Part shown: piece by piece, positions 1 to 64,000 of the stretch
Layout of the letters: each line of letters opens with the position of its first letter
How positions within the stretch are numbered: the first letter of the stretch is position 1
Origin: Methanosarcina barkeri MS
Lineage (GTDB): Archaea; Halobacteriota; Methanosarcinia; Methanosarcinales; Methanosarcinaceae
Assembly (NCBI RefSeq): GCF_000970025.1
Contig: NZ_CP009528.1
Coordinates: 4,451,168-4,515,167, forward strand
Direction of reading: 5' to 3'
DNA: 64,000 nt
The notes under the pieces: generated by a model
Database searches by the model: none
Told to the model about the DNA's origin: nothing
What the model saw: the letters and a program-made list of their open reading frames with translations, nothing else
Program-made: the position numbers and the translations under genes

Positions 1-1
1 G

Positions 2-340
2 CTTGGAGAAGACGCAAAAAACCTAATCAAGGAACTCAAAACTTTCCAGGACCATCTAGGAGATCTCCATGATACAGTAGTTGCACTTGACCTGCTGGGT
101 TCTTACCTGAGAACCGGAGAATGGGGTTCTGTCGAGAGCGAAAAAGCTTCAGGGAAAAAGAAATTTTCCGAAGGTGTAGAAGGAAGTGCAGAAGGAAATG
201 CAGAAGGAATCGAATCCTATCTTGAATACAGAGAAGAAGAACTTCAGACTCTGCTCAATTCCTTTCCCGATGCTTGGGGAAAGATATGCAATGGAAATTT
301 CAGGGAAAGGATTGAAAATGCAGTTAAAAACCTGTACTAA
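2..340 (+). CDS. CHAD-domain protein, C-terminal part (5' end outside window)
   Basis: The reading frame is open from the left edge of the window to a TAA at 338-340 and gives 112 residues. It contains KTFQDHLGDLHDTVVALDLL, the helix with conserved His and Asp typical of the CHAD (conserved histidine alpha-helical) domain. CHAD proteins bind polyphosphate and are often encoded next to ppk and ppx, which fits this position: ppx ends convergently 70 bases downstream and ppk lies 5 kb further on. A low-complexity Glu/Gly/Ser stretch (KFSEGVEGSAEGNAEG) interrupts the domain before the last helices. The N-terminal part of the domain is missing because of the window edge. The polyphosphate-binding role is inferred from the family and the neighbours. 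Confidence 0.8.
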   Translation, partial: LGEDAKNLIKELKTFQDHLGDLHDTVVALDLLGSYLRTGEWGSVESEKASGKKKFSEGVEGSAEGNAEGIESYLEYREEELQTLLNSFPDAWGKICNGNFRERIENAVKNLY

Positions 341-410
341 CGTAGTGAAAAATCTGCGTTAGTATAATAACCTTTAGTATAATAACCTGTACTAATGCAG
401 AAGTGTTAAC

Positions 411-2060
411 TTAACTTTTTGAGGATATTTCAACCTCTGGAAGTTCCTCAAGATCAGCGTCTCCTTCTAAGACTAAGGGAACCCCAGCATCCTGCTTTAT
501 AAGGACTTTAGACTGAAGATTGTATCCGAATATTTTCTTGAAATATTTTTTCTGTTTCTCTACCTCCCAGATTTCGAGCTGGCACTCCTGTTGAGCGTGC
601 ATTTCAAGCACCAGGCTGTCGGTAGAAGCTATGTAAAACCGGACGTGGGAAATAACTCCATTGTGAGAACGATCCAGCCCTTCGGCAATGCGGAGCAGGG
701 CACTGAGAACTTTTATACTTTTTACTGTGTCTTTATTAAGCCCGACAAGATTGGGATGTTTCTTTTTAGGCGTATTTTTCCTGTGGAAATAGGCAAGATT
801 CGCTATGATTTCGATTTCTTCAGGCTGGAAACCCGGAAGATTGCTCTCCCTTATCAGGTGATAGGCATGGACCTGATGGGTATCGTATGATAGGAATGTC
901 CCTATGTCATGCAGGATGGAACCGTATTCAAGAAGTTCCCTTTCCCCTTCCCTGAACTTATAAATTCCAAGCGCCTGAATACTGTCAAAGAGTTCAAGGG
1001 CAAGTCTGGTAACGATATGAGCATGCTCTTCATCGAAATTGCAGGTAAGCCCAAGCTGCATGATGCTGCGCTTTCTTACAGACATCTGAGTAATCATGTA
1101 GGAGAATTCACTCTTTGAGATATAGTCTACAAGCAGCCCCTCTCGAAGCCCGCGTTTACTTATTCTGATTTCGGAAAGCCCCATCTCTTCCATAAATGTC
1201 TCAATAATTGCAGCCCCTGCGATAATAATATCTGCTCTTTGCACATTGATTCCCGGGAATTTACGCCGCTCTTCGAGAGGTATGGAGCACATTGCCCTGA
1301 CTATTTTCTTCAGGTCTTCATACTCCAGTTTCTCAAAACTCTCACGGGATGTTTTGTGCAAGTAAACAAAAGCGATCCTGGCAAGGTTTTCAATTGTTCC
1401 CGAACTTCCAATCGAACAGCTTATATCGTACTCGGAAAGGTCTTTTATTATATCTGTAATCTTGCGCCGAATATAAGCCTTAATCTGCTCATACTGTTCC
1501 TCGGAAACAGGCCCGGTTTCGTCCTGCAAAAACATATTTGTCAGCCTGACAGCTCCAAGGTTAAAGGAATAAAGATAATAACACCGGGTCTGGTCCCCTA
1601 CCGATACTTCGGTGCTCCCACCTCCGATATCTATGAACAGAGCTTTTGAGTTCCCAAGCCGAAGCCCGCTTGAAACCCCAAGGTAAATGAGGCGAGCTTC
1701 TTCAGTTCCGGAAATTGTACAGACTTCCAGATTTGCTTCCTTTTTCAACATTTCGAGAAGCTGAACCTTATTGCTTGCGTCTCGCGTTGCTGAGGTAGCC
1801 ACAGCTATGACCTCTTCTGCCCTGTAGGCCCTGGCAAGTTCCATGAACTTTTTACAGACAACAACTGCGCGTTCTATCGCCTTAGGCTGCAGAATTCTGT
1901 CTATGAATTCCCCATCCCCGAGCCTGACCGTTTCCTTCTGCTTGGTCAGGGGCAGGTAAGACCCATTGGGATTGATCCGGACCAGAAGAAGCCGGATCGA
2001 GTTAGTGCCTATATCGATAAACGCAACAACTCTGCCTTCGGAGATTTTCTCGGGTTCCAT
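411..2060 (-). CDS. ppx: Exopolyphosphatase (Ppx/GppA family with C-terminal HD domain)
   Basis: The product hydrolyses terminal phosphates from inorganic polyphosphate. The N-terminal actin-like fold shows the two phosphate-binding signatures DIGTNSIRLLL, near residue 16, and IDIGGGSTEVS. The C-terminal third carries an HD-type motif (GSILHDIGTFLSYDTHQ and a later AYFHRK), as in full-length Ppx proteins. An in-frame start exists 27 codons upstream at 2141 but has no ribosome binding site. The ATG at 2060 is preceded by AGGTGGT five bases upstream and gives 549 aa, the usual family length, so I chose it. It is convergent with the CHAD gene. Together with ppk at 5.6-7.8 kb this forms a polyphosphate synthesis and breakdown neighbourhood. 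Confidence 0.93.
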   Translation of the reverse strand: MEPEKISEGRVVAFIDIGTNSIRLLLVRINPNGSYLPLTKQKETVRLGDGEFIDRILQPKAIERAVVVCKKFMELARAYRAEEVIAVATSATRDASNKVQLLEMLKKEANLEVCTISGTEEARLIYLGVSSGLRLGNSKALFIDIGGGSTEVSVGDQTRCYYLYSFNLGAVRLTNMFLQDETGPVSEEQYEQIKAYIRRKITDIIKDLSEYDISCSIGSSGTIENLARIAFVYLHKTSRESFEKLEYEDLKKIVRAMCSIPLEERRKFPGINVQRADIIIAGAAIIETFMEEMGLSEIRISKRGLREGLLVDYISKSEFSYMITQMSVRKRSIMQLGLTCNFDEEHAHIVTRLALELFDSIQALGIYKFREGERELLEYGSILHDIGTFLSYDTHQVHAYHLIRESNLPGFQPEEIEIIANLAYFHRKNTPKKKHPNLVGLNKDTVKSIKVLSALLRIAEGLDRSHNGVISHVRFYIASTDSLVLEMHAQQECQLEIWEVEKQKKYFKKIFGYNLQSKVLIKQDAGVPLVLEGDADLEELPEVEISSKS

Positions 2061-2657
2061 TATTACCACCTGAAAGCCCTGTCTTTCGTTTTTCTCGAAG
2101 GAGTCGAGAAACTCAAAATAAGCTTCACAATAATAGTTCATATTTTTATTCTATTTTAGATTATTTGACAGTGTGCCGAAAGTTTGTAATTGTTATTATA
2201 TATTTATATTCTTTCTCCATATATAGTATAGTTTGTCTATTTACATACTAAATAAAGAAAGAGTATTAAAAGAGTTCTTTTTCAGGTTTTTTCTGCATTT
2301 TAGTATGGGAAAATTAAGCCGTTGGTTATTGAAAAAACACATATATGTGTAAATTTAAAATGAGTTTTGTATTTCGTGACAAAGTAGTAATCAAGAACCC
2401 CAGTATTCATATAAATTAGATACAATTTAAGTTTATAGACACATTAAGGCTGCAAAAATTTAGTTTTTAGTTTTGTCATAGTTTTGTCATTTTGTTGTTT
2501 TTGGGCAGTGTGTCGGTTTTTCATTAAAACCATAAATTTTGAGAAGTTGTAATGTAGCAATTCCATGTTGGGAGGTCAATTTTCCCATTGTACTTAAAAA
2601 CTTGACTTTAAATTTATAGAAAATTTGCGACACTGCCATGGGAGGAGGACAATTAAA
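2061..2657. other. Divergent intergenic region between ppx and the CARDB surface protein
   Basis: About 600 bases of AT-rich DNA separate two divergently transcribed genes. It holds runs such as TATTATATATTTATATTC around 2195-2212 and CATATATAGTATAG around 2219-2232 that could serve as TATA elements for ppx on the minus strand. No convincing small gene is visible; the short reading frames lack a ribosome binding site. Confidence 0.4.
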
Positions 2658-4589
2658 ATGAGAACTCATTTTTTTAATTCTTTAATTTCTGTATTATTAA
2701 CGATAGTAATAATTCCTGGATTGATACCCTGTATAGTATCTGCTGCAGATGGACAATTTGCAGACAACGGAAATTCGACAAATAGTACACTAACCTCCAA
2801 TCTTATATTGGAAAAACTCTCCACTGACCCTGATTATCCAAAACCCGATAGTATGGTCGTTATTAATTCCTTAGTTAAAAACACAGGAAATGAAACCTCA
2901 GAACCAACGAATATAATATATTTAATTGGTGAAAACGAGGAAAAAGAAGAAGTCCCGGCAATAGAGGCTGGATCAGAAAAATTAATTTCCTACACCTGGA
3001 CAACTCCTGACACGGAAGAAACAGTGACAATAAAGGCTTCTTTAGAGAACGTAGAGAATAGTGAGAAAGTAATTACTGTGAAAATAGTACAGGAGTCACT
3101 TCCAGATCTGATAGTTGAAGACCTGTATCCAGAATCATCAACACAACCCGAAGCCGGAAAACCTTTGAACTTTACCCTGAAAATAAAGAATGTGGGAGAA
3201 GCAACTGCCAATAATAGTACTGCAAAATACAGTAGTAACGGAACTTCAGGAGAAATCTCTATTCCTGAACTTTCAGCAGGGACAAGTACAAGTGCAGAAT
3301 TTTCGCTGACTCCTGGAAATGAAGAGAACATGAGTGTAACAGCGATCGCAGATTCTGGGAATACCATTAGTGAAAGTGATGAAGACAATAATGAGATGTC
3401 AAAAACCATAAGTATAAAACGTGAGCTTCCTGACCTGAAAATAGAATCGATTTCTCTGAGTCCTGAAGAACCGCATCCAGGAGAGAATATAACCTTTACG
3501 GCAACAGTGAAGAATAATGGCTCTACAGCTGCTGAGAAAAGCGAAATTAGGTATGATATTAAAGGAAACAATGAAAGTTATACGGGAGTTACATCAATAC
3601 CAGCCCTTGCAGCAGGTGAAACCGGAACAGGTATTTTTTTCTGGACTCCTGGAACCGAAGGGCAAATTGAAGTGAAAGTAACCGTGGATTCAGGAAGCAT
3701 TGTTTCTGAAAGCGATGAAACCAATAATGAGTTCACAAAAACCGCAACCGTATATAAAGAAACAGTTTCAAGTGATGATGGAGGAAATGAAAGTTCGGGG
3801 TCTTCAGGCAGTGATTCAGAAAATGAGAGCTCAGAGTCTTCAGGCAGCGATTCAGGAAGCAAGAGATCAGGGTCCTCCAGCGGCGGTTCAGGAGGCGCCA
3901 GTCTTTCAAAAGAACCAGTCAGCAATGTAGAAGCAAAAGAGCTTGCCACCGGCAACGTTCAAAGTGGTTATCATATCAAGTTCAATTTTCTGGAAGATGC
4001 TACATGCATTACATATATCGAATTTGACCCAATAAAAACATTAAAGAGAACAATTACAACTGTAGAAGTCCTCAAAAATAAATCTGCTTTTGTCTCAGAA
4101 GTTCCTCCTAGCAAGATATATAAATATGTGAATATCTGGGTAGGAAATTATGGAGCAGGTGTCGCCAATTATTGCGAAAATGGGGCTATAGAGTTCAAAG
4201 TTGAAAAACCATGGATTGAAGAGAATAATATTAATCAGTCTCAGATAATTCTTCAATGGTACAATGAAAGCTGGGAGCCCCTAGATACCGAAAAAGTCAC
4301 AGAAGATAAGAATTACGTTTATTTTAAATCGAAAACGTCTGGCTTCTCCTGCTTTGCAATAACCAATTATTCCGTAGATGGGGAAAACGTATCTATAGCC
4401 AGTGAACAAGCAGAAGAGGACGCTTTGATAAAACTTGACGGTGAAGCAAAAACAAGTATTCACAACGAAAGCTCAGAGAAAGACAGCGAAACCAACGACC
4501 TTATGGGAAAAGCCAAAATATTTCTGGCAATTTCTCTACCTCTGTTTTTGATTCTTATAGAGTACTTTGTAATGAAGAAAAAAATCTAA
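2658..4589 (+). CDS. Secreted/membrane-anchored CARDB-domain protein with PGF-pre-PGF domain
   Basis: This is a predicted cell-surface protein of 643 aa. It has a signal peptide (hydrophobic residues about 8-27, ending IVSAADG) and then three CARDB-like beta-sandwich repeats with the usual VKNTGN / LKIKNVGEA / VKNNGSTAAE cores and SESDETNN turns. A Ser/Gly/Glu-rich linker follows at about residues 375-415. Next comes a region matching the archaeal PGF-pre-PGF domain (from VEAKELATGNV to TSGFSCFAITNY), and then a single C-terminal membrane helix (IFLAISLPLFLILIEYFVM) ending in KKKI. The start at 2658 is set by GGAGGAGG at 2641-2648; an upstream in-frame ATG at 2625 lies before this site. The usual PGF-CTERM sorting tail is replaced by a plain membrane anchor. 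CARDB domains are general adhesion modules, so the partner is unknown. Confidence 0.85.
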   Translation: MRTHFFNSLISVLLTIVIIPGLIPCIVSAADGQFADNGNSTNSTLTSNLILEKLSTDPDYPKPDSMVVINSLVKNTGNETSEPTNIIYLIGENEEKEEVPAIEAGSEKLISYTWTTPDTEETVTIKASLENVENSEKVITVKIVQESLPDLIVEDLYPESSTQPEAGKPLNFTLKIKNVGEATANNSTAKYSSNGTSGEISIPELSAGTSTSAEFSLTPGNEENMSVTAIADSGNTISESDEDNNEMSKTISIKRELPDLKIESISLSPEEPHPGENITFTATVKNNGSTAAEKSEIRYDIKGNNESYTGVTSIPALAAGETGTGIFFWTPGTEGQIEVKVTVDSGSIVSESDETNNEFTKTATVYKETVSSDDGGNESSGSSGSDSENESSESSGSDSGSKRSGSSSGGSGGASLSKEPVSNVEAKELATGNVQSGYHIKFNFLEDATCITYIEFDPIKTLKRTITTVEVLKNKSAFVSEVPPSKIYKYVNIWVGNYGAGVANYCENGAIEFKVEKPWIEENNINQSQIILQWYNESWEPLDTEKVTEDKNYVYFKSKTSGFSCFAITNYSVDGENVSIASEQAEEDALIKLDGEAKTSIHNESSEKDSETNDLMGKAKIFLAISLPLFLILIEYFVMKKKI

Positions 4590-4989
4590 AAAATTTTTTT
4601 CAGAATTTTATTTTGAAATTGTGTGTGGATTGTTGAAACCCATAGAACCGTAATTCATCAAATGTAAAAAACAAACGAAACACATAGTACGACTCCGTAG
4701 AAAATTTATTATTGAAGTTAAAATCTTTAATTAAGCTTTATTCCAAGATTAACTGAATTATAAAGCTTAAGCAAACTGTTTTTATTACCTCTATTCGGTA
4801 AGTATGTTTATCTATTTTTCAGACGATTAACACTCTAGGCTTAGAAGTCAATCAGCTAACTGAAATAATAGATTGACAACTTAATAAATATTTAGATATA
4901 AACTACATGTGAGGTCAGGGACAAATTGAGGTCAGGAGCAAATTGAGGTCAGGAACAAATACAGTATCAGATGTTGGATGGGTAAAATA
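4590..4989. other. Intergenic region upstream of the b5-like lipoprotein
   Basis: 400 bases of AT-rich DNA without a gene. The only structure I see is a three-copy 17-bp direct repeat at its right end, listed separately. The T-rich sequence directly after the stop at 4589 could terminate the surface-protein transcript, but it forms no clear hairpin. Confidence 0.35.
4911..4961 (+). repeat. 17-bp tandem repeat, 3 copies
   Basis: Three consecutive copies (4911-4927, 4928-4944, 4945-4961) share the core GAGGTCAGG followed by two variable purines and CAAAT. They end 28 bases before the ATG of the lipoprotein gene, so they lie in its promoter or leader. Confidence 0.8.
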
Positions 4990-5388
4990 ATGAGAAAAAA
5001 ACTAATTATATTGATAGTTTTGTTTTGCATGTTCCTCGCAACAGGATGCGTGGGAAATAAACTGGTAACTCCAGAAAAAGCCGGAACCCAAGCTGATGCA
5101 GATACTCCAAATGGAGAAGAGGCAACTGAAACACAGAATTTGACAGAGAAAACGGAAATAAAAGAATATACACTTGAAGAACTTGCAAAGTACGACGGTA
5201 CAAATGAAACGATATACATTGCTTATCAAGGTCAGGTATATGATGTCTCATCTGATAGTTATCTTTGGAAAGATGGCAATCATGAGGGATGTCCTGCAGG
5301 GAAAGATATAACCGAAGAATTAGACAGGACACCACACGGAGCTGAAATATTAAAGAAATATCCTATTGTCGGGACTTTGAAAGAATAA
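4990..5388 (+). CDS. Lipoprotein with cytochrome-b5-like heme-binding domain
   Basis: This small exported lipoprotein is 132 aa long. The lipobox FLATGC gives a lipidated Cys near residue 20. After a Glu/Thr-rich spacer, residues about 57-132 match the cytochrome b5-like domain: EYTLEELAKYDG, then IYIAYQGQVYDVS, then HEGCPAGKDIT, which corresponds to the HPGG...GKDAT segment, and finally TPHGAEILKKYPIVGTL. The two His residues (in NHEGC and TPHG) occupy the axial heme-ligand positions. In methanogens such domains are small extracytoplasmic heme or ligand binders of unknown partner. An in-frame ATG exists at 4978, but GGATGG at 4976-4981 is well spaced for the ATG at 4990. Heme binding is inferred from the motif only. 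Confidence 0.8.
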   Translation: MRKKLIILIVLFCMFLATGCVGNKLVTPEKAGTQADADTPNGEEATETQNLTEKTEIKEYTLEELAKYDGTNETIYIAYQGQVYDVSSDSYLWKDGNHEGCPAGKDITEELDRTPHGAEILKKYPIVGTLKE

Positions 5389-5559
5389 TACAAAATTATG
5401 ATAATTTTATAACAACTTTTTACGCATATTCGTTAAATTTTCTTGTTTCATACTATCACTTTTTGCCTATATGTCAGTAAACACAATTGGCACATTACCT
5501 AGGAAAATAAGTAAAAAAGTAAAAGAAATAAGGGAAAGCAAAAAGAAGAATTCCCATTT

Positions 5560-7755
5560 TCAGCCTTTCTTATAGCTTAAATCCCAGCTTCTGCTATTCT
5601 CAAGCATCCATAACTGAGAATCCAGTTCTTCTTCTTCAGGCTGAGGGTAGATTCTCTCAGTCTTGCCGTTAGGAAGCAGAAGGCGAGCTTTTACATTATC
5701 TTTAAGGTGAGTGCCAAGGATAACGTCTCTCACGACAGGGATATATTCGGAAGATACCGGAAAGAGGATTTCTACCCTGTTGTCCAGGTTGCGCGGCATA
5801 AGATCGGCGCTTCCCATAAGAATCTCTTCTTTTCCTCCATTCCTGAAATAATATATTCTGGAATGTTCGAGAAAACGGCCAACTATCGAGGTAACCCTGA
5901 TATTTTCACTGAGCCCAATAATACCTGGCCTGAGGCAGCAGATTCCCCGGACAAGAAGATCTACCTTCACTCCGGCCTGAGAAGCCCTGTAAAGTTCCCG
6001 GATACACTGGTAGTCCACAAGGGAATTCATCTTGAAGATCAGGTGCCCATTTCCACACTTCTCGTGAAGGTCGATTTCACGCCTGATGCGCTCCAAAATC
6101 TGATGCCTTAGAGTCTGGGGAGCTACAAGGAGTTTGATATAATGGTCTTTTCGCGAATATCCAGTAAGGGCATTAAAAAGGTCAGAGACATCCTTACCTA
6201 TGCATGGATCACTTGTCAGATACCCCATATCGGTATACAGTTTTCCTGTGACTGCGTTATAGTTACCTGTACTCATGTGCACATAATACCCGATACCTTC
6301 TTTTTCAGCCCTGACAACCAGACACATCTTGGAATGAATCTTACGTCCAGGGAAGCCGTAAGCTACATGAACCCCTTTGCACTCAAGTTCTTTTGCCCAG
6401 CCTATATTGTTTTCCTCATCGAAACGAGCTTTAAGCTCCACCAGGACCGCTACTTGTTTTCTCCGGTCCGCAGCCTTCATAAGGGCCTGAACAATTCTGG
6501 AATTGTCATCCACCCTGTACAGGGTCATTTTGATTGCCAGAACATCAGGATCTTCGGCAGATTCTTCCACGAAATCAATTACCGATTCGAAACTGTCATA
6601 GGGATGATAGAGAAGAATATCTCGTTTTTTCAGAGTTGCAAAAATTTTATCCCTATTTGCTAGTTGAGAATGTTTTTTCGGCTCGAAGGATTCATACTTA
6701 AGGTCAGGGCGATCGATCTTTGCAAGTTTACTTAGATTTGAAAGCCCCAGAGGAGCTGCAGACCTGAACATAAGGGAAGGGGAAAGGTCCAGGTTCTTAA
6801 GAAGAATATCCGAGATTTTTGCTGGCATTGTATAGTCGGTCTCAAGTCTGACAACCGACCCGAAGTAATTCCTGCCGACTCTTTGTTCTACAGCGGTCAG
6901 GAGGTCTTTGTCTCCATCCTCATCAAACCCAAGGTCTGCATCGCGTGTAATTCTGAAAGGATAAGCTCCAAGGATGCGCTGTCCGGGAAACAGGAGGTCA
7001 AGATTTGCAGCGATAAGCTGTTCAAGCCAGACAAAACGTCCTTTTTTCAGCTCTTTCAGACTGGAAGTTATTTTCTCCTGGTCTCCTTCAGGAACAACGA
7101 TTAGTCGCATAAACATTGGAGGAATCTTGACCCTGGCAAAACGTTCCCCGTAATCCGGATCATCAATTAATACTGCAAGGTTAAGGCTGAGGTTGGAAAT
7201 ATGAGGGAAAGGATGTCCTGAATCAAAACCGAGAGGAGTAAGTAAAGGAAAAATATTTCTCTCGAAATAGTTTCTCAACTTTTCTCTTTCCTTCTTAGAA
7301 AGCTCAAAGTAATTAAGGACTTTAATTCCTTCTTTCCTGAGAGCAGGCTCAAGCATTTCATTCCAGCAACTGTCATTGAGAGGAAGCTGCCTGAGAAGCT
7401 CTTCCCGGATGACGCGAAGTTGTTCCTGTGCTGTCTCATCTGTCCGGTCATCTTTCATAGCTTCCACTATTCTTTTCTCGACGCCTGAAACCCTGACCAT
7501 AAAAAATTCATCAAGATTACTTCCAAAGATCGAAAGAAACTTGACTCTTTCAAGCAGAGGATTGCGATCATCAAAAGCCTCTTCGAGTACTCTGTCATTG
7601 AACTGAAGCCAGCTGTACTCGCGGTCCGTATATAAACATGGATCGCTTAGGTCAGGCATACCGGAAACTTCTACCCGAGTTCCTTCAACATTATCCATCA
7701 TCAGCCTATCAAAATCTGCACACTGAATGGGGAAGTTTCGCTCCATTGCTATCAC
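5560..7755 (-). CDS. ppk: Polyphosphate kinase (PPK1)
   Basis: The enzyme reversibly transfers the gamma-phosphate of ATP onto inorganic polyphosphate. The 731 aa protein has the complete PPK1 layout. The N-terminal helical domain begins with YTDREYSWLQFNDRVLEEA. The head domain is followed by two phospholipase-D-like catalytic domains, with the autophosphorylated His in GRKIHSKMCLVV and the second catalytic His in FLEHSRIYYF. Conserved VELKARFDEENNI and STGNYN segments are intact. The start is GTG at 7755 with AGGT just upstream; an ATG three codons later is an alternative. Compared with bacterial PPK1 it has an N-terminal extension of about 40 residues before the conserved start. It is part of the polyphosphate locus with ppx and the CHAD gene. 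Confidence 0.95.
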   Translation of the reverse strand: MIAMERNFPIQCADFDRLMMDNVEGTRVEVSGMPDLSDPCLYTDREYSWLQFNDRVLEEAFDDRNPLLERVKFLSIFGSNLDEFFMVRVSGVEKRIVEAMKDDRTDETAQEQLRVIREELLRQLPLNDSCWNEMLEPALRKEGIKVLNYFELSKKEREKLRNYFERNIFPLLTPLGFDSGHPFPHISNLSLNLAVLIDDPDYGERFARVKIPPMFMRLIVVPEGDQEKITSSLKELKKGRFVWLEQLIAANLDLLFPGQRILGAYPFRITRDADLGFDEDGDKDLLTAVEQRVGRNYFGSVVRLETDYTMPAKISDILLKNLDLSPSLMFRSAAPLGLSNLSKLAKIDRPDLKYESFEPKKHSQLANRDKIFATLKKRDILLYHPYDSFESVIDFVEESAEDPDVLAIKMTLYRVDDNSRIVQALMKAADRRKQVAVLVELKARFDEENNIGWAKELECKGVHVAYGFPGRKIHSKMCLVVRAEKEGIGYYVHMSTGNYNAVTGKLYTDMGYLTSDPCIGKDVSDLFNALTGYSRKDHYIKLLVAPQTLRHQILERIRREIDLHEKCGNGHLIFKMNSLVDYQCIRELYRASQAGVKVDLLVRGICCLRPGIIGLSENIRVTSIVGRFLEHSRIYYFRNGGKEEILMGSADLMPRNLDNRVEILFPVSSEYIPVVRDVILGTHLKDNVKARLLLPNGKTERIYPQPEEEELDSQLWMLENSRSWDLSYKKG

Positions 7756-8296
7756 GCGTGACCTGGGTTTTGCACTTATTCAAACTCGTCTTTAAAAATA
7801 ATAAAAGATCTGAAGATAGGATCTCTGTAGATCTCATATTCAATTTCATTACCTGATTGTCACCCGGCTCTACTGGGTTAAAAAGAAGATATCCCCCGGG
7901 TTCACTCAAACAACTTAATATAGTTAGCCTTAGAGAAATATTTCCTTGATAACATCAACCCTGTTAGCCGACTAGAGTTTTGAATCCTTTGCATATGAGG
8001 AACGCAATCTCCTTATTAAGTTATCGGACATGCATTGACACCAAAACATATATAAACTTTTGTATCGGCCGGATTTAAGGAATCTCCGCCAACTCACTAC
8101 TATTTATTAGTATATAGAACTAAAGATTTATAATATTATCTCTTGAAGACAATTATTGACAAAGCCAATTATTGACAAAAACAAAAAAAGATGCCCCAGG
8201 TAAGAAAGAAAAAGTACTGGAAGACTGCAAGAAAAGATTGGAAATTTCCAGGTAAATACTCTATTAGTATATGTTAGGAAGTACACTGAAATTTCT
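7756..8296. other. Intergenic region upstream of ppk
   Basis: 540 bases without a supported gene. It must contain the ppk promoter on the minus strand and the transcription end of the MutS-like gene. AATTATTGACAAA is repeated in tandem near 8150-8178. No riboswitch or hairpin of note was seen. Confidence 0.35.
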
Positions 8297-10456
8297 CTAA
8301 AGGTTTGCTTTTGAGCCGGTTTCAAATTTATCTTTTAAATGTGAGTAAAACTCCTGCTCTTTTCCAGTGGTCTTTCTGAAAAGCCGTTCCACAATCAGCT
8401 CTGGAGTGCTCCGAGCAATACGATTGTATACAGGATTCCGGTTTACGATTAACTCAAGGTTGGAGTCCAGACCATCGGCCTCAATTCCATCCACTCTTAC
8501 TTCCGTTCTGGTATTTTCAAGGATAAGTTCCGAAAGATGGGAGACAAAAACTCCAAGACTCTGTTCATTTCTGGACAGATATTCAAGAATTCCTGCTATA
8601 ATTCGTGCAGAAGCTCCAGGCTCAGTGATCGATTCCAGTTCGTCCGCAAGCACCAGTTTTTCTGAGGCTTCGGAGAGTACTGAGAATTGCTTGAGGGTAG
8701 TCTCGAAAGCTCCTGCATCGAGAGTTCCTTTCGATTTGCCAAAATAGTAGAATTCCTCTATAGGCCCGAGTTCAAGTTTTTTTGCAGGAACTGGAAAGCC
8801 CATATACCCAAGAATTACGCATTGGGCAAGGAGCTCAAGCAGGGAAGTCTTACCACCTGAGTTTACTCCGCTCAAAAGTACAACCCTGTTTTCCAGACCT
8901 GCCGGGGAAAAACCGGTTTTTCCGATGGAATAGCTGATAGGATCGATTTCTCCGTACCGAGCTTTTAAAAAGAGGTTTTCTCCACCTGTAAAACCTATAC
9001 CGGCTTCGGGAATCAATTCGGGAAGATTAAGCTGAAACTCTGTCGAAAAACAGGCAATTGAAAAGCCAAGGTCAAAATCCAGAACTTTCCTGACAAGCTT
9101 TTCTACAGGCTGGTGAAAACCTGAAAGAGTTTTTGCAAGTTCCCTTTTCCGGACAAGCCTTGTTTTCTCAAGGCTATTATTCAACTTTTGCCTGAAAAGC
9201 CTCAGCTGGGACTGGTCTGCATTGAGAGGGTAGGAAACTTCATCAGGAAATAGTGAGTCGAGCATTAGTTTTTCTTGCTTTTGAAGCCCTAGTTTTTCAG
9301 CAAGCTCTTCTTTGATGGCTCCAATCTCAGTTTTATAGATTCTATTAAGTTCCTTTGTAAGCAGGTCTTTAATCTCCATTCCACCACTCACAAGCCTGAC
9401 GAGTTCCTGCCCGCTCAGAGTAAGCGAACTTGCCTCAAGAGTTCGGTTCATGTGCTGATTAGCCTCATTCAGAGCCGAAGTCAATACAGGATCCAGGTTT
9501 TGCAGGGCTGCTCCGAGCCTGTCAAGTTCAGGGTCAAACCCTTCAACAGGCTTTCCATCCTCACCGAGTTTTGAGAGAGCAGTCTCGAGTATATCAAGCT
9601 TCTCTTTAGAAAATTCCTCAAAGAGCTCAAAATTCTCTGAGCGGAGAGCTGATACGATACTCAGGCAGGCGCGGATGCAGTCCAGATTCCGCGCAAAAAA
9701 CGCCAGTTCTTTTTCAGGCAAAACCTGCCAGAGTTCAGCTCTGGAAATGTCCCGGAAATATTCGGGTTCAATGTCTTCAGGTAGATCAAAACCAAGATAA
9801 GTATCATCAAAAACAATAACACTGGAGTAACCTCTTGCAAGATCCACGAATTCCGAGAGGTTTTCTACAGCCTGGACAGACAAAAAGGCCTGGAACTTTT
9901 CTCGGGCTGCTTCAAGGGTTTTTGAATCTCCGCACAGAATTATCCGGTCCCTGACTCTGAGGTTTCCGGGAACAGGCCTGAGTTCACTGACTCTCGTAAG
10001 CAATTTCAGAAATTCGGAATTCTCGGGGAAGGCATTTCCCAGTTCAAGGTATTCTCTTACGAAAGCCTGCCTTTCCTGGATAAGATCCATGCGCGAAGCA
10101 GGTAATGGGTAAAAAAGGTTTAGCTTATCCCTGGCATGCGTCGTATGGGCAAAACTTTTTATCAGCTCAAGCAAGCGGGAATAAATATCCAGGGCTTCTT
10201 TTGTCCTGAGAAAATCGGAAATTGAGCAGCCTTCAGCCCTGGATCTGGCATACCTGGCAAGGGAAAGGGCAAAATTGTGGCTGATCCCGTTGACTTCAGA
10301 AATTGAAGCTATATCACCCTCACAAATAGCCTGGAGAGCAGCTTCTTCAGTTCCGAAATGTTCAATCAGCCTGTCGGCTACCCGTTCACCGATTCCATGA
10401 ATTTCCCGCAGGCTTGAGAGCGGCTGAGAAGTTTTCACACCCAAAATACTTTTCAT
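8297..10456 (-). CDS. MutS-family ATPase with N-terminal helix-hairpin-helix (archaeal MutS-related protein)
   Basis: A 719 aa DNA-binding ATPase related to MutS but lacking the mismatch-recognition domain. The N terminus holds two helix-hairpin-helix-like segments (SLREIHGIGERVADRLIEHF and ISEVNGISHNFALSLA), and the middle is a long helical core/clamp region. The C terminus is the MutS ABC ATPase: Walker A GVNSGGKTS, then GTLDAGAFETTL, Walker B KLVLADELES, and VFVSHLSELI. Archaeal members are annotated as MutS domain proteins of unsettled role (branched-DNA processing or recombination rather than classical mismatch repair). An in-frame TTG two codons upstream was passed over in favour of the ATG at 10456. 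The hydrolase stop lies 54 bases upstream in the same direction, so a shared transcript is possible. Confidence 0.85.
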   Translation of the reverse strand: MKSILGVKTSQPLSSLREIHGIGERVADRLIEHFGTEEAALQAICEGDIASISEVNGISHNFALSLARYARSRAEGCSISDFLRTKEALDIYSRLLELIKSFAHTTHARDKLNLFYPLPASRMDLIQERQAFVREYLELGNAFPENSEFLKLLTRVSELRPVPGNLRVRDRIILCGDSKTLEAAREKFQAFLSVQAVENLSEFVDLARGYSSVIVFDDTYLGFDLPEDIEPEYFRDISRAELWQVLPEKELAFFARNLDCIRACLSIVSALRSENFELFEEFSKEKLDILETALSKLGEDGKPVEGFDPELDRLGAALQNLDPVLTSALNEANQHMNRTLEASSLTLSGQELVRLVSGGMEIKDLLTKELNRIYKTEIGAIKEELAEKLGLQKQEKLMLDSLFPDEVSYPLNADQSQLRLFRQKLNNSLEKTRLVRKRELAKTLSGFHQPVEKLVRKVLDFDLGFSIACFSTEFQLNLPELIPEAGIGFTGGENLFLKARYGEIDPISYSIGKTGFSPAGLENRVVLLSGVNSGGKTSLLELLAQCVILGYMGFPVPAKKLELGPIEEFYYFGKSKGTLDAGAFETTLKQFSVLSEASEKLVLADELESITEPGASARIIAGILEYLSRNEQSLGVFVSHLSELILENTRTEVRVDGIEADGLDSNLELIVNRNPVYNRIARSTPELIVERLFRKTTGKEQEFYSHLKDKFETGSKANL

Positions 10457-10509
10457 ATGCAAGAGACTCTTGTTTCAATAAATTCAGCTGGGCATTAAGC
10501 CCATATGAT

Positions 10510-11523
10510 TTAGTTTAAAAGAAGGGAAAGTTCTTTTTCAAGATAGGGGTGCATTGAGGCTGTATATCCGTGTGTTGCCTCAGTAACGTTATACATAGCT
10601 TTTGGCTCTTTTGCAAGAGAATAGGTGCGGAGCGCCAGATCGTGGGAGATTACCGGATCATTAGAAGAATGAATCAGCACGAATTTTGCAGGCGGCAGGA
10701 TAGAGAGATAGGTATCCGGATCAATTGAACGATAGAACTGATAAGCTTCAGAATCGCTTGCAAGGGAAGAATCAATTTTTTCAGTGCCGTACCCCGCAGT
10801 GCTGATTCCGATAACTCCTTTAAGGGAAGGATTAAGAGCGCAGGCAAGGATTGCAAATCTTCCACCATTACTTTCCCCGAGGATTGCAAGCTTTTTCGGG
10901 TTAATTTCAGGCTGGGCCGCAAGCACATCTGAGGCTTTAAGAGCATCATAAACCATGTCATATTCTACGGGCTCAAGACCTGCCTTGAAAAGTTCAAGAT
11001 CTTTGTCTACATTTATGCTGCCCAGGTTGCGCTGGTCAAGCGTGAGAGTTGCATATCCCATTTTAGAGAGTTCAGCAGCCAGACCCTGTTCGGCTTCTTT
11101 GCTAACCCCTGCTCCGGGCAGCAGGACCAGGCCAGGAGAAGAAGAGGAATTTGCAGGAATTCTTAAGAGAGCCTGAATTTTTTCCCCTTTGCTTTCAAAA
11201 GACAGCAGTTTTAAAGTATCCGAGTTTTCAGGAGCATATACATCTTCGATTTCCTGAGCTGTAGATACCGGCTCTTCTCGATCTGGGAAAGATAGAATAC
11301 CTGCTTCCGAAACCTTCCAGGGAGCCGCAGCACCTGTAGAATTGGAAGGATTATACAGGACTCCAAAAATACCCACAAGTATAAGAAGAAAACCCAGAAG
11401 AAAAATTGTGGGCTTAGAGATTCTTGTCCCTGAAGAAGCCTTGCGTTTCCTTTCTTTTTTTCCTGAATTCTGCCTGCTCAAGGGAACCCTGCCAAGAAAA
11501 TTGCGATTACGGCCAGAAACCAT
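10510..11523 (-). CDS. Membrane-anchored alpha/beta hydrolase (dienelactone-hydrolase-like)
   Basis: 337 aa. A basic N-terminal tail (SGKKERKRKAS) precedes one transmembrane helix (IFLLGFLLILVGIFGVLY, about residues 39-56). The rest is an alpha/beta-hydrolase domain on the outer side. The catalytic triad is visible: the nucleophile Ser in LGESNGG, the acid in IHSSNDPVI, and His in EATHGYTASM. The oxyanion region is LLPGAGV. The substrate cannot be read from sequence. The ATG lies inside the last codons of the Sec61-beta gene (17-bp overlap), so the two are probably co-transcribed and translationally coupled. The pairing need not reflect a shared function. Confidence 0.82.
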   Translation of the reverse strand: MVSGRNRNFLGRVPLSRQNSGKKERKRKASSGTRISKPTIFLLGFLLILVGIFGVLYNPSNSTGAAAPWKVSEAGILSFPDREEPVSTAQEIEDVYAPENSDTLKLLSFESKGEKIQALLRIPANSSSSPGLVLLPGAGVSKEAEQGLAAELSKMGYATLTLDQRNLGSINVDKDLELFKAGLEPVEYDMVYDALKASDVLAAQPEINPKKLAILGESNGGRFAILACALNPSLKGVIGISTAGYGTEKIDSSLASDSEAYQFYRSIDPDTYLSILPPAKFVLIHSSNDPVISHDLALRTYSLAKEPKAMYNVTEATHGYTASMHPYLEKELSLLLN

Positions 11524-11674
11524 TTACAGCACTTAAGAATAATACTGCAATGCCAACAATTGCACCGACAATCAGCACTGCCTTAGGCTGGATTTGAACT
11601 GCATTTTTATCTGCTTCATAATAGCGCATGAGCCCTGCAGAAGACTGGAGCCCGGAACCTGATTTTTTAGCCAT
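11507..11674 (-). CDS. secG: Preprotein translocase subunit Sec61-beta (SecG-type, archaeal)
   Basis: A 55 aa tail-anchored membrane protein. It starts MAKKSGSGLQSSAGLMRYYE, the diagnostic archaeal Sec61-beta pattern (Gly/Ser-rich start, then AGLMRYY followed by acidic and Lys residues). One membrane helix follows (KAVLIVGAIVGIAVLFLSAV, residues 31-50). It is the beta subunit of the SecYE-beta channel. AGGTGTT lies about seven bases upstream of the ATG. The gene overlaps the hydrolase start by 17 bases. The family is normally 50-60 aa, so this is full length. Confidence 0.93.
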   Translation of the reverse strand: MAKKSGSGLQSSAGLMRYYEADKNAVQIQPKAVLIVGAIVGIAVLFLSAVNGFWP

Positions 11675-12045
11675 GTGTTAACACCTGTGTGAACGCATTG
11701 ATTGGGATATAATTTCACTGCCCTTACTTGCCTGTAATAGGTTTTTCTGGCTGATAATTAAAGATTATCTGAAATTAACAGTTAAAAATTAGAAAATTTA
11801 ACATAACTGTTAATTACTTATCAAATAAATTTTAATCAACTGTTAGGTATTTAAGTTAATTATTAAATAAATTTAATCAACTATTAGGTATTTAAGTTAA
11901 TTATTAAATAACTGTTAAATTTCCTCTTAAATTTGGTAATTATCACATAATTTACAGTTCTGATATATAAATCCAGCAGAGAAACTTCTTAATAATCGGA
12001 TTCTGAAAAGTTGGAAAGAATTCACTTTCTTGAAGCAGGCAATTC
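11675..12045. other. AT-rich intergenic region with a two-copy direct repeat
   Basis: 370 bases upstream of Sec61-beta. The core is a direct repeat at 11823-11906, listed separately, embedded in many TTAATTA motifs. No gene is seen. Confidence 0.4.
11823..11906 (+). repeat. About 42-bp tandem duplication
   Basis: Two nearly identical AT-rich units follow each other (about 11823-11864 and 11865-11906), each ending AGGTATTTAAGTTAATTATT. They differ by one base in length and one G/A change. A third, partial copy begins at 11907 (AAATAACTGTTAAAT). Confidence 0.75.
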
Positions 12046-13065
12046 TCAAACAAGTACTTCGTCCAAGAGGAAGGGCGGATAAAATACTCCTTTCTCAGTA
12101 ATTACCGCAGTCACGTTTTCCATGGGAGTTGCGTCAAAAGCAGGATTGTAAACTTCCACATCTTTGGGGGCAAGTTGCTCAGATCCGAAAAAGCGTAACT
12201 CATCCGGGTCTCGCATCTCTATTTTTACACTGCCTTCCCAGCCATTGAAATCAAAAGTAGAGGAAGGAGCTGCTACATAAAAGGGAATATCATGCTCTTT
12301 TGCAAGAATGGAGAGGGAATAGGTACCTATTTTGTTGAAAACGACATCCTGGGTAATCCTGTCAGCCCCTACAAGCACGCTGTCTACAAGCCCCTGCTGC
12401 ATTACCCACCCAGCCATAGAATCCGAAATAAGAGTTACTGGAATCTTGTCTTGCATCAGCTCCCATGCAGTAATCCTGCTTCCCTGGTTCAGAGGCCTGG
12501 TCTCACAGGCAATAACTTTTATCTCTTTGCCTTCAGCAATAGCCGAACGCACAACCCCAAGAGCTGTACCCCAGTCAACGCAGGCTAACCTGCCCGCATT
12601 GCAGTATGTGAGTATGGTATCTCCATCCTTCAGGAGTTTTGTCCCGGATTCACCTATCAACTTATTAGTGGTTACATCTTCTTCCGCAATATCCCTGGCT
12701 TCTTGAAGGGCAATTTCTCGGACCCCCTGAACATCAAAGGCATCCGAAACCGCTTTCAGAACTCTGTCCACACCCCAGCTAAGGTTTACTGCCGTAGGGC
12801 GGGTTGATTTAAGGGTTTTTCCCGCAACCTTAAGGTCTCTTATTATTGTTTCGAAATCTCCGGCCCCGCTCAGGAAAGCTGCAAGGGCAATCCCAAAACC
12901 TCCTGCTGCACCGAGAGCAGGCGCACCCCTGACCCTGAGAGATTTTATAGCTTCGCATAGAGAACTCAGGGTTTTGCATTCTATTATCCTGTACTCTTTA
13001 GGGAGAAGGGTCTGGTCTACCAGCACCACGGAGTTGGACTCTTCCTTCCAGTCAATTGTCCTCAT
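12046..13065 (-). CDS. mtnA: S-methyl-5-thioribose-1-phosphate isomerase (eIF2B-alpha-like family)
   Basis: The product is an aldose-ketose isomerase that converts 5-methylthioribose-1-phosphate to the ribulose form in methionine salvage. Family landmarks are MRTIDWKE at the start, RGAPALGAAGGFGIAL, the catalytic Cys in YCNAGRLACVDWGTALGV, the catalytic Asp in VGADRITQDVVFNKIGTY, and AAPSSTFD. An upstream in-frame ATG at 13134 would add 23 residues. I prefer 13065 because it matches the conserved N terminus and is preceded by GGAAAGTGATC, which pairs with the 16S tail. That gives 339 aa. Related archaeal paralogues act on ribose-1,5-bisphosphate, so the substrate is inferred from the motif set rather than proven. 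Confidence 0.87.
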   Translation of the reverse strand: MRTIDWKEESNSVVLVDQTLLPKEYRIIECKTLSSLCEAIKSLRVRGAPALGAAGGFGIALAAFLSGAGDFETIIRDLKVAGKTLKSTRPTAVNLSWGVDRVLKAVSDAFDVQGVREIALQEARDIAEEDVTTNKLIGESGTKLLKDGDTILTYCNAGRLACVDWGTALGVVRSAIAEGKEIKVIACETRPLNQGSRITAWELMQDKIPVTLISDSMAGWVMQQGLVDSVLVGADRITQDVVFNKIGTYSLSILAKEHDIPFYVAAPSSTFDFNGWEGSVKIEMRDPDELRFFGSEQLAPKDVEVYNPAFDATPMENVTAVITEKGVFYPPFLLDEVLV

Positions 13066-13604
13066 TAGATCACTTTCCGATGTAAGCGTCAGATTCTGCC
13101 GGAAAAATTTCCGCTTTTCTTTCAAGCTCCCCATAAGATAAAAACCTATTCAACTGGCATGCCTCGTCACCCTCATATCGTTACTTTTTTCTGTTATTAT
13201 CGGAATAATCGGAGAAAGTTAAAATTAATTATATTAAAGATAATTCTTAAACCTTAGAATAACCAAAAAAATGCGGCAGGTCACGCTTCTGGCAACCAGC
13301 ATTCATAATAAAAACTTTGTTTAAGGAATAAGTGACACGTGAGATATAAATAAAGCAATCTCTTTTTCCATAGAAGCAAACTTACAAATAATAGATTTAT
13401 AGAGTAACAGAGCAATAAGACAAGACTTAAAATCCATAGCTAAAATACAGAAAGTCGTAATTTTCAGAAATATAAATTATTAATAAACTTCATGGACCTT
13501 GAATCCGTAAATCCTTGAATCTGTAGATTCAGAAATCATAAAAGATCTTCATTTCATTAATGCGGTTTATGAGAATCTGGGTATTCATCGGAGAGTAAGC
13601 GCTT
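13066..13604. other. Divergent intergenic region mtnA / ino1
   Basis: About 540 bases between divergent genes. TATA-like AGATATAAATA at about 13341-13351 and AAATATAAATTA at about 13469-13480 face ino1. An imperfect run of GAATC-type repeats (GAATCCGTAAATCCTTGAATC and similar) covers about 13500-13540. Nothing else was recognised. Confidence 0.35.
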
Positions 13605-14705
13605 ATGACAAAAATAAAAATAGCAATTGCAGGAATCGGGAACTGTGCAAGCTCTTTGATACAGGGCATTGAGTACTATAAAGTCGACGATAAAGAACCT
13701 ATAGGACTGATGCACAGGGAAATTGGAGGGTATAAACCTGGCGATATTCAAGTTGTCGCCGCCTTTGACATTGATGCCAGAAAGGTAGGAAAAGACGTCT
13801 CTGAGGCCATCTTTGCTCCCCCGAACTGCACAGCGGTTTTTTGTCCTGATGTTCCGTCCACAGGTGTGAAAGTTAAAATGGGCAGGGTTCTCGATGGGGT
13901 CTCTGACCATATGAAGAACTATAAGGAAAGTCAAACTTTTGTTGTCAGCAAAGAACAGGAAGCAACAAAAGCCGATATAGTAAACGAAATTAAAAAATCG
14001 GGTGCCGATATGCTTCTCAATTACCTGCCTGTAGGTTCTGAAGAAGCAGTCCGTTTTTATGCCGAGTGTGCCCTTGAAGCAGGTGTAGCTCTCGTTAATA
14101 ATATGCCTGTTTTTATCGCAAGCAATCCAGAATGGGCAAAAAGATTTGAGGAAAAGAATATCCCGATCATTGGTGATGATGTCAAAGCTCAGCTTGGAGC
14201 TACTATCACGCACAGGATTCTTGCAGACCTTTTCGAAAAACGAGGTGTAAAGCTTGAGAGAACATATCAGCTCAATACCGGGGGAAATACAGATTTCCTG
14301 AATATGCTTAACAGGAACAGGCTTGCTTCCAAACGGGAATCAAAGACCGAAGCTGTTCAGTCAGTGCTTTCCAAGAAGCTTGATGACGACAATATCCACA
14401 TCGGACCCAGCGACTACGTAGCCTGGCAAAAGGATAACAAGGTTTGCTTCCTGAGAATGGAAGGCAAGCTTTTTGGAGATGTGCCTATGAACCTTGAACT
14501 CCGCCTCTCTGTGGAAGACTCTCCTAACTCCGGAGGTGTGGTAATCGATGCCATACGATGCTGCAAGCTGGCTCTTGATCGCGGGATAGGAGGCGTGTTG
14601 TATTCCCCGGCTTCCTACTTTATGAAACATCCGGCGATTCAGTACCCTGACGACGAGGCTTACAGGCGGACTGAAGAATTTATATCTGGAACCAGAGAAC
14701 GTTAA
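13605..14705 (+). CDS. ino1: Inositol-1-phosphate (myo-inositol-3-phosphate) synthase
   Basis: The enzyme is NAD-dependent and converts glucose-6-phosphate to inositol phosphate, the precursor of archaeal inositol phospholipids. Of the 366 aa, the N terminus is a Rossmann fold with AGIGNCASSLIQGIEYY. The family blocks LLNYLPVGSEEAVRFYAECAL, NNMPVFIASNPEW, and IIGDDVKAQLGATITHR are present, as is the LNTGGNTDFLNML block near the active site. The length matches the short archaeal/actinobacterial class. GGAGAGT lies eight bases before the ATG. It is a monocistronic gene followed by a good hairpin terminator. Confidence 0.95.
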   Translation: MTKIKIAIAGIGNCASSLIQGIEYYKVDDKEPIGLMHREIGGYKPGDIQVVAAFDIDARKVGKDVSEAIFAPPNCTAVFCPDVPSTGVKVKMGRVLDGVSDHMKNYKESQTFVVSKEQEATKADIVNEIKKSGADMLLNYLPVGSEEAVRFYAECALEAGVALVNNMPVFIASNPEWAKRFEEKNIPIIGDDVKAQLGATITHRILADLFEKRGVKLERTYQLNTGGNTDFLNMLNRNRLASKRESKTEAVQSVLSKKLDDDNIHIGPSDYVAWQKDNKVCFLRMEGKLFGDVPMNLELRLSVEDSPNSGGVVIDAIRCCKLALDRGIGGVLYSPASYFMKHPAIQYPDDEAYRRTEEFISGTRER

Positions 14706-14741
14706 AATCCTGGTGAGAAATTCCTGTAAAAAGGAATTCTA

Positions 14742-14768
14742 AAAACCCCCGGAAGTACCGGGAGTTTT
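14742..14768 (+). terminator. Hairpin terminator after ino1
   Basis: An 11-bp stem with one mismatch (14742-14752 with 14758-14768) and a 5-base loop, followed by AAGTTTTTCTG. It lies 37 bases after the ino1 stop. Confidence 0.7.
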
Positions 14769-14891
14769 AAGTTTTTCTGTCCAGAATGAGTATTAAAAGG
14801 TTCTTCTAAGAACTTCTTCCCGATTTCTTAATTCGGTTCATCGAATCTCTTCAGCTTAGCGGATTTTTTCAGCTTAGCGAATCTCTTCGAC

Positions 14892-15560
14892 TTAGCGAAT
14901 ACCTTCGGCTGTAATTCTAAATTCTGCACTTGAACCTTCAGGGCAGGACCGATGTTTGTACAGAATAGCGCGCCTGGTTCCTTCACCGGTTTTTTCAAGC
15001 TGGATTATCGCCTTTGAAATATGTTCCAGGGAACTACCGCCAAGCGGACGCACCCCTCCTGAGGTAATATCGGAATATACCTGGTTGGTTATGACTGCAA
15101 CAAAACCGTGTTTGCGGGCAAGAGCATGCAAATATCCTATCTGGCTAGCAAGTTCTCTGCGGCTTTTCATGCCTGTCTCATCGTCTTCAAGCTCGAACCT
15201 GTAGTATGAGGTTGCAGAATCAAGTATCACGAGACCTATATTCTCACTGGCTATTCTCTCCACTTCCCTTACGGCCGCATATTGTTCTTCAAAATTCAGG
15301 GGTTCATAGATAATGATACTTCTAGCTATTTCTTTTGCATTTTCCCCTGCAATCTGCTTGAATCGAGTAGGAGAAAGCCCTTCGGTATCTATGAAGATGA
15401 CTCTCTGCCCTTGTTTTACGCATTCCACTGAAAGCTGGATGCAGATATTTGTTTTCCCGGTTCCTGCAGCTCCGAAGATTTGAGTCACAATCCCTTTCTC
15501 GAAACCTCCTCCTAGAAGCTCGTCAAGGGGCTTGCAGCCGGAAGATAGTAATTTTTCTAT
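14892..15560 (-). CDS. radB: DNA repair and recombination protein RadB, apparent AUA start
   Basis: RadB is a RecA/RadA-family recombination mediator paralogue without the N-terminal HhH domain of RadA. The product has LLSSGCKPLDELLGGGFEKG, Walker A GAAGTGKT (residues 30-37 from the proposed start), then IFIDTEGLS, Walker B GLVILDSATS, ITNQVYSD, and the C-terminal LYKHRSCPEGSSAEF. The first canonical start in frame is GTG at 15488, which would remove the 24 residues before Walker A that are conserved in the family. Upstream of it the frame is open, with no ATG, GTG or TTG back to the preceding stop. An ATA at 15558-15560 sits exactly where family members start and is preceded by GAGGTG at the normal distance. 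I therefore annotate 222 aa from ATA, either a non-canonical start or a mutated ATG. Confidence 0.85.
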   Translation of the reverse strand: MEKLLSSGCKPLDELLGGGFEKGIVTQIFGAAGTGKTNICIQLSVECVKQGQRVIFIDTEGLSPTRFKQIAGENAKEIARSIIIYEPLNFEEQYAAVREVERIASENIGLVILDSATSYYRFELEDDETGMKSRRELASQIGYLHALARKHGFVAVITNQVYSDITSGGVRPLGGSSLEHISKAIIQLEKTGEGTRRAILYKHRSCPEGSSAEFRITAEGIR

Positions 15561-15921
15561 GAAGTGACACCTCTTTTGTGCTTGGTAAATATAACTGGCC
15601 CATGATATAACGTTTTTTTGTAATTTCCAACCTTTTCAGAAAAATTAACGATTTTCTAAGAGGAATAAAAAAACAAAGTGGATATAAAAGAAATGCTCGG
15701 GTATAGATTCCTAACCCTTTCAATAATTGAAAAAATATATAAGAGTACAGTGAAAACGAGAATGATGATTTGACAATATTTTTTCAAAGTGTGGAGGAAT
15801 AATTCCTTATACATGTTAGCCGTACTGTACCCGAGAAATCGGGTGTGGATATCCCTTAAAGCCTTCTGTGCTTGAAATTATTTCCTTAAAGAAGGCATTT
15901 TTCAAAAACAGGGGTCCTTAA

Positions 15922-15947
15922 ATTTGTTATCAGATCTGATAACAAAT
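15922..15947. promoter_or_regulatory. Perfect 26-bp palindrome upstream of nrd genes
   Basis: The sequence is perfectly self-complementary over 26 bases, with arms beginning ATTTGTTATC and a central AGATCT. With no loop bases it looks like a site for a dimeric repressor rather than a terminator. It lies about 475 bases before the glutaredoxin start. The regulator is unknown. Confidence 0.55.
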
Positions 15948-15956
15948 AGAACATCT

Positions 15957-15989
15957 TTGTATACAAAACAAAGGTGTTATTGTATACAA
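15957..15989. promoter_or_regulatory. Paired TTGTATACAA palindromes
   Basis: Two identical 10-bp palindromes lie at 15957-15966 and 15980-15989, 23 bases centre to centre (about two helical turns). A third, half-matching CTGTATCC follows at about 16001. The arrangement suggests cooperative operator sites. They lie just after the 26-bp palindrome. Confidence 0.55.
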
Positions 15990-16248
15990 ATAAGGGTTTT
16001 ACTGTATCCAGACCTGAGGCAAAAACCATTATTAAGGATAGGGCATTTAGAATATTTACTTGAAAAATAAAGGTCATTTTAACCTAGTAAAATGAAAAAA
16101 ACAATATTATGGGGGTCACTTTATAGAAGCTGCACCCTTTCGATATTGCTTACTGATATTTGAAAATACAAATTTGTAGGGACTATAAGGGTTAGCTGAG
16201 GAATGGTAACCCATGTGGGGCTTTGTTTTAGGCTGCAATACGCTCTGT

Positions 16249-16342
16249 ACCTGCGCGCTCACCCCGCACACAATAGAAACAAATATGAAATGTAAACCTG
16301 CACGCTCACTCCGCATACAATATAAACAAATATAAAATGTGA
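16249..16342 (+). repeat. 47-bp direct duplication containing TATA-like sequence
   Basis: Units 16249-16295 and 16296-16342 start ACCTGCRCGCTCAC and end AAATRTAARATGT-like sequence. They differ at a handful of positions. The second unit contains CAATATAAAC, a good candidate TATA element for the nrdH gene about 95 bases downstream. Confidence 0.7.
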
Positions 16343-16420
16343 AGAGAAACGAGCCCTACACAAGAAACGTTAACTAAAAATCAGATTAAGAATTAGAGTA
16401 AAATCAGAGGGACGTAAAGC

Positions 16421-16672
16421 ATGGCAAAAATAATAATATATACAACGGAACGCTGTCCGAAATGCAATAAATTAAAAACTTTCCTGGAGGCACATTCAGT
16501 CGCTTTTGAGGTAGCAGATATGTCTACTCCCGAAGCTCTAACGGAACTGCGTTTCAACGGAGTCTTCACAGTGACAGCGCCTGTTTTACAGATCAATGAT
16601 ACTTTCCTTACGCACGAGGAACTCTTCAGTGGGGGAGAAGTAAACCCTGAAAAAATCCAGGAAATCCTGTGA
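16421..16672 (+). CDS. Glutaredoxin-like protein (NrdH-type)
   Basis: A small thiol-disulfide oxidoreductase of 83 aa with a thioredoxin fold. The redox motif is CPKC at residues 12-15 (YTTERCPKCNKL), followed by VAFEVADMSTPEAL and the cis-Pro region TAPVLQINDTFL. A GAGGGACG site precedes the ATG. It lies 105 bases upstream of nrdD and is probably in one transcript with nrdD and nrdG. NrdH-like proteins re-reduce ribonucleotide reductase; in class III systems formate or a thiol donor supplies electrons, so this may be the physiological reductant. That link is inferred from gene order. Confidence 0.85.
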   Translation: MAKIIIYTTERCPKCNKLKTFLEAHSVAFEVADMSTPEALTELRFNGVFTVTAPVLQINDTFLTHEELFSGGEVNPEKIQEIL

Positions 16673-16776
16673 TGAAGAAAATCCTGTGATAATAGAGATC
16701 TGAAGTTAAAAATAAATTGAATGTTTCTTCAAATTTCACATTAAATTCTATTAAGACAATCACTGAAGATGAGAAA

Positions 16777-19161
16777 ATGACAAGCGAGATTCTCTTACCC
16801 GATTACCAGTTATCTGACAACCAATCAGCCCAAACGATGCTTGAAGAATTGTCCGTCTCTCCCCTCCCCAAAAATGACCAGTTATCTGACAATCAGTTAG
16901 TGCAAAAAACCCTTGACGGGATGTCTGTCTCCCCTCTCCCGAAGGTTAGAACAACAGATGGTTTTATTCTTAACTGGGATAGGAACATTATTGTAAACCA
17001 GCTTCTGAAAGAAACAAAATTAAGCGAAATTTTCTATAACAAACCCTCAATCACAAAAGAAGAAGCCATTGAGATTGCAAAGGATGCAGAAAAGATCATT
17101 AAAAAGATGAATCTCAAGTTTCTCTCAGGTCCTCTTATCCGGGAAATAGTAAACAATATTCTGCTTGACAAAGGGCATGTTGAGTGGAGAAACATTATGA
17201 CCAGGGTCGGAGCTTCGGTCTACGACGCCTACGAAATCGACACTGGTTACGGCTTTGAAGCAAATGATAATGCAAACCAGCTGAACAACGCCGAAACCTC
17301 ACATAAAAGAAAAGCCGATAAAATGTCCAAGGAGCAAAATCTCCTTCTAATGCCAAAAGAGCTTGCCGACCTTCACCTCAATGGGGATTTCCATATCCAT
17401 GACCTTGAATATATGGGCACAAGACCATTTTGCCAGGACTGGGATCTCCGTTACTTTTTTTATTATGGACTCATGCCTGATGGAGTGGGAACTCAATCAA
17501 GCGTGGCAAAGCCCGCGAAGAATGCCGAGGTGGCTTTCCTTCATGCAGTAAAAGCCATGGGCTCGGCTCAGACCAATTTTGCAGGCGGGCAGGGTTTTTA
17601 CAATTTCCTTACTTTTATGGCTCCCTATCTGGAAGGGAAATCCGAAACCGAGATAAGACAGCTTATGCAAATGTTCGTCTATGAAATGATGCAGATGATG
17701 TGCGCAAGAGGCGGACAGACTGTATTTTCATCCGTGCAGCTTTCCCCTGGTGTCCCAAAGCTCTGGAGAAACATTCCGATTGTTGCTAAGGGTAAGGTCT
17801 GGGACGGCAAACAGGCTCCTCTCAGAACCTATGGAGAATTCGAAAAAGAAGTCCGCCTTGGGTTCAAGGCTCTTATGGATGTTATGCTTGAAGGAGACGC
17901 CTGGGGCAAACCTTTCAGCTTCCCAAAGCCCGAAATCTCCATTGAGCCTGACTTTATGGAAGAAAACGAGGAATTCAACAGGGCTCACCCTGAGCTTCCG
18001 ACTTATAAAGAGTTATACAGGATGACCTTCGAGCTGGCTGCTAAATTCGGGACTCCTTACTTTGATAATCAGCTTCCGGAATACAGGGGCGCAGGAGAAG
18101 GAATTTCATGTTATCAATGTTGTGCGTATCAGTTTTCTGCAAACCCTACTGATGATAAAGATTTCGATGACAAACTTCATTTCAGAGATGGAAAACACTT
18201 TTCAATGGGCTCGTGGATGGTCCTGTCTTTAAACTGCCCAAGGGCCGCATACAGGGCTGAACATGATGATGAAAAACTGTTCAATGAGCTCAAGACCCTG
18301 ATGAATAAGGGAGTGGAAGTTTTCAAGATCAAACGTAGATGGATGAATAGTCTGATCAAGAAAAACAGGATTCCCTTTGCAGCCCAGCGGCCCAAAGATT
18401 CTAATACAGGGGAAAAAGGGGCCATAGCTGTGGACTTCGAAAGCCTTGTCTATACTATCGGAGTGGTTGGGATCAATGAAATGGTCCAGTACCATACAGG
18501 TTTCCAGATCCATGAGTCTCCCGCTGCTTATAAGCTTGCTATCAGGGCCATGTTTGAAATGAAAATGCACGCTCAAAAGCTTTCAAAAGAAAACGGCATG
18601 GAGATTGCTCTTGCAAGAACGCCTGCGGAAACAACAGCCCAGCGCTTCGCAGTTTCAGACCTCTTGCATAAGGAATATGCCGACAAGGCCGAATTCACAA
18701 TTAAAGGGAATTTAGAGGCCGCAAAGAGCGAGTTGAACCAGACGCACGACCTTCCAATCTACTATACTAATGGAACTCATGTTGCCGTTGGTGCAGATAT
18801 ATCTCTGCCTGAAAGGATAAAGTACGAACATACTTTCTTCCCGATTGTAGACGGCGGAAATATCATGCATGTCTGGCTTGGAGAAGGACAGCCGGATCCT
18901 GACGGCCTTCAGGAGCTTGCCATGCATATAGCAAAGAACACCCAGACAGGCTACTTTGCCTTTACCAAGGACATGACTGTATGCACTGATGAAGGATATG
19001 TAGCCGATGGGTTACTGGACAGATGCCCTAAGTGTAAGTCTGAAAATGTGCAGCATCTCTCAAGGATCACAGGATACCTCCAGTCGGTTGAAGGCTGGAA
19101 CAAAGGCAAGCGCCAGGAACTTCTGGACAGAAAACGATACAGCACAAAGGAACTCAGATAA
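16777..19161 (+). CDS. nrdD: Anaerobic ribonucleoside-triphosphate reductase (class III, NrdD)
   Basis: This glycyl-radical enzyme makes deoxyribonucleotides under anoxia. From the ATG at 16777 it is 794 aa; a TTG at 16717 could add 20 residues. The first 58 residues contain a 24-residue tandem duplication (QLSDNQ...SVSPLPK twice) not expected in the family. Then comes an ATP-cone (RTTDGFILNWDRNIIVNQLL) and the catalytic barrel (FHIHDLEYMGTRPFCQDW, SSVQLSPGVPKLW, SCYQCCAYQF). At the C terminus are the zinc site (CTDEGY and CPKCKSE) and the glycyl-radical loop SRITGYLQSVEGWN. It is followed 48 bases later by its activase, nrdG. Confidence 0.95.
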   Translation: MTSEILLPDYQLSDNQSAQTMLEELSVSPLPKNDQLSDNQLVQKTLDGMSVSPLPKVRTTDGFILNWDRNIIVNQLLKETKLSEIFYNKPSITKEEAIEIAKDAEKIIKKMNLKFLSGPLIREIVNNILLDKGHVEWRNIMTRVGASVYDAYEIDTGYGFEANDNANQLNNAETSHKRKADKMSKEQNLLLMPKELADLHLNGDFHIHDLEYMGTRPFCQDWDLRYFFYYGLMPDGVGTQSSVAKPAKNAEVAFLHAVKAMGSAQTNFAGGQGFYNFLTFMAPYLEGKSETEIRQLMQMFVYEMMQMMCARGGQTVFSSVQLSPGVPKLWRNIPIVAKGKVWDGKQAPLRTYGEFEKEVRLGFKALMDVMLEGDAWGKPFSFPKPEISIEPDFMEENEEFNRAHPELPTYKELYRMTFELAAKFGTPYFDNQLPEYRGAGEGISCYQCCAYQFSANPTDDKDFDDKLHFRDGKHFSMGSWMVLSLNCPRAAYRAEHDDEKLFNELKTLMNKGVEVFKIKRRWMNSLIKKNRIPFAAQRPKDSNTGEKGAIAVDFESLVYTIGVVGINEMVQYHTGFQIHESPAAYKLAIRAMFEMKMHAQKLSKENGMEIALARTPAETTAQRFAVSDLLHKEYADKAEFTIKGNLEAAKSELNQTHDLPIYYTNGTHVAVGADISLPERIKYEHTFFPIVDGGNIMHVWLGEGQPDPDGLQELAMHIAKNTQTGYFAFTKDMTVCTDEGYVADGLLDRCPKCKSENVQHLSRITGYLQSVEGWNKGKRQELLDRKRYSTKELR
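16807..16950 (+). repeat. 72-bp in-frame duplication in the nrdD 5' end
   Basis: Two units, 16807-16878 and 16879-16950, start with CAGTTATCTGACAA and end with CCCCTCYCC-type sequence. The period of 72 bases adds 24 residues to the protein without a frame change. Confidence 0.75.
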
Positions 19162-19209
19162 GGATTCCTTAATCCTTTTTTATACATAAAAACGTGAGAA
19201 CGGTAGGCC

Positions 19210-19992
19210 ATGAAAGTAAACTACGCAGGTACTGTCCCGCTCTCTACCGTGGACTGGAAAGGAAGGGCGGCAGTTACTATATTTTTTAGGGGGTGCCCGC
19301 TTCGCTGTCCCTACTGCCAGAACCATCCCTACCTCCAGGGGTTTAACCCTGTAGAACTGGAGTTCGTGGAAGAGCAAATAAAAGAATCTACACTTTTTGT
19401 GAGTGCAGTTGTATTTTCAGGAGGGGAACCTCTAATGCAGAAAGCAATTGTGCCTCTCGCTGAGTTTGCAAGAGAAATTGGGCTTGCAATTGGGATTCAT
19501 ACAAACGGCTGCTACCCTGAAATGGCAAACGAACTGGTTAAAAGGGAACTGGTTGATAAATTTTTCATAGACATAAAAGCTCCCCTGGATGATCCCAAAC
19601 TTTATGATAAAGTTACGGGCTTCGGAGAATTAGAAGCTGTGAAAAAGACTCCTGAACAGATTACTGCGTCTGTAATAAAAACGCTTGAAATTGCAGACTC
19701 CTGCGACTTAGAAATGGAACTTCGGACAACGTTAATTAGAGATTTTATCGGAAGCAGGGAAGAAATTGCCAGCATAGCTGCCTGGATCTCGAAACATATG
19801 AAAAATAAAGAACTTACCTATGTACTGCAGCAGGGAATTCCGGAACATAGCTTGCAGGAAAATTTAAGAGATCTGCGGGTTCTAGAAAGGGAGGAACTAT
19901 ATGAACTCGGTAAAATCGCAAAAAGTTTTTTGGAAAATGTGAAAATTAGAACAAGAGAAAGCGGAGACGAAGTGATCTCTGACTCTGTATGA
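19210..19992 (+). CDS. nrdG: Anaerobic RNR activating protein (radical SAM, NrdG)
   Basis: A radical-SAM activase that installs the glycyl radical on NrdD. The 260 aa protein has the cluster motif CPLRCPYC (C-x3-C-x2-C) in FFRGCPLRCPYCQNHPYL, the SAM-binding VFSGGEPLMQ, then IHTNGCYPE and FFIDIKAPLDDPKLYDKVTG. It is longer than E. coli NrdG (about 154 aa) and belongs to the longer archaeal/Gram-positive class. GGTAGG is close to the ATG. It is the last gene of the nrd cluster. Confidence 0.93.
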   Translation: MKVNYAGTVPLSTVDWKGRAAVTIFFRGCPLRCPYCQNHPYLQGFNPVELEFVEEQIKESTLFVSAVVFSGGEPLMQKAIVPLAEFAREIGLAIGIHTNGCYPEMANELVKRELVDKFFIDIKAPLDDPKLYDKVTGFGELEAVKKTPEQITASVIKTLEIADSCDLEMELRTTLIRDFIGSREEIASIAAWISKHMKNKELTYVLQQGIPEHSLQENLRDLRVLEREELYELGKIAKSFLENVKIRTRESGDEVISDSV

Positions 19993-20456
19993 CAGAATCT
20001 TGTAGAATCCAGCACCTGATTTTGCCCGATCTAATCTGACAGTTTACTACTATTAGCTTGTTTTTTTCTCCTTGTACTTTTCTTTTTTGTCTGCATCGCG
20101 AATAAAGTGTAAATTATTTCTCCTATAGAGTCATACAGAAAAATATACTTTAAGTTCAAATGAATTTGAAGTTTACAAAAGTCTTATACATTCCTAGAGA
20201 TAAAAAGCAAATGTAAAGCCCTTAAGAAATTTATTTGAGAAAATTTGTTTATTCACTGCTGATGGAAAGAAGTAGAATTTTTGAGATAAATATCTCCCCC
20301 AATATCGAAAATGATTTTATGGAAAAACTGTTGGAATTTTTGTGTGCCTTTACATGTTACACAAATTAAATAAAGGAGAGGGACTCAGTGATTTTTGGTT
20401 CACAGAGTGCATTTATCTAGAAAAGAAAACAAAAATTATCTTTTTCAAAAAAGACC
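19993..20456. other. Intergenic region upstream of thiL
   Basis: 465 bases without a gene. An inverted repeat with arms AGTTCAAAT and ATTTGAAGTT lies around 20154-20175. AAATTAAATAAAGGAGAGGG at about 20361-20380 looks like a ribosome binding site, but no open frame follows it. The thiL ATG itself has no clear binding site. Confidence 0.35.
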
Positions 20457-21479
20457 ATGAAAAACACAAAAGTATCTTCAGTTGGAGAACGCGCTCTAAT
20501 CTCCATTTTATCTGAGATTTTCAAAGCACCTGATGGCAGGGAGAAAGGACAAGAAGGAATCCTTATAGGCGCAGGTTCGGATGACTGTGCCGTCCTTGAC
20601 CTGAAAGGCGAAGACTGCCTGGTTGTTACTACCGATATGCTGCATAAGACTACTGATTTTCCGGAAGAGATGACACCCTGGCAAATGGGCTGGATGTCAG
20701 CAGCCGTAAACCTCAGTGACATTGCAGCCATGGGTGCAGAGCCCACAGGGCTTGTTATGGCAATTGGGATGCCTGCAGATACCAAAATTGCTTTTGTTGA
20801 AGCCCTTGCAAAAGGTATGCAGGCATGTGCCGAATTCTGCGGAACTACGATTATAGGAGGCGATCTTGATACCCACGAAGAACTGACAATTACAGGGACG
20901 GCACTTGGCAGAGTGAAAAAAAGCCAGCTCCTTCTTCGGCGTGGAGCAAGACCAGGTGACCTTGTCTGTGTCACGGGTTATACAGGATCAGCAGGAGCAG
21001 CTCTGGAAGCCCTTCAGTCTAGAAAGCCAGTGAGCAAAACCGTCCTGAATGCACTTTTTGAACCTGCCCCGCGCACGAAAGAAGCAAGGAAACTTGCCGA
21101 GTCTGGAGCAGTTACATCCATGATGGATACGAGTGACGGCCTTGCAATGTCCCTTTACGACCTTTCCAGGCAGAGCCGTGTGGGATTCATGATCCGGGAA
21201 AATGCCCTCCCTATCCTCAGGGAGGTCCGTGCATTTGCTTCAAACCAGGAAAAGCTGAGGGAATTTGCCCTTTACACGGGTGGAGACTTCGAACTTCTTA
21301 TTACAATTGATCCACAAAAGATCAAAAAAGTACAAAATATATGTAACTTAATCGTTATAGGAGAATGTACAAAGTATGAAGCAGGTATTGTACTCGAATC
21401 CCCAGAATGCAAGTTTATAACTATAGAGCAGAGAGGATACCAGCAGCTAAAAGCAAAAGCTGTTGATAGATCCACCTGA
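20457..21479 (+). CDS. thiL: Thiamine-monophosphate kinase
   Basis: The enzyme phosphorylates thiamine monophosphate to thiamine diphosphate with ATP. The 340 aa protein has the AIRS-like fold signatures GERALISILSEIF, GAGSDDCAVLDL, VVTTDMLHKTTDFPEEMTP, AVNLSDIAAMGAEPTGL, and IIGGDLDTHEELTITGTALG. The C-terminal domain starts RRGARPGDLVCVTGYTGSAG and includes MMDTSDGLAMSLYDLSR and FALYTGGDFELLITID. It appears to be monocistronic. The start has no good Shine-Dalgarno sequence, suggesting a short or leaderless transcript. Confidence 0.93.
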   Translation: MKNTKVSSVGERALISILSEIFKAPDGREKGQEGILIGAGSDDCAVLDLKGEDCLVVTTDMLHKTTDFPEEMTPWQMGWMSAAVNLSDIAAMGAEPTGLVMAIGMPADTKIAFVEALAKGMQACAEFCGTTIIGGDLDTHEELTITGTALGRVKKSQLLLRRGARPGDLVCVTGYTGSAGAALEALQSRKPVSKTVLNALFEPAPRTKEARKLAESGAVTSMMDTSDGLAMSLYDLSRQSRVGFMIRENALPILREVRAFASNQEKLREFALYTGGDFELLITIDPQKIKKVQNICNLIVIGECTKYEAGIVLESPECKFITIEQRGYQQLKAKAVDRST

Positions 21480-21642
21480 TTAAAAATAATTACCCCCGTG
21501 AAACAAAAGCCTGGATTAGAGAGACGAAAATTTAGGAACTCTTGATTGATAAGCCCAAAAAACCTTACAAAAATCGAACAGATCTTAGGAGAAACGTACT
21601 AAATTCATAATAATTTATGCACAAGGTTCAGAAGGATAGAAC

Positions 21643-24600
21643 ATGAAAAAAGCTAGTTTACAGATATTTACAGCAATTCTGGTGCTAGGTCTATTTTGCG
21701 GAGCTGCAACTGCAGCCCCGAGTATAATAGCAGCATCGCCTGGAGACAATGCAACTGTCAATAAGACGGTCGGCGAGATTCAAGATTTTAGCATTCAAAC
21801 AAACGAGTCAGCAACTATTAACTGGCAGGTTGATGGAAGCAATGTTTCCCAAACATCGTCTGATGATGCAACGAATACCTCTACCCTCAATCACACGGTT
21901 AAGCAAGGTACATACGATGTCAAAGCGACTGTTCAGTCGACTGGAGAGAGTAGAACCTGGAGTGTAACCGGAGGATCGAATGTACCGGAAATCATATCGT
22001 CTTCCCCTTCATACTCAACCGTTAACAATAATGTAGAAGAATCAAGAAAATTTAATGCAACTATTAGCCAGACTTCAAATATAACATGGTATCTTGATGA
22101 TACCAATGTTCAGGAAAACAAGTCTGTCACTGAGTCATCATATATCAATAATTCTGCAACACAGGGCACGCATACAATTAAAATGCACGCAGAAAACGAA
22201 AACGGCAGTGCAGAAAAATCCTGGACATGGAAAGTATCAACGGCCGGAGGATTATCTGTTAATGCTGACCCCTCCGAAGGAAATGTTTCAGTCGATAAAG
22301 GAGTATCTAAAACTTTCAAGGTCAACTCCAGCACGGACGACCAGTATATCAATGTTGAGTGGCTTGTTGGTGATGAATCACAGAAAAAGGAAACAAGTGT
22401 AACCTCTTCTTCATACGACTTTGAAAAAGACAGTGCAGGAAATTATACCCTCAAGGCAGTGGTAAGTGATCCTAATGGTACTTATGATTCATCGACAAAA
22501 ACATGGACTGTAAGCGTCGGATCTACTACAGATAATTCAACTGGAAACAGAATCTGGGAACAGGGAATGCCAGAAACTTACACATGGACTGCCCAGAGTT
22601 ACTCAGGTTTCTACTATGACCTTGATTCCGGAGTATCCTCAGAAGAGATGACCATTACAGGTATAGGTAGAAGCATAAAATCAGGAAACATTGAGTACTC
22701 CACAAGTCCTACTGAGACTGATTTTGAACACAGTAAATGGGGTTCATACCAGATAATCGGGTTCATGGCAGAGAAATACTTTGCAGGTTACACTGAAAAT
22801 AATTCCACAGTTATAGGAGATGACATTAGCCCTATTTCTAATGGTGTTCTTTCCAAGATTCTCATGGACACTGATGATAAAAAATCAGCAAATGCCGGAG
22901 ATTCTCTTGTTCTCGATGAAGGATATTCCCTGAATATCGTGGAAGTGGATATCAATGGAAAATCCGTCCGGGTCCAGCTTGAAAAAGATGGTGATGTCGT
23001 AGACGAAGCATTCCTCGAATCGGGCGATGACTATGTCTATAAGACTGATCTTGGAAACTCAGAAGATGTGCCCATAATCATTGCTCATATCGGCTCGGTT
23101 TTCCAAGGAGCTGAGTCCTCTGCTGTCTTCATACAGGGTCTCTTCCAAATTTCGGACCAGTACACCGAAATCAATAATGGAGATACTTTTGGAGAAATGA
23201 AAGTAACTTCCGTTAGCAGCAGTGAAATAAAGATGGAGAATGATGATAGCGTCGGACTTGATAAGGGAGATACGGTAGACCTTATGGGTAAAATACAGAT
23301 TCAGGTAGCTGATGATAACACGCTGCGTTTTGCCCCGACCCTTGACACCTCGGAAGAAGGTACATACGAGCTGCGCGGGACTGTCTATGACAAGGACATT
23401 AATGGTGATTCACTCCCTAGCTGGACGCCCTTTAACTTTGAAGGTTTCTATTACAACATAGATGAAGGAATTGGGACTGAAAATCTTACAGTAGGAGAGC
23501 TTGACGGCAGGACTATACCTTCAGATGAACTTGTCTACGAATCAACACCCCAGGCGGTTAATTTTGATCACAAAAAATGGGGCAACTTCACAGTTATTGG
23601 TTTCATGGCAGACAAGTACTTTGCCGGGTATACTGATGGCTCAGTAAATGGATCTGTTGATGATGTGAGTCTTCTTTCAGATAATATTCTCTGTAAAGTC
23701 CTTACAGACAACGACGACAAAAAGTCTATGGATTCAGGTTCTGCCCTTACCCTTGAAGATGGTTATTCTTTGAATATCGTGGAAGTAGATATCAATGGAG
23801 AATCTGTCCGGGTCGAGCTTGAAAAAGATGGCAATGTAGTAGATGAGGCATTCCTCGAATCTGGCGATGACTATGTCTATAAAACTGATCTTGGAGATGC
23901 AGAAGATGTGCCCATAATCATTGCTCATATTGGCTCGGTTTTCCAAGGAGCCGAGTCCTCTGCTGTCTTCATACAAGGCCTCTTCCAGCTCTCGGACCAG
24001 TACACCGAAATCGATAATGGAGATACTTTTGGCGAGATGGAGGTCACCAGTGTCTCTGAAAGTGGCATTACAATGAAAAACAGTGATTCAATCGGGCTTG
24101 ACAAGGATGATACCACAGAGATCATGGGTAATGTCAGTTTCAAGACTGCTAATGACAATACTCTCAGGTTCTACCCGTTTGTGGAAGTTGAAACCGGCGG
24201 CAACGGAAACGACAACAATTCACTGAAAATAAGTGTACCTGATAAGATCTATGCTGGAAATCCGTTTAATATCGAAGTGACTGCAGGTGGAAAAGCAATC
24301 GAAGGAGCTAATGTTTCGGTTAATGAAAGTAATGTAGGCGAAACCGATGATGATGGAGTTGTTGAGTACACAGCCAAAGATGTCGGGACTTTGAAGATAA
24401 CTACAAAAAAGGATGACTACGAAACTGCAACTAAAAACATTAACGTCAGTGCTCCGAAAGAGGAAATGACAGTCAACGTTTCACCTGAGACAGTTTATGT
24501 CGGCGACACCCTGAACATTGAGGCTGTCAAGGCAATCGGCGGTGATCCAATTGAGGATGCAAACGTATCGATTGATGGAAACATCATTGGTAAAACAGAT

Positions 24601-25131
24601 TCCAGCGGAAAAGCTACCTACAAGACAGATAAAAGCGGCACTCTTGAACTGGGCTTAACAAAAGAAGGATTCGAAGACCAGGAAATAAATGTAAAAGTAA
24701 AAGATTTGGAAGCTATCTTCAAATACTCAAACCTGGTAATCGATCCTTTAGAGGTAAGTGCAGGAAAGAATGCGACAATCTCGGTTAACGTTGGAAATAC
24801 AGGCAATGCTGCAGGAAATAAAAGTGTAGAGTTGCTTATTAACGGAAACATAAGTGACTCAAAAGACGTTTCCCTGGGCATTGGGAACAATACCACTGTA
24901 ACCTTTGAACACGCAGAAGACGTGCCAGGAACCTACAAGGTAGAAATTGGAGGAGAAACTGCAACCTACACTGTAAAGGAAAAGTCTTCCTTAATGCTCT
25001 ACATTCTTGGACTCATTGTCCTGTTAATAATCGGTGGAGCTGCTTATTACTTTACCAAGGGTGGCGGAGACATGGCAAAACTATCCGAACAGGCAAAGGA
25101 ATTTATTAACTCGGTGAAACCAAAGAAATAA
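21643..25131 (+). CDS. Enlarged Methanosarcina-type S-layer protein (two tile domains plus Ig-like, PEGA-like and CARDB modules)
   Basis: A 1162 aa surface protein. A signal peptide ends GAATAAPS (about residue 25). Three Ig-like repeats follow (about 27-290; each has ASPGDNATV / SSPSYSTVN / ADPSEGNVSV and a W in the core). Then come two copies of the Methanosarcina S-layer duplication domain (about 300-570 and 580-850), each with SGFYYDLDSG or EGFYYNIDEG, KWG, GFMAEKYFAGYT and ESGDDYVYKTDLG. Two PEGA/carboxypeptidase-regulatory-like repeats (865-1022), a CARDB-like domain (1026-1112), and one membrane helix (YILGLIVLLIIGGAAYYF) complete it. Canonical Methanosarcina S-layer proteins have only the two tile domains, a short linker and the anchor. 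AAGGATAG precedes the ATG, and many N-x-S/T sites suggest glycosylation. Confidence 0.9.
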   Translation: MKKASLQIFTAILVLGLFCGAATAAPSIIAASPGDNATVNKTVGEIQDFSIQTNESATINWQVDGSNVSQTSSDDATNTSTLNHTVKQGTYDVKATVQSTGESRTWSVTGGSNVPEIISSSPSYSTVNNNVEESRKFNATISQTSNITWYLDDTNVQENKSVTESSYINNSATQGTHTIKMHAENENGSAEKSWTWKVSTAGGLSVNADPSEGNVSVDKGVSKTFKVNSSTDDQYINVEWLVGDESQKKETSVTSSSYDFEKDSAGNYTLKAVVSDPNGTYDSSTKTWTVSVGSTTDNSTGNRIWEQGMPETYTWTAQSYSGFYYDLDSGVSSEEMTITGIGRSIKSGNIEYSTSPTETDFEHSKWGSYQIIGFMAEKYFAGYTENNSTVIGDDISPISNGVLSKILMDTDDKKSANAGDSLVLDEGYSLNIVEVDINGKSVRVQLEKDGDVVDEAFLESGDDYVYKTDLGNSEDVPIIIAHIGSVFQGAESSAVFIQGLFQISDQYTEINNGDTFGEMKVTSVSSSEIKMENDDSVGLDKGDTVDLMGKIQIQVADDNTLRFAPTLDTSEEGTYELRGTVYDKDINGDSLPSWTPFNFEGFYYNIDEGIGTENLTVGELDGRTIPSDELVYESTPQAVNFDHKKWGNFTVIGFMADKYFAGYTDGSVNGSVDDVSLLSDNILCKVLTDNDDKKSMDSGSALTLEDGYSLNIVEVDINGESVRVELEKDGNVVDEAFLESGDDYVYKTDLGDAEDVPIIIAHIGSVFQGAESSAVFIQGLFQLSDQYTEIDNGDTFGEMEVTSVSESGITMKNSDSIGLDKDDTTEIMGNVSFKTANDNTLRFYPFVEVETGGNGNDNNSLKISVPDKIYAGNPFNIEVTAGGKAIEGANVSVNESNVGETDDDGVVEYTAKDVGTLKITTKKDDYETATKNINVSAPKEEMTVNVSPETVYVGDTLNIEAVKAIGGDPIEDANVSIDGNIIGKTDSSGKATYKTDKSGTLELGLTKEGFEDQEINVKVKDLEAIFKYSNLVIDPLEVSAGKNATISVNVGNTGNAAGNKSVELLINGNISDSKDVSLGIGNNTTVTFEHAEDVPGTYKVEIGGETATYTVKEKSSLMLYILGLIVLLIIGGAAYYFTKGGGDMAKLSEQAKEFINSVKPKK

Positions 25132-25184
25132 AGCGACAAGAAAACAAAAAATTCAAAAACAAAAGAGAATAGAACTTAAAATTC

Positions 25185-25220
25185 CCGCGTTAACCCAAAA
25201 CGCGGTCTTTTCTTATTTTT
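25185..25220 (+). terminator. Intrinsic-like terminator after the S-layer gene
   Basis: A 7-bp GC-rich stem (CCGCGTT at 25185-25191 with AACGCGG at 25199-25205), loop AACCCAA, followed by TCTTTTCTTATTTTT. It lies about 50 bases after the stop. Confidence 0.75.
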
Positions 25221-25362
25221 AGAATAGTTCAAACTTAATTTACGTTCAGCAGTCTTTCAGGGTTTTGCTGACAGATATTCAGTATTTTATTTCAGGAAAC
25301 TTTTTGTTCCACAAAACATAGCATTTATTTCTGGCACTTTATTTATAACACTCTATGCAGTT

Positions 25363-25884
25363 TTACTCCATCTTTTTGAGCGCAAGTTCGATAGCAACTA
25401 TAAGGCTGTTCTTTGGGATCATAGTTGTTACTGGAATGTTGAGGATCTTTTCCACTGTAGGGCTCACTATAGGAGCGCAAACAAGGGCTTTTGCTCCATC
25501 CCTTTCGGCGTTAACGGCTGCTATTATGGCTTCTTCCATTGAGGTTGCCGAATATTCCCTGATTGTGACCAGCCTACCAGCTATCTTTTTCTTTGTTTCT
25601 ACGATGTTGTCAAGCACCGAGCGAGCTGCAATCACAGCGATAAAATCTCCACTATCTGTTTCTTTAATATCGCGGATAGTTTTCACTATCTGACGAAGAG
25701 TTTTAATGTTGGGGTCCCGGTTCCCTGACAGGATCTTATAAAGAGTACTTGGGGGAATGCTTGCTTTTTTTGCGAAATCCACAGCCGTGAGGTTAAGATC
25801 CTCTTTTATTACAGTGGAAAGCGTTTTTTGAAAAACTTCATCGGATTCAAATGCGGATTTGATAACTTTGTCTGCAACATTCAT
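25363..25884 (-). CDS. XRE-family transcriptional regulator with C-terminal sensor-like domain
   Basis: 173 aa. Residues about 20-80 form a helix-turn-helix of the XRE type (LNLTAVDFAKKASIPPSTLY followed by KILSGNRDPNIKTLRQIVKTI). Residues 85-173 form an alpha/beta domain (AGRLVTIREYSATSMEEAI, then DGAKALVCAPIVSPTVEKIL, then IPVTTMIPKNSLIVAIELA). This resembles the PrpR N-terminal type ligand domain, a resemblance I judge by eye. The ATG at 25884 follows AGGTTGA; an in-frame TTG three codons earlier was not used. The IS element begins 104 bases upstream of the start and may separate the gene from its original promoter. The target genes are unknown. Confidence 0.75.
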   Translation of the reverse strand: MNVADKVIKSAFESDEVFQKTLSTVIKEDLNLTAVDFAKKASIPPSTLYKILSGNRDPNIKTLRQIVKTIRDIKETDSGDFIAVIAARSVLDNIVETKKKIAGRLVTIREYSATSMEEAIIAAVNAERDGAKALVCAPIVSPTVEKILNIPVTTMIPKNSLIVAIELALKKME

Positions 25885-25987
25885 AAAATTCAACCTTTTG
25901 AGTCCTGTAAAGAGTTTTACACAACGGAAAATAATCTACATTTTACAGGAAATTTAGTCCTTAATGAGAAATATATCCAGATATATT

Positions 25988-27126
25988 TAGGACTTACGCA
26001 GTTAAAATGCCGAAAACTTGATATCTTTATAAATATACTTATGGCTTAGTGTTTCTCTAAAAACGTACGGAGTTATGGACATAAATCCACCTAAGTGTAC
26101 CGACATTGACTACATTAATTTTCTCATTGCGGCTTCTAACGTTTTTAGCTGTACTGAAGCTGCTAGATGTTATCCAGACATAGCTAATGCTCCTTCTCAT
26201 GATGCTTTTACTCGTTGCCTTCAAAGGCAACCTCCAGACACGGAAGCACTATGGGAGGAAGTAAAAAGTTATGTCAAGCTTAAGGGAGGATACCTAATTG
26301 TTGATGATTCAACATTAGATAAACCATACGCAGAAGAAATTGCTTTTGTTCGTCGTATGTGGAGTGGAAAACATCATCGTACTGTAAAGGGAATAGGCCT
26401 GGTTACCTTAGTTTGGACTGACGGTACAACCGTTATACCTATCGATTTTCGAATTTATAACATCGATGTAGACGACAAAACAAAGAATGACCATTTCCGT
26501 GATATGCTTGACAAGGCCGAAGAACGTGGTTTTAATCCCAAATTCGTTTTATTTGATACATGGTATGCAAGTGTGAAAAACCTTAAAGCCATTAGACAGA
26601 AAGAGTGGCATTTCCTTACAAGATTGAAAAATAATCGTTTGGTAAATCCTGACAACAAGGGAAATGTGCCACTTGAAACAGTAGATATTCCTCCAAAAGG
26701 ACGTGTGGTTCACCTCAAAGCATATGGATTTGTAAAGGTGTTTAGGATAGTTTCAAAAAATGGAGACACGCAACACTGGGTTACAGATGTGCAAGAGATG
26801 GATGAAGCAAAACGTGAAGATTTGGCAAAGAAGTCATGGAAAATTGAGGAATATCATAGGGGAATAAAACAGTTCTGTGGTGTCGAAAAATGTCAGGCAA
26901 GAAAGGAAGAATCACAAAGAGCACATATAATGTTCTCATTAAGAGCTTTTCTTAGACTGGAATTACAAAGAATCAAAAGTGGAATATCCTGGTTTGAAAG
27001 TGCTATGAAAATTAGAAGAGTGGCAGTGACAGAATACTTAAGGAATCCCCAATACACGTTAAATTAATTCAAATATTTGAAAGTTTGGAAAAAACAATAT
27101 GCTAGGAGCCAACTGCGTAACTCCTA
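25988..27126 (+). mobile_element. Complete IS701-like insertion sequence, 1139 bp
   Basis: Terminal inverted repeats of 16 bp with one mismatch lie at 25988-26003 (TAGGACTTACGCAGTT) and 27111-27126. The element is flanked by a perfect 6-bp direct repeat TATATT at 25982-25987 and 27127-27132, which I read as the target-site duplication. One transposase gene fills it. Intact ends, intact open frame and an intact duplication indicate a recent insertion. The family is assigned from the transposase; the 6-bp duplication is longer than the 4 bp usual for IS701, so the family call is not firm. Confidence 0.88.
26075..27067 (+). CDS. IS701-like DDE transposase
   Basis: A full-length transposase of 330 aa. 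It shows the first catalytic Asp in YLIVDDSTLDKP, then SGKHHRTVKGIGLVTLVWTD, the second Asp in VLFDTWYASVKNL, the HFLTRLKNN strand, and the C-terminal Glu region KIEEYHRGIKQFCGVEK. I recall close relatives in cyanobacteria, annotated as IS701 family, with the same order of motifs. No frameshift or stop interrupts the frame, so it is probably active. It lies 72 bases inside the left end of the element. Confidence 0.9.
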   Translation: MDINPPKCTDIDYINFLIAASNVFSCTEAARCYPDIANAPSHDAFTRCLQRQPPDTEALWEEVKSYVKLKGGYLIVDDSTLDKPYAEEIAFVRRMWSGKHHRTVKGIGLVTLVWTDGTTVIPIDFRIYNIDVDDKTKNDHFRDMLDKAEERGFNPKFVLFDTWYASVKNLKAIRQKEWHFLTRLKNNRLVNPDNKGNVPLETVDIPPKGRVVHLKAYGFVKVFRIVSKNGDTQHWVTDVQEMDEAKREDLAKKSWKIEEYHRGIKQFCGVEKCQARKEESQRAHIMFSLRAFLRLELQRIKSGISWFESAMKIRRVAVTEYLRNPQYTLN

Positions 27127-27480
27127 TATATTAATACATTTGGGATATAATCAAGGCTACTTTGAGAGAGTATATATATGAAGTGTAAAAAAATACGAAT
27201 ATACCGTTATTAGGTATTTACTTTTTATTTTCACCGGGATTCTGATCTGGAGAAAGATAAATTTTCTTGTAAAAGAGTTTATGGAAAGCTGACAAAAAAG
27301 ATAGAAATCTGTTGATTTTTCAATAGGAAAGCTTGATTTCAAAAAACAGTATTTAGTAATGAAAGTTACCATTTTATATGGATTATTATCAGTATATGGA
27401 TTATTATCTGTACATTAATAATTGCCAGTAACATAAATAATTATCAGTATATGGACTATTGCCAGTACATGAATAATTAT
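27127..27480. other. AT-rich region with degenerate copies of the downstream repeat
   Basis: No gene. From about 27373 the sequence is made of loosely related units containing TATATGGATTATTATCAGTA, AATAATTATCAGTA and similar motifs. These look like older or diverged versions of the regular 28-bp repeat that starts at 27481. Confidence 0.4.
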
Positions 27481-27732
27481 CAGTAACATGCTTAATATGC
27501 TTAATTATCAGTAACATGCTTAATATGCTTAATTATCAGTAACATGCTTAATATGCTTAATTATCAGTAACATGCTTAATATGCTTAATTATCAGTAACA
27601 TGCTTAATATGCTTAATTATCAGTAACATGCTTAATATGCTTAATTATCAGTAACATGCTTAATATGCTTAATTATCAGTAACATGCTTAATATGCTTAA
27701 TTATCAGTAACATGCTTAACATGCTTAATTAT
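27481..27732 (+). repeat. 28-bp tandem repeat, 9 copies, upstream of ABC importer
   Basis: Nine consecutive 28-bp units start at 27481, 27509, 27537 and so on to 27705. Eight appear identical and the ninth differs by one base (AACATGC for AATATGC). Each unit contains two ATGCTTAAT 9-mers in tandem plus CAGTAAC. A truncated tenth starts at 27733. The array ends 43 bases before the start codon of the substrate-binding protein. It is not a CRISPR: there are no spacers. Confidence 0.95.
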
Positions 27733-27775
27733 CAGTAGAATAATTACCAGTTGTAAGGATTATTGAGGTGGAACT

Positions 27776-28804
27776 TTGAAAAAACTAGGCATACTTATAC
27801 TTACTTTCTTGCTGGTTGCATCTATCTTCGTATCTGGCTGTGCATCCAATAAAGAAAATGTATCCGAGAACGGAACCGGATCTGAAGAGACCACTGCAAT
27901 TACTGAGCTGAACATTGGCTATCAGCCAAGCACCCATCAGATCGCATATATGACTGCGGCTGAAAAAGGATGGTGGAAATCAGACCTTGCACCATATGGA
28001 ATTACAAAAATTAATGAATACCAGTTTCCGACAGGAGCCCCTGAAATGCAGGCAATGCTGGCTGGAGATCTGGATGTTGCCTATGTAGGAGCAGCACCTG
28101 TAATTACAGCTCTCAGCCAGGGACTTGACGCAAAGATTGTTGCACCTGTCCAGATAAACGGTTCAAGTCTGGTTCTTCGTAACGAATACAAATACGAAAG
28201 CCCTCAAGACTTAAAGGGTCTTACGATCGCTACTTACCCGACAGGAACAATTCAGGACACCCTGCTCAGAAATTGGCTCCAGAAAAATGGGCTTGACCCT
28301 GAAAAAGATGTGAAAATCCTTGGAATGACTTCAGGAGATGCTATCACCGCTATTTCAGCTAAACAGGTTGATGCTGTCTTCCTGCCTCACCCCTCCCCAA
28401 CAGTTATAGAAAAGGAAGGAAACGGGCGTATCATAGTACAATCTGGAGAGATGGAAGCAAACCATGCCTGCTGTGTGCTTGTCGTAAGTGGAAAACTTAT
28501 CAAAGAGCACCCGGAAATTGTGGAACAGATTGTAAAGACCCATATTAAGGCAACTGAGTATAACAAGGAACATATGGACGAAGCTGCTAAGATTTTTGCA
28601 AATAAGACTACAGAGGATCTTGACACTGTAAAGGACTCGCTTAAGGAATGGGATGGTGCATGGATCACAGATCCAGCCTTGATTGAAGACTCAGCTGTCA
28701 ATTACTCAAAGGTTCAGTACGAACTTGGGTATATTCCGAAATCCCTGACAAAGGAAGAAATCTTTGACACAAGTTTCTATGAGAAAGCCACGAGTGAGAA
28801 ATAA
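27776..28804 (+). CDS. ABC importer substrate-binding lipoprotein (NitT/TauT/SsuA type)
   Basis: 342 aa. The TTG start at 27776 is supported by GAGGTGG five bases upstream; no ATG is nearby in frame. The signal peptide ends in the lipobox FVSGC (Cys about 22). The mature part is a type-2 periplasmic-binding fold of the SsuA/TauA/NrtA family: LNIGYQPSTHQIAYMTAAEKG, EMQAMLAGDLDVAYVGAAPV, TYPTGTIQDTLL, and AKQVDAVFLPHPSPTVIE. The family carries sulfonates, taurine, nitrate or thiamine precursors, and the substrate cannot be decided here. It is first gene of a three-gene importer behind a 28-bp repeat array. Confidence 0.88.
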   Translation: MKKLGILILTFLLVASIFVSGCASNKENVSENGTGSEETTAITELNIGYQPSTHQIAYMTAAEKGWWKSDLAPYGITKINEYQFPTGAPEMQAMLAGDLDVAYVGAAPVITALSQGLDAKIVAPVQINGSSLVLRNEYKYESPQDLKGLTIATYPTGTIQDTLLRNWLQKNGLDPEKDVKILGMTSGDAITAISAKQVDAVFLPHPSPTVIEKEGNGRIIVQSGEMEANHACCVLVVSGKLIKEHPEIVEQIVKTHIKATEYNKEHMDEAAKIFANKTTEDLDTVKDSLKEWDGAWITDPALIEDSAVNYSKVQYELGYIPKSLTKEEIFDTSFYEKATSEK

Positions 28805-28841
28805 GAATAAGAGTAACTGAAGAAAAAGAGAAATCTAAATA

Positions 28842-28891
28842 AAGGGTTCAAATGCTTCGGCTTTATAGAAGGCAATTGAACCCTTATTTTT
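28842..28891 (+). terminator. Hairpin between substrate-binding protein and permease genes
   Basis: A perfect 10-bp stem (AAGGGTTCAA at 28842-28851, TTGAACCCTT at 28876-28885) is followed by ATTTTTTC. It lies within the presumed operon and could act as a partial terminator that leaves more binding-protein mRNA than permease mRNA. Confidence 0.7.
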
Positions 28892-28947
28892 TCTGAAAAA
28901 TGAAGTCTGCCGGAAAGATAAAAAGGTAAGAATTCTTTTAATTAGAC

Positions 28948-29733
28948 ATGAACGTTAACTTCATAAAAACAGTTAAAGAAAAAGGCATTGAAGCATTATC
29001 GCTCATAGTTGCAATTGCAATATGGCAGCTTGCAGCAGACGTAATTGTACAGAATAAATTTAAGCTGCCTAGTTTTTATGATGTGATAATCTCTTTTTCT
29101 GCAATCGTAAAGAGTGGGCTAATTTTTACAGATACATTGACGAGCTTAATTAACTTTGCAATTGGTATTGCTGGCGCTTTTGTAATTGGGATTCCTCTGG
29201 GAATAGCCATGGGATGGTTTAAAGATATAAACAGAGCAGTCGACCCTATAATAGAGATACTGCGCCCTATACCCCCCATTGCCTGGATTCCCTTTGCAAT
29301 CATATGGTTTGGGCTTACCCATCAGGCTGCAGGTTTTGTTGTATTTGCAGGAATGGTTTTTCCAATTATCATCAATACATATACCGGTTTTAAGAACGTA
29401 CCGAAGGTTTATGTTGAAGCCGCAAGAGTTCTTGGTTGTACCCGAAACCTGGATCTTATACGTTATATTGCAATTCCCTCAGCTATGCCCTCAATTGTTG
29501 CAGGAATCAGGATTGCTATGGGTGTAGGCTGGATGTGCCTTGTAGCTGCAGAAATGTTTGGGAGCGACAGCGGACTCGGATATGAGATATGGCACAATTA
29601 CTACATGCACAGGATGGATTTCGTACTTGTTTATATGTTACTGCTCGGATTTGTTGGCCTTTTAATTGACCGTTTCTTCAGGCATTATGTAAATGCAAAA
29701 TTACTGAGATGGACATCAGGAACTGTGGTATAA
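28948..29733 (+). CDS. ABC importer permease (TauC/SsuC family)
   Basis: 261 aa with about six membrane helices. It has the inner-membrane permease signature around the EAA loop (VEAARVLGCTRNLDLIRYIAIPSAMPSIVAGIRIAMGVGWMC, shown in the usual order). IRPIPPIAWIPFAIIWFG-type sequence precedes it (LRPIPPIAWIPFAIIW). It makes the membrane channel for the adjacent binding protein. The next gene begins one base after its stop. Confidence 0.9.
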   Translation: MNVNFIKTVKEKGIEALSLIVAIAIWQLAADVIVQNKFKLPSFYDVIISFSAIVKSGLIFTDTLTSLINFAIGIAGAFVIGIPLGIAMGWFKDINRAVDPIIEILRPIPPIAWIPFAIIWFGLTHQAAGFVVFAGMVFPIIINTYTGFKNVPKVYVEAARVLGCTRNLDLIRYIAIPSAMPSIVAGIRIAMGVGWMCLVAAEMFGSDSGLGYEIWHNYYMHRMDFVLVYMLLLGFVGLLIDRFFRHYVNAKLLRWTSGTVV

Positions 29734-29734
29734 A

Positions 29735-30499
29735 ATGGGTAGAGTAAGTGTAAAAAATGTTTCACGTATCTTTACTAAAAAAGAAGATAATGTAGGTACA
29801 GAAGCTTTGCACGATGTGAGCTTTGATGTTGAAGACGGAGAGTTTATCTGCCTTTTGGGACCATCCGGCTGTGGGAAGACCACTCTGCTACGCATCACTG
29901 CTGGACTCGAAACCCAGACTTCAGGAGAAATTACACTAAACGGTGTTCCTATAACTGGCCCGGACCCCAAAAGAGGTATGGTCTTTCAGCAATATTCTCT
30001 ATTTCCCTGGAGAACAGTCATCGATAACATTACATTTGGACTGGAAATGCAGGGGATTAGTAAGGCTGAAGCCAGGAAGCAGGTGGAGAAGTATATAGAA
30101 CTTGTGGGCCTGGAGCAGTTCAAAAATAGCTATCCATACGAACTCTCAGGAGGTATGCAGCAGCGTGCAGCCATTGCACGAGCCCTAGCCAATGAGCCCG
30201 AAGTCCTTCTTATGGATGAACCTTTTGGGGCCCTGGATGCCCAGACTAGAAATATCCTTCAGGACGAACTTCTGAAGATATGGGAACAAAAACACGTGAC
30301 CTTCCTTTTCGTAACTCATAGTGTGGATGAAGCGGTTGTTCTCGCGGACAGGATAGTGGTCATGACTGCAAGACCAGGAAGGATAAAAGAGATTGTAAAA
30401 GTTGACCTGCCCCGCCCACGCTCCAGGACAAGTAAAGAGGTTAACCTTTTAAGAGACCGTATCCTGAAACTTCTGGAAGAAGAAAGATTTCACAGGTAA
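29735..30499 (+). CDS. ABC importer ATPase (TauB/SsuB family)
   Basis: 254 aa. Walker A is GPSGCGKTT, the Q-loop FQQYSLFPW, the signature [15 protein letters not shown], Walker [12 protein letters not shown], and the switch His in [10 protein letters not shown]. This matches the nitrate/sulfonate/taurine importer class. The start ATG is separated from the permease stop by one base, indicating translational coupling. Confidence 0.93.
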
Positions 30500-30640
30500 A
30501 GTACTATGGCTTTGATAAAAAAGAGATAAAGCCACAGTGCGAAGGGGTAAAGAATAAAAAAGGGGAAAAAAGAGTTCAAAGAGAATAAAAAAAGGAAGAG
30601 AAAAGAAAGAAAAAGTTAACTGTTCATTGGGAACTCACGA

Positions 30641-31069
30641 TTATTCTTCAGCCCGGATAATCACTTTCGTTAATGGCTCTACTTTCCTGACAAGAACTTT
30701 TCCGATAAGTTCAAGCGTACCGTCTGCTTTTACGGAGTCGATAACGCACCCAGGCCTGACGCGGATATCCCCCTGGCAGGCTGTAGCATTTATTTTAGCT
30801 TTATCAAGAAAAACAAGCTCAGAAACCGTTTCGATATTGCCCAGAATTTTTGCCTTTGAACAGACAAGCGCACTTCTGGCTTTTACATTGCCTCTAACAA
30901 CTGAACCTTTTCCGAGATCAAGCCTGCCAGTTACTGTGAGGTTCTTCCAGAACTTCACTTCTTGCCCGACAATTACATTGCCATCCAGAGTAAGATCCTC
31001 ATCAAAAAAAGCTCGTTTTTCAATGACGTAAGTATTGGACCTGGGGTGGTACTTGATAAAACGAATCAT
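30641..31069 (-). CDS. Bactofilin-like polymer-forming / beta-helical protein
   Basis: 142 aa. Most of the protein is a repetitive beta-solenoid pattern of short hydrophobic strands separated by Gly/Asn turns (DEDLTLDGNVIVGQEVKFWK, then LTVTGRLDLGKGSVVRGNV, ALVCSKAKILGNIETV, CQGDIRVRPGCVIDSV). This pattern fits the polymer-forming cytoskeletal (bactofilin/DUF583-like) group. The ATG at 31069 follows GGAGTGATC, an extended match to the 16S tail. It is convergent with the ABC importer. The family assignment is from the repeat pattern, so moderate confidence. Confidence 0.7.
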   Translation of the reverse strand: MIRFIKYHPRSNTYVIEKRAFFDEDLTLDGNVIVGQEVKFWKNLTVTGRLDLGKGSVVRGNVKARSALVCSKAKILGNIETVSELVFLDKAKINATACQGDIRVRPGCVIDSVKADGTLELIGKVLVRKVEPLTKVIIRAEE

Positions 31070-31516
31070 TAGAGATCACTCCGGGATACTTGCCCCGGTT
31101 ATAGATATAAAGCAAATACTTATTCTATAAGGCATTTACAAAAATTTTGTCAATTGAATTTCCAAGATATGATTGAATATCTATTATTTAACAGCATCGA
31201 ATGTTCACTATCAGACGCCATGAATAAACAATTAAAGCATAAACGACATGCTGAAAAATAAGCGAAAAATATAACCCTATCAAAGAAGCTGAAAAATAGA
31301 ATTGATAGAAACAGCGAAAAACGTAGTCCAATCAAAGAAGATGAAAAGAAACGACCGGATAAAAGTACAGATAAAAGTGAAGTCTAGATTAAAGAAAAAT
31401 AATTCCGGTAATAAAGTATCCGGAGATTAATTAGTGTATGTGAATGGAAGAGAGACTGAAGAATTAGATATATATCATTTTTCAGTCTCGGTTTTTCTCA
31501 TTTGAAATGATCCTGC
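31070..31516. other. Intergenic region between the bactofilin-like gene and the TRAM cluster
   Basis: About 450 bases. Imperfect repeats of AGCGAAAAAYRTARYCC and CAATCAAAGAAGMTGAAAA occur at 31259-31350. A hairpin at 31452-31489 ends the region. No gene is supported. Confidence 0.35.
31452..31489. terminator. Possible bidirectional hairpin terminator downstream of TRAM cluster
   Basis: The arms GAGACTGAA (31452-31460) and TTCAGTCTC (31481-31489) pair perfectly across a 20-base AT-rich loop. T-rich tracts lie on the right side, and the left side on the minus strand is C/T-rich. It sits just after the last TRAM gene on the minus strand. Confidence 0.55.
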
Positions 31517-31723
31517 TTATTCAACGAGGCTGGCGAAACCGTATTTGGGAAGAACCCTTTCGATTTTAATCCGGACTTCATCTCCAACTTTGGTGCCCGG
31601 GACAAAGATAACAAAACCTTCGATACGTGCGATGCCGTCTCCCTGGCGAGCGATATCCTGGATAGTTACATCGTAAACTTCGCCTTCTTCAACAGGAACA
31701 GAGCTACTCTCATCTCTGAACAT
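31517..31723 (-). CDS. TRAM-domain protein (copy 1 of 4, most downstream)
   Basis: A 68 aa single-domain TRAM protein. The core YDVTIQDIARQGDGIARIEG plus FVIFVPGTKVGDEVRIKIERV is the five-stranded RNA-binding barrel of TRAM. Stand-alone TRAM proteins in methanogens act as RNA chaperones and have been compared with bacterial cold-shock proteins. The start is set by comparison with copies 2 and 3 and by AGGAA nine bases upstream; an ATG three codons earlier overlaps that site. It differs from its siblings by the ending LPKYGFASLVE. Confidence 0.9.
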   Translation of the reverse strand: MFRDESSSVPVEEGEVYDVTIQDIARQGDGIARIEGFVIFVPGTKVGDEVRIKIERVLPKYGFASLVE

Positions 31724-31772
31724 GAAAACCATTCCTAATGACTTAATTAAAGCTGATATGATTTACCCGCAT

Positions 31773-31979
31773 TTACTCGACAAGACTTGCAAATGCAAAT
31801 TTGGGAAGAACCCTTTCGACTTTAATCCGGACTTCATCTCCAACTTTGGTGCCCGGGACAAAGATAACAAAACCTTCAATACGTGCGATGCCGTCTCCCT
31901 GACGAGCAATGTCCTGAATTGTTACATCGTAAACTTCGCCCTCTTCGACAGGGACTGAGCGACTTTCTTCTCTGAACAT
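31773..31979 (-). CDS. TRAM-domain protein (copy 2 of 4)
   Basis: A 68 aa TRAM protein that differs from copy 3 at only two residues (Ile/Val in FVIFV and Leu/Val in ASLVE). AAAGGAATGATTTTTT precedes the ATG, the same leader as in copy 3. The near identity, including flanking DNA, indicates recent duplication or gene conversion. Likely an RNA-binding protein. Confidence 0.9.
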   Translation of the reverse strand: MFREESRSVPVEEGEVYDVTIQDIARQGDGIARIEGFVIFVPGTKVGDEVRIKVERVLPKFAFASLVE

Positions 31980-32034
31980 AAAAAATCATTCCTTTAATTT
32001 ACTGAATTTAATGTGGTTACTTTATTTCCGGCAT

Positions 32035-32241
32035 TTACTCGACAACGCTTGCAAATGCAAATTTTGGAAGTACTCTTTCGACTTTAATCCGAACCTCGTC
32101 ACCAACTTTGGTGCCCGGGACAAAGACTACAAAACCCTCAATGCGAGCGATGCCGTCTCCCTGACGAGCAATGTCCTGAATTGTTACATCGTAAACTTCG
32201 CCCTCTTCGACAGGGACTGAGCGACTTTCTTCTCTGAACAT
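32035..32241 (-). CDS. TRAM-domain protein (copy 3 of 4)
   Basis: A 68 aa TRAM protein, almost identical to copy 2, starting MFREESRSVPVEEGE. Its ribosome binding site AAAGGAA and spacer match copy 2. The spacer between copies 2 and 3 (about 55 bases) is too short for a long promoter, so the cluster is probably co-transcribed, although each gene could have its own short promoter. Confidence 0.9.
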   Translation of the reverse strand: MFREESRSVPVEEGEVYDVTIQDIARQGDGIARIEGFVVFVPGTKVGDEVRIKVERVLPKFAFASVVE

Positions 32242-32309
32242 GAAAAATCATTCCTTTAACATAAACTTTAATTAACTTTAATTTAACGTGGTTACTTTAT
32301 TTCCCACAT

Positions 32310-32516
32310 TTACTCAACAATGCTTGCAAATGCAAATTTGGGAAGTACTCTTTCGATCTTAATCTGGACTTCATCGCCAACACTTGTATTCGGGACAAAA
32401 ACTACAAAACCTTCAATACGGGCAATGCCGTCTCCCTGGCGAGCAATATCCTGAATAGTTACATCGTAGGTTTCGCCCTCTTCAACGGGCACAGGAGCAC
32501 GTTCATCTCTAAACAT
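32310..32516 (-). CDS. TRAM-domain protein (copy 4 of 4, first in transcription order)
   Basis: A 68 aa TRAM protein, the most divergent of the four: MFRDERAPVPVEEGET at the start and VPNTSVGDEVQIKIERV later. An ATG three codons upstream (32525) is in frame, but the AAAGGAA site and the paralogue alignment favour 32516. It is the leading gene of the minus-strand cluster and so nearest to the probable promoter. Confidence 0.88.
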   Translation of the reverse strand: MFRDERAPVPVEEGETYDVTIQDIARQGDGIARIEGFVVFVPNTSVGDEVQIKIERVLPKFAFASIVE

Positions 32517-33062
32517 TACATTCATTCCTTTAGCTTCTATTAATCAGCTTAAGAAAGCTCTATCGACAGAAAAGAGTAAAAGCAGTACTTGACAAACCAA
32601 ACTTGATAACCCAAATTCAGGAAGTACATATTCTACTTAATCTATTTTCTACTTAATCTATTTGATTAATTGATCCCCAACAGAGCTTCGGATAAGTCAA
32701 TTAATTGGTCATACTCATATTCGCTTGTATATAACGTTTTGCTTTATTATCGATGAAAAAAGGAAAATAATGAAGTTTGGAAAATGTTCACTCCCTGGTC
32801 GGCAGACTTCTGATTTCTAATTTCAAAGATACATAAATAAGGACAATTCATCAAAAAAATAAAACAATTTAGAATAAAAAGATATTTCTCTATTAAATTT
32901 AAAGATTTCTGAGGAAGAGTTTTCTTGAGAAATCCTGAATAAACTCTATAAAATTAAGATTTAATTTCAAAAAGATTACAAGGATAAGTGATTGTGCCGA
33001 AACCTATAAATATTTAAAACTCCATTGTGAGAATCGCTCATTTAGTAATAATAACAATACGT
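32517..33062. other. Intergenic region between TRAM cluster and tRNA-Lys
   Basis: About 545 bases holding divergent promoters: that of the TRAM cluster on the minus strand and the tRNA promoter listed separately. A direct repeat ATTCTACTTAATCTATTT is seen near 32629-32660. No gene. Confidence 0.4.
32998..33012 (+). promoter_or_regulatory. BRE/TATA element for tRNA-Lys
   Basis: CCGAAACCTATAAATA fits an archaeal BRE (CGAAA) plus TATA box (CTATAAATA). It ends about 50 bases before the mature tRNA, so transcription would begin about 25 bases before the tRNA and leave a short 5' leader. Confidence 0.65.
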
Positions 33063-33136
33063 GGGCCCGTAGCTTAGTCAGGCAGAGCGATGGACTCTTA
33101 ATCCATAGGCCGGGGGTTCAAATCCCTTCGGGCCCG
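33063..33136 (+). tRNA. tRNA-Lys (anticodon CTT)
   Basis: A 74-nt cloverleaf. The acceptor arms GGGCCCG (33063-33069) and CGGGCCC (33129-33135) pair fully and are followed by discriminator G. The anticodon stem ATGGA/TCCAT encloses loop CTCTTAA with anticodon CTT, which reads AAG. The T arm GGGGG-TTCAAAT-CCCTT is normal. CCA is not encoded, and there is no intron. Confidence 0.97.
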
Positions 33137-33591
33137 CTATCGTTATCTGTTTTTGAGAGTTCTTTAACTGATTATGAGTGTTATTTCACTTATTTTAGAA
33201 CTTATTTTAGATATTCTTTCACTGCTTTTAGCATCATTTTACAAATTTTAGGTATACTCTCAATAATTTGATAATAAGCTGACCCTAAAAATCGAAATTA
33301 CTCTGAATCTCAGATCCGCAATAATCAGTAAATTTTCGAATCACGAAAATAATTTTGAAATTTTACTAATTTGATGGTAAAATTAGTTTTGTGATGGGCT
33401 CCTTATTAAAATATCAATTGATGTTTGGAAACGATTAATTGCTAAAAATAGCTATAAAACAATTGCTAAAAACCAATTGATGAAAACCAATTACTAAAAA
33501 TCAATTGATGAAAACCAACTACTAAAAATCAATTGACAAAAATCAATTGACAAATAAACCTCAAATATAAAAATATCAGGGTGCAGCTCTA
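33137..33591. other. AT-rich intergenic region with CAATTG repeats
   Basis: About 455 bases between the tRNA and the ribbon-helix-helix gene. From about 33465 to 33552 it is built of imperfect units of roughly 28 bases containing AATCAATTGATGAAAACCAA and CTAAAAA. A TATA-like CAAATATAAAAATATC lies 20-35 bases before the next start. Confidence 0.5.
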
Positions 33592-33762
33592 ATGCCAAAA
33601 GTAAGCGTTGAAATCCCTCAAGAACTTCTGGATGACCTTAATAGGCATGTGGGAGATAACAAAAAATTTGTCAGTCAATCTGATGCTATCCGAACCGCTA
33701 TTCGAAAAATGCTGGACATGATGGATGAAATCGATAGAAGGCATGGGAGACTCGAGAAGTGA
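33592..33762 (+). CDS. Ribbon-helix-helix (CopG-type) DNA-binding protein
   Basis: A small regulator of 56 aa. It begins MPKVSVEIPQELLDDL (the beta strand plus helix A) and continues FVSQSDAIRTAIRKMLDMMD (helix B), the standard pattern of a CopG/Arc dimer. AGGGTG lies eight bases before the ATG. There is no toxin partner in the next 250 bases, so it is probably an orphan regulator rather than an antitoxin. Confidence 0.85.
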   Translation: MPKVSVEIPQELLDDLNRHVGDNKKFVSQSDAIRTAIRKMLDMMDEIDRRHGRLEK

Positions 33763-34028
33763 TTTAAAATCCTGAAAATTGAAGTAAAACAGTTGAAGGT
33801 TTTAATACTATTGATTTCTCAGTTCAACAATGTAAATTTTAAACATTATAAAAATACCCCTGTATTTCCACTGTGTTTTGAGATCTGTCGGCTAATATTA
33901 AGAATTTTGGACTTATAGTAGAGTTTCCACTGGAATAAGAAACATAACCTGATTTCTCAGGTTATAAACTTTTCAGGCATGGATTCTCGGGATGAACTTA
34001 ATAAAAAAGTTAATTAAAAATTAAGGGA

Positions 34029-35063
34029 TTAGAGAGATTCCCTGAAATCCCTTATCCCCTGAGCTATATTGGAAAGCAATATAAATGCTATTTTCTGGTT
34101 AGGCCAAGAGCCAAGCCCGCAGTCAGGACCCACATACTTTATCAGGTTGCCAAAACGCCTGTAGTAAACCTTCAACCTTTTAGTTATAGTAGCCGGAGTC
34201 TCAAGTCCGCTAACAATTTCTGGAAGATATTGCTGATCTTTCCAGACGTTAGTACAGTACTTTTCGCTAATGATTCCTGCCAGGGTATAGACATCAGTTC
34301 TTGCAATCCCAAGCCTCAGGAAGCAATCTGTGTCCTCCAGAATTTTCTTGTCTATCAATTCCAGGTAAGAGGGCGTGCCTGCGGACTCTACTCCTATGAC
34401 GTTTATTGTGGGGACCTGACAGGCAATGTTATAGTAAAGAGGAGAATGAAGGTGAATCTGTACGTCGGCTCCCCACTTACTGGCTGCTTTTGAGGCGCTG
34501 GTAAGGGCAGAAATAATATCGTTCTCATCAAAAGCAAGCTCAGGGTTCAGCCCTATACTTGGTTCATCAATAGAAACCGCTGCAATCTTGAAATTTTTTG
34601 CAGATCTCATGGAATTTCTTACAAAATTATTCACGCTTTTTGCAAAAATAGAATAGATATCCGTATACCGTGTACCTCCAAACTCCTTCAGATAAAGTTC
34701 CGTTGGACCGGTTACACAGACCCGAACCTTAAGTGTCTCTCCAAATTGTTCCTTATAGGCTTTTGCAACCTTCTCTATAGCCTCAAGTTCCTCAATCCTG
34801 GCGCACTCAAGTTTTACCTCAAAGGGACTGTCACAGCAATTAGAGTCCCGAATAACCTTAAGGAACTGTTCATTCATATCCTGATACTGAGGATAGGTAG
34901 GAACATCAACACCTGCATCTACTTTTTGCTGAAAGGCATCATTGATTACCGTAAAGAGTTTCTCATCTTCTGTTCTCGTTTTAAAGGCATTTTGGACCCA
35001 TTCCTTACTGACTCCGTCAGGAAGGGGATAACTCCCAATATCGTCAAAGATGATTTCTTCCAT
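34029..35063 (-). CDS. MetE C-terminal-domain-type methyltransferase (paralogue 1)
   Basis: 344 aa, a single (beta/alpha)8 barrel of the core-MetE/UROD-like group that includes folate-independent methionine synthases of methanogens and methylcobamide methyltransferases. Landmarks are FDDIGSYPLPDGVSKEWV, VDVPTYPQYQDM, VTGPTELYLKEFGG, ISIDEPSIGLNPE-type sequence (VSIDEPSIGLN), VQIHLHSPLYY, NVIGVESAGTP and the C-terminal GPDCGLGSWPNQK. In MetE the zinc ligands are His-x-Cys, Glu and Cys; here the first pair reads His-Leu-His. The methyl acceptor and donor are therefore uncertain. It follows paralogue 2 by 126 bases on the same strand. Confidence 0.8.
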   Translation of the reverse strand: MEEIIFDDIGSYPLPDGVSKEWVQNAFKTRTEDEKLFTVINDAFQQKVDAGVDVPTYPQYQDMNEQFLKVIRDSNCCDSPFEVKLECARIEELEAIEKVAKAYKEQFGETLKVRVCVTGPTELYLKEFGGTRYTDIYSIFAKSVNNFVRNSMRSAKNFKIAAVSIDEPSIGLNPELAFDENDIISALTSASKAASKWGADVQIHLHSPLYYNIACQVPTINVIGVESAGTPSYLELIDKKILEDTDCFLRLGIARTDVYTLAGIISEKYCTNVWKDQQYLPEIVSGLETPATITKRLKVYYRRFGNLIKYVGPDCGLGSWPNQKIAFILLSNIAQGIRDFRESL

Positions 35064-35189
35064 ATTCTCTTAGTAGACCTGTAAGGATTTAGCGTTATTG
35101 GAAAGACAGAAAAAATATAAAAATATAGAAAAATTTGAGGAAACGTAAAATATTATTCTGTTATTCGATTGTTCGAATATTTGAAAGAT

Positions 35190-36236
35190 TTACTCTTCCT
35201 GTTTTTTCATTTCTTCATTAAATTCGTTAATGCCTTTTGCGGTATTCTCAAGAAGTTTGAAGGCAAGCTCCTGATCCGGCCAGAAAGCCAGCCCGCAATC
35301 CGGACTTGCATATTTTATCCGGTCTCCAAGGACAGAATAAGCCGTTTCAAGCCTATTTTTTACAACTGCCGGAGTCTCCAGGTCAGTAACGATTTTTTGC
35401 ATATACTCCTTTTCCTTCCAGACATTAACCCCATACGTTTCATTGACAATGCCTATAAGACTGGAAATATCGGTTCTCGAGACTCCGAGCCTGATATAGG
35501 TATCTGAATCCTCAAGCACTTTTTTATCTAAGAGGTTCAGATAAGAAGGAGTTGCCGCGTATTCAAAACCGATAACATTAATAGGGGTCTCGCAGATAAG
35601 TTTGTATTTTAACGGGGAATGAAGGTGAATTCCCACATCAACTCCCTGTTTTCGGGCGTAAGTGGAAGCAACGGTGAGAGCAGAGATGATGTCGGCGTCA
35701 GAAAACTTGATTCTGTCATTTATCCCGAGACTTGGCTCATCCAGAGCTATAATCTTTATTTTGAAATTTTTTGCAGCCATAAACGCCTGTTTTATGAAAT
35801 CTTCAATGTCCAGTGCGAGGATATGATAAGCGTCCGCATAACCCGTTGCTCCAAAGGCCTGGAGGTAGAGGTCTGTTGGACCCGAAATACAAACCCTGAC
35901 TTCAAGCGTTTCTCCTGTTTCTTCCCTGTATTGTTTTGCAACCTCGTCAATTATCTCCAGCTCAAGGATTTTTGCATTTTCCTCTTTCAGTACATAAGGT
36001 TCATAACAGTTTTTTTCGTCTTTGATAATGTCCAGAAACTGTCCTATCATGTCCCTGAACTGAGGATAAGTGGGAACATGCAGTCCCACATCGATTTTCT
36101 TCTGAAAAGCCGCTCTTACAATGGGAAAAAGTTTTTCATCTTCATCCCGGTTTTCAGCCGCACTCTTTATCCATTCCCTTGTAATACCCTCAGGCATGGG
36201 AAGACTGCCTCCATCAGTAAAAATAATGTCCTGCAT
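35190..36236 (-). CDS. MetE C-terminal-domain-type methyltransferase (paralogue 2)
   Basis: 348 aa from the ATG at 36236; a TTG eight codons upstream was rejected because the paralogue starts at the equivalent of this ATG. The protein has the same layout: IIFTDGGSLPMPEGITREWI, LHVPTYPQFRDM, ISGPTDLYLQAFGA, IALDEPSLGIND, VGIHLHSPLKY, NVIGFEYAATPSY and SPDCGLAFWPDQ. The zinc-site Cys of the His-x-Cys pair is again His. Two adjacent paralogues with the same substitution suggest a shared specialised substrate or a heteromeric enzyme. It lies downstream of the 14-bp repeat array. Confidence 0.8.
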   Translation of the reverse strand: MQDIIFTDGGSLPMPEGITREWIKSAAENRDEDEKLFPIVRAAFQKKIDVGLHVPTYPQFRDMIGQFLDIIKDEKNCYEPYVLKEENAKILELEIIDEVAKQYREETGETLEVRVCISGPTDLYLQAFGATGYADAYHILALDIEDFIKQAFMAAKNFKIKIIALDEPSLGINDRIKFSDADIISALTVASTYARKQGVDVGIHLHSPLKYKLICETPINVIGFEYAATPSYLNLLDKKVLEDSDTYIRLGVSRTDISSLIGIVNETYGVNVWKEKEYMQKIVTDLETPAVVKNRLETAYSVLGDRIKYASPDCGLAFWPDQELAFKLLENTAKGINEFNEEMKKQEE

Positions 36237-36296
36237 ACCTCTTATGTAAGACAGTATCAAGTATTAGAAGTATTGGAATTGATTTAAGCTAAAAAT

Positions 36297-36464
36297 TCAA
36301 AGTAGAGAAGTCAAAGTAAAGAAGTCAAAGTAGAGAAGTCAAAGTAGAGAAGTCAAAGTAGAGAAGTCAAAGTAGAGAAGTCAAAGTAGAGAAGTCAAAG
36401 TAGAGAAGTCAAAGTAAAGAAGTCAAAGTAGAGAAGTCAAAGTAAAGAAGTCAAAGTAAAGGAG
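36297..36464. repeat. 14-bp tandem repeat, 12 copies
   Basis: Twelve head-to-tail 14-bp units TCAAAGTAGAGAAG (some with AAAGAAG) run without interruption. They begin 60 bases upstream of the MetE-like paralogue 2 start and end 11 bases after the RelE-like toxin stop, both genes being on the minus strand. The period is not a multiple of 3, and no reading frame uses it. Confidence 0.95.
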
Positions 36465-36475
36465 AAAAACAGATT

Positions 36476-36727
36476 TTATTTGTAGATATCCCGTCGGTGC
36501 CCAATTTTAAGCACGAGTATTTTCAAGCAACTGCCCTGAATCTCCAGGATCACTCTATAGTCCCCGACCCTCAACCGGTAATTTGGAGACCCGACCAGTT
36601 TTGTTACATAGCGAAATGGATCCTCCTTCAGCTCAGAGACCTTACGAAAAATAAGCTTTGCCAGATGCCGATCGAGCTTTCTGAGCTGATTGACCGCAGG
36701 TTCAGACCAGATGATTTGGTAATGCAT
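36476..36727 (-). CDS. RelE/ParE-family toxin
   Basis: 83 aa, probable mRNA interferase. It begins MHYQIIWSEPAVNQLRKLD and has the RelE pattern of basic residues: RYVTKLVGSPNYRLRVGDYRVIL and a C-terminal KIGHRRDIYK. The start is the ATG at 36727; a TTG directly before it was ignored. It follows the antitoxin gene by 27 bases in the same direction, the usual antitoxin-first order. The conserved Arg residues and terminal Tyr are present, so it may be active. Confidence 0.88.
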   Translation of the reverse strand: MHYQIIWSEPAVNQLRKLDRHLAKLIFRKVSELKEDPFRYVTKLVGSPNYRLRVGDYRVILEIQGSCLKILVLKIGHRRDIYK

Positions 36728-36754
36728 CAAAATCTCGCTCTCAGTATCAGTTTC

Positions 36755-36979
36755 TTAGAAACCCAGCTCTTTTTTTAAATCTTCATGTGTTACGTACCTG
36801 CCTCCCTCAACAGCTTTTCGGGCAAGTTCGATTTCTTTTTTTGTTTCCTCATTTAGTTCCTGGACTTCTTCCAGTAACCGCTCAAGTACCTCGTTGTAAG
36901 TTTCTCGCTTATAGATCTTCATTTTTTCAAGAGCTTCTTTAGTGCTCTGTTTCACTTGAATGGTTGTTGTCTCAGCCAT
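36755..36979 (-). CDS. Antitoxin of the RelE-like toxin (VapB/RelB-like)
   Basis: 74 aa. The N-terminal segment TTTIQVKQSTKEALEKMKIY is a ribbon-helix-helix-like DNA-binding start common in archaeal antitoxins. The rest is a highly charged helix (EVQELNEETKKEIELARKAV) ending YVTHEDLKKELGF, typical of the toxin-wrapping tail. It presumably autoregulates the pair. Confidence 0.82.
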   Translation of the reverse strand: MAETTTIQVKQSTKEALEKMKIYKRETYNEVLERLLEEVQELNEETKKEIELARKAVEGGRYVTHEDLKKELGF

Positions 36980-37167
36980 GTTTTACTTTATACAGAGAGA
37001 TTTACTTATAGTTTATTATAACATATTATAACAAACTATAGCGAAAAGAAGGTTAGTTGAAGTCTATTTGATAATTAATCCAGAGTGTAAGACTGATACC
37101 TTAAAGAATGGACAAAAATAATGAAGGTTCTCAGTATAGTTGACGAAATTGGAAATGAGATCTGAAC

Positions 37168-37662
37168 TCATTTTTCTTCAGTTTCAAGATCTTCATCTTC
37201 CAGTTCAAGTTCTTTCCGCAACTTTACTTCTCTGTTCTCCAACATTTTCATAAAAGTAGAAATAGGGACAATGAGCCCATTGACCATTACGAAGTCATTA
37301 AAAGGATTCTCATTTTGCACCCTTTCTGTAGAGAACTCCTCATTAAAATGTCTTATTTTGAACATATCGCGGATTTTCTTTGCTTTCTGAGAGGTTGTAC
37401 TCTGGCTTGTCCCAAAAAAATCACAGAGATCAGTAGCACTTACATAGGGCTCAAAACTTCTGCCAAAAAGAAAATTGATCTGCCCAAGCGCATAAACCAC
37501 CGCCGCAGCCCAAATATCCAGCCTTCCGGAAAGAAAAGGTACCTGCCTTTTCCGGCTCATTTTATTGATTAGTTTTTGACACAACATTTTATAGTCTTCA
37601 TCAAGGTAGCTGTCTGCAAATCCATCTGTCATCTGGATAAGAGTGTCTCTCTTTTGTTGCAC
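37168..37662 (-). CDS. DUF6398-like protein
   Basis: 164 aa, soluble. It contains YLDEDYKMLCQKLINKMSRK, then SGRLDIWAAAVVYALGQINF, then SATDLCDFFGTSQSTTSQKA, which looks like a winged-helix or sigma-like helix-turn-helix, and KIRDMFKIRHFNEEF. This agrees with the DUF6398 family as I know it; its function is not established. The start shown is a GTG at 37662 without a ribosome binding site; the ATG ten codons later is an alternative. It lies in an accessory patch with the toxin/antitoxin pair and a decayed family. Confidence 0.7.
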   Translation of the reverse strand: MQQKRDTLIQMTDGFADSYLDEDYKMLCQKLINKMSRKRQVPFLSGRLDIWAAAVVYALGQINFLFGRSFEPYVSATDLCDFFGTSQSTTSQKAKKIRDMFKIRHFNEEFSTERVQNENPFNDFVMVNGLIVPISTFMKMLENREVKLRKELELEDEDLETEEK

Positions 37663-38108
37663 AAGTTCGCGGTTGTTAATAGTTTATCCTCTGAATCTCA
37701 AATAATATAAATTATACTTTATAGCTTGTGACTATTCAGTTTACAAATAATCAGTCGCTTGATACCATTGGTAAAAAAGAATATTATGTAGCATGATGAA
37801 ATCTTTTAAAAAAGAGATTTTTCAAGTTATGTGCAGTCTCAACTACATTTTAAGCAGTTGATTAAATTATAGGAAGTTTAAAATGAAAGTAAAACTATAC
37901 TGCTAATTGATAGCAGTCAAAGTATCCCAAAAAATCAATGATGACAGAGATTTCGGAAATATATTCCGAAAAGCTCTCTTTGAAAGTGTTTACAAGCATT
38001 TGACTGAAAGAAAGAAAAAATAAAAATGAAAAAAAGGCAAGAAAATTGCCACAAAGAACTCATATTGGCTCTTTATAGACCGTTAGAATACAAAACTGGA
38101 TTTTCTCC
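37663..38108. other. Intergenic region in the accessory patch
   Basis: About 445 AT-rich bases with no supported gene, RNA or repeat. Confidence 0.4.
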
Positions 38109-38819
38109 TCATCGGGGCAGCACATTCCCACTTTCGAGAATCCTCCAGACCTTTCCCGTTTTTGCAACCCAGAGAGAAACCGTCCAGCCAACTTTGCACT
38201 TTGAACTGATTTCCTCAGAAATAACAACCGAACCAATGCATTTTCCTGATTCCAGGTAGTCTTCGAGCCAGAGTTTTCCAGGTTCGATTTTTACGATATC
38301 GAAATATGCGTCAAGGTCACTGGTATACCGGGTTTCAACCGGATGTCTCTCTACATAATCATAGATCAGATCAGTTACTTCTCCAACTAACGGAAGGTCT
38401 ATTTTAAGCTCTTTTACGTTTTCAGACGCTTCTTCATATCCTTTATCAGGCATGTAACCTTTTTCATACAGCCATTTGACCAGTTTATACATGACCCTGC
38501 CTGTTGTTTCCATAAGGGTTCTGCTGCCTACAACCTTTCTGACCATGAAATCAGCAAGAAAATCAGAGATTTCCGAAGAGCGAAGGTGTTCAGGGCCAAA
38601 AATATCCCAGAACTGCTTGCCTTCGGAAGCTTCAAGTTCCTCATATCTTTCAGTCTCAGCCCTATTCAAATGCTGATGCCCGAAGTTATTGAGATAGTTC
38701 CTGAAAAAAGAGATTGCCTCCTCATATCCCGAATAAGTTTTGGAGCTAAGGCGGGCTTCCTGTTAAGCCAGGAATTCCTCCAGAATTTCATGAATTGACC
38801 TACTAACTGTTGTTTTCAT
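38109..38819 (-). pseudogene. Unknown family, copy A: broken by an in-frame TAA at codon 19
   Basis: Reading from the ATG at 38819 gives MKTTVSRSIHEILEEFLA, then a TAA (38763-38765). The same frame continues without interruption for 217 more codons (QEARLSSKTYSGYEEAISFF onward) to the stop at 38109. The N-terminal part before the TAA aligns with copies B (MKTIDKAFLEFLKDK) and C, so the TAA is a nonsense mutation and not a true gene start. A protein of 186 aa from the TTG at 38669 is the longest piece still translatable. The family is about 236 aa with C-terminal landmarks KIEPGKLWLEDYLESG and IGSVVISEEISSKCKVGW. I do not recognise a function. Confidence 0.8.
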
Positions 38820-38909
38820 TTTATCGACCTTACATCCCTTTTCTTTGATATTCGATTTCGTTAAAAAATCCATAGAGACATCAAATAATTCCAGAAAGTG
38901 CTGAGCTTT

Positions 38910-39619
38910 TCAATAAGGACAACGGGAAGAAACTCCCTCTAAATATACTATCTGCCAGAAGTCCCCGACTTTTACTATTCCGAAATTAAGGTACCAACCT
39001 GCCTTTGCCAGCGAACTCACCTCTTCCGAAACCATAACAGACCCGATTTCTCTGTAAGGATTCAGATAATCCTCTACCCATAACTTTCCGGGTTCGATAA
39101 TCCTTACTCAAAATCTCCCTTTTTCCACTCAGGAATCGCTTCAGCCGGCTGTACATCCACATAATCGCAAAGCAAACTGCCAAATTTCTGAACCTGAAAA
39201 GCAGTCTTTTCCCCTTTTCCTTTATATCCCTACAACCTTAGCAAGTTCACTATAATGCTCTGGATCAAGGTAGTCTTTTTCATAAGCCCAGGGCAGGAAT
39301 TTACGGAAAAAACGCCTCGAAGCTTCAACGAAAGCCGCGCTCCCTCCAAAATCATTAATCAGATAATCCTCAAGAAAATACTCAATATCTGAAGGCGCAA
39401 CATACGCAAGGTCAAAAATCTGGCAGTATTCTTTATGCTCGTTCTTATACTTCTCTTTATAGAGTTCCTGATCCTCTTCATAAAGGTCATCAGAAGCACA
39501 AACATCGAGATATTCCTCAAAAAGAGAGATTAAATTTTCGTAGTCCCGATAAGTCCTGGGGCACAGCTCTCTCTTTTGTCTTTTAAAAATTCCAGAAAAG
39601 CTTTATCTATCGTCTTCAT
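38910..39619 (-). pseudogene. Unknown family, copy B: broken by several frameshifts
   Basis: The start MKTIDKAFLEFLKDKRES (ATG at 39619) is followed by a frameshift into PRTYRDYENLISLFEEYLDV ... YCQIFDLAYVAPSDIEYF ... YEKDYLDPEHYSELAKVVG. A second shift leads to GEKTAFQVQKFGSLLCDYVD ... IPEWKKGDFE, and a third to VRIIEPGKLWVEDYLNPYRE ... GSVMVSEEVSSLAKAGWYLN ... DFWQIVYLEG and a stop at 38910. Joined, the pieces reproduce the whole length of copy A (710 against 711 bases). At least three indels make it a pseudogene. It sits directly upstream of copy A in the same orientation. Confidence 0.8.
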
Positions 39620-39959
39620 GGCAGTTCTAGAAGAGAATTGTTTTTCCAATTTTTCAAGATTTTGCCCTGCTTTTGAGAATTTCCGACCTACTCCTCTCTA
39701 CAGAAGAAAGAACTTCTAAAATATTGATGAATAAACGAAATAAATGAAATCAGTAGAATTAACAGGATTAACAGAATAAGCAAAAAAGGGGAAATAAACT
39801 ACCTGAAAACAGACTTTTCAGGCCTCTATTCCAGAAAAAGTTTCTTCAATACATTGTTTACTGTCTCGTCAATCCTCAAGAATTTAACGATTCTGAATAA
39901 TTGCGATTGATTTTATACGACATTTTTCTGGTTACACAACATCAGTACCTTTTCTTACA
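39620..39959. other. Intergenic region between copies B and C
   Basis: 340 AT-rich bases with no gene. At its right edge an 18-bp direct duplication (CAGTACCTTTTCTTA repeated at about 39949 and 39961) overlaps the copy C stop codon. Confidence 0.45.
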
Positions 39960-40370
39960 TCAGTACCTTTTCTTATACTTCCTGAGAACTTCGCTGTTTA
40001 CTTCAAAAGCTTTCTCGTCAATGTAACCTTTTCCCTTAGCCCATTCAAAGAATTTTTCAATGACTTTCGCGGCTGTACCTATAAACTTCTTGCCTCCTCC
40101 CACCTCAACTACATAATCGTCGAGGAATTCCTTAATTCCTGATGGAGTGAGATGCTCAGGGCTGAAAATATCGCAGTAACTCTTGTTCTCGTGTTCGGGC
40201 CGGGCATTATAAAGTTCCCTGTCTTCTTCAGAAAAAGAATCTTCTGCACTAAATTCAAGGAATTCCTCGTAAAGAAGGATCACATCTTCAAGATCCAAGA
40301 AGGCATCCGGTTTCAAGTTGCCTTCCTGTTCATTTAAGAACATCCGAAAAGCTTCATTTATCGTGGTCAT
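39960..40370 (-). CDS. Unknown family, copy C (N-terminal half only)
   Basis: 136 aa. It aligns by eye with the first half of copies A and B: MTTINEAFRMFLNEQEG, LEDVILLYEEFLEF, YCDIFSPEHLTPSGIKEFLDDY and FFEWAKGKGYIDEKAFEVN. It stops at KYKKRY, before the second domain (the EPGKLW...EDYL part). No remnant of that domain follows. The last codons fall in a short direct duplication that may have created the stop. It is either a truncated gene or a naturally one-domain member. The function is unknown. Confidence 0.6.
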   Translation of the reverse strand: MTTINEAFRMFLNEQEGNLKPDAFLDLEDVILLYEEFLEFSAEDSFSEEDRELYNARPEHENKSYCDIFSPEHLTPSGIKEFLDDYVVEVGGGKKFIGTAAKVIEKFFEWAKGKGYIDEKAFEVNSEVLRKYKKRY

Positions 40371-40675
40371 AATATCCTGTAGCAGTAGTTGTAAATTACC
40401 TTTTTTGCTGCAAAAGATTTTATATTTTTCTCAAGGCCTTCTGTACAGGATTGGAGAAATAATTTTCAATAGCCAGCGTCCTGGAAGGTGCCCAGGAAGT
40501 ATCAAACTCGTATATCCACATAAATAGTAAAACAAAAATAAAATTGAAGAAAAAAATAGAAAGGAAAGATCGAGGAGAAAAAAAGAAAAGAAAAAGAAGA
40601 AAAAAGGGAAAAGGGAAAAGAAAAAGAAGAAAAAAGGGAAAAGGGAAAAGGGAAAAGGGAAAAGAAAAAAAATAT
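40371..40675. repeat. Spacer with purine-only low-complexity tract (about 40539-40672)
   Basis: About 130 bases consist almost solely of A and G on the plus strand, in units such as GAAAAGGGAAAAG and GAAAAAGAAGAAAAAAGG. The tract abuts the argS stop codon at 40676 on the minus strand, where transcription of argS would produce a U/C-rich 3' tail. Reading frames through it are low-complexity artefacts. The remaining spacer to copy C shows nothing. Confidence 0.7.
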
Positions 40676-42385
40676 TTACATAGATTCAGGAGCTGCAATT
40701 CCAAGCGTGTCAAGCGAGTTTGCAAGCACAATCCTTGCGCAGTTCACAAGAGCCAGTCTTGAAGCCCTGACTTTTTCGTCCTCAGCAGCAATTACAGGGA
40801 CAAAGCGGTAGAACTGGTTAAAAGCATCTGCGAGTTCGCGGGCGTAGATTGCAAGCACATGAGGTTTGAGTTCGCGCGCTGCAAGGTCGATTGTGCTATC
40901 AAAAGATGCCATCTTCTTGATAAGATCGATTTCAGTATCTTCAACAAGAAGAGAAGGATCGACTTCTGCGGAGGGGGTCCAGGCTGCTTCTTCTTTTGCT
41001 TTCTCGAGAATACTGCAGGCACGGGCATGGGAATACTGAATATAAGGAGCGCCCTGCTTCTCAAAGTCCAGAGCCTCTTTCCAGTTGAAAACCGTAGACT
41101 TTTCAGGGGAGACTCTTACTATATCGTATCTTACAGCACCAATTCCTACCATTTCCGCAACCTGCTTCTTGAACTCCTCAGATGTATCAGGACGGCGGGT
41201 TTCGACCTGTTCAAGGGCAGCTTTCGTAACCCTGTCAAAGAGCTCATCTGCACTTATGAACTGCCCGCGGCGGGTACTCATTGAACCTTCAGGGAGGGAG
41301 ACAAACTCGAAAATAACTACCTCAGGTTCCTTGACCCCGATTGAGTTCAGCGTAGCCCTGAGCTGGCCTGAAATCAGCTTGTGGTCAGCTCCGAAAATAT
41401 CGATTATGCGATCTGCCTGACCGGCTTTCCATTCATGGTAAGCAAGATCTCTGGTTGTGTAAAGAGAAGTGCCGTTTGAACGCTGGATAACAAGGGTTTT
41501 TTTAAACCCGTAATCCGAAAGATCTACCACAAGAGCTCCTTTGTCTATTTTTGTCCTTCCGGTCGCCTTGATCCGCTCAACAATATCATGTACTGTGCCG
41601 GATTTAAGAAAAGTTGATTCACTGACAAATTTATCATGAACAACGTTTAAACGAAGTAAGGTTTCCTTTATCCCGGAAATCGCCAGAGAAACTGCCTTGC
41701 TAAAACTGTCGATTGTCCTGGCATCCCCGGCTTCTACCTTTTCCATAAGAGCGTCGATTTCCTTTACATACTCCGGGTTTTTATCCAGCTCGACATTGGC
41801 TTTGATATACACATCAGCAATGGCAGAGTCGGATTTTCTGGAAAGGTCAAGCTCAAAGCGTTCGCATGCCCAGGAAACTACTGCAATCTGGCGGCCCATA
41901 TCATTGACATAATACTGTACCTCCACATCGTATCCTGCTCGTCTGAGAATGCGGGCAAGAGTATCTCCGATAATAGAGTTTCGGATGTGACCTACATGCA
42001 GGGGACCATTCGGGTTTGCTGAGGTGTGTTCAAGTAAAATTTTGTCCTTTGGGGCTCCACAGCCAAATTTCTCTTTCTCTTCAAGGACTGTAGTAACCGT
42101 CTTATCCAGATAGCGCCTGCTTGCATGGAAGTTAATGTAAGGGCCAGAAGCACTTACTTCTCCTATGTACGAACCATCCGGAATCTCAACTGCAGAAACA
42201 ATACGGGTTGCAAGTTCTTTCGGGTTTTGCTTGTACAGACTTGCCAGTCTGAAAGCGGCCCTGCTTGCGAGGTCAGCATAAGAAGAGGTTTCGAAATAAA
42301 GTTCGGAATCTTCAATTTCAAGTCCGGCCTTTTGGATAGCGTCTTTTAAGATTGATGTAGCCTGAGCTCTTAATTCCAGGAACAA
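40676..42385 (-). CDS. argS: Arginyl-tRNA synthetase
   Basis: A class I aminoacyl-tRNA synthetase of 569 aa. The N-terminal additional domain (FLELRAQATSILKDAIQ) is followed by the HIGH motif in ANPNGPLHVGHIRNSIIGD. The Arg-specific blocks YVNDMGRQIAVVSW and SLYTTRDLAYHEWK are present, as are the KMSKS-like GSMSTRRG and a DALR anticodon-binding domain ending DAFNQFYRFVPV ... LDTLGIAAPESM. The start is a TTG at 42385, supported by AGGTGAT seven bases upstream; no ATG is available nearby. Confidence 0.95.
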   Translation of the reverse strand: MFLELRAQATSILKDAIQKAGLEIEDSELYFETSSYADLASRAAFRLASLYKQNPKELATRIVSAVEIPDGSYIGEVSASGPYINFHASRRYLDKTVTTVLEEKEKFGCGAPKDKILLEHTSANPNGPLHVGHIRNSIIGDTLARILRRAGYDVEVQYYVNDMGRQIAVVSWACERFELDLSRKSDSAIADVYIKANVELDKNPEYVKEIDALMEKVEAGDARTIDSFSKAVSLAISGIKETLLRLNVVHDKFVSESTFLKSGTVHDIVERIKATGRTKIDKGALVVDLSDYGFKKTLVIQRSNGTSLYTTRDLAYHEWKAGQADRIIDIFGADHKLISGQLRATLNSIGVKEPEVVIFEFVSLPEGSMSTRRGQFISADELFDRVTKAALEQVETRRPDTSEEFKKQVAEMVGIGAVRYDIVRVSPEKSTVFNWKEALDFEKQGAPYIQYSHARACSILEKAKEEAAWTPSAEVDPSLLVEDTEIDLIKKMASFDSTIDLAARELKPHVLAIYARELADAFNQFYRFVPVIAAEDEKVRASRLALVNCARIVLANSLDTLGIAAPESM

Positions 42386-42445
42386 GATAAATCACCTGTA
42401 AAAACTACGAAAACAATGTGATGGTCTTAAATTTACTAAGTTTAA

Positions 42446-42541
42446 TTTACTAATTTTAATTCAATAGTTTTAATTTACTAATTTTAATTCAATAGTTTTA
42501 ATTTACTAATTTTAATTCAATAGTTTTAATTTACTAATTTA
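42446..42541 (+). repeat. 28-bp tandem repeat, 3 full copies plus a part
   Basis: Units of 28 bases start at 42446, 42474 and 42502, each TTTACTAATTTTAATTCAAT followed by AGTTTTAA. A fourth begins at 42530 and diverges. The array lies 60-155 bases upstream of the argS start, in its probable promoter. The unit is unrelated in sequence to the 28-bp repeat at 27.5 kb. Confidence 0.9.
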
Positions 42542-42627
42542 GATTCAGTGATCTAAGGACGGTCTAATTAAAAAAGTATTGGGTAAAAAGTATTAAGATA
42601 GGAGTCAAAGTGAGATCAGACTCTAGA

Positions 42628-43875
42628 TCAAACTCCAGTACTGTACCTGAGAATTGCAGCAATGCCTCCGAAAGCATTCATAAGTTGCGAGCCTTCATCA
42701 AAGTCTGTAGACACAAAAACGACCTTTGCATTGCTTCTGTCAGCAAGGGCTGAGAGCTCGTCAACAATATCGGTAACATCCGTGACTTCAAGGGAAGCTC
42801 CACAGTTTGGACAATTCCCGGCTGTAGGTGCAGATTCCCCGGGTTTCCAGCGCCGTGTCCACTTATTTTCATATCCGCAAACACTGCACTTTGTGGTTAC
42901 CCTTTCTGCCCGCAGATCTTCGGAAAGCAGAAGCACATCCACTGCATTGATTTCAAGGTTTGCTCGTACCTGGGTTTCCCCATAGGCTACTTTACCCGAG
43001 TCGGAAATAAGTTCTTTGAAGAAGGCCCTGACAGCGTTCTTCTGCCCCATTAGCTCAAGATCCTGAAGCTTATCTGCGGCAGCATTCACAAGTTCCGAAA
43101 GCCCTGATTCATCAGTGTAAGCCGTATCAAAGAGCCCAAGGATCTTTCTCATAAGCTCGTGGTGCAGAAACTCCCCGGCGTAGAACTCTTCCTTCGTAGG
43201 AGAAGGGCCTCCTATCAGGATACCTTTAAGATCTTTAGGTTCAACAGCGAGGAAAATATCATCTGCGGCGTCTCCTATCCTCTTATAGAACTCATGGATA
43301 GCAATTAACCTGAGCTGCTGGAAACGATGAGAACTCTGACCACCTTTCCTCTGTTTACCCGGAACCGTTGAGGTAAGGTTGCGGAAAGCCTCGATTCGCT
43401 TGCCGACAAGAAGCCCTACTGTGGCTTCCCTGCGGTCAAGCACTAAAAGTCCAAAAGTGCCCTTATCCTTGAGCATATCCTCCAGAGGCTCAAGATAGAA
43501 AGAGGAGTCGCAATGATATTTATAGACAGTAATTGGTTCTGGAGGGACAATTACTTCGCTCTCCATGTTCGTCTTGTTAGCCCCGATATCTATGGCTCCT
43601 GTGAAATAAACGATTCCGTTTTCAGGAACCTTGTCAAGATATCTGAGCCTTGAAAGGAGAGATTCAATGGCCCCCTGGACATTAGTCCTGGTAAGTTTGG
43701 ACTTGATATTTGCAGCCTGTCCATGCTCGTCTTTCAACTGGTTTGTAACATCAAAAATCTGCTTGTCAGCAGGGATATAAAGAGAAATCAGTTCAGTACT
43801 CCTTCCCTTTTTATCCCTCAGGCTCTCAAGCTTCTTTTTAAATTCGTACTTTTCGTGTGCAGATTGTTCAGTCAT
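42628..43875 (-). CDS. prf1: Peptide chain release factor aRF1
   Basis: The factor recognises stop codons and releases the peptide in archaea. The 415 aa protein has the NIKS codon-recognition motif (AANIKSKLTR), the catalytic GGQ loop (RKGGQSSHRF), and the C-terminal eRF1 domain 3 with a zinc finger-like pair CSVCGYENKW / CPNCGASL. The length is typical. In Methanosarcina aRF1 must coexist with UAG decoding as pyrrolysine; nothing unusual is seen in the N-terminal domain. Confidence 0.96.
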   Translation of the reverse strand: MTEQSAHEKYEFKKKLESLRDKKGRSTELISLYIPADKQIFDVTNQLKDEHGQAANIKSKLTRTNVQGAIESLLSRLRYLDKVPENGIVYFTGAIDIGANKTNMESEVIVPPEPITVYKYHCDSSFYLEPLEDMLKDKGTFGLLVLDRREATVGLLVGKRIEAFRNLTSTVPGKQRKGGQSSHRFQQLRLIAIHEFYKRIGDAADDIFLAVEPKDLKGILIGGPSPTKEEFYAGEFLHHELMRKILGLFDTAYTDESGLSELVNAAADKLQDLELMGQKNAVRAFFKELISDSGKVAYGETQVRANLEINAVDVLLLSEDLRAERVTTKCSVCGYENKWTRRWKPGESAPTAGNCPNCGASLEVTDVTDIVDELSALADRSNAKVVFVSTDFDEGSQLMNAFGGIAAILRYSTGV

Positions 43876-44799
43876 TTTAAATGTACCCCGTAAAGATAAT
43901 AGTAAAATTTTGGTATTTTGGCAAATTTGAGGTGAATTCTTTATTGAGTTTGAGATTGTCTTTTCGATTGAATTTGAGATTGTCTTTTCGATTGAGATTG
44001 ATAAATTTAAGGCAGATTAATCCGGACTATTAAATAAATTTGAGTTATGGAATTAGCTTAAACTGCTGAATTAACTTGAGCTATTAAGCGCGTCGAAATT
44101 TTCAATGAATTGGTTAGCCTTTTTGAAACTATCGAATTTGAAAACACATTTAAGAATTTCAATTTTATTATAAATGTGGTTTCTTGGTAATTTTTATCAT
44201 CCAGTTTATCGTTCGTTTAGCTTTTCGGTTAGTTTAACAAGGGTGACAGAGGATTTGATAATGACAAATTACACAGCGAGTCCCATCTCACCGAAAGCTG
44301 AATGTAAAAACCGATCTGAACACAAGAAACTGAGAGTAAGAGTACGCTGCCAGAAAAACCGACACTTCAAATCCGGGAAAGACACTCAGAAATTCCGGAA
44401 AAAGCCAGCTCCTTTGCTGCGTAAACTTTTCCTGTTTCGTGCTCTGTTGATATCACTAGATGTGAGACATAATTTTACTCAAACTGTGTATAACTATAAA
44501 ACTGGATAAATCCATGCTGGAATTATACCCCTAAATGAAACCTGAGTTTATATTTGTTTCTATCCCCACACATATATTATATATTTATGAATACATAAAA
44601 GTTTTTCTATGTATTCACATTTGATATACTGGTACTAAAGATAAAAAACTTGAATTTAATCAAGGCAGAAAACTTTTTGACAGGAAAGGTTCTCCCGTTA
44701 ACAGGGATTTTTTTCTTGTTGACAAGAAACTTTTCCCTTTAACAGGAGATTTTTCCCTTTAACAAGAAATTTTTTCATTTAACAGGGGATTTTTTCCCT
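43876..44799. other. Long intergenic region between aRF1 and taw1
   Basis: About 920 bases. A 24-bp duplication occurs at 43946-43993 (GAGTTTGAGATTGTCTTTTC type). A reading frame at 44261-44509 could give a basic 82 aa peptide behind AGAGGAT, but has no family features. The right end is an array of 20-22-bp repeats, listed separately. Confidence 0.4.
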
Positions 44800-44840
44800 T
44801 TAACAGGAGATTTTTTTCCCATTGACAGGAGACTTTCTCC
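44679..44840. repeat. 20-22-bp imperfect tandem repeat, about 8 copies, running into taw1
   Basis: Eight units contain AACAGGAGATTTTTYCCYTT or variants (ACAAGAAA, ACAGGGGA), starting about every 20-22 bases from 44679 to 44824. The last two units lie within the taw1 coding sequence and encode its final residues. Confidence 0.8.
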
Positions 44841-45837
44841 CGTCCTTTGATAACAGGACTACCCTGCTGATTTCAGATTCATCTGCGACTTCATATCCAA
44901 GATGTTTTGCAAGTTCCTGTGAGAACTCGAGGACCTCCTCATGTGTAGGCATTGCAGAGCGATCAAGCCTGAGTCGTGAGAAACCCAGATGCATATACGC
45001 TTTTATCTCCACAAAATCAGGGGAGGCTTTTTCCATTAGCCTGGCATAAGCCTCAGGTTTGAACAGGTTTTCACCTTTCACAAGGGTGGTTCGGATGACT
45101 GTCCTTGATTTTTTCTGCTTCATCAGGGACAAAGATTCATTAATCTTTTCCCAGAGGGCAGGCGACCTGGGCTGACAGACTTTCAGGTAAGTCTCAAGAT
45201 CCGGAGCATCGAGACTCATATAAAGCTGGGAAGGAGAAACCTTTGCAAACATCTCGGGAACTGTACCGTTTGTGACAAGAAAAGTCGTAAAACCTCTTTT
45301 TTCGTACTCCTTGATAAGTTCAGGGAGATAAGGATAAAAGGTCGGTTCTCCAGATAAAGAGATTGCAACATTGTTAGGCTCGTTGCCCTCAAGCCATCGT
45401 TCCTTAAGTGCATTTGGAGAACCCCCAAAACCAGTGATTAACTTACGCTGGCAGGCAATACTTTCTTCCACGATCTTCTCAGGTGAATCCCATTCCTCAG
45501 GCGCCGGGACAGGAACCTCAGTCGGACGCCAGCAGAAAAGACAGCGCTGGTTGCACATAAGTGTTGGAGTCATCTGAAGGCAACGGTGAGACTGAACTCC
45601 GTAAAATTTCGATTTATAGCAGAAGCCCTGACCATTCATAGCATGCCTTAGCCAGAGACAAGTCTTAACAGCTGAGTGGCGGCCTGCTAGAGCATAACCC
45701 TGCTTTTTCAGGAGAGTTTTAAAATCAGGGATGTCAAAAGGAAGCGAAGCAGTATCTTCCTTCCTGTTTTTGTTCTGAGCTTCAGGAAAATTTTCCCCAG
45801 CATTTTCCTTGTTTTCTTCCAGCGGCATTTTCCGCAT
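44800..45837 (-). CDS. taw1: tRNA 4-demethylwyosine synthase (Taw1/TYW1)
   Basis: This radical-SAM enzyme builds the tricyclic base of wyosine at G37 of tRNA-Phe from N1-methylguanosine and pyruvate. The 345 aa protein has the cluster motif CNQRCLFCWRP (C-x3-C-x2-C) and family blocks LMQKKSRTVIRTTLVKG, AISLSGEPTFYPYLPELI, FLVTNGT, SLDAPDLETYLKV and FVEIKAYMHLGFSRLRL. The last about ten residues (SPVNGKKISC) are encoded by units of the adjacent tandem repeat, so the true C terminus may have been extended. The start at 45837 has no clear binding site; an ATG three codons later is possible. Confidence 0.94.
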   Translation of the reverse strand: MRKMPLEENKENAGENFPEAQNKNRKEDTASLPFDIPDFKTLLKKQGYALAGRHSAVKTCLWLRHAMNGQGFCYKSKFYGVQSHRCLQMTPTLMCNQRCLFCWRPTEVPVPAPEEWDSPEKIVEESIACQRKLITGFGGSPNALKERWLEGNEPNNVAISLSGEPTFYPYLPELIKEYEKRGFTTFLVTNGTVPEMFAKVSPSQLYMSLDAPDLETYLKVCQPRSPALWEKINESLSLMKQKKSRTVIRTTLVKGENLFKPEAYARLMEKASPDFVEIKAYMHLGFSRLRLDRSAMPTHEEVLEFSQELAKHLGYEVADESEISRVVLLSKDGRKSPVNGKKISC

Positions 45838-45974
45838 ATTAAATCTTTGTGGTATATATAAGGATCGGAAAATAATTTTGGAGAAGGCTTCAGGGATTCA
45901 GTGAAAATCCGGGGATCCAGTGAAAATTAAGTGATCAGTTAAAAGCAAGTGATCCAGTGAAAGTTTATAAAAGT

Positions 45975-48056
45975 TCAGTCAAAAGCAAGAATCTTTACGT
46001 CAAAATTCTCGAGATCCACAATCGGAACCCTAGCAGGGACAGGTACTAGATTTACACGCTTCTGGAACTCTGTTTGGCCCTGCCATGTTCCGGAATTGAC
46101 CAGAAGGACGTTCTTATAGCGTTGGACTCCCAGGGTATGGACGTGGCCTGTATGAATGATATCGGGCACAGGATCGATTATAAAATAGTCTTTTTTCTCA
46201 GGGGATATGGAAACTCTACTCCCATAGGTCGGAGCAAGATGTCTGCGTTTCAACATCTCAAGGACTGCCCCCGCAGGTTCCTGATACGAGACTCCTGGAA
46301 CAGTCGCCACAAGATCGTCAATCGACCTGCCGTGGTAGATAAGAAGGCGGACACCATCAAGTTCCAGAAAAGCAGGGTTACCAACAAAAACAATACTCTC
46401 AGGAAAATACGCCTGGATACTTTCCGGCAGAGCGGGTTGGGGTTCTGCCTGGCGAACAGCATCGTGATTGCCAGGACTTATGATTACACGAATACGCTCG
46501 GGAATTTCCCGGAAATATTCTGCAGCTTTTCTGTACTGTTCGTAGACATCCAGAATATCAAGTTCTAATTCCTGGTCAGGATAGATTCCTATCCCATCAA
46601 CAATATCTCCTGCGACAACAAGATAACGAACACTGGCTGCAAGTTCCCGCATATCCTCTGAATCCGATTCCCCTTTCAAAAAATCCAGGAAATCCAGCCA
46701 GGCATCTTCCATAAACTGGGAGCTGCCCACGTGGACATCCGAAATCAATACAGCTTTCCCATGGGTTCCGGTTCTGCGCTGGACACTATTTGGGACATCG
46801 GGTTGTATTAGCTTTGTTGCCAGCATGAGGCTCCCATCATTGGTTATCGAACCAGTTACCCCTATGACTTCATCCAGGAGAATTTTTGATGCAAGTTCAA
46901 AAAGCTCTTTATCGGAGTTACGAATAAGGACTGAAAAAGAACCTGTTGGGTCCTCCAGAGAAAGGATTTTATGACCGTTAGTTGTGCTGCTGATATCCGA
47001 AACCATACCTATAATCGAGATTTCCTCAGAGCCTCCATCTCCTCCTCTGCGGAAGTTTCTTCTTTTTAAGCTTTCGATAGGGCGTGCGTTGATTCTGCCC
47101 CGGATAATCTCCGAAAGCCTACTGTATCTATCCCTGAAATACTGCACAAATTGCATATATTCCCCGACACAGGTGGAGTGCCCTGTTATATCCGAAACTA
47201 CAGTCACAGGATTTTTGCCCGGGTAATGTTTGTACTCATCCCTGGAATCCAAAAATATCTCTCTCTCAGAAGAAGATGGTTCTGTCCTGAAACTCCTATT
47301 TGAAGGAAATGAGGAAAGAGAGTTATCCTGCCCGAAAAAAGAAGAGACTGACCTGTTTACATCCAGGGAGGAACGAGAAGAGAAAGTTTGAGGGGGTGCC
47401 TTCACCGAAGAAATGGAGTCTGAAACAAGATTGGAAGCCGAAGTTTCGTCAGATAAAATATTTTCTGATTGTATATCCAGAGTATCTGGAGTATTTGAAG
47501 CATCTGGAATATTTGAAGCATCTGGAGTATTTGAAGCATCTGGAGTATCTGGAGTATTTGAAGCATCTGGAGTATCTGGAGTATCTGGAGTATCTGGAGC
47601 TGGTTCATAAGCCTTATCCAGAACCATATCCTGAACTGAAGAATCAGGAACAGAGTCTTGAGATGATTTTATACTTGGGTCAGGAGCTGCAGTAATAGCA
47701 TCGGGCTCTGAGGAAAGAACAGATTCTGAAAGAGGATCGGGCACTAAAAAGGAATCAGGTTTGGAAGATGGGTTGCCTGATCTGGAAGAAAGCATTGAAG
47801 CCCCGGAAAGAATTTTCCTTTCCTCTGTAGAAGAGGCATGTATTTTATCTAAAGGCGACTCACCTGCTGAAAAAGCGGCAAAGCCTTCAAGATCTATGTC
47901 TTCGACACCTATGACAATAACAGAGTCATTTACAGTTAAAAGGACATATTTAAGCAGGTCTTCGGAAGAGTCACTGGAATAAATAAGTTCCACGGCTTCA
48001 GGGCTGATTTGATACTCTTTTTCCATAACAACCCTTATAATATCCTTTCTTTCCAT
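45975..48056 (-). CDS. polB: DNA polymerase II (PolD) small subunit DP1
   Basis: The exonuclease subunit of archaeal replicative polymerase D; 693 aa. The N-terminal helical domain (about 1-60) is followed by a long low-complexity linker with Pro-Asp-Thr/Ala-Ser-Asn repeats at about residues 152-193. An OB-fold (ISIIGMVSDISSTTNGH) follows, then the calcineurin-like phosphoesterase with metal-binding motifs LISDVHVGS, VAGDIVDGIG, SPGNHDAVR, YHGRS and HTGHVHTLG. The motifs are intact, so 3'-5' exonuclease activity is expected. The linker is longer than in compact DP1 proteins because of the minisatellite. AGGTTG lies before the ATG. Confidence 0.93.
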   Translation of the reverse strand: MERKDIIRVVMEKEYQISPEAVELIYSSDSSEDLLKYVLLTVNDSVIVIGVEDIDLEGFAAFSAGESPLDKIHASSTEERKILSGASMLSSRSGNPSSKPDSFLVPDPLSESVLSSEPDAITAAPDPSIKSSQDSVPDSSVQDMVLDKAYEPAPDTPDTPDTPDASNTPDTPDASNTPDASNIPDASNTPDTLDIQSENILSDETSASNLVSDSISSVKAPPQTFSSRSSLDVNRSVSSFFGQDNSLSSFPSNRSFRTEPSSSEREIFLDSRDEYKHYPGKNPVTVVSDITGHSTCVGEYMQFVQYFRDRYSRLSEIIRGRINARPIESLKRRNFRRGGDGGSEEISIIGMVSDISSTTNGHKILSLEDPTGSFSVLIRNSDKELFELASKILLDEVIGVTGSITNDGSLMLATKLIQPDVPNSVQRRTGTHGKAVLISDVHVGSSQFMEDAWLDFLDFLKGESDSEDMRELAASVRYLVVAGDIVDGIGIYPDQELELDILDVYEQYRKAAEYFREIPERIRVIISPGNHDAVRQAEPQPALPESIQAYFPESIVFVGNPAFLELDGVRLLIYHGRSIDDLVATVPGVSYQEPAGAVLEMLKRRHLAPTYGSRVSISPEKKDYFIIDPVPDIIHTGHVHTLGVQRYKNVLLVNSGTWQGQTEFQKRVNLVPVPARVPIVDLENFDVKILAFD
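47478..47600. repeat. Coding minisatellite in the DP1 linker
   Basis: Units of 9 and 18 bases (GGAGTATCT and GGAGTATTTGAAGCATCT on the plus strand) alternate in a run of about 120 bases. On the coding strand they give DTP, DAS and NTP/NIP triplets. All unit lengths are multiples of three, so copy-number changes keep the frame. Confidence 0.9.
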
Positions 48057-48451
48057 AATTGCAACCTGACCTTTCGAACTTACCTGAGCTCTTCCAAATC
48101 TTTCGTACCTGGTCTGGCACTATAATCGGTTTCACTCAAGACTTGCAGAGACCAGAGCAAAAGCCCTCTTAAAATATAAAAACTAATAAGATACTAAACT
48201 AATGTACTAAATTTAGGCTCCGTCACAGAATAAACCATGCAGACTTCCAATTGAACATTTTGATTTTCACTATCAAGACAGCCACTCAAAGTTACAATAA
48301 ATTATAAGTTGCATAAGTTATTTTATTGCTGGTACTTAATTTGTTACCATAAAGAAGAATTTATGAAACTTTTGTACGCTCGATAGAGTACTTATAGTTA
48401 TTAATTCCTATCTATTGTAGAATGAGTATTGGTTTCTATGTAAGGTAGGAT

Positions 48452-48553
48452 GAATCTGTTCATCGTTTATTAGAAAACAATGAGGGAATTTGTTCATTGT
48501 TTATTAAAAAACAATAAGTGAATCTGCTCATCGTTTATTAAGAAACAATAAAA
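48452..48553 (+). repeat. 34-bp tandem repeat, 3 copies
   Basis: Units begin at 48452, 48486 and 48520 with GAATYTGYTCATYGTTTATT and continue with ARAAAACAATRAG-type sequence. Each unit has internal dyad symmetry (TTGTTTATTAAAAAACAAT in the second), so the RNA could fold into three short hairpins. Confidence 0.85.
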
Positions 48554-48872
48554 GTCTTAGAATAAGCAATAAAAAACATTGAAAAACAGATAAATCAATA
48601 GAAAAAATTGGCTAAAAAAAGTCAATTGAAAACTAATATAAAGTAAAAACAAGTCTTCAGTAACCTACTGAGAAAGCGCAATAAACCAATTTTTGACTAA
48701 CTTATATAAGTCAGAAAAGTAGAATGTAGGGCTGAAATATTTTTGCAGCTGTATTATACTCTGAAAATCGTACTAAGTCCCTGGGTAATAATAAGTTTAG
48801 CCAAATAAGATTTAAGTTTAGCCAGATAGGATTTTGAGTAGGACAAAATCAGATGGAATATAACACAGCACC

Positions 48873-48960
48873 CTAGTGTCACGTCAACAGCAAGATGTCG
48901 TATAATATCGATTACAACTACGCAGAATCATTCAATCCTTAAGGATTTACGCGACACTAG
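48873..48960. repeat. Inverted-repeat-bounded 88-bp element
   Basis: CTAGTGTCACG at 48873-48883 and CGCGACACTAG at 48950-48960 are inverted repeats with one mismatch. Inside near the right end is the 14-bp palindrome AATCCTTAAGGATT (48934-48947). No target duplication is evident. It ends 38 bases before the signal peptidase ATG, so it may be a structured leader or a small remnant element. Confidence 0.45.
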
Positions 48961-48998
48961 CATCTATAAGGATAAAATCAAAAGAATAAAGGCTTAGC

Positions 48999-49556
48999 AT
49001 GAGCGAAATTAATAAGGAAAAAAGAGCCCAGGAACAGGAAAACCCCTGGGTTTCCCTTGGAAAAGACTTGCTGTCTGTTGTAGCTGTCGTGATCATTTTC
49101 ATGATTCTTTCCAAGCTGGCATTCGGACTCTGGACTCCTATGGTTGCGGTGGAGTCGGGGAGTATGGAACCGCATATGCAAATAGGAGATATTATCTTCA
49201 TCAAAAGCATCGATAAATCAAATATTACAACGTACGAAGAAGGAAAAAATACAGGCTATAAGTCTTTTGGAAATTATGGAAATGTGATTCTTTATCGCCA
49301 GTATGGAGAGGAAGGAGTAACTCCGATAATTCATAGGGCTATGTATAGAGTGGAAGCTGGAGAGCCGATGTGGAAAGGCGGTCCACCTGCCCCTTATTCC
49401 GGTTATATTACTAAGGGAGACAATGCTATAACCAACAGTCACTATGACCAGGAAGGACAGATAAGTTATAATATGCCTGTAAAAGATGAATGGATTATAG
49501 GTACTGCGCAGTACAGGATTCCTTATCTGGGATATGTAAGACTGATTTTCTCATGA
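48999..49556 (+). CDS. Signal peptidase I (archaeal/ER type)
   Basis: A membrane-bound Ser-His protease that removes signal peptides from Sec substrates. The 185 aa protein has one N-terminal helix (LLSVVAVVIIFMILSKLAF), the catalytic Ser in VESGSMEPHMQIGDII, and then VILYRQYGEEG. The catalytic His lies in TPIIHRAMYR, where bacterial enzymes have Lys, and the Asp region is in YITKGDNAITN. Full length for archaeal Sec11-like enzymes. The start follows AAAGGCTTAGC. Confidence 0.93.
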   Translation: MSEINKEKRAQEQENPWVSLGKDLLSVVAVVIIFMILSKLAFGLWTPMVAVESGSMEPHMQIGDIIFIKSIDKSNITTYEEGKNTGYKSFGNYGNVILYRQYGEEGVTPIIHRAMYRVEAGEPMWKGGPPAPYSGYITKGDNAITNSHYDQEGQISYNMPVKDEWIIGTAQYRIPYLGYVRLIFS

Positions 49557-50021
49557 ATCAGGTTTATATAACCCTCAACTTATCTTTTTAACCCCCTAAA
49601 TCAGTTTTCTTAATTAACTGGTTCAGGTATCCTGTTTCTTATTGCTTGAAGCTTCAGGTTTTTAGCTTGTGTTTTTCTCTTATTATTATTCTCTTATTAT
49701 TATATATTGCAATGATTATGTTTATAAATAATTATTCTATTTTTGTCAGAAAATTTCTCAAACTCCTAGTTACATGAGTTTTTGGGCTTCAGTGTATGAG
49801 AGAATTTTCAACTTACAGAAAATACCTGTGTCCCTTTTGAATCGTAAATATACAATGTTTTTCATAAATGATGATTAGCAGATTTAGACCTTCAACCTCG
49901 TGAGCATCAGGTCTCTATAAAATTATTTAAGATCAGTAACATCTAAAAAAGAGTCCCAAAACAGATAAATAAAAGAAAATAATGAAAAAAAATGAGAAAA
50001 AATTAAAAAACATTCGGAAAA
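49557..50021. other. Intergenic region upstream of dus
   Basis: 465 AT-rich bases. I see no gene, hairpin or repeat beyond short TTATTATT runs. Confidence 0.4.
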
Positions 50022-50993
50022 ATGAAACTTAATAAATTAAAAATCGGGAAGATCGAAACACCTGGAAACCTTCTTCTTGCGCCTATGGCAGATGTGACAA
50101 ATCTGGCTTTCAGGCTACTCTGCAGGCAGAATGGAGCTGACCTTACATATACTGAGATGATCAGCGCAGATGCCCTGCTCAACGAAAACCGAAAATCGCT
50201 CCTCAAAGGATTATCTTCACCTGAAGACCGACCTTTTGGAGTTCAGCTTGTAGGAAGTTCACCTGAAAAACTGAGGGAAGCTGCGCTCTTAATTGAAGAT
50301 GAGTACAGACCTGAACTAATCGACGTGAATATGGGCTGCCCTGCACAGCGCATTACTGGGACAGGGTGCGGCTCGGCTCTTCTCAGTTCCAAGAAACTCG
50401 TATATGAAATTATCTCTGAGCTGACCGATGTGCTGAAGACCCCTGTGACTGCAAAGATCCGCATTCTGAAACGGGATGAAAGAACCCTTGAGATTGCACG
50501 CCTGGTAGAAGAGGCTGGGGCTTCTGCCCTGACTGTACATGGCAGAAGGGCAGAGCAAATGTACTCCGGAAGTTCAGACCTCACAGCAATAAGAGCCATT
50601 AAACAGGAACTTTCCATTCCAGTAATTGCAAACGGTGATATAAGGGATGAGGAGTCTGCCGAAGTTGCCCTTGATTTTACAGGCTGTGACGGACTTATGA
50701 TCGGACGCGCAGCAATGGGAAATCCCTTTATCTTCAAAAGGATAAGGCATTACCTGGAAACCGGGGAAAAGCTGGAATTTGACAGGCAAGTTAGGCAATT
50801 GGAGGACTTTGAGAATTATATCGCCTTACTTGAAGAATACGACCTCCACACATCTACAAATCTAAGAATGCATGCTCACTGGTTTACAAAAGGGTTGCGC
50901 GGCTCGCGGCAGATTAGGGAAAAGATTAATAATCTGAAAGATGGAAAGGCGATAATTGAATTAATAAAGGATTTCCATAGGGAGAATTATTAA
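50022..50993 (+). CDS. dus: tRNA-dihydrouridine synthase
   Basis: A flavoenzyme that reduces uridine to dihydrouridine in tRNA; 323 aa. It has the TIM-barrel signatures LLAPMADVTNLAFRLLCR, YTEMISADALL and VDVNMGCPAQRITGTGCGSA-type sequence (INVNMGCPA equivalent DVNMGCPAQRITG with the active-site Cys region). LTVHGRRAEQMYSG, IANGDI and MIGRAAMGNPFIF also appear. The C-terminal helical domain (NYIALLEEYDLHTSTNLRMH) is complete. CGGAAAA precedes the ATG. It is a single gene. Confidence 0.94.
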   Translation: MKLNKLKIGKIETPGNLLLAPMADVTNLAFRLLCRQNGADLTYTEMISADALLNENRKSLLKGLSSPEDRPFGVQLVGSSPEKLREAALLIEDEYRPELIDVNMGCPAQRITGTGCGSALLSSKKLVYEIISELTDVLKTPVTAKIRILKRDERTLEIARLVEEAGASALTVHGRRAEQMYSGSSDLTAIRAIKQELSIPVIANGDIRDEESAEVALDFTGCDGLMIGRAAMGNPFIFKRIRHYLETGEKLEFDRQVRQLEDFENYIALLEEYDLHTSTNLRMHAHWFTKGLRGSRQIREKINNLKDGKAIIELIKDFHRENY

Positions 50994-51551
50994 AATACTA
51001 CACATTTTTTAAAAGATATTTGTTTACGGTTATTATGCAATAAAAACATGAATCGGCGACAGGTTAACCTGAAAATAACAAATATAATACATTTAAAAGA
51101 ATAAATATTGATTAGAAATATATATAAAGAATATATATCAATTCACCGAAAACCTAATAACATTCTACACTATTATCCATGAACTATCAGGCATAAAACA
51201 GTGTGAATCCAGAATTGAAAATAAATCTTTCAATATTAAATATAATAGTGATGTGAGACAGATCCAGGTTAACAATTTACTATCCAGGTTTTTGGATCCC
51301 TGACATGGATGTACATGTCACACTTATTATATTAGAGTAGTGCCTGACCAAGTAATAAATTCTGATTGTATCTGAGGAAGTAAATAAATTGGATAACATC
51401 AGGTTAATTCGTTTATTATTCGATTAATAGCAGTGTGCCAGACAGCTATTAAAACTTGCCAAACAGACTGCCGAGAACAGCAAGAATACAGAAAAATTTG
51501 AAAAACATTTGAAAAATAATAGATAAAATCTCATTAAAAAGGAGAATCCAG
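50994..51551. other. Intergenic region upstream of the por operon
   Basis: About 560 bases with strongly AT-rich TATA-like runs near 51118-51140 and a perfect inverted repeat at 51301-51320. GATCCAGGT/TATCCAGGT are repeated 27 bases apart near 51261-51292. Transcription of porCDAB should start here. Confidence 0.4.
51301..51320. promoter_or_regulatory. Inverted repeat upstream of porC
   Basis: TGACATG and CATGTCA pair perfectly across GATGTA. With a short loop and no T-run after it, it looks more like a protein-binding site or leader hairpin than a terminator. It is 230 bases before the porC ATG. Confidence 0.45.
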
Positions 51552-52100
51552 ATGAAGGAAATCAGAATACACGGTCGAGGAGGCCAGGGTTCTGTTACCG
51601 CGGCTGAAATGCTTTCCGTTGCAGCTTTTGAAGATGGAAAGTTCAGCCAGGCCTTCCCCGCTTTTGGGGTAGAGCGTAGAGGTGCCCCAGTTCAGGCATT
51701 CACAAGGATTAACAATAATCCTATCAGGCTCCGAAGTCAGGTCTACAACCCAGATTATGTTATTGTCCAGGATGCAACCCTGCTTGAAACTGTTGACATC
51801 GCAAGCGGGGTAAAGGATGACGGAATAATTATTGTTAACACCACCGAAAAACCGGAAAACCTGAAACTCAATACAAAAGCTAGGGTTATGACCGTGGACG
51901 CTACCAAGGTAGCAATGGACATTATAGGTGTTCCCATTGTAAATACTGTTCTCCTCGGAGCTTTTGCGGGTGCAACCGGAGAAATCAATGTTGAATCAAT
52001 TCAGCATGCAATAAGGGCTCGTTTTTCAGGAAAGGTAGGAGAAAAGAATGCAAATGCAATTCAGAAGGCCTACAATCTTATCAGGGGGGAAGAAGCGTGA
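51552..52100 (+). CDS. porC: Pyruvate:ferredoxin oxidoreductase, gamma subunit
   Basis: A subunit of the four-subunit enzyme that interconverts pyruvate and acetyl-CoA + CO2 with ferredoxin. The 182 aa protein starts [20 protein letters not shown] and has [19 protein letters not shown] and [13 protein letters not shown], the gamma-subunit hallmarks. AAGGAGAA lies before the ATG. Its stop overlaps the porD start (GTGA). It is first of a tight operon. Confidence 0.95.
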
Positions 52101-52381
52101 GTAATGGAGAAGAAGAATGTTTAAATATTTCACGCTGCAGAGTCTGTAAACCTGGTTCTACCCTTATAAACAAAACTGGCGGCTGGAGAAACTTCCGCCC
52201 TGTTTATATTTACGAAAAATGTACCAAATGCGGAATCTGCCATATTGTCTGCCCTGATATGTCTGTCAAACCCAGAGAAGACGGCTTTTTTGAATATGAT
52301 TATGACTACTGCAAAGGTTGCGGCATCTGTGCAAATGAGTGTCCTGCAGATGCAATTGAAATGATTCTGGAGGAGAAATAA
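52097..52381 (+). CDS. porD: Pyruvate:ferredoxin oxidoreductase, delta (ferredoxin) subunit
   Basis: 94 aa with two 4Fe-4S motifs, [13 protein letters not shown] and [13 protein letters not shown]. It carries electrons from the TPP site to ferredoxin. The start is a GTG at 52097 that overlaps the porC stop by four bases; the start of porA overlaps its own stop by one base. An N-terminal extension ([19 protein letters not shown]) contains two extra Cys residues. Confidence 0.95.
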
Positions 52382-53589
52382 TGATTGACCCGGCTTATAG
52401 AAAAAAAATGGTCGTCGTGGAAGGTTCCTATGCTGTAGCCCATTCCGCAAAAGTCTGCCGTCCAAATGTAATTTCAGCCTATCCTATTACTCCTCAGACC
52501 CATATTGTTGAACATTTATCCCAGTTTATGGCAGACGGAGAAATCCCTAACTGTGAGTATGTTAATGTGGAAGCCGAGTTCTCGGCAATTTCTACCTTAA
52601 TAGGAGCATCAGCCGTAGGTGCAAGAACCTATTCAGCCACAACTTCCCAGGGACTTCTGCTCATGCATGAGGCACTTTTTAACACTTCAGGTATGAGGCT
52701 TCCTGTTGTAATGACAGTGGCAAATAGAGCAGTTAGCGCTCCAATTAACATATGGAACGATCATCAAGATGCTATTGCACAGAGAGATACAGGCTGGATG
52801 CAGCTCTATGTAGAGGATGTTCAGGAAGCGTGTGATACCCTGCCTCAGCTCTACAAGATCGCAGAGGATAATGAGATCATGGTTCCGGGTATGGTCTGCA
52901 TGGACGGCTTTATCCTGTCTCATGTTTATGAGCCTGTTGTCCTGCTTGAACAGGACCTAACTGACGATTTCCTTCCTCCTTTCCAGCCTAAAGATATTCT
53001 TGATCCTGAAGACCCCAAGACTTTCGGAGCCTTTGCATCTCCGGACACATATGAAGAGTTCAGATATCTTCACGAACAGGCAATGCAGAAAGCCCTTCCA
53101 AAGATCGAAGCCGTTGCAAAGGAATTTGAGGAAGTATATGGTAGATACCACGGAGGACTTATTGACGGTTATATGCTTGATGATGCTGAAATAATTATCA
53201 TGGCTATGGGCTCTATTCTCGGCACTATCAAAGATGTTGTTGATAAGTATAGAGCAAAAGGAGAAAAGATCGGCGTCTTAAAGGTCAGGTCCTTCAGGCC
53301 TTTCCCGAAGGAACAGATTTGCAAGGCTGTTAAGAATGCCCACGCAGTTGTCGTACTTGATAAGAATATTTCCATAGGGACGAACGAAGGAGCACTCTTT
53401 ACAGAAACCAAATCCTGCCTCTACAACAGTAAAGTCCGTGTACCTGTGATTGGCTATACTGTAGGGCACGGAGGCCGTGACATTCCTGTGGAAAGTATTG
53501 CAAAGGTCATAGAAGAAACCAAGAAAGTTGCAAAGTCAGGAATAACGGTTGAAAGCCAATTCCTGGACCTTAAGGAGGAATTGCTATGA
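52381..53589 (+). CDS. porA: Pyruvate:ferredoxin oxidoreductase, alpha subunit
   Basis: 402 aa. Landmarks are VISAYPITPQTHIVEHLSQF, CEYVNVEAEFSAISTLIGAS, TYSATTSQGLLLMHEALF (the pyrimidine-binding domain), the transketolase C-terminal domain with GSILGTIKDVVDKYRAKG and the block VGHGGRDIPVESIAKVI. It holds the substrate-binding region together with porB. It overlaps porD by one base and porB by four. Confidence 0.95.
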   Translation: MIDPAYRKKMVVVEGSYAVAHSAKVCRPNVISAYPITPQTHIVEHLSQFMADGEIPNCEYVNVEAEFSAISTLIGASAVGARTYSATTSQGLLLMHEALFNTSGMRLPVVMTVANRAVSAPINIWNDHQDAIAQRDTGWMQLYVEDVQEACDTLPQLYKIAEDNEIMVPGMVCMDGFILSHVYEPVVLLEQDLTDDFLPPFQPKDILDPEDPKTFGAFASPDTYEEFRYLHEQAMQKALPKIEAVAKEFEEVYGRYHGGLIDGYMLDDAEIIIMAMGSILGTIKDVVDKYRAKGEKIGVLKVRSFRPFPKEQICKAVKNAHAVVVLDKNISIGTNEGALFTETKSCLYNSKVRVPVIGYTVGHGGRDIPVESIAKVIEETKKVAKSGITVESQFLDLKEELL

Positions 53590-54476
53590 GTAAAACTGCA
53601 CCGAAAACATATATCACGTCCGGGCACAGCGGCTGTGCAGGTTGCTGTGATGCCTTTGCTGCAAAATTCACACTTATGGGCGCAGGCCCAAATACAATTG
53701 TAATTAACCCGACGGGCTGCCTTGAGGTTATGTCAACACCTTTCCCATATTCTTCCTGGCAGGTCCCGTGGATCCATTCTCTCTTTGAAAACGCAGGTGC
53801 AGTGGCTTCAGGTGTAGAAGCTGCCTTGAAGGCCCTTGGCAAAAAGGATGACATCAAGGTTGTATCAATCGGGGGAGACGGTTCTACTATGGATATAGGC
53901 CTCGGTGCCCTTTCGGGCGCATTCGAGAGAGGGCACGACTTCACCTATGTGTGCATGGACAACGAAGCGTATATGAACACTGGAGTCCAGCGCAGCAGTG
54001 GAACACCTTTTGATGCAAGTACTACAACCACTCCAGCCGGAAAAGTTTCCTTTGGAAACCCGCGCCCTAAGAAGAACATGCCTGCTATCATGGCAGCTCA
54101 TGGCTCTCCTTATGTAGCCACGACTTCCATAGGTTTCCCAAGAGACATGATACGAAAGGTCAAGAAGGCAACTGAAATCGTGGGACCTACTTACATCCAT
54201 GCCCAGGCTCCTTGTCCAACAGGCTGGGGTTTTGATACATCCAAGACCCTGGAAATCGCCAAACTTGCAGTCGAAACCTGCCTCTGGCCCATGTATGAAA
54301 TGGAAAATGGGGAAATTACTCAGGTAAGAAAAGTTAAGAATCCCAGACCAGTCGAGGAATACCTGAGGACCCAGAAAAGGTTCAAACATCTCTTCACCAT
54401 GAAAGGCGGCGAGGAAGAAATAAAGAAAATCCAGGCTATTGCAGACTGGAACATAGAGCACTTCGGACTTCAGTAA
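53586..54476 (+). CDS. porB: Pyruvate:ferredoxin oxidoreductase, beta subunit
   Basis: 296 aa. It contains the Cys ligands of a 4Fe-4S cluster (SGCAGCCDAFAAKF and a later INPTGCLEVM), the TPP-magnesium motif GGDGSTMDIGLGALSGAFE followed by DNEAYMNTGVQRSS, and a final Cys in HAQAPCPTGWGFD. The catalytic subunit is complete. It is last gene of the operon and is followed immediately by a hairpin that includes its stop codon. Confidence 0.95.
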   Translation: MSKTAPKTYITSGHSGCAGCCDAFAAKFTLMGAGPNTIVINPTGCLEVMSTPFPYSSWQVPWIHSLFENAGAVASGVEAALKALGKKDDIKVVSIGGDGSTMDIGLGALSGAFERGHDFTYVCMDNEAYMNTGVQRSSGTPFDASTTTTPAGKVSFGNPRPKKNMPAIMAAHGSPYVATTSIGFPRDMIRKVKKATEIVGPTYIHAQAPCPTGWGFDTSKTLEIAKLAVETCLWPMYEMENGEITQVRKVKNPRPVEEYLRTQKRFKHLFTMKGGEEEIKKIQAIADWNIEHFGLQ

Positions 54477-54505
54477 AAACTGAAGTTCTACTTTTTAATT
54501 TTAGG
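54467..54505 (+). terminator. Terminator hairpin of the por operon
   Basis: ACTTCAGT (54467-54474) pairs with ACTGAAGT (54479-54486) across AAAA, followed by TCTACTTTTTAATTTT. The stem starts in the last porB codons and includes the first base of the TAA. Confidence 0.7.
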
Positions 54506-54695
54506 TTTTAATGTTACTTTTTCTCTTTTGATCCATTTTTTGCTTTTTTGATATTGTGAATATTTGATATACTGACTTTTGTCCACTTATTAAAAAATAA
54601 GAATATATCGATATATTTAAAATTCTTAGGTTTTAAATGACAAATAAGATCAAGAATAATATTAAAAACAGTTTTTTCTGAGAAGGTTTCTAAAA

Positions 54696-56435
54696 ATGAC
54701 TAATTCGAGTTTTCTGATACAAAATATAACTGACTCTGGTTCTCAATTAGTCTCAATTTATTCAAATCTATCTGTTGAAGCAAAACTTGGAATCTTGGTT
54801 CCTTTACTCTTAGCAATGATAAGTGCCTCACACACACTTTATAAAAACTATCGGGAAAGACAGAAAAAGCTAAGGAGTCTATTTAACCTCACATGGAAAA
54901 ATTCAACTTCAATAGGGAAAGAAGAAGTTCTGGGAAACAGACCTTTTAACGAATATTATTTTTTAAGACCTGAAGACGAAAAGGTTTGGAATTGCCTGGA
55001 TAATGAAAAAAGTGTACTGATAGTAGGTCCACCTCTTGCTGGAAAAACCAGAATGATTTACGAATCTTTGATAAAATCAAAAAAGCATGATCTTATAATT
55101 CCAAGATCCACCGATATAGAGATAGAATCTTTTATTTTGCCCAGGCAAATGAAATTCTGGAAACCCAAATTGATGTTTATCGATGACTTACATCGTTTCG
55201 TAGAACAGCAAAATTTTGAATATTTGTTTGAAGTCTGTCGGAAAAACAAAATTAACCTTATAGCAACATGCCGTTCCGAAGTAGAATACAACAAAACAAA
55301 GAAAAGGATGCTGGACAAAAATCTAGATTTAGAAACCGGGATTTTCGATCAAATTATTGAAGTAAACGAAATTTCGGAACAGCAGGGAAAAGAAATAGCA
55401 GAAAATGTTGATCGACATTGGAATGAAATCAGATTCAATAAGACTGTAGGCTCAATTTTCATGCCTTTAGCTGAAATGGATAGAAGATTTAAAGAGTGTA
55501 CTTCTGAAGAAAAATCTGTTTTAAAAGCTGTCAAAAAGCTTTACATCTGCGGTGTTTATAACGAAGACCAAATTTTTCAACTTGATAAAATACAGAAAGT
55601 TTCTGAGAACGAAGGTATAAAGAAAGAAAAATATCAGTGGGAAGAACTTATCGAAAAATTATGTGAAAAAGAGTTTACGAAAATAAAAGAAAAAGATATA
55701 GATAGAATCTGGGCAGAAGAAGCCTATCTTGAAGATATTGTGGAATTAAATCACTCTGGACTTTCTGTTTTTGAAGAATTGCTATCGATTTTTGCAGAAA
55801 CTCCAGACGAATTATTCAAAATAGGAAACCGAGCATATGAAATTGGCTCTGTAAAACTACAGAAAGCAAGCTACATGAAAGTCGCGATCAAAGCATATCG
55901 AGAAGCTCTGAAAATCAGAACTGTGGAACAGTTTCCAATAAAATATGCTATGACCCAGAACAATATCGGAAATGCACACAGTACACTGGCAGAAGTAGAA
56001 GAAAAGGCACTAAGCTACAAGAAGGCAATAGAAGCATTTCAAAAGGCCCTGAAAATCACAACTGTAAAAGAGTTTCCAATGGACTATGCTATGACCCAGA
56101 ACAATATCGGAAATGCATACAGTACACTGGCAGAAGTGGAAGAAAAGGCACTAAACTGCAAGAAGGCAATAGAAGCATTTCAAAAGGCCCTGAAAATCAC
56201 AACTGTAAAAGAGTTTCCAATGGACTATGCTATGACCCAGAACAATATCGGAAATGCATACAGTACACTGGCAGAAGTGGAAGAAAAGGCACTAAACTGC
56301 AAGAAGGCAATAGAAGCATATCGAGAAGCTCTGAAAATATTCACAGAAAATTCATATCCAGAATATAACAAAATAGTTGCAGGCAACATTGAGGAACTAA
56401 CTAATTTCTGCAAAATGAATGAAATAAAATTATGA
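54696..56435 (+). CDS. Membrane-anchored STAND-like P-loop NTPase with TPR repeats
   Basis: 579 aa. One N-terminal membrane helix (LGILVPLLLAMISASHTLY, about residues 32-50) is followed by a basic stretch (RERQKKLRS) that would face the cytoplasm. An NTPase domain follows, with Walker A VGPPLAGKTRM (about 110-120), Walker B KLMFIDDLHRF and a sensor strand NLIATCRSE. Then comes a helical arm. Residues about 385-560 are TPR units (YAMTQNNIGNAYSTLAEVEE plus KAIEAFQKALKI). Such NTPase-TPR proteins are common signal-transducing or antiviral sensors, but I cannot assign a role; no effector domain is visible beyond the membrane anchor. AAGG is near the ATG. It is monocistronic, and its codon use is more AT-rich than that of the por genes upstream. 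Confidence 0.75.
   Translation: MTNSSFLIQNITDSGSQLVSIYSNLSVEAKLGILVPLLLAMISASHTLYKNYRERQKKLRSLFNLTWKNSTSIGKEEVLGNRPFNEYYFLRPEDEKVWNCLDNEKSVLIVGPPLAGKTRMIYESLIKSKKHDLIIPRSTDIEIESFILPRQMKFWKPKLMFIDDLHRFVEQQNFEYLFEVCRKNKINLIATCRSEVEYNKTKKRMLDKNLDLETGIFDQIIEVNEISEQQGKEIAENVDRHWNEIRFNKTVGSIFMPLAEMDRRFKECTSEEKSVLKAVKKLYICGVYNEDQIFQLDKIQKVSENEGIKKEKYQWEELIEKLCEKEFTKIKEKDIDRIWAEEAYLEDIVELNHSGLSVFEELLSIFAETPDELFKIGNRAYEIGSVKLQKASYMKVAIKAYREALKIRTVEQFPIKYAMTQNNIGNAHSTLAEVEEKALSYKKAIEAFQKALKITTVKEFPMDYAMTQNNIGNAYSTLAEVEEKALNCKKAIEAFQKALKITTVKEFPMDYAMTQNNIGNAYSTLAEVEEKALNCKKAIEAYREALKIFTENSYPEYNKIVAGNIEELTNFCKMNEIKL
55947..56369 (+). repeat. 141-bp coding repeats in the TPR region, 3 copies
   Basis: Units start at 55947, 56088 and 56229. 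The second and third are almost identical at the DNA level over more than 100 bases, and the first differs by a small number of changes. Each encodes one 47-residue TPR-type unit. Such identity at synonymous positions shows recent amplification or conversion. Confidence 0.9.
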
Positions 56436-57069
56436 AACTTTGTTGGATAACGAAAATAAAAAAGACTCAGATACTGAATAATATAGGCATCTGTTTTTAA
56501 GATACCGTTTTTTAAGATACCGTTTTTTAAGATACCGTTTTTTAAGATACCGTTTTTTAAGATACCGTTTTTTAAGATACCGTTTTTTAAGATACCGTTT
56601 TTTAAGAACCGTTTTTTAAGATACCGTTTTTTAAGAACCGTTTTTTAAGAACCGTTTTTTAAGAACCGTTTTTAAGATACCGTTTTTTAAATGCCGTTTT
56701 TTAATACCGTTTTTAAATACCGATTTTCAAAGACACCGTTTTTTACAGATGCCTGACAATTCAGAGAGCTTGTAGTTATATAAAACTACGGATGTACTGA
56801 AAACGAAATATAAAATTCTGGAAGTACCGTAAAATACAAAGGAAGTTGAGATATAATAGAAGGAATTTCCTTTCTGCATTCAGTAAAAATAGAGTTTGAG
56901 AAGCATATTTAATTCATAAAATTATTAGAATTAATAGAATTAATAGAATTATTAGAATTAATAGAGTTAATAGAATTATTAGAATCTTAAAATATAAAAA
57001 AGTAGAAGCCTGGCTTTGAATCCTGATGAAAAAGAGGAATTTGACAGAAAAAAGTAAATTGCCGGATGA
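56436..57069. other. Spacer with two minisatellites after the NTPase-TPR gene
   Basis: Contains the 14-16-bp array at about 56495-56745 and, at about 56917-56985, a run of AATTATTAGAATTAATAGAA-type 9-bp units. No gene lies in it. Confidence 0.5.
56495..56745 (+). repeat. 14-16-bp tandem repeat, about 16 copies
   Basis: The unit GATACCGTTTTTTAA (15 bp) is repeated from 56501, exact for the first seven units. It is then mixed with 14-bp GAACCGTTTTTTAA and more degenerate forms (ATGCCG, ATACCG, ACACCG) to about 56745. It starts about 60 bases after the NTPase-TPR stop. Confidence 0.93.
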
Positions 57070-57525
57070 TTATAGATCAACTAGCGGTAGCTGTCTTCTC
57101 AGGTCAGGCAAATAACCTTCTCTGTGCAGGGCTATTTTATAGTCGCTTATTGCCCTGCATAATTTGTGGGTATATTTTATGCAGTCGGTACCAACATTTC
57201 CCTTAAACAGCAATTTTTCTGTTTTTTCTATAAATTCGGGATAAGTAAAAACCAGCTCTTCTTTGGTGTGCAGGAAAAGAGCTGCAAAGTCCCTGTGAAT
57301 GCCCATGCTTCTTTTAAGCAATTCAACATTAAGATGTTCTTCAGACAGATAGGGGTTGAACTTCACAAAGGTGTGAAAATCTGCGATGTTCTGGTTTAAG
57401 GAGTTCAGGATTGAGTATAGAACGTTGTCGGTCTCCGGAAGGGGGATATCCGGAAGATCGAGGCAGTCTCCATCAAAAGTCTCATTTTCTTTTATATTTT
57501 GATCCCGGGTTGTATCACGATCCAT
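57070..57525 (-). CDS. Conserved-looking hypothetical protein
   Basis: 151 aa, soluble and mostly helical, acidic at the N terminus (DRDTTRDQNIKENETFDGD). Features are SILNSLNQNIADFHTFVKFN, HLNVELLKRSMGIHRDFAAL, and HKLCRAISDYKIALHREGYL. I do not recognise a family. It is a real gene by its strong ribosome binding site (GGGTGAT four bases from the ATG) and its normal coding composition. There are no co-directional neighbours within 500 bases. Confidence 0.65.
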   Translation of the reverse strand: MDRDTTRDQNIKENETFDGDCLDLPDIPLPETDNVLYSILNSLNQNIADFHTFVKFNPYLSEEHLNVELLKRSMGIHRDFAALFLHTKEELVFTYPEFIEKTEKLLFKGNVGTDCIKYTHKLCRAISDYKIALHREGYLPDLRRQLPLVDL

Positions 57526-57993
57526 TTTATCACCCTGATTGCAAAAATTAATTTTAGTGAATAGCCTGGTGGCTTCAGTTTCATATAACGGGTTTAATCA
57601 GTTGCTTTGATTAACTTTCAGATAGACTTACTGGATTATCTAAAGGGTGGCTCCAAATAAATCCATTGTGTTAATCACCGGCGTTTCCGTCGCTTCCCCA
57701 CTCGAAGCGGTTGTACGCACATGGGTTAATGCTTCAGATCCGTTTTTCTCTCCATGAATCCAGCCTGAGAGGTTTAGTACTGGATCCTGTAAAATATAAT
57801 CAATTAAACATTTAGGCTCTAGCATCTCACCATATATAAAATTATGTCTTAATAAAACTGAATAAATATAATTATAGTATAATTTATCCCCAATACTGTA
57901 AAAGTCCTGAATAGCTATTCAAAATATTCTGAACCAGTCTTGAATAAGTTGTAAACACCCATTTAAAACCTTTAAAATGGAGTTCAGGGATTT
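57526..57993. other. Intergenic region downstream of the znu-type cluster
   Basis: About 470 bases between two minus-strand genes. A short open frame of 61 codons (57640-57825) has no binding site or family features. The T-rich/A-rich stretch from 57830 to 57990 may hold the promoter of the hypothetical gene. Confidence 0.35.
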
Positions 57994-58818
57994 TTAAGCC
58001 CTTGAACTTCTTCTATTCTCAAGCATTTCCATTCCGAAAGCCACAACCCCATATACAAGGCTCAGTACGAGAATAATAGTCGCACCGGATGGGACATCCA
58101 GAGCATATGAAAGACCTATTCCTGTAACGCTGATTATAGTTCCAAAGACCATGGAAATCAGCATCATACGCTTCAGGTTATGGGTGAATTTACGGCTCAG
58201 GGAAGCAGGAATGGTGAGAAGAGCAATTACAAGGATAATACCCACGACCTTAATAAGCACCACAATTGTTAGAGCAATTATGCAGAGCAGGAAAAGGTAA
58301 AGCTTCTCAGTAGGAAGGCCCTGCACGGTTGTGAATTCTTCATCAAAACAAAGGGCAAGGAATTCCTTATAAAGTAAGTAAACTGCACCTACTATTACTA
58401 CATCAAGAGCTAACATAAAGTAAAGGTCGGAGCGGGGTACTGTTAGAATATTTCCAAATAGATAGGTCATAAGATCAGGAGCATATCCAGGAGTTAAATA
58501 GACAAAAATTATTCCGAGCGCCATTCCAAGAGACCAGAGTATGCCTATAGCACTGTCTTCGGGGATTTTAGACCTCTTGCTCACTGTTCCCATGACAAGA
58601 GCCGAAAGCAAGCTGAAGGGAAGAACTCCGAACATAGGGTTAATTCCGAGGTAATAGCCCAGCCCAACACCTCCAAAGGAAGCATGAGCTATTCCCCCAC
58701 TTATGAAGACTATTTTTTTGACGACAACATAGACTCCTATAATCCCGCAGGCTATACTTGCAAGAACTGCGGCTGCAAGAGCATTCTGGATAAAGGTATA
58801 TTGCAGAAAATTAAACAT
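57994..58818 (-). CDS. Metal (zinc/manganese-type) ABC importer permease
   Basis: 274 aa with about eight membrane helices, of the ZnuB/MntB family. It begins [29 protein letters not shown] and includes [20 protein letters not shown], a family signature, and [12 protein letters not shown] near the C terminus. It partners with the ATPase encoded 54 bases upstream. Confidence 0.92.
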
Positions 58819-58872
58819 TCTTATTTCTCCATCTGTTTTTCGAGTCAGTCCTTTTCGAACAGGTCCTGATCT

Positions 58873-59637
58873 TCAGGAGTTTTCCTCATGGTTACTCAAA
58901 ACCCTGTGAGGTATTCCATGAGCAATCAGTTCAACAGGACACTGGTAGGTAGCTTCAAGATCTTCAACCGGGATTTCTCTGGAGTTATGGTAATGGAGAG
59001 TACGGTTTAAGCAGGCTATTTTGTCGACATAAATAGAAACCGCGCTGAGGTCGTGAGTAACCATGATGACTGCCATCTCCTGCTTGAGCCTGTTCAGCAG
59101 GCGGTAGAGTTCATCCTGCATATGCGGATCAAGCCCGGAATTTGGTTCGTCAAGAAGCAAAAGTTTGGGGTTTGTGGCAAGAGCTCTCGCAATAAAGACT
59201 CTCTGCCGCTGCCCACCAGAAAGCTGCCCAATCTGACGGTCCTTGTACTGGAACATTTCTACCATCCTCAGGGCTTCTTCTGCAGCCTTTTTGTCTTCTT
59301 CTCTATACTTTTTCCGAAAACCCGTATGGCTCATCCTGCCTGTGAGAACTACTTCCCAGACACTTATAGGAAAGTCAAAATCGAAACCTTTGTATTGAGG
59401 AACATAGCCTACAAGCTCTCTGCTCTTTTCGGGTGGTTTCCCAAAGAGCTTTACACTGCCCTTATAAGGTTTCAAAAGTCCAAGGAGCACTTTTAGAAAT
59501 GTGGTCTTTCCTCCCCCATTAGGTCCGATAATCCCAAGCAGTCCATTAGGCTCTTTTAACTCAAAATTGATTGCCTCAAGAATCGTCTGAGTTCCATAAC
59601 GAACCCAGACATCTTTCAGTTCTATAACCGTCTCCAT
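58873..59637 (-). CDS. Metal (zinc/manganese-type) ABC importer ATPase
   Basis: 254 aa from METVIELKDVWVRYG. Walker A GPNGGGKTT, Q-loop YVPQYKGFDFDFP, signature LSGGQRQRVFIARAL, Walker B LLLLDEPNSGLD and MVTHDLSAVS are all present, as in ZnuC/MntA ATPases. An in-frame ATG 15 codons upstream lies before the GAAGGGAAGG binding site, so the later start was chosen. It is followed by the permease gene. Confidence 0.92.
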   Translation of the reverse strand: METVIELKDVWVRYGTQTILEAINFELKEPNGLLGIIGPNGGGKTTFLKVLLGLLKPYKGSVKLFGKPPEKSRELVGYVPQYKGFDFDFPISVWEVVLTGRMSHTGFRKKYREEDKKAAEEALRMVEMFQYKDRQIGQLSGGQRQRVFIARALATNPKLLLLDEPNSGLDPHMQDELYRLLNRLKQEMAVIMVTHDLSAVSIYVDKIACLNRTLHYHNSREIPVEDLEATYQCPVELIAHGIPHRVLSNHEENS

Positions 59638-60031
59638 TTCCTTCCCTTCAGAATATCGTTTTTTATCATCGTTTTTTATCATCGTTTTTATTTATCGGAT
59701 TACAATCTTTTGATATTTAGATACGAAATTTGAGTGGTTGACCTTACCAGAACTTAAATGCTAATTTTACTGACCTCGTACCTTACTGACTTTGTACCTT
59801 ACTGACTTTGTACCTTACTGACTTTGTACCTTACTGACTTCGTACCTTACTGACTTCGTACCTTACTGACTTCGTACCTTACTGACTTCGTACCTTACTG
59901 ACTTTGTACCTTACTGACTTTGTACCTTACTGACTTCGTACTTTACTGACTTCGTACTTTACTGACTTCGTACTTTACTGACTTCGTACTTTACTGACTT
60001 CGTACTTTACTGACTTCGTACTTTACTGACT
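59638..60031. other. Spacer between metal ABC ATPase and binding protein, mostly a 16-bp array
   Basis: About 395 bases: 130 bases of AT-rich sequence (probably including a promoter for the ATPase gene) and then the array listed next. The presence of the array in the middle of an otherwise normal importer cluster is unusual. Confidence 0.5.
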
Positions 60032-60037
60032 TCATAC
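59767..60037. repeat. 16-bp tandem repeat, 17 copies, ending in the znuA stop codon
   Basis: Sixteen full 16-bp units TTACTGACTTYGTACY run from 59767 to 60022, followed by a 17th (60023-60037) whose G-to-A change gives TTCATAC. That change creates the TCA that is the minus-strand TGA stop of the binding-protein gene at 60032-60034. Variants show ordered blocks (TTTGTACC, TTCGTACC, TTCGTACT), as expected of stepwise expansion. Confidence 0.95.
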
Positions 60038-61006
60038 AAGGTTTCTGGCAAAAATATCAGATACGTTATCCATATTTGCGATGTAATCCTTTGCAAGCGG
60101 GTCTACAGCTACAACCTCACCACCTATCTCTTCAGCTACGGCTTGTGCACTCTGCGTACTTGTCTGGGGCTGGATAAAGATTATTTTAACGTTCTTTTCC
60201 TTTGCAAGATCTACAAGCTCCGCCAGATCCTGAGCACTCGGCTCTTTTCCTTCGATCTCAACTGGAATCATAGTGAGATTGTAATCCACCGCAAAATAGC
60301 CCCAGGCAGGATGATAAACAATGAAGTTTCTTTCCGTTTTCCCCTCAAGCTTTTCGCGAATCCTTGCATCCAGAGCATTCAGCTCCTTAAGATAGGCATC
60401 TCTGTTCTGAGCATAGTAAGTCTTGTTTTCAGGATCTATTTTGGCAAGTCCTTCATAAATGTTCTCGACCATTATTTTTGCATTTGAAGGAGATGTCCAT
60501 ATATGGGGGTCCAATTCAGTTTCTTCATGGTCAGCTTCAGATTCTCCTGCATGTTCCTCTGCTCCCTCCCCATCGTGATGATCGTGAGCAGCAAGTTCCC
60601 TGAGCTTGATTCCATTAGAAGAGTTTACAATAAGAGTTCCACTGTTAATAGATTCGAACCTGTTAATCCAGACTTCCTCAAAGGGCATATCGATGCCGAC
60701 TGTAACATACATACTGGCTTTACTCACATTTTCTATTTCTTTTGGAGAAGGTTCATAGGTGTGTGGGTCTGCTCCAGGAGGGATTATGACAACAGTTTTT
60801 ACTTTGTCTCCCCCCACTTTCTCTACAAACTCAGCCTGAGGAAGCACACTTACAGCTACGGTTATAGGCTGATTAGATCCTGCTACTTCAGCTTCCTGTC
60901 CTGTACTCTCATTAGTTTGGGAGTCACCTGGACCTGTACAGCCACTAGCAAAAAGGCTCAGGCCAACAGTCAAGAGCACCAATAAAGGTAGAATTTTCAG
61001 ATTCAT
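60032..61006 (-). CDS. znuA: Metal ABC importer substrate-binding lipoprotein (ZnuA/TroA family)
   Basis: 324 aa. The start ATG at 61006 gives a signal peptide with lipobox LFASGC. Metal ligands of the cluster A-1 fold are visible: His in GADPHTYEPSP, His in DPHIWTSPSNA, His in VYHPAWGYF and Asp in VAVDPLAKDY. Between the first two is a His/Glu-rich loop (AAHDHHDGEGAEEHAGESEA), usual for zinc-type binding proteins. The upstream GTG at 61033 would place charged residues before the signal peptide and was rejected. The gene is upstream of the ATPase and permease genes and downstream of putative operators. Confidence 0.92.
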   Translation of the reverse strand: MNLKILPLLVLLTVGLSLFASGCTGPGDSQTNESTGQEAEVAGSNQPITVAVSVLPQAEFVEKVGGDKVKTVVIIPPGADPHTYEPSPKEIENVSKASMYVTVGIDMPFEEVWINRFESINSGTLIVNSSNGIKLRELAAHDHHDGEGAEEHAGESEADHEETELDPHIWTSPSNAKIMVENIYEGLAKIDPENKTYYAQNRDAYLKELNALDARIREKLEGKTERNFIVYHPAWGYFAVDYNLTMIPVEIEGKEPSAQDLAELVDLAKEKNVKIIFIQPQTSTQSAQAVAEEIGGEVVAVDPLAKDYIANMDNVSDIFARNLV

Positions 61007-61034
61007 AATTAGATCTCGCTTTCTTCGTTTCACT

Positions 61035-61088
61035 TTTACTTGACTTCTGAACTTTACTTGACTTCTGAACTTTACTTGACTTCTGAAC
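61035..61088. repeat. 18-bp tandem repeat, 3 copies
   Basis: TTTACTTGACTTCTGAAC is repeated at 61035, 61053 and 61071. It lies 29-82 bases upstream of the znuA start, in the mRNA leader. Confidence 0.9.
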
Positions 61089-61157
61089 TTGTTTTTGATT
61101 AGATAAGACCGCTATCGAGGAGAAAGCTGCATATACCCAAATTATGTTAAAGATTAT

Positions 61158-61216
61158 ATTTGGAATATACCCAAATTTTGAGTCATTCACGAGATATTTT
61201 TGGTGTAAACCCAAAT
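61158..61216. promoter_or_regulatory. Paired TTTGG-N7-CCAAA dyads (putative metal-regulator operators)
   Basis: Two dyads share the spacing and bases TTTGG, seven bases, CCAAAT, centred near 61167 and 61207, exactly 40 bases apart. A further half-site CCCAAAT occurs at 61136-61142. They lie between znuA and the DtxR-family gene, which points to this regulator or a paralogue as the binder. Confidence 0.6.
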
Positions 61217-61357
61217 GTATTTTGAAGCTTACTCGCAGTTTTATGCACCATTAATACTTCAATTAGCATTACACTAGCGTTCTATTAACGTCCCTATAAC
61301 ACTTAAAACGTTTTAATTAGCGCTTAATGAGACAAAATACACTGTATATCTTATTGT

Positions 61358-61825
61358 TTAGTATTTCGTTAGATGTTCAATAGCTATTTCCTTCATACAG
61401 ACATTTTCATGGCTGATTTTTCCGCATACTCCAAACATTGGATGACCCATTGAGCTGCAGATTTTATTTATAGCATCCCTTGAGACGAAAGCCTCAAAAC
61501 GCGAAACTTCACTACATGCTTCCTCCGAAGAAAGGCCGTAATGGGTTAGAAGAAGACTGAGGATCCTGTGCCTTCGAATAAGAAATTGCGTATATGCCTT
61601 ACCCAGTTCCGTCAGATTCACACCCCTATAAGGAACATGATTCAGGTAGCCTGCACTTGCAAGCTCATTTAAGGTCTTGGTTGTGGTTGAAGGGTCTACC
61701 TGCAGACCTGAAGAGATCTCTGTAGTTTTTACAGTACCTCCTTTTTCAAGAATGAACTTGAGATAATCTACCTTTCTCGGAGAGAGTTCAAGGCCTGTAA
61801 ATTCAGGATAACTTTGCTCATTCAT
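61358..61825 (-). CDS. DtxR-family metal-dependent transcriptional regulator
   Basis: 155 aa. A winged helix-turn-helix (LSPRKVDYLKFILEKGGTVK, then EISSGLQVDPSTTTKTLNEL and VPYRGVNLTELGKAYTQFLI) is followed by the metal-binding dimerisation domain with RRHRILSLLLTHYGLSSEEA and CSEVSRFEAFVSRDAINKIC. Candidate metal ligands include HRI, CSEV and the Cys-rich tail FGVCGKISHENVC. There is no C-terminal SH3-like domain. It faces away from nothing: all four metal genes lie on the minus strand, with this gene first. A likely role is metal-dependent control of the importer. Confidence 0.85.
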   Translation of the reverse strand: MNEQSYPEFTGLELSPRKVDYLKFILEKGGTVKTTEISSGLQVDPSTTTKTLNELASAGYLNHVPYRGVNLTELGKAYTQFLIRRHRILSLLLTHYGLSSEEACSEVSRFEAFVSRDAINKICSSMGHPMFGVCGKISHENVCMKEIAIEHLTKY

Positions 61826-61963
61826 ATAGAGAAATATAAAAAACTGGTATTTATTGTTTGCTACATACCAAATTATGAAGTTATAGTTTTACTGTGGCAA
61901 AATTAGAAAAGCGGGATGAATGATGGAAGAGTAGAATTTAAACCTCCCAGTAAAAGAAAAAAA

Positions 61964-62988
61964 TCAGTAAAAGAAAATATACACAGCAGAGATCAGCAGG
62001 AAACTTACGATACCCATCAAGGCGCTTCCAAAGGTATTTGACCCGAAGACCTTAGATGGTCCCAGTTCTGCAAGCTCTCCGAAAATCCAGAAGAAAGGAT
62101 CATTAACATGGGAAATTAGAAAAGTACCTGGAAGCCATTGAAAGGATAACGATTTCCGTAGGAAACCCAAGTTAAGGAAACAAGGGCATTAAAAAAGAAG
62201 GTGCGATAAGCATGGTCGCAACCCTTGATCCCTGAACGGTTTGAAGGGCTGCGGCAACGAGAAAAGGAACAAGGATATGAGGAAGGCTCAACTGCAAGAA
62301 AAACCTGCCAAGAGCTTATCCTACCCCGGTCGTAGCAAGAGTTGCCCCGATAGAGCCTCCTCCGCAAAGGTCAAGAAGGACAAACCCGCTTCGTCTCACA
62401 GCTATTTCAATCAATTCCTTCAGTAAGAGAAATCCGAGCTTTCTTCCAGAAAAGATGGAGAAGGACTCTTATAAGAAGTGCAATATTCGGGTTTCCCAGA
62501 AAGGTGAGTACAGGATGAGCGTGTTCAAAGCCTGTCTGAAAGAGAATAAGAAGTAAAGGGAAAAAGATTGGAGAGTAAGCCTCAAGCCTTCGGGACCTTT
62601 CGGCAGGGCTTGTATATATCCCTGAATCTCTTTCCTGAACCTCAACTATCTTTGCCTTTACTCTGTTCGAAAGATCGACAGTTCCAAACTTATTCAGATT
62701 TTTGGAATAAAGGTAACTTGCAATGGAAGTGGAAACTGCGTTAAGAATTCCCAGAATAAAAAGCCTGTCCACGTTAGCCGATAATTCTTCTGCTGCCGAG
62801 ATTACTACAGGTGAAGGATAGACAAGGTTAAACGAGGCAACAGCTCCGAGTGCAAGGACTGTTGCAGTGGAAATAGAGGGGTTATCGAGCCTGGCAGCCA
62901 ACTCTTTAGCTATTGGAATGAAGATAACATAGGCAAGAATATGAAAGTCGCCCGGCGAGTTTAAGCAGTCTATTTCAAGAGAAAACAA
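61964..62988 (-). pseudogene. GntP-family permease remnant
   Basis: The pieces in order read as the C-terminal two thirds of a gluconate:H+ symporter-type membrane protein. First comes VIFIPIAKELAARLDN ... TATVLALGAVASFNLVYPSP ... PIFFPLLLILFQTGFEHAHP (62407-62988). A frameshift near 62400 leads to GFVLLDLCGGGSIGATLATT, a TAA at 62316-62318, then LPHILVPFLVAAALQTVQGS and RVATMLIAPS. A second TAA (62172-62174) and a frameshift near 62115 precede HVNDPFFWIFGELAEL and GIVSFLLISAVYIFFY. The N-terminal helices are missing. At least four lesions make it a pseudogene. Confidence 0.8.
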
Positions 62989-63108
62989 TTAAGCAAGTTT
63001 AAATATCATTTTTTGGAGAGGACGCCATTTACTCAGTTTAAACATTTTCTCCATTATTCCCACATTCCAACTTCTTCCCCATTAACTTTCAAATTTAGTA
63101 GAGGTAGT

Positions 63109-63630
63109 TTACTCAGTTGAAACATCCTCATCAGGAGAGGATAGTCCACTGAGCTCTTCAATTTCTTCTTCTCCGAGTACTCTTGCAAGATTTAGTAGAA
63201 TAAGAAGCCTGTTCCCTACTTTTCCAACGCCTACCAGGTATTCCGCATTGATTTTCGATTTGATCATCTCAGGAGGTGGCTGAATTGAGGAAAGTGGCAG
63301 GTTCATGACCTCCTTTACGGAATTTACAAGCATTCCAAGAATTGTATCTTTAACCTCCACTATGATAATTCTGGACAGGCTGTCAGTCTCTTTTGATCTG
63401 AAATCAAGCCGCTTGTTAAGGTCTATCACTACGAGGATCTTTCCCCGCAGGTTAATGAGTCCTTTTACGCATTCCGGAGTCTGAGGAATTCGGGTGATCC
63501 TCGGAACCGGAATAACTTCGGAGACCTGCATAATATCTACTCCGAACTCTTCACCTGAAAGCTCAAAGGTCACTAAGCGAAGACTTTCTTCCGAAAATCC
63601 TGAACCTTCATCTAATGTTTCTTCAAACAT
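63109..63630 (-). CDS. cheW: Chemotaxis adaptor protein CheW
   Basis: CheW couples chemoreceptors to the CheA kinase. The 173 aa protein has the CheW fold: LRLVTFELSGEEFGVDIMQV, VIPVPRITRIPQTPECVKGL, INLRGKILVVIDLNKRL, IIIVEVKDTILGMLVNSVKE and VGKVGNRLLILLNLARVL. A short acidic tail follows (SSPDEDVSTE). It is 28 bases downstream of the chemoreceptor gene on the same strand, so the two are co-transcribed. Confidence 0.95.
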   Translation of the reverse strand: MFEETLDEGSGFSEESLRLVTFELSGEEFGVDIMQVSEVIPVPRITRIPQTPECVKGLINLRGKILVVIDLNKRLDFRSKETDSLSRIIIVEVKDTILGMLVNSVKEVMNLPLSSIQPPPEMIKSKINAEYLVGVGKVGNRLLILLNLARVLGEEEIEELSGLSSPDEDVSTE

Positions 63631-63658
63631 TTGAATTCCTCAAACTAGCTCAGAAATT

Positions 63659-64000
63659 TTAACTTGACTTATTTTCTGACCCTTCTTTTAAGTTACCAAG
63701 TTTGAATTTTTCCGTAGCTTTTTTCATTCTTTCCCCGAGTAAGGAAAGGTCACTAGCCATGTTGGCAAGTTCTGACATTGAAGCACTCTGCTCTTCGAGA
63801 GCTGCAGCAGTTTCCTGGGTTCCTGCAGCGGACTGCTCCGAAATTGAGGAAATATCCTCCAGAGTGGAAGTGATTTCTTCAATGGATGCGGACTGCTCTT
63901 CTGTAGCAGCTGCAACATCTTCTACCATATTTGTAATTTCATTGATTGTAGTTACAATCCCTGAAACCATTTCAACTGCGTTATTAACAGATAGCGAACC
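63659..64000 (-). CDS. Methyl-accepting chemotaxis protein, C-terminal part (5' end outside window)
   Basis: The frame is open from the right edge to a TAA at 63659, giving 113 residues. It is the cytoplasmic methylation/adaptation helix of an MCP: EITNMVEDVAAATEEQSASI and EQSAAGTQETAAALEEQSAS are the repeated Glu/Gln-rich methylation-site heptads. The conserved signalling tip is outside the window. The C-terminal tail is FKLGNLKEGSENKSS. The partner CheW follows. Confidence 0.92.
   Translation of the reverse strand, partial: GSLSVNNAVEMVSGIVTTINEITNMVEDVAAATEEQSASIEEITSTLEDISSISEQSAAGTQETAAALEEQSASMSELANMASDLSLLGERMKKATEKFKLGNLKEGSENKSS

Follow-up and report, generated by a model that had tools for sequence, protein, structure and literature searches.

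Comparative sequence evidence for a conserved AUA start codon of the recombination gene radB in Methanosarcinaceae

The analyzed DNA, a stretch of 64,000 nucleotides of the Methanosarcina barkeri MS genome (contig NZ_CP009528.1; hereafter, the window), contains a radB gene whose reading frame raises the question of where translation begins. The frame, located on the minus strand, is closed upstream by an in-frame TGA (15636..15638), and between this TGA and the GTG at 15486..15488 it contains no ATG, GTG or TTG, as had been stated in the initial annotation. The GTG is the first canonical in-frame start codon and is located 24 codons downstream of an ATA triplet (15558..15560, minus strand), which is preceded at a distance of 7 nt by the Shine–Dalgarno (SD) sequence GAGGTG (15568..15573, minus strand). 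Neither textbooks nor gene-annotation programs recognize AUA as a start codon. Two readings had been proposed, namely, archaeal initiation at AUA in a recombination gene, or a mutated ATG and a crippled RadB. If begun at the ATA, the coding sequence occupies 14892..15560 of the minus strand and encodes 222 residues plus a stop codon (TAA, 14894-14892). The interval originally assigned to the feature, ending at 15570, was too short: the SD sequence reaches 15573 and the gene extends to 14892.

According to a profile search, the ATA-started translation matches the TIGR02237 (recomb_radB) family with 261.6 bits (cut-off 172.4, E = 5e-78). The translation contains the Walker A motif GAAGTGKT and meets the RecA core criterion; its 222 residues align over nearly the full length of Thermococcus RadB (PDB 2cvf), and an N-terminal helix-hairpin-helix domain is absent. 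The gene is present in the genome as a single copy, the remaining matches being distant RadA/KaiC-like paralogues. The 24 codons that would be lost under annotation from the GTG (15489..15560, minus strand) encode the residues IEKLLSSGCKPLDELLGGGFEKGI, including the LLGGGFEKG motif located before Walker A. Alignment with TIGR02237 and 2cvf identified them as the RadB N-terminus, in agreement with the original assignment of these residues to the family. Their product aligns to residues 1-21 of 2cvf, and M1 of 2cvf pairs with residue 4 of the ATA-started protein. The ATA is thus located at the family start position behind GAGGTG, as had been suggested.

One radB gene per genome was found in 109 of 112 Methanosarcinaceae genomes, and the start region was compared in 108 of them, representing 13 genera. 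The column of the start codon contains ATA in 102 genomes and ATC in the other six, all of which belong to one genus (g6), while ATG, GTG, TTG and ATT were found at this column in none of the 108 Methanosarcinaceae genomes. One further genome (g8), in which an insert spoiled the anchoring and which is not included in the 108, also has ATA at the radB start. The codon of relatives, named in the initial annotation as the means of choosing between its two readings, is therefore ATA or ATC in every genome compared, which indicates a conserved non-canonical start. The genomes are related and the codon counts are not independent; only the count of changes on the gene tree handles kinship. In this tree, the start column changed once, versus 11–27 changes at nine conserved internal isoleucine columns of radB, whose codons switch freely among ATA, ATT and ATC. 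An internal isoleucine codon would therefore not stay ATA. In Methanosarcina, ATA accounts for 198 of 694 internal isoleucine codons of radB, yet the start is ATA in all 31 genomes. On comparative grounds, both the location of the radB start and the action of selection on its codon are established.

The coding signal was analyzed as codon-phase entropy. In Methanosarcina radB, the values for the three codon positions were 0.80/0.50/0.53 upstream of the ATA versus 0.19/0.12/0.84 downstream of it; the upstream bases have no codon periodicity, and the three-base rhythm starts exactly at the ATA. The same picture was obtained for Methanolobus and Methanococcoides. A GAGGTG-type SD sequence precedes the codon in all 102 ATA genomes, mostly with a spacing of 5-7 nt. 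In the window, the motif GAGGTG-N(5-8)-ATA occurs once, versus 1.31 matches expected by chance; it was therefore rejected as evidence by itself, and the significance of the radB start rests on conservation. The gene meets the sequence criteria of a conserved non-canonical start, namely, a non-NTG codon kept in relatives, a strong SD sequence, and no usable canonical alternative. As judged from sequence, without protein evidence, radB starts at a conserved AUA (AUH) codon, with a strong SD sequence driving initiation.

A TATA-box-like element, TTATATC, is located at 15604..15610 of the minus strand, that is, at nt -50 to -44 relative to the ATA. The element is conserved at this position in Methanosarcina, as it is, in the form GTATAT, in Methanolobus, Methanococcoides, Methanohalophilus and others. 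In archaea, the distance from the TATA box to the transcript start is usually about 25 nt. The radB mRNA is thus predicted, from the TATA box and without a mapped transcript start, to begin near -22 and to have a leader of about 22 nt. The predicted folds of five leaders over the radB start were no better than those of shuffled sequences (z from -0.29 to 0.69), and for this reason no leader hairpin is proposed.

Several other locations or origins of the start have to be weighed against these data. The genome of the window taken alone cannot exclude a recent ATG-to-ATA mutation or a sequencing error in this strain, with RadB made poorly or N-terminally short, the sole in-frame canonical codon being the GTG at 15488; the 108 family genomes, which are independent assemblies and all have ATA or ATC and never ATG, reject this explanation and leave it practically no credibility. 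By the same comparison, the reading of archaeal AUA initiation in a recombination gene gains support from relatives. That RadB begins at the GTG itself, without its first 24 residues, would agree with the position of this codon as the first canonical one in the frame. However, only 39 of the 108 genomes have GTG at the corresponding codon, the rest having GTA (34), GTT (18), GTC (14) or another codon (3), and 20 genomes belonging to three genera contain no ATG, GTG or TTG from the preceding stop through codon 31, so that no upstream alternative exists there. Moreover, third-position periodicity is strong over the 24 residues, which evolve as coding sequence and have a counterpart in the solved RadB structure 2cvf. 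The GTG was accordingly judged to be an internal valine codon (Val25) that is free to vary, and initiation at it is scarcely credible. An upstream start, with the ATA as internal isoleucine, has somewhat more in its favor: at codon -15, an ATG or TTG is in frame in 17 genomes, and the GTG inside the SD sequence provides a canonical codon at -3 in 28. Both candidates are nevertheless missing in other genomes, and many Methanolobus and Methanococcoides genomes have a stop codon one or two codons upstream of the ATA, in the order GTG, stop, one codon, ATA (typical Methanolobus radB reads GAG GTG TAA AAG ATA). The sites at codon -15 are located within or beside the TATA box, ahead of the predicted transcript start; codon periodicity is lacking upstream of the ATA, and the tree counts argue against an internal isoleucine. 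Upstream ATG or TTG starts were rejected as a general explanation and are very improbable, although for the many genomes with an in-frame canonical codon within the SD sequence or near -45, considered individually, the use of another start cannot be excluded from sequence.

The comparison was extended beyond Methanosarcinaceae to the family f5 of this order (30 genomes), in which the start column contains ATA in 18 genomes, ATT in seven, ATC in one and ATG in three, one genome having a different arrangement. Several f5 loci, L202, L210 and L218-L220 among them, have no available upstream canonical codon. The exchange of ATG with AUH codons at one fixed column is the behavior of a start codon. 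In the outgroup family f7 and most of f4, ATG is located at or near the radB start place; the haloarchaeal radB loci compared start with GTG and those of other outgroups with ATG. Family f3, which has a different start region, and f2 and f4-g24, where the starts are ambiguous, were left out of the AUH counts. In the RadB tree, each family forms one clade. The AUH start may have originated once in the order and reverted later, or it may have arisen independently in f1 and f5.

Further cases were searched for in 864 kb of the genome and then in 400 kb more (three 400-kb samples and the window, 28% of the genome), by scanning for ORFs whose coding signal continues beyond the first canonical start as far as an ATH or CTG codon with a good SD sequence. 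The radB gene was recovered among a handful of candidates, four others of which were compared across the genus. For the dimethylamine corrinoid protein gene mtbC (C2:568351, minus strand; L390-L414), the start is ATT, preceded by ACGGAGGATGCAAC, in all 24 Methanosarcina orthologues compared, and the paralogues begin with ATG. The gene of a beta-CASP nuclease related to aCPSF1 (C2:2311773, plus strand; L314-L339) starts with CTG in 23 of 26 Methanosarcina genomes and with TTG in the other three, ATG and GTG being found in none. For a nickel/peptide-type solute-binding protein (C2:256076, plus strand; L344-L360), ATT was found in nine and ATC in four of 13 genomes, behind GGAGGAG. A DHA2-type MFS transporter gene (C2:2055995, plus strand; L374-L387) has ATA in eight, ATC in one, GTA in one and GTG in four of 14 Methanosarcina genomes; its SD sequence is AGGAGG(T/C)G in the genome of the window and its close relatives. 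Given radB and four more conserved AUU, AUC, AUA or CUG starts in a partial scan, near-cognate initiation behind a strong SD sequence appears, from genome comparison, to be a habit of Methanosarcina.

Some additional observations were made at these loci. In several species, the mtbC SD region (e.g., in L390) contains an out-of-frame ATG (GGAGGATGCAACATTAGC) that opens a three-codon ORF, ATG CAA CAT TAG, overlapping the ATT start. A tandem paralogue of the solute-binding protein gene (C2:258394; L370) has an apparent ATT start in the arrangement GGAGGTATTTAT-ATT. The scan also yielded unchecked candidates at C2:243873 (minus strand, ATT), 3531653 (plus, CTG), 3703473 (plus, CTG) and 3529973 (plus, ATA); judging by the translations, the one at C2:243873 resembles a group II intron reverse transcriptase and that at 3531653 a DUF255/thioredoxin-type protein. 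The gene of the initiation factor aIF1 was considered as a fellow non-AUG gene and rejected, since it begins with ATG.

The best explanation as a whole is that radB is AUA-initiated through its SD sequence and that selection acts on the codon, most probably as a weak start; we assign it a probability of about 0.85, in the absence of ribosome profiling, N-terminal peptide, reporter or expression data. In the proposed mechanism, the short leader (about 22 nt, as inferred above) would bear GAGGTG, whose pairing with the 3' end of 16S rRNA would position AUA in the P site of the 30S subunit. Initiator Met-tRNA would then pair at the first two codon positions with the third mismatched, so that the protein would begin with methionine; both the tRNA and the methionine are inferred. 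Selection would hold the codon at AUA (AUC in one genus), and the weak start would most probably keep a recombination mediator scarce or tie its output to initiation stringency set by aIF1, as judged by analogy with bacterial infC and sigR. The factor aIF1 is the archaeal initiation fidelity factor (PMC6237735, PMC7531240); in other archaea, it destabilizes complexes formed on non-AUG mRNA (PMC6237735). As a mediator of recombination, RadB promotes RadA polymerization (PMC5480776), which makes control of its dosage plausible, albeit untested. Any limitation or regulation of RadB by the weak codon is thus inferred by analogy.

It is possible, although in our view doubtful, that the ATA is indeed the start but is merely tolerated, as a relic of lax initiation in this order that is neutral and has no regulatory role. 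The presence of conserved near-cognate starts in several unrelated genes of this genome would fit such a relic, as would mtbC, a catabolic gene that is no obvious target for tight repression. On the other hand, ATA-to-ATG is a single transition that should recur if neutral, and it was found in none of the Methanosarcinaceae genomes, though ATG is present in three genomes of f5; in addition, purifying selection favoring AUG is documented in prokaryotes (PMC5622118). It is quite unlikely that AUA is decoded by a dedicated tRNA such as an Ile-type tRNA or a modified initiator, instead of mismatched initiator Met-tRNA: the f5 column accepts ATA, ATT, ATC and ATG, other genes use ATT, ATC and CTG, and general near-cognate tolerance fits both observations better. 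A broader extension of the weak-start reading is only speculative, namely, that Methanosarcinales have a regulon defined by the start codon, in which radB, mtbC, the genes of the beta-CASP nuclease, the solute-binding protein and the drug-efflux-type transporter, and more would be kept on AUH or CUG, with translation co-varying with aIF1-dependent stringency. Such a regulon would be ancestral to at least one family.

Switches from AUG to non-NUG codons are very rare: among 61,358 reconstructed AUG starts, one AUG-to-AUU and two AUG-to-CUG switches were noted (PMC5622118). To the extent that the literature could be searched, a start codon kept at AUA across an entire archaeal family would be the first conserved archaeal AUA start. 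Conserved non-canonical initiation is already known in bacteria; new here appear to be the archaeal setting, the AUA codon, the recombination gene and the family-wide distribution. The radB AUA could serve as a clean natural substrate for studying how aIF1 and aIF2 set start-codon stringency, and the genetic tractability of Methanosarcina acetivorans and M. mazei makes single-base tests feasible. To judge from the genes found in the partial scan, N-termini may be systematically misannotated in methylotrophic methanogens, also in the case of mtbC.

A review of archaea lists no start codons other than AUG, GUG and UUG (PMC7531240). The M. mazei Ribo-seq study gives CTG for 5% of new small ORFs and does not list AUA, and its main text makes no mention of RadB or AUA (PMC11456600). 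The searchable literature yielded no AUA start from archaea and a single AUU start, which is inferred; subscription papers were outside the search, and an earlier mention, e.g., in connection with the MtbC N-terminus, is not excluded. The AUU case is the tubulin gene atubA of Kariarchaeaceae (Asgard), with an inferred ATT (PMC13394414). It resembles radB in being archaeal and in having an N-terminus that needs a rare start behind a ribosome-binding site, but, as far as the available part of that paper goes, it is a single metagenomic gene whose start was inferred in passing, with no conservation analysis reported.

Among the RadB proteins themselves, those of Haloferax and Thermococcus are orthologous recombination mediators (PMC5480776; PDB 2cvf), but haloarchaeal radB differs in its GTG start. 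Bacterial infC, encoding IF3, begins with AUU or AUC and, like radB, has a start without G in the third place that is kept across species, the canonical codon being avoided. Unlike in radB, the product of infC itself discriminates against the codon, which results in autoregulation (PMC5472188), whereas RadB, a RecA-family recombination mediator, is not known to take part in initiation, and there is no reason to expect autoregulation; archaea, moreover, are without IF3 and use aIF1. The other direct bacterial parallel is Streptomyces sigR, whose GTC start is repressed by IF3 and misannotated in databases (PMC5472188): like radB, it is not an initiation-factor gene and has a conserved non-canonical start with a strong SD sequence, misannotated to other starts. 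The sigR start is conserved in one genus and was demonstrated experimentally, its low output having been shown to matter, whereas the radB start, for which there is no experiment, is an archaeal AUA and extends through the whole family and partly beyond it.
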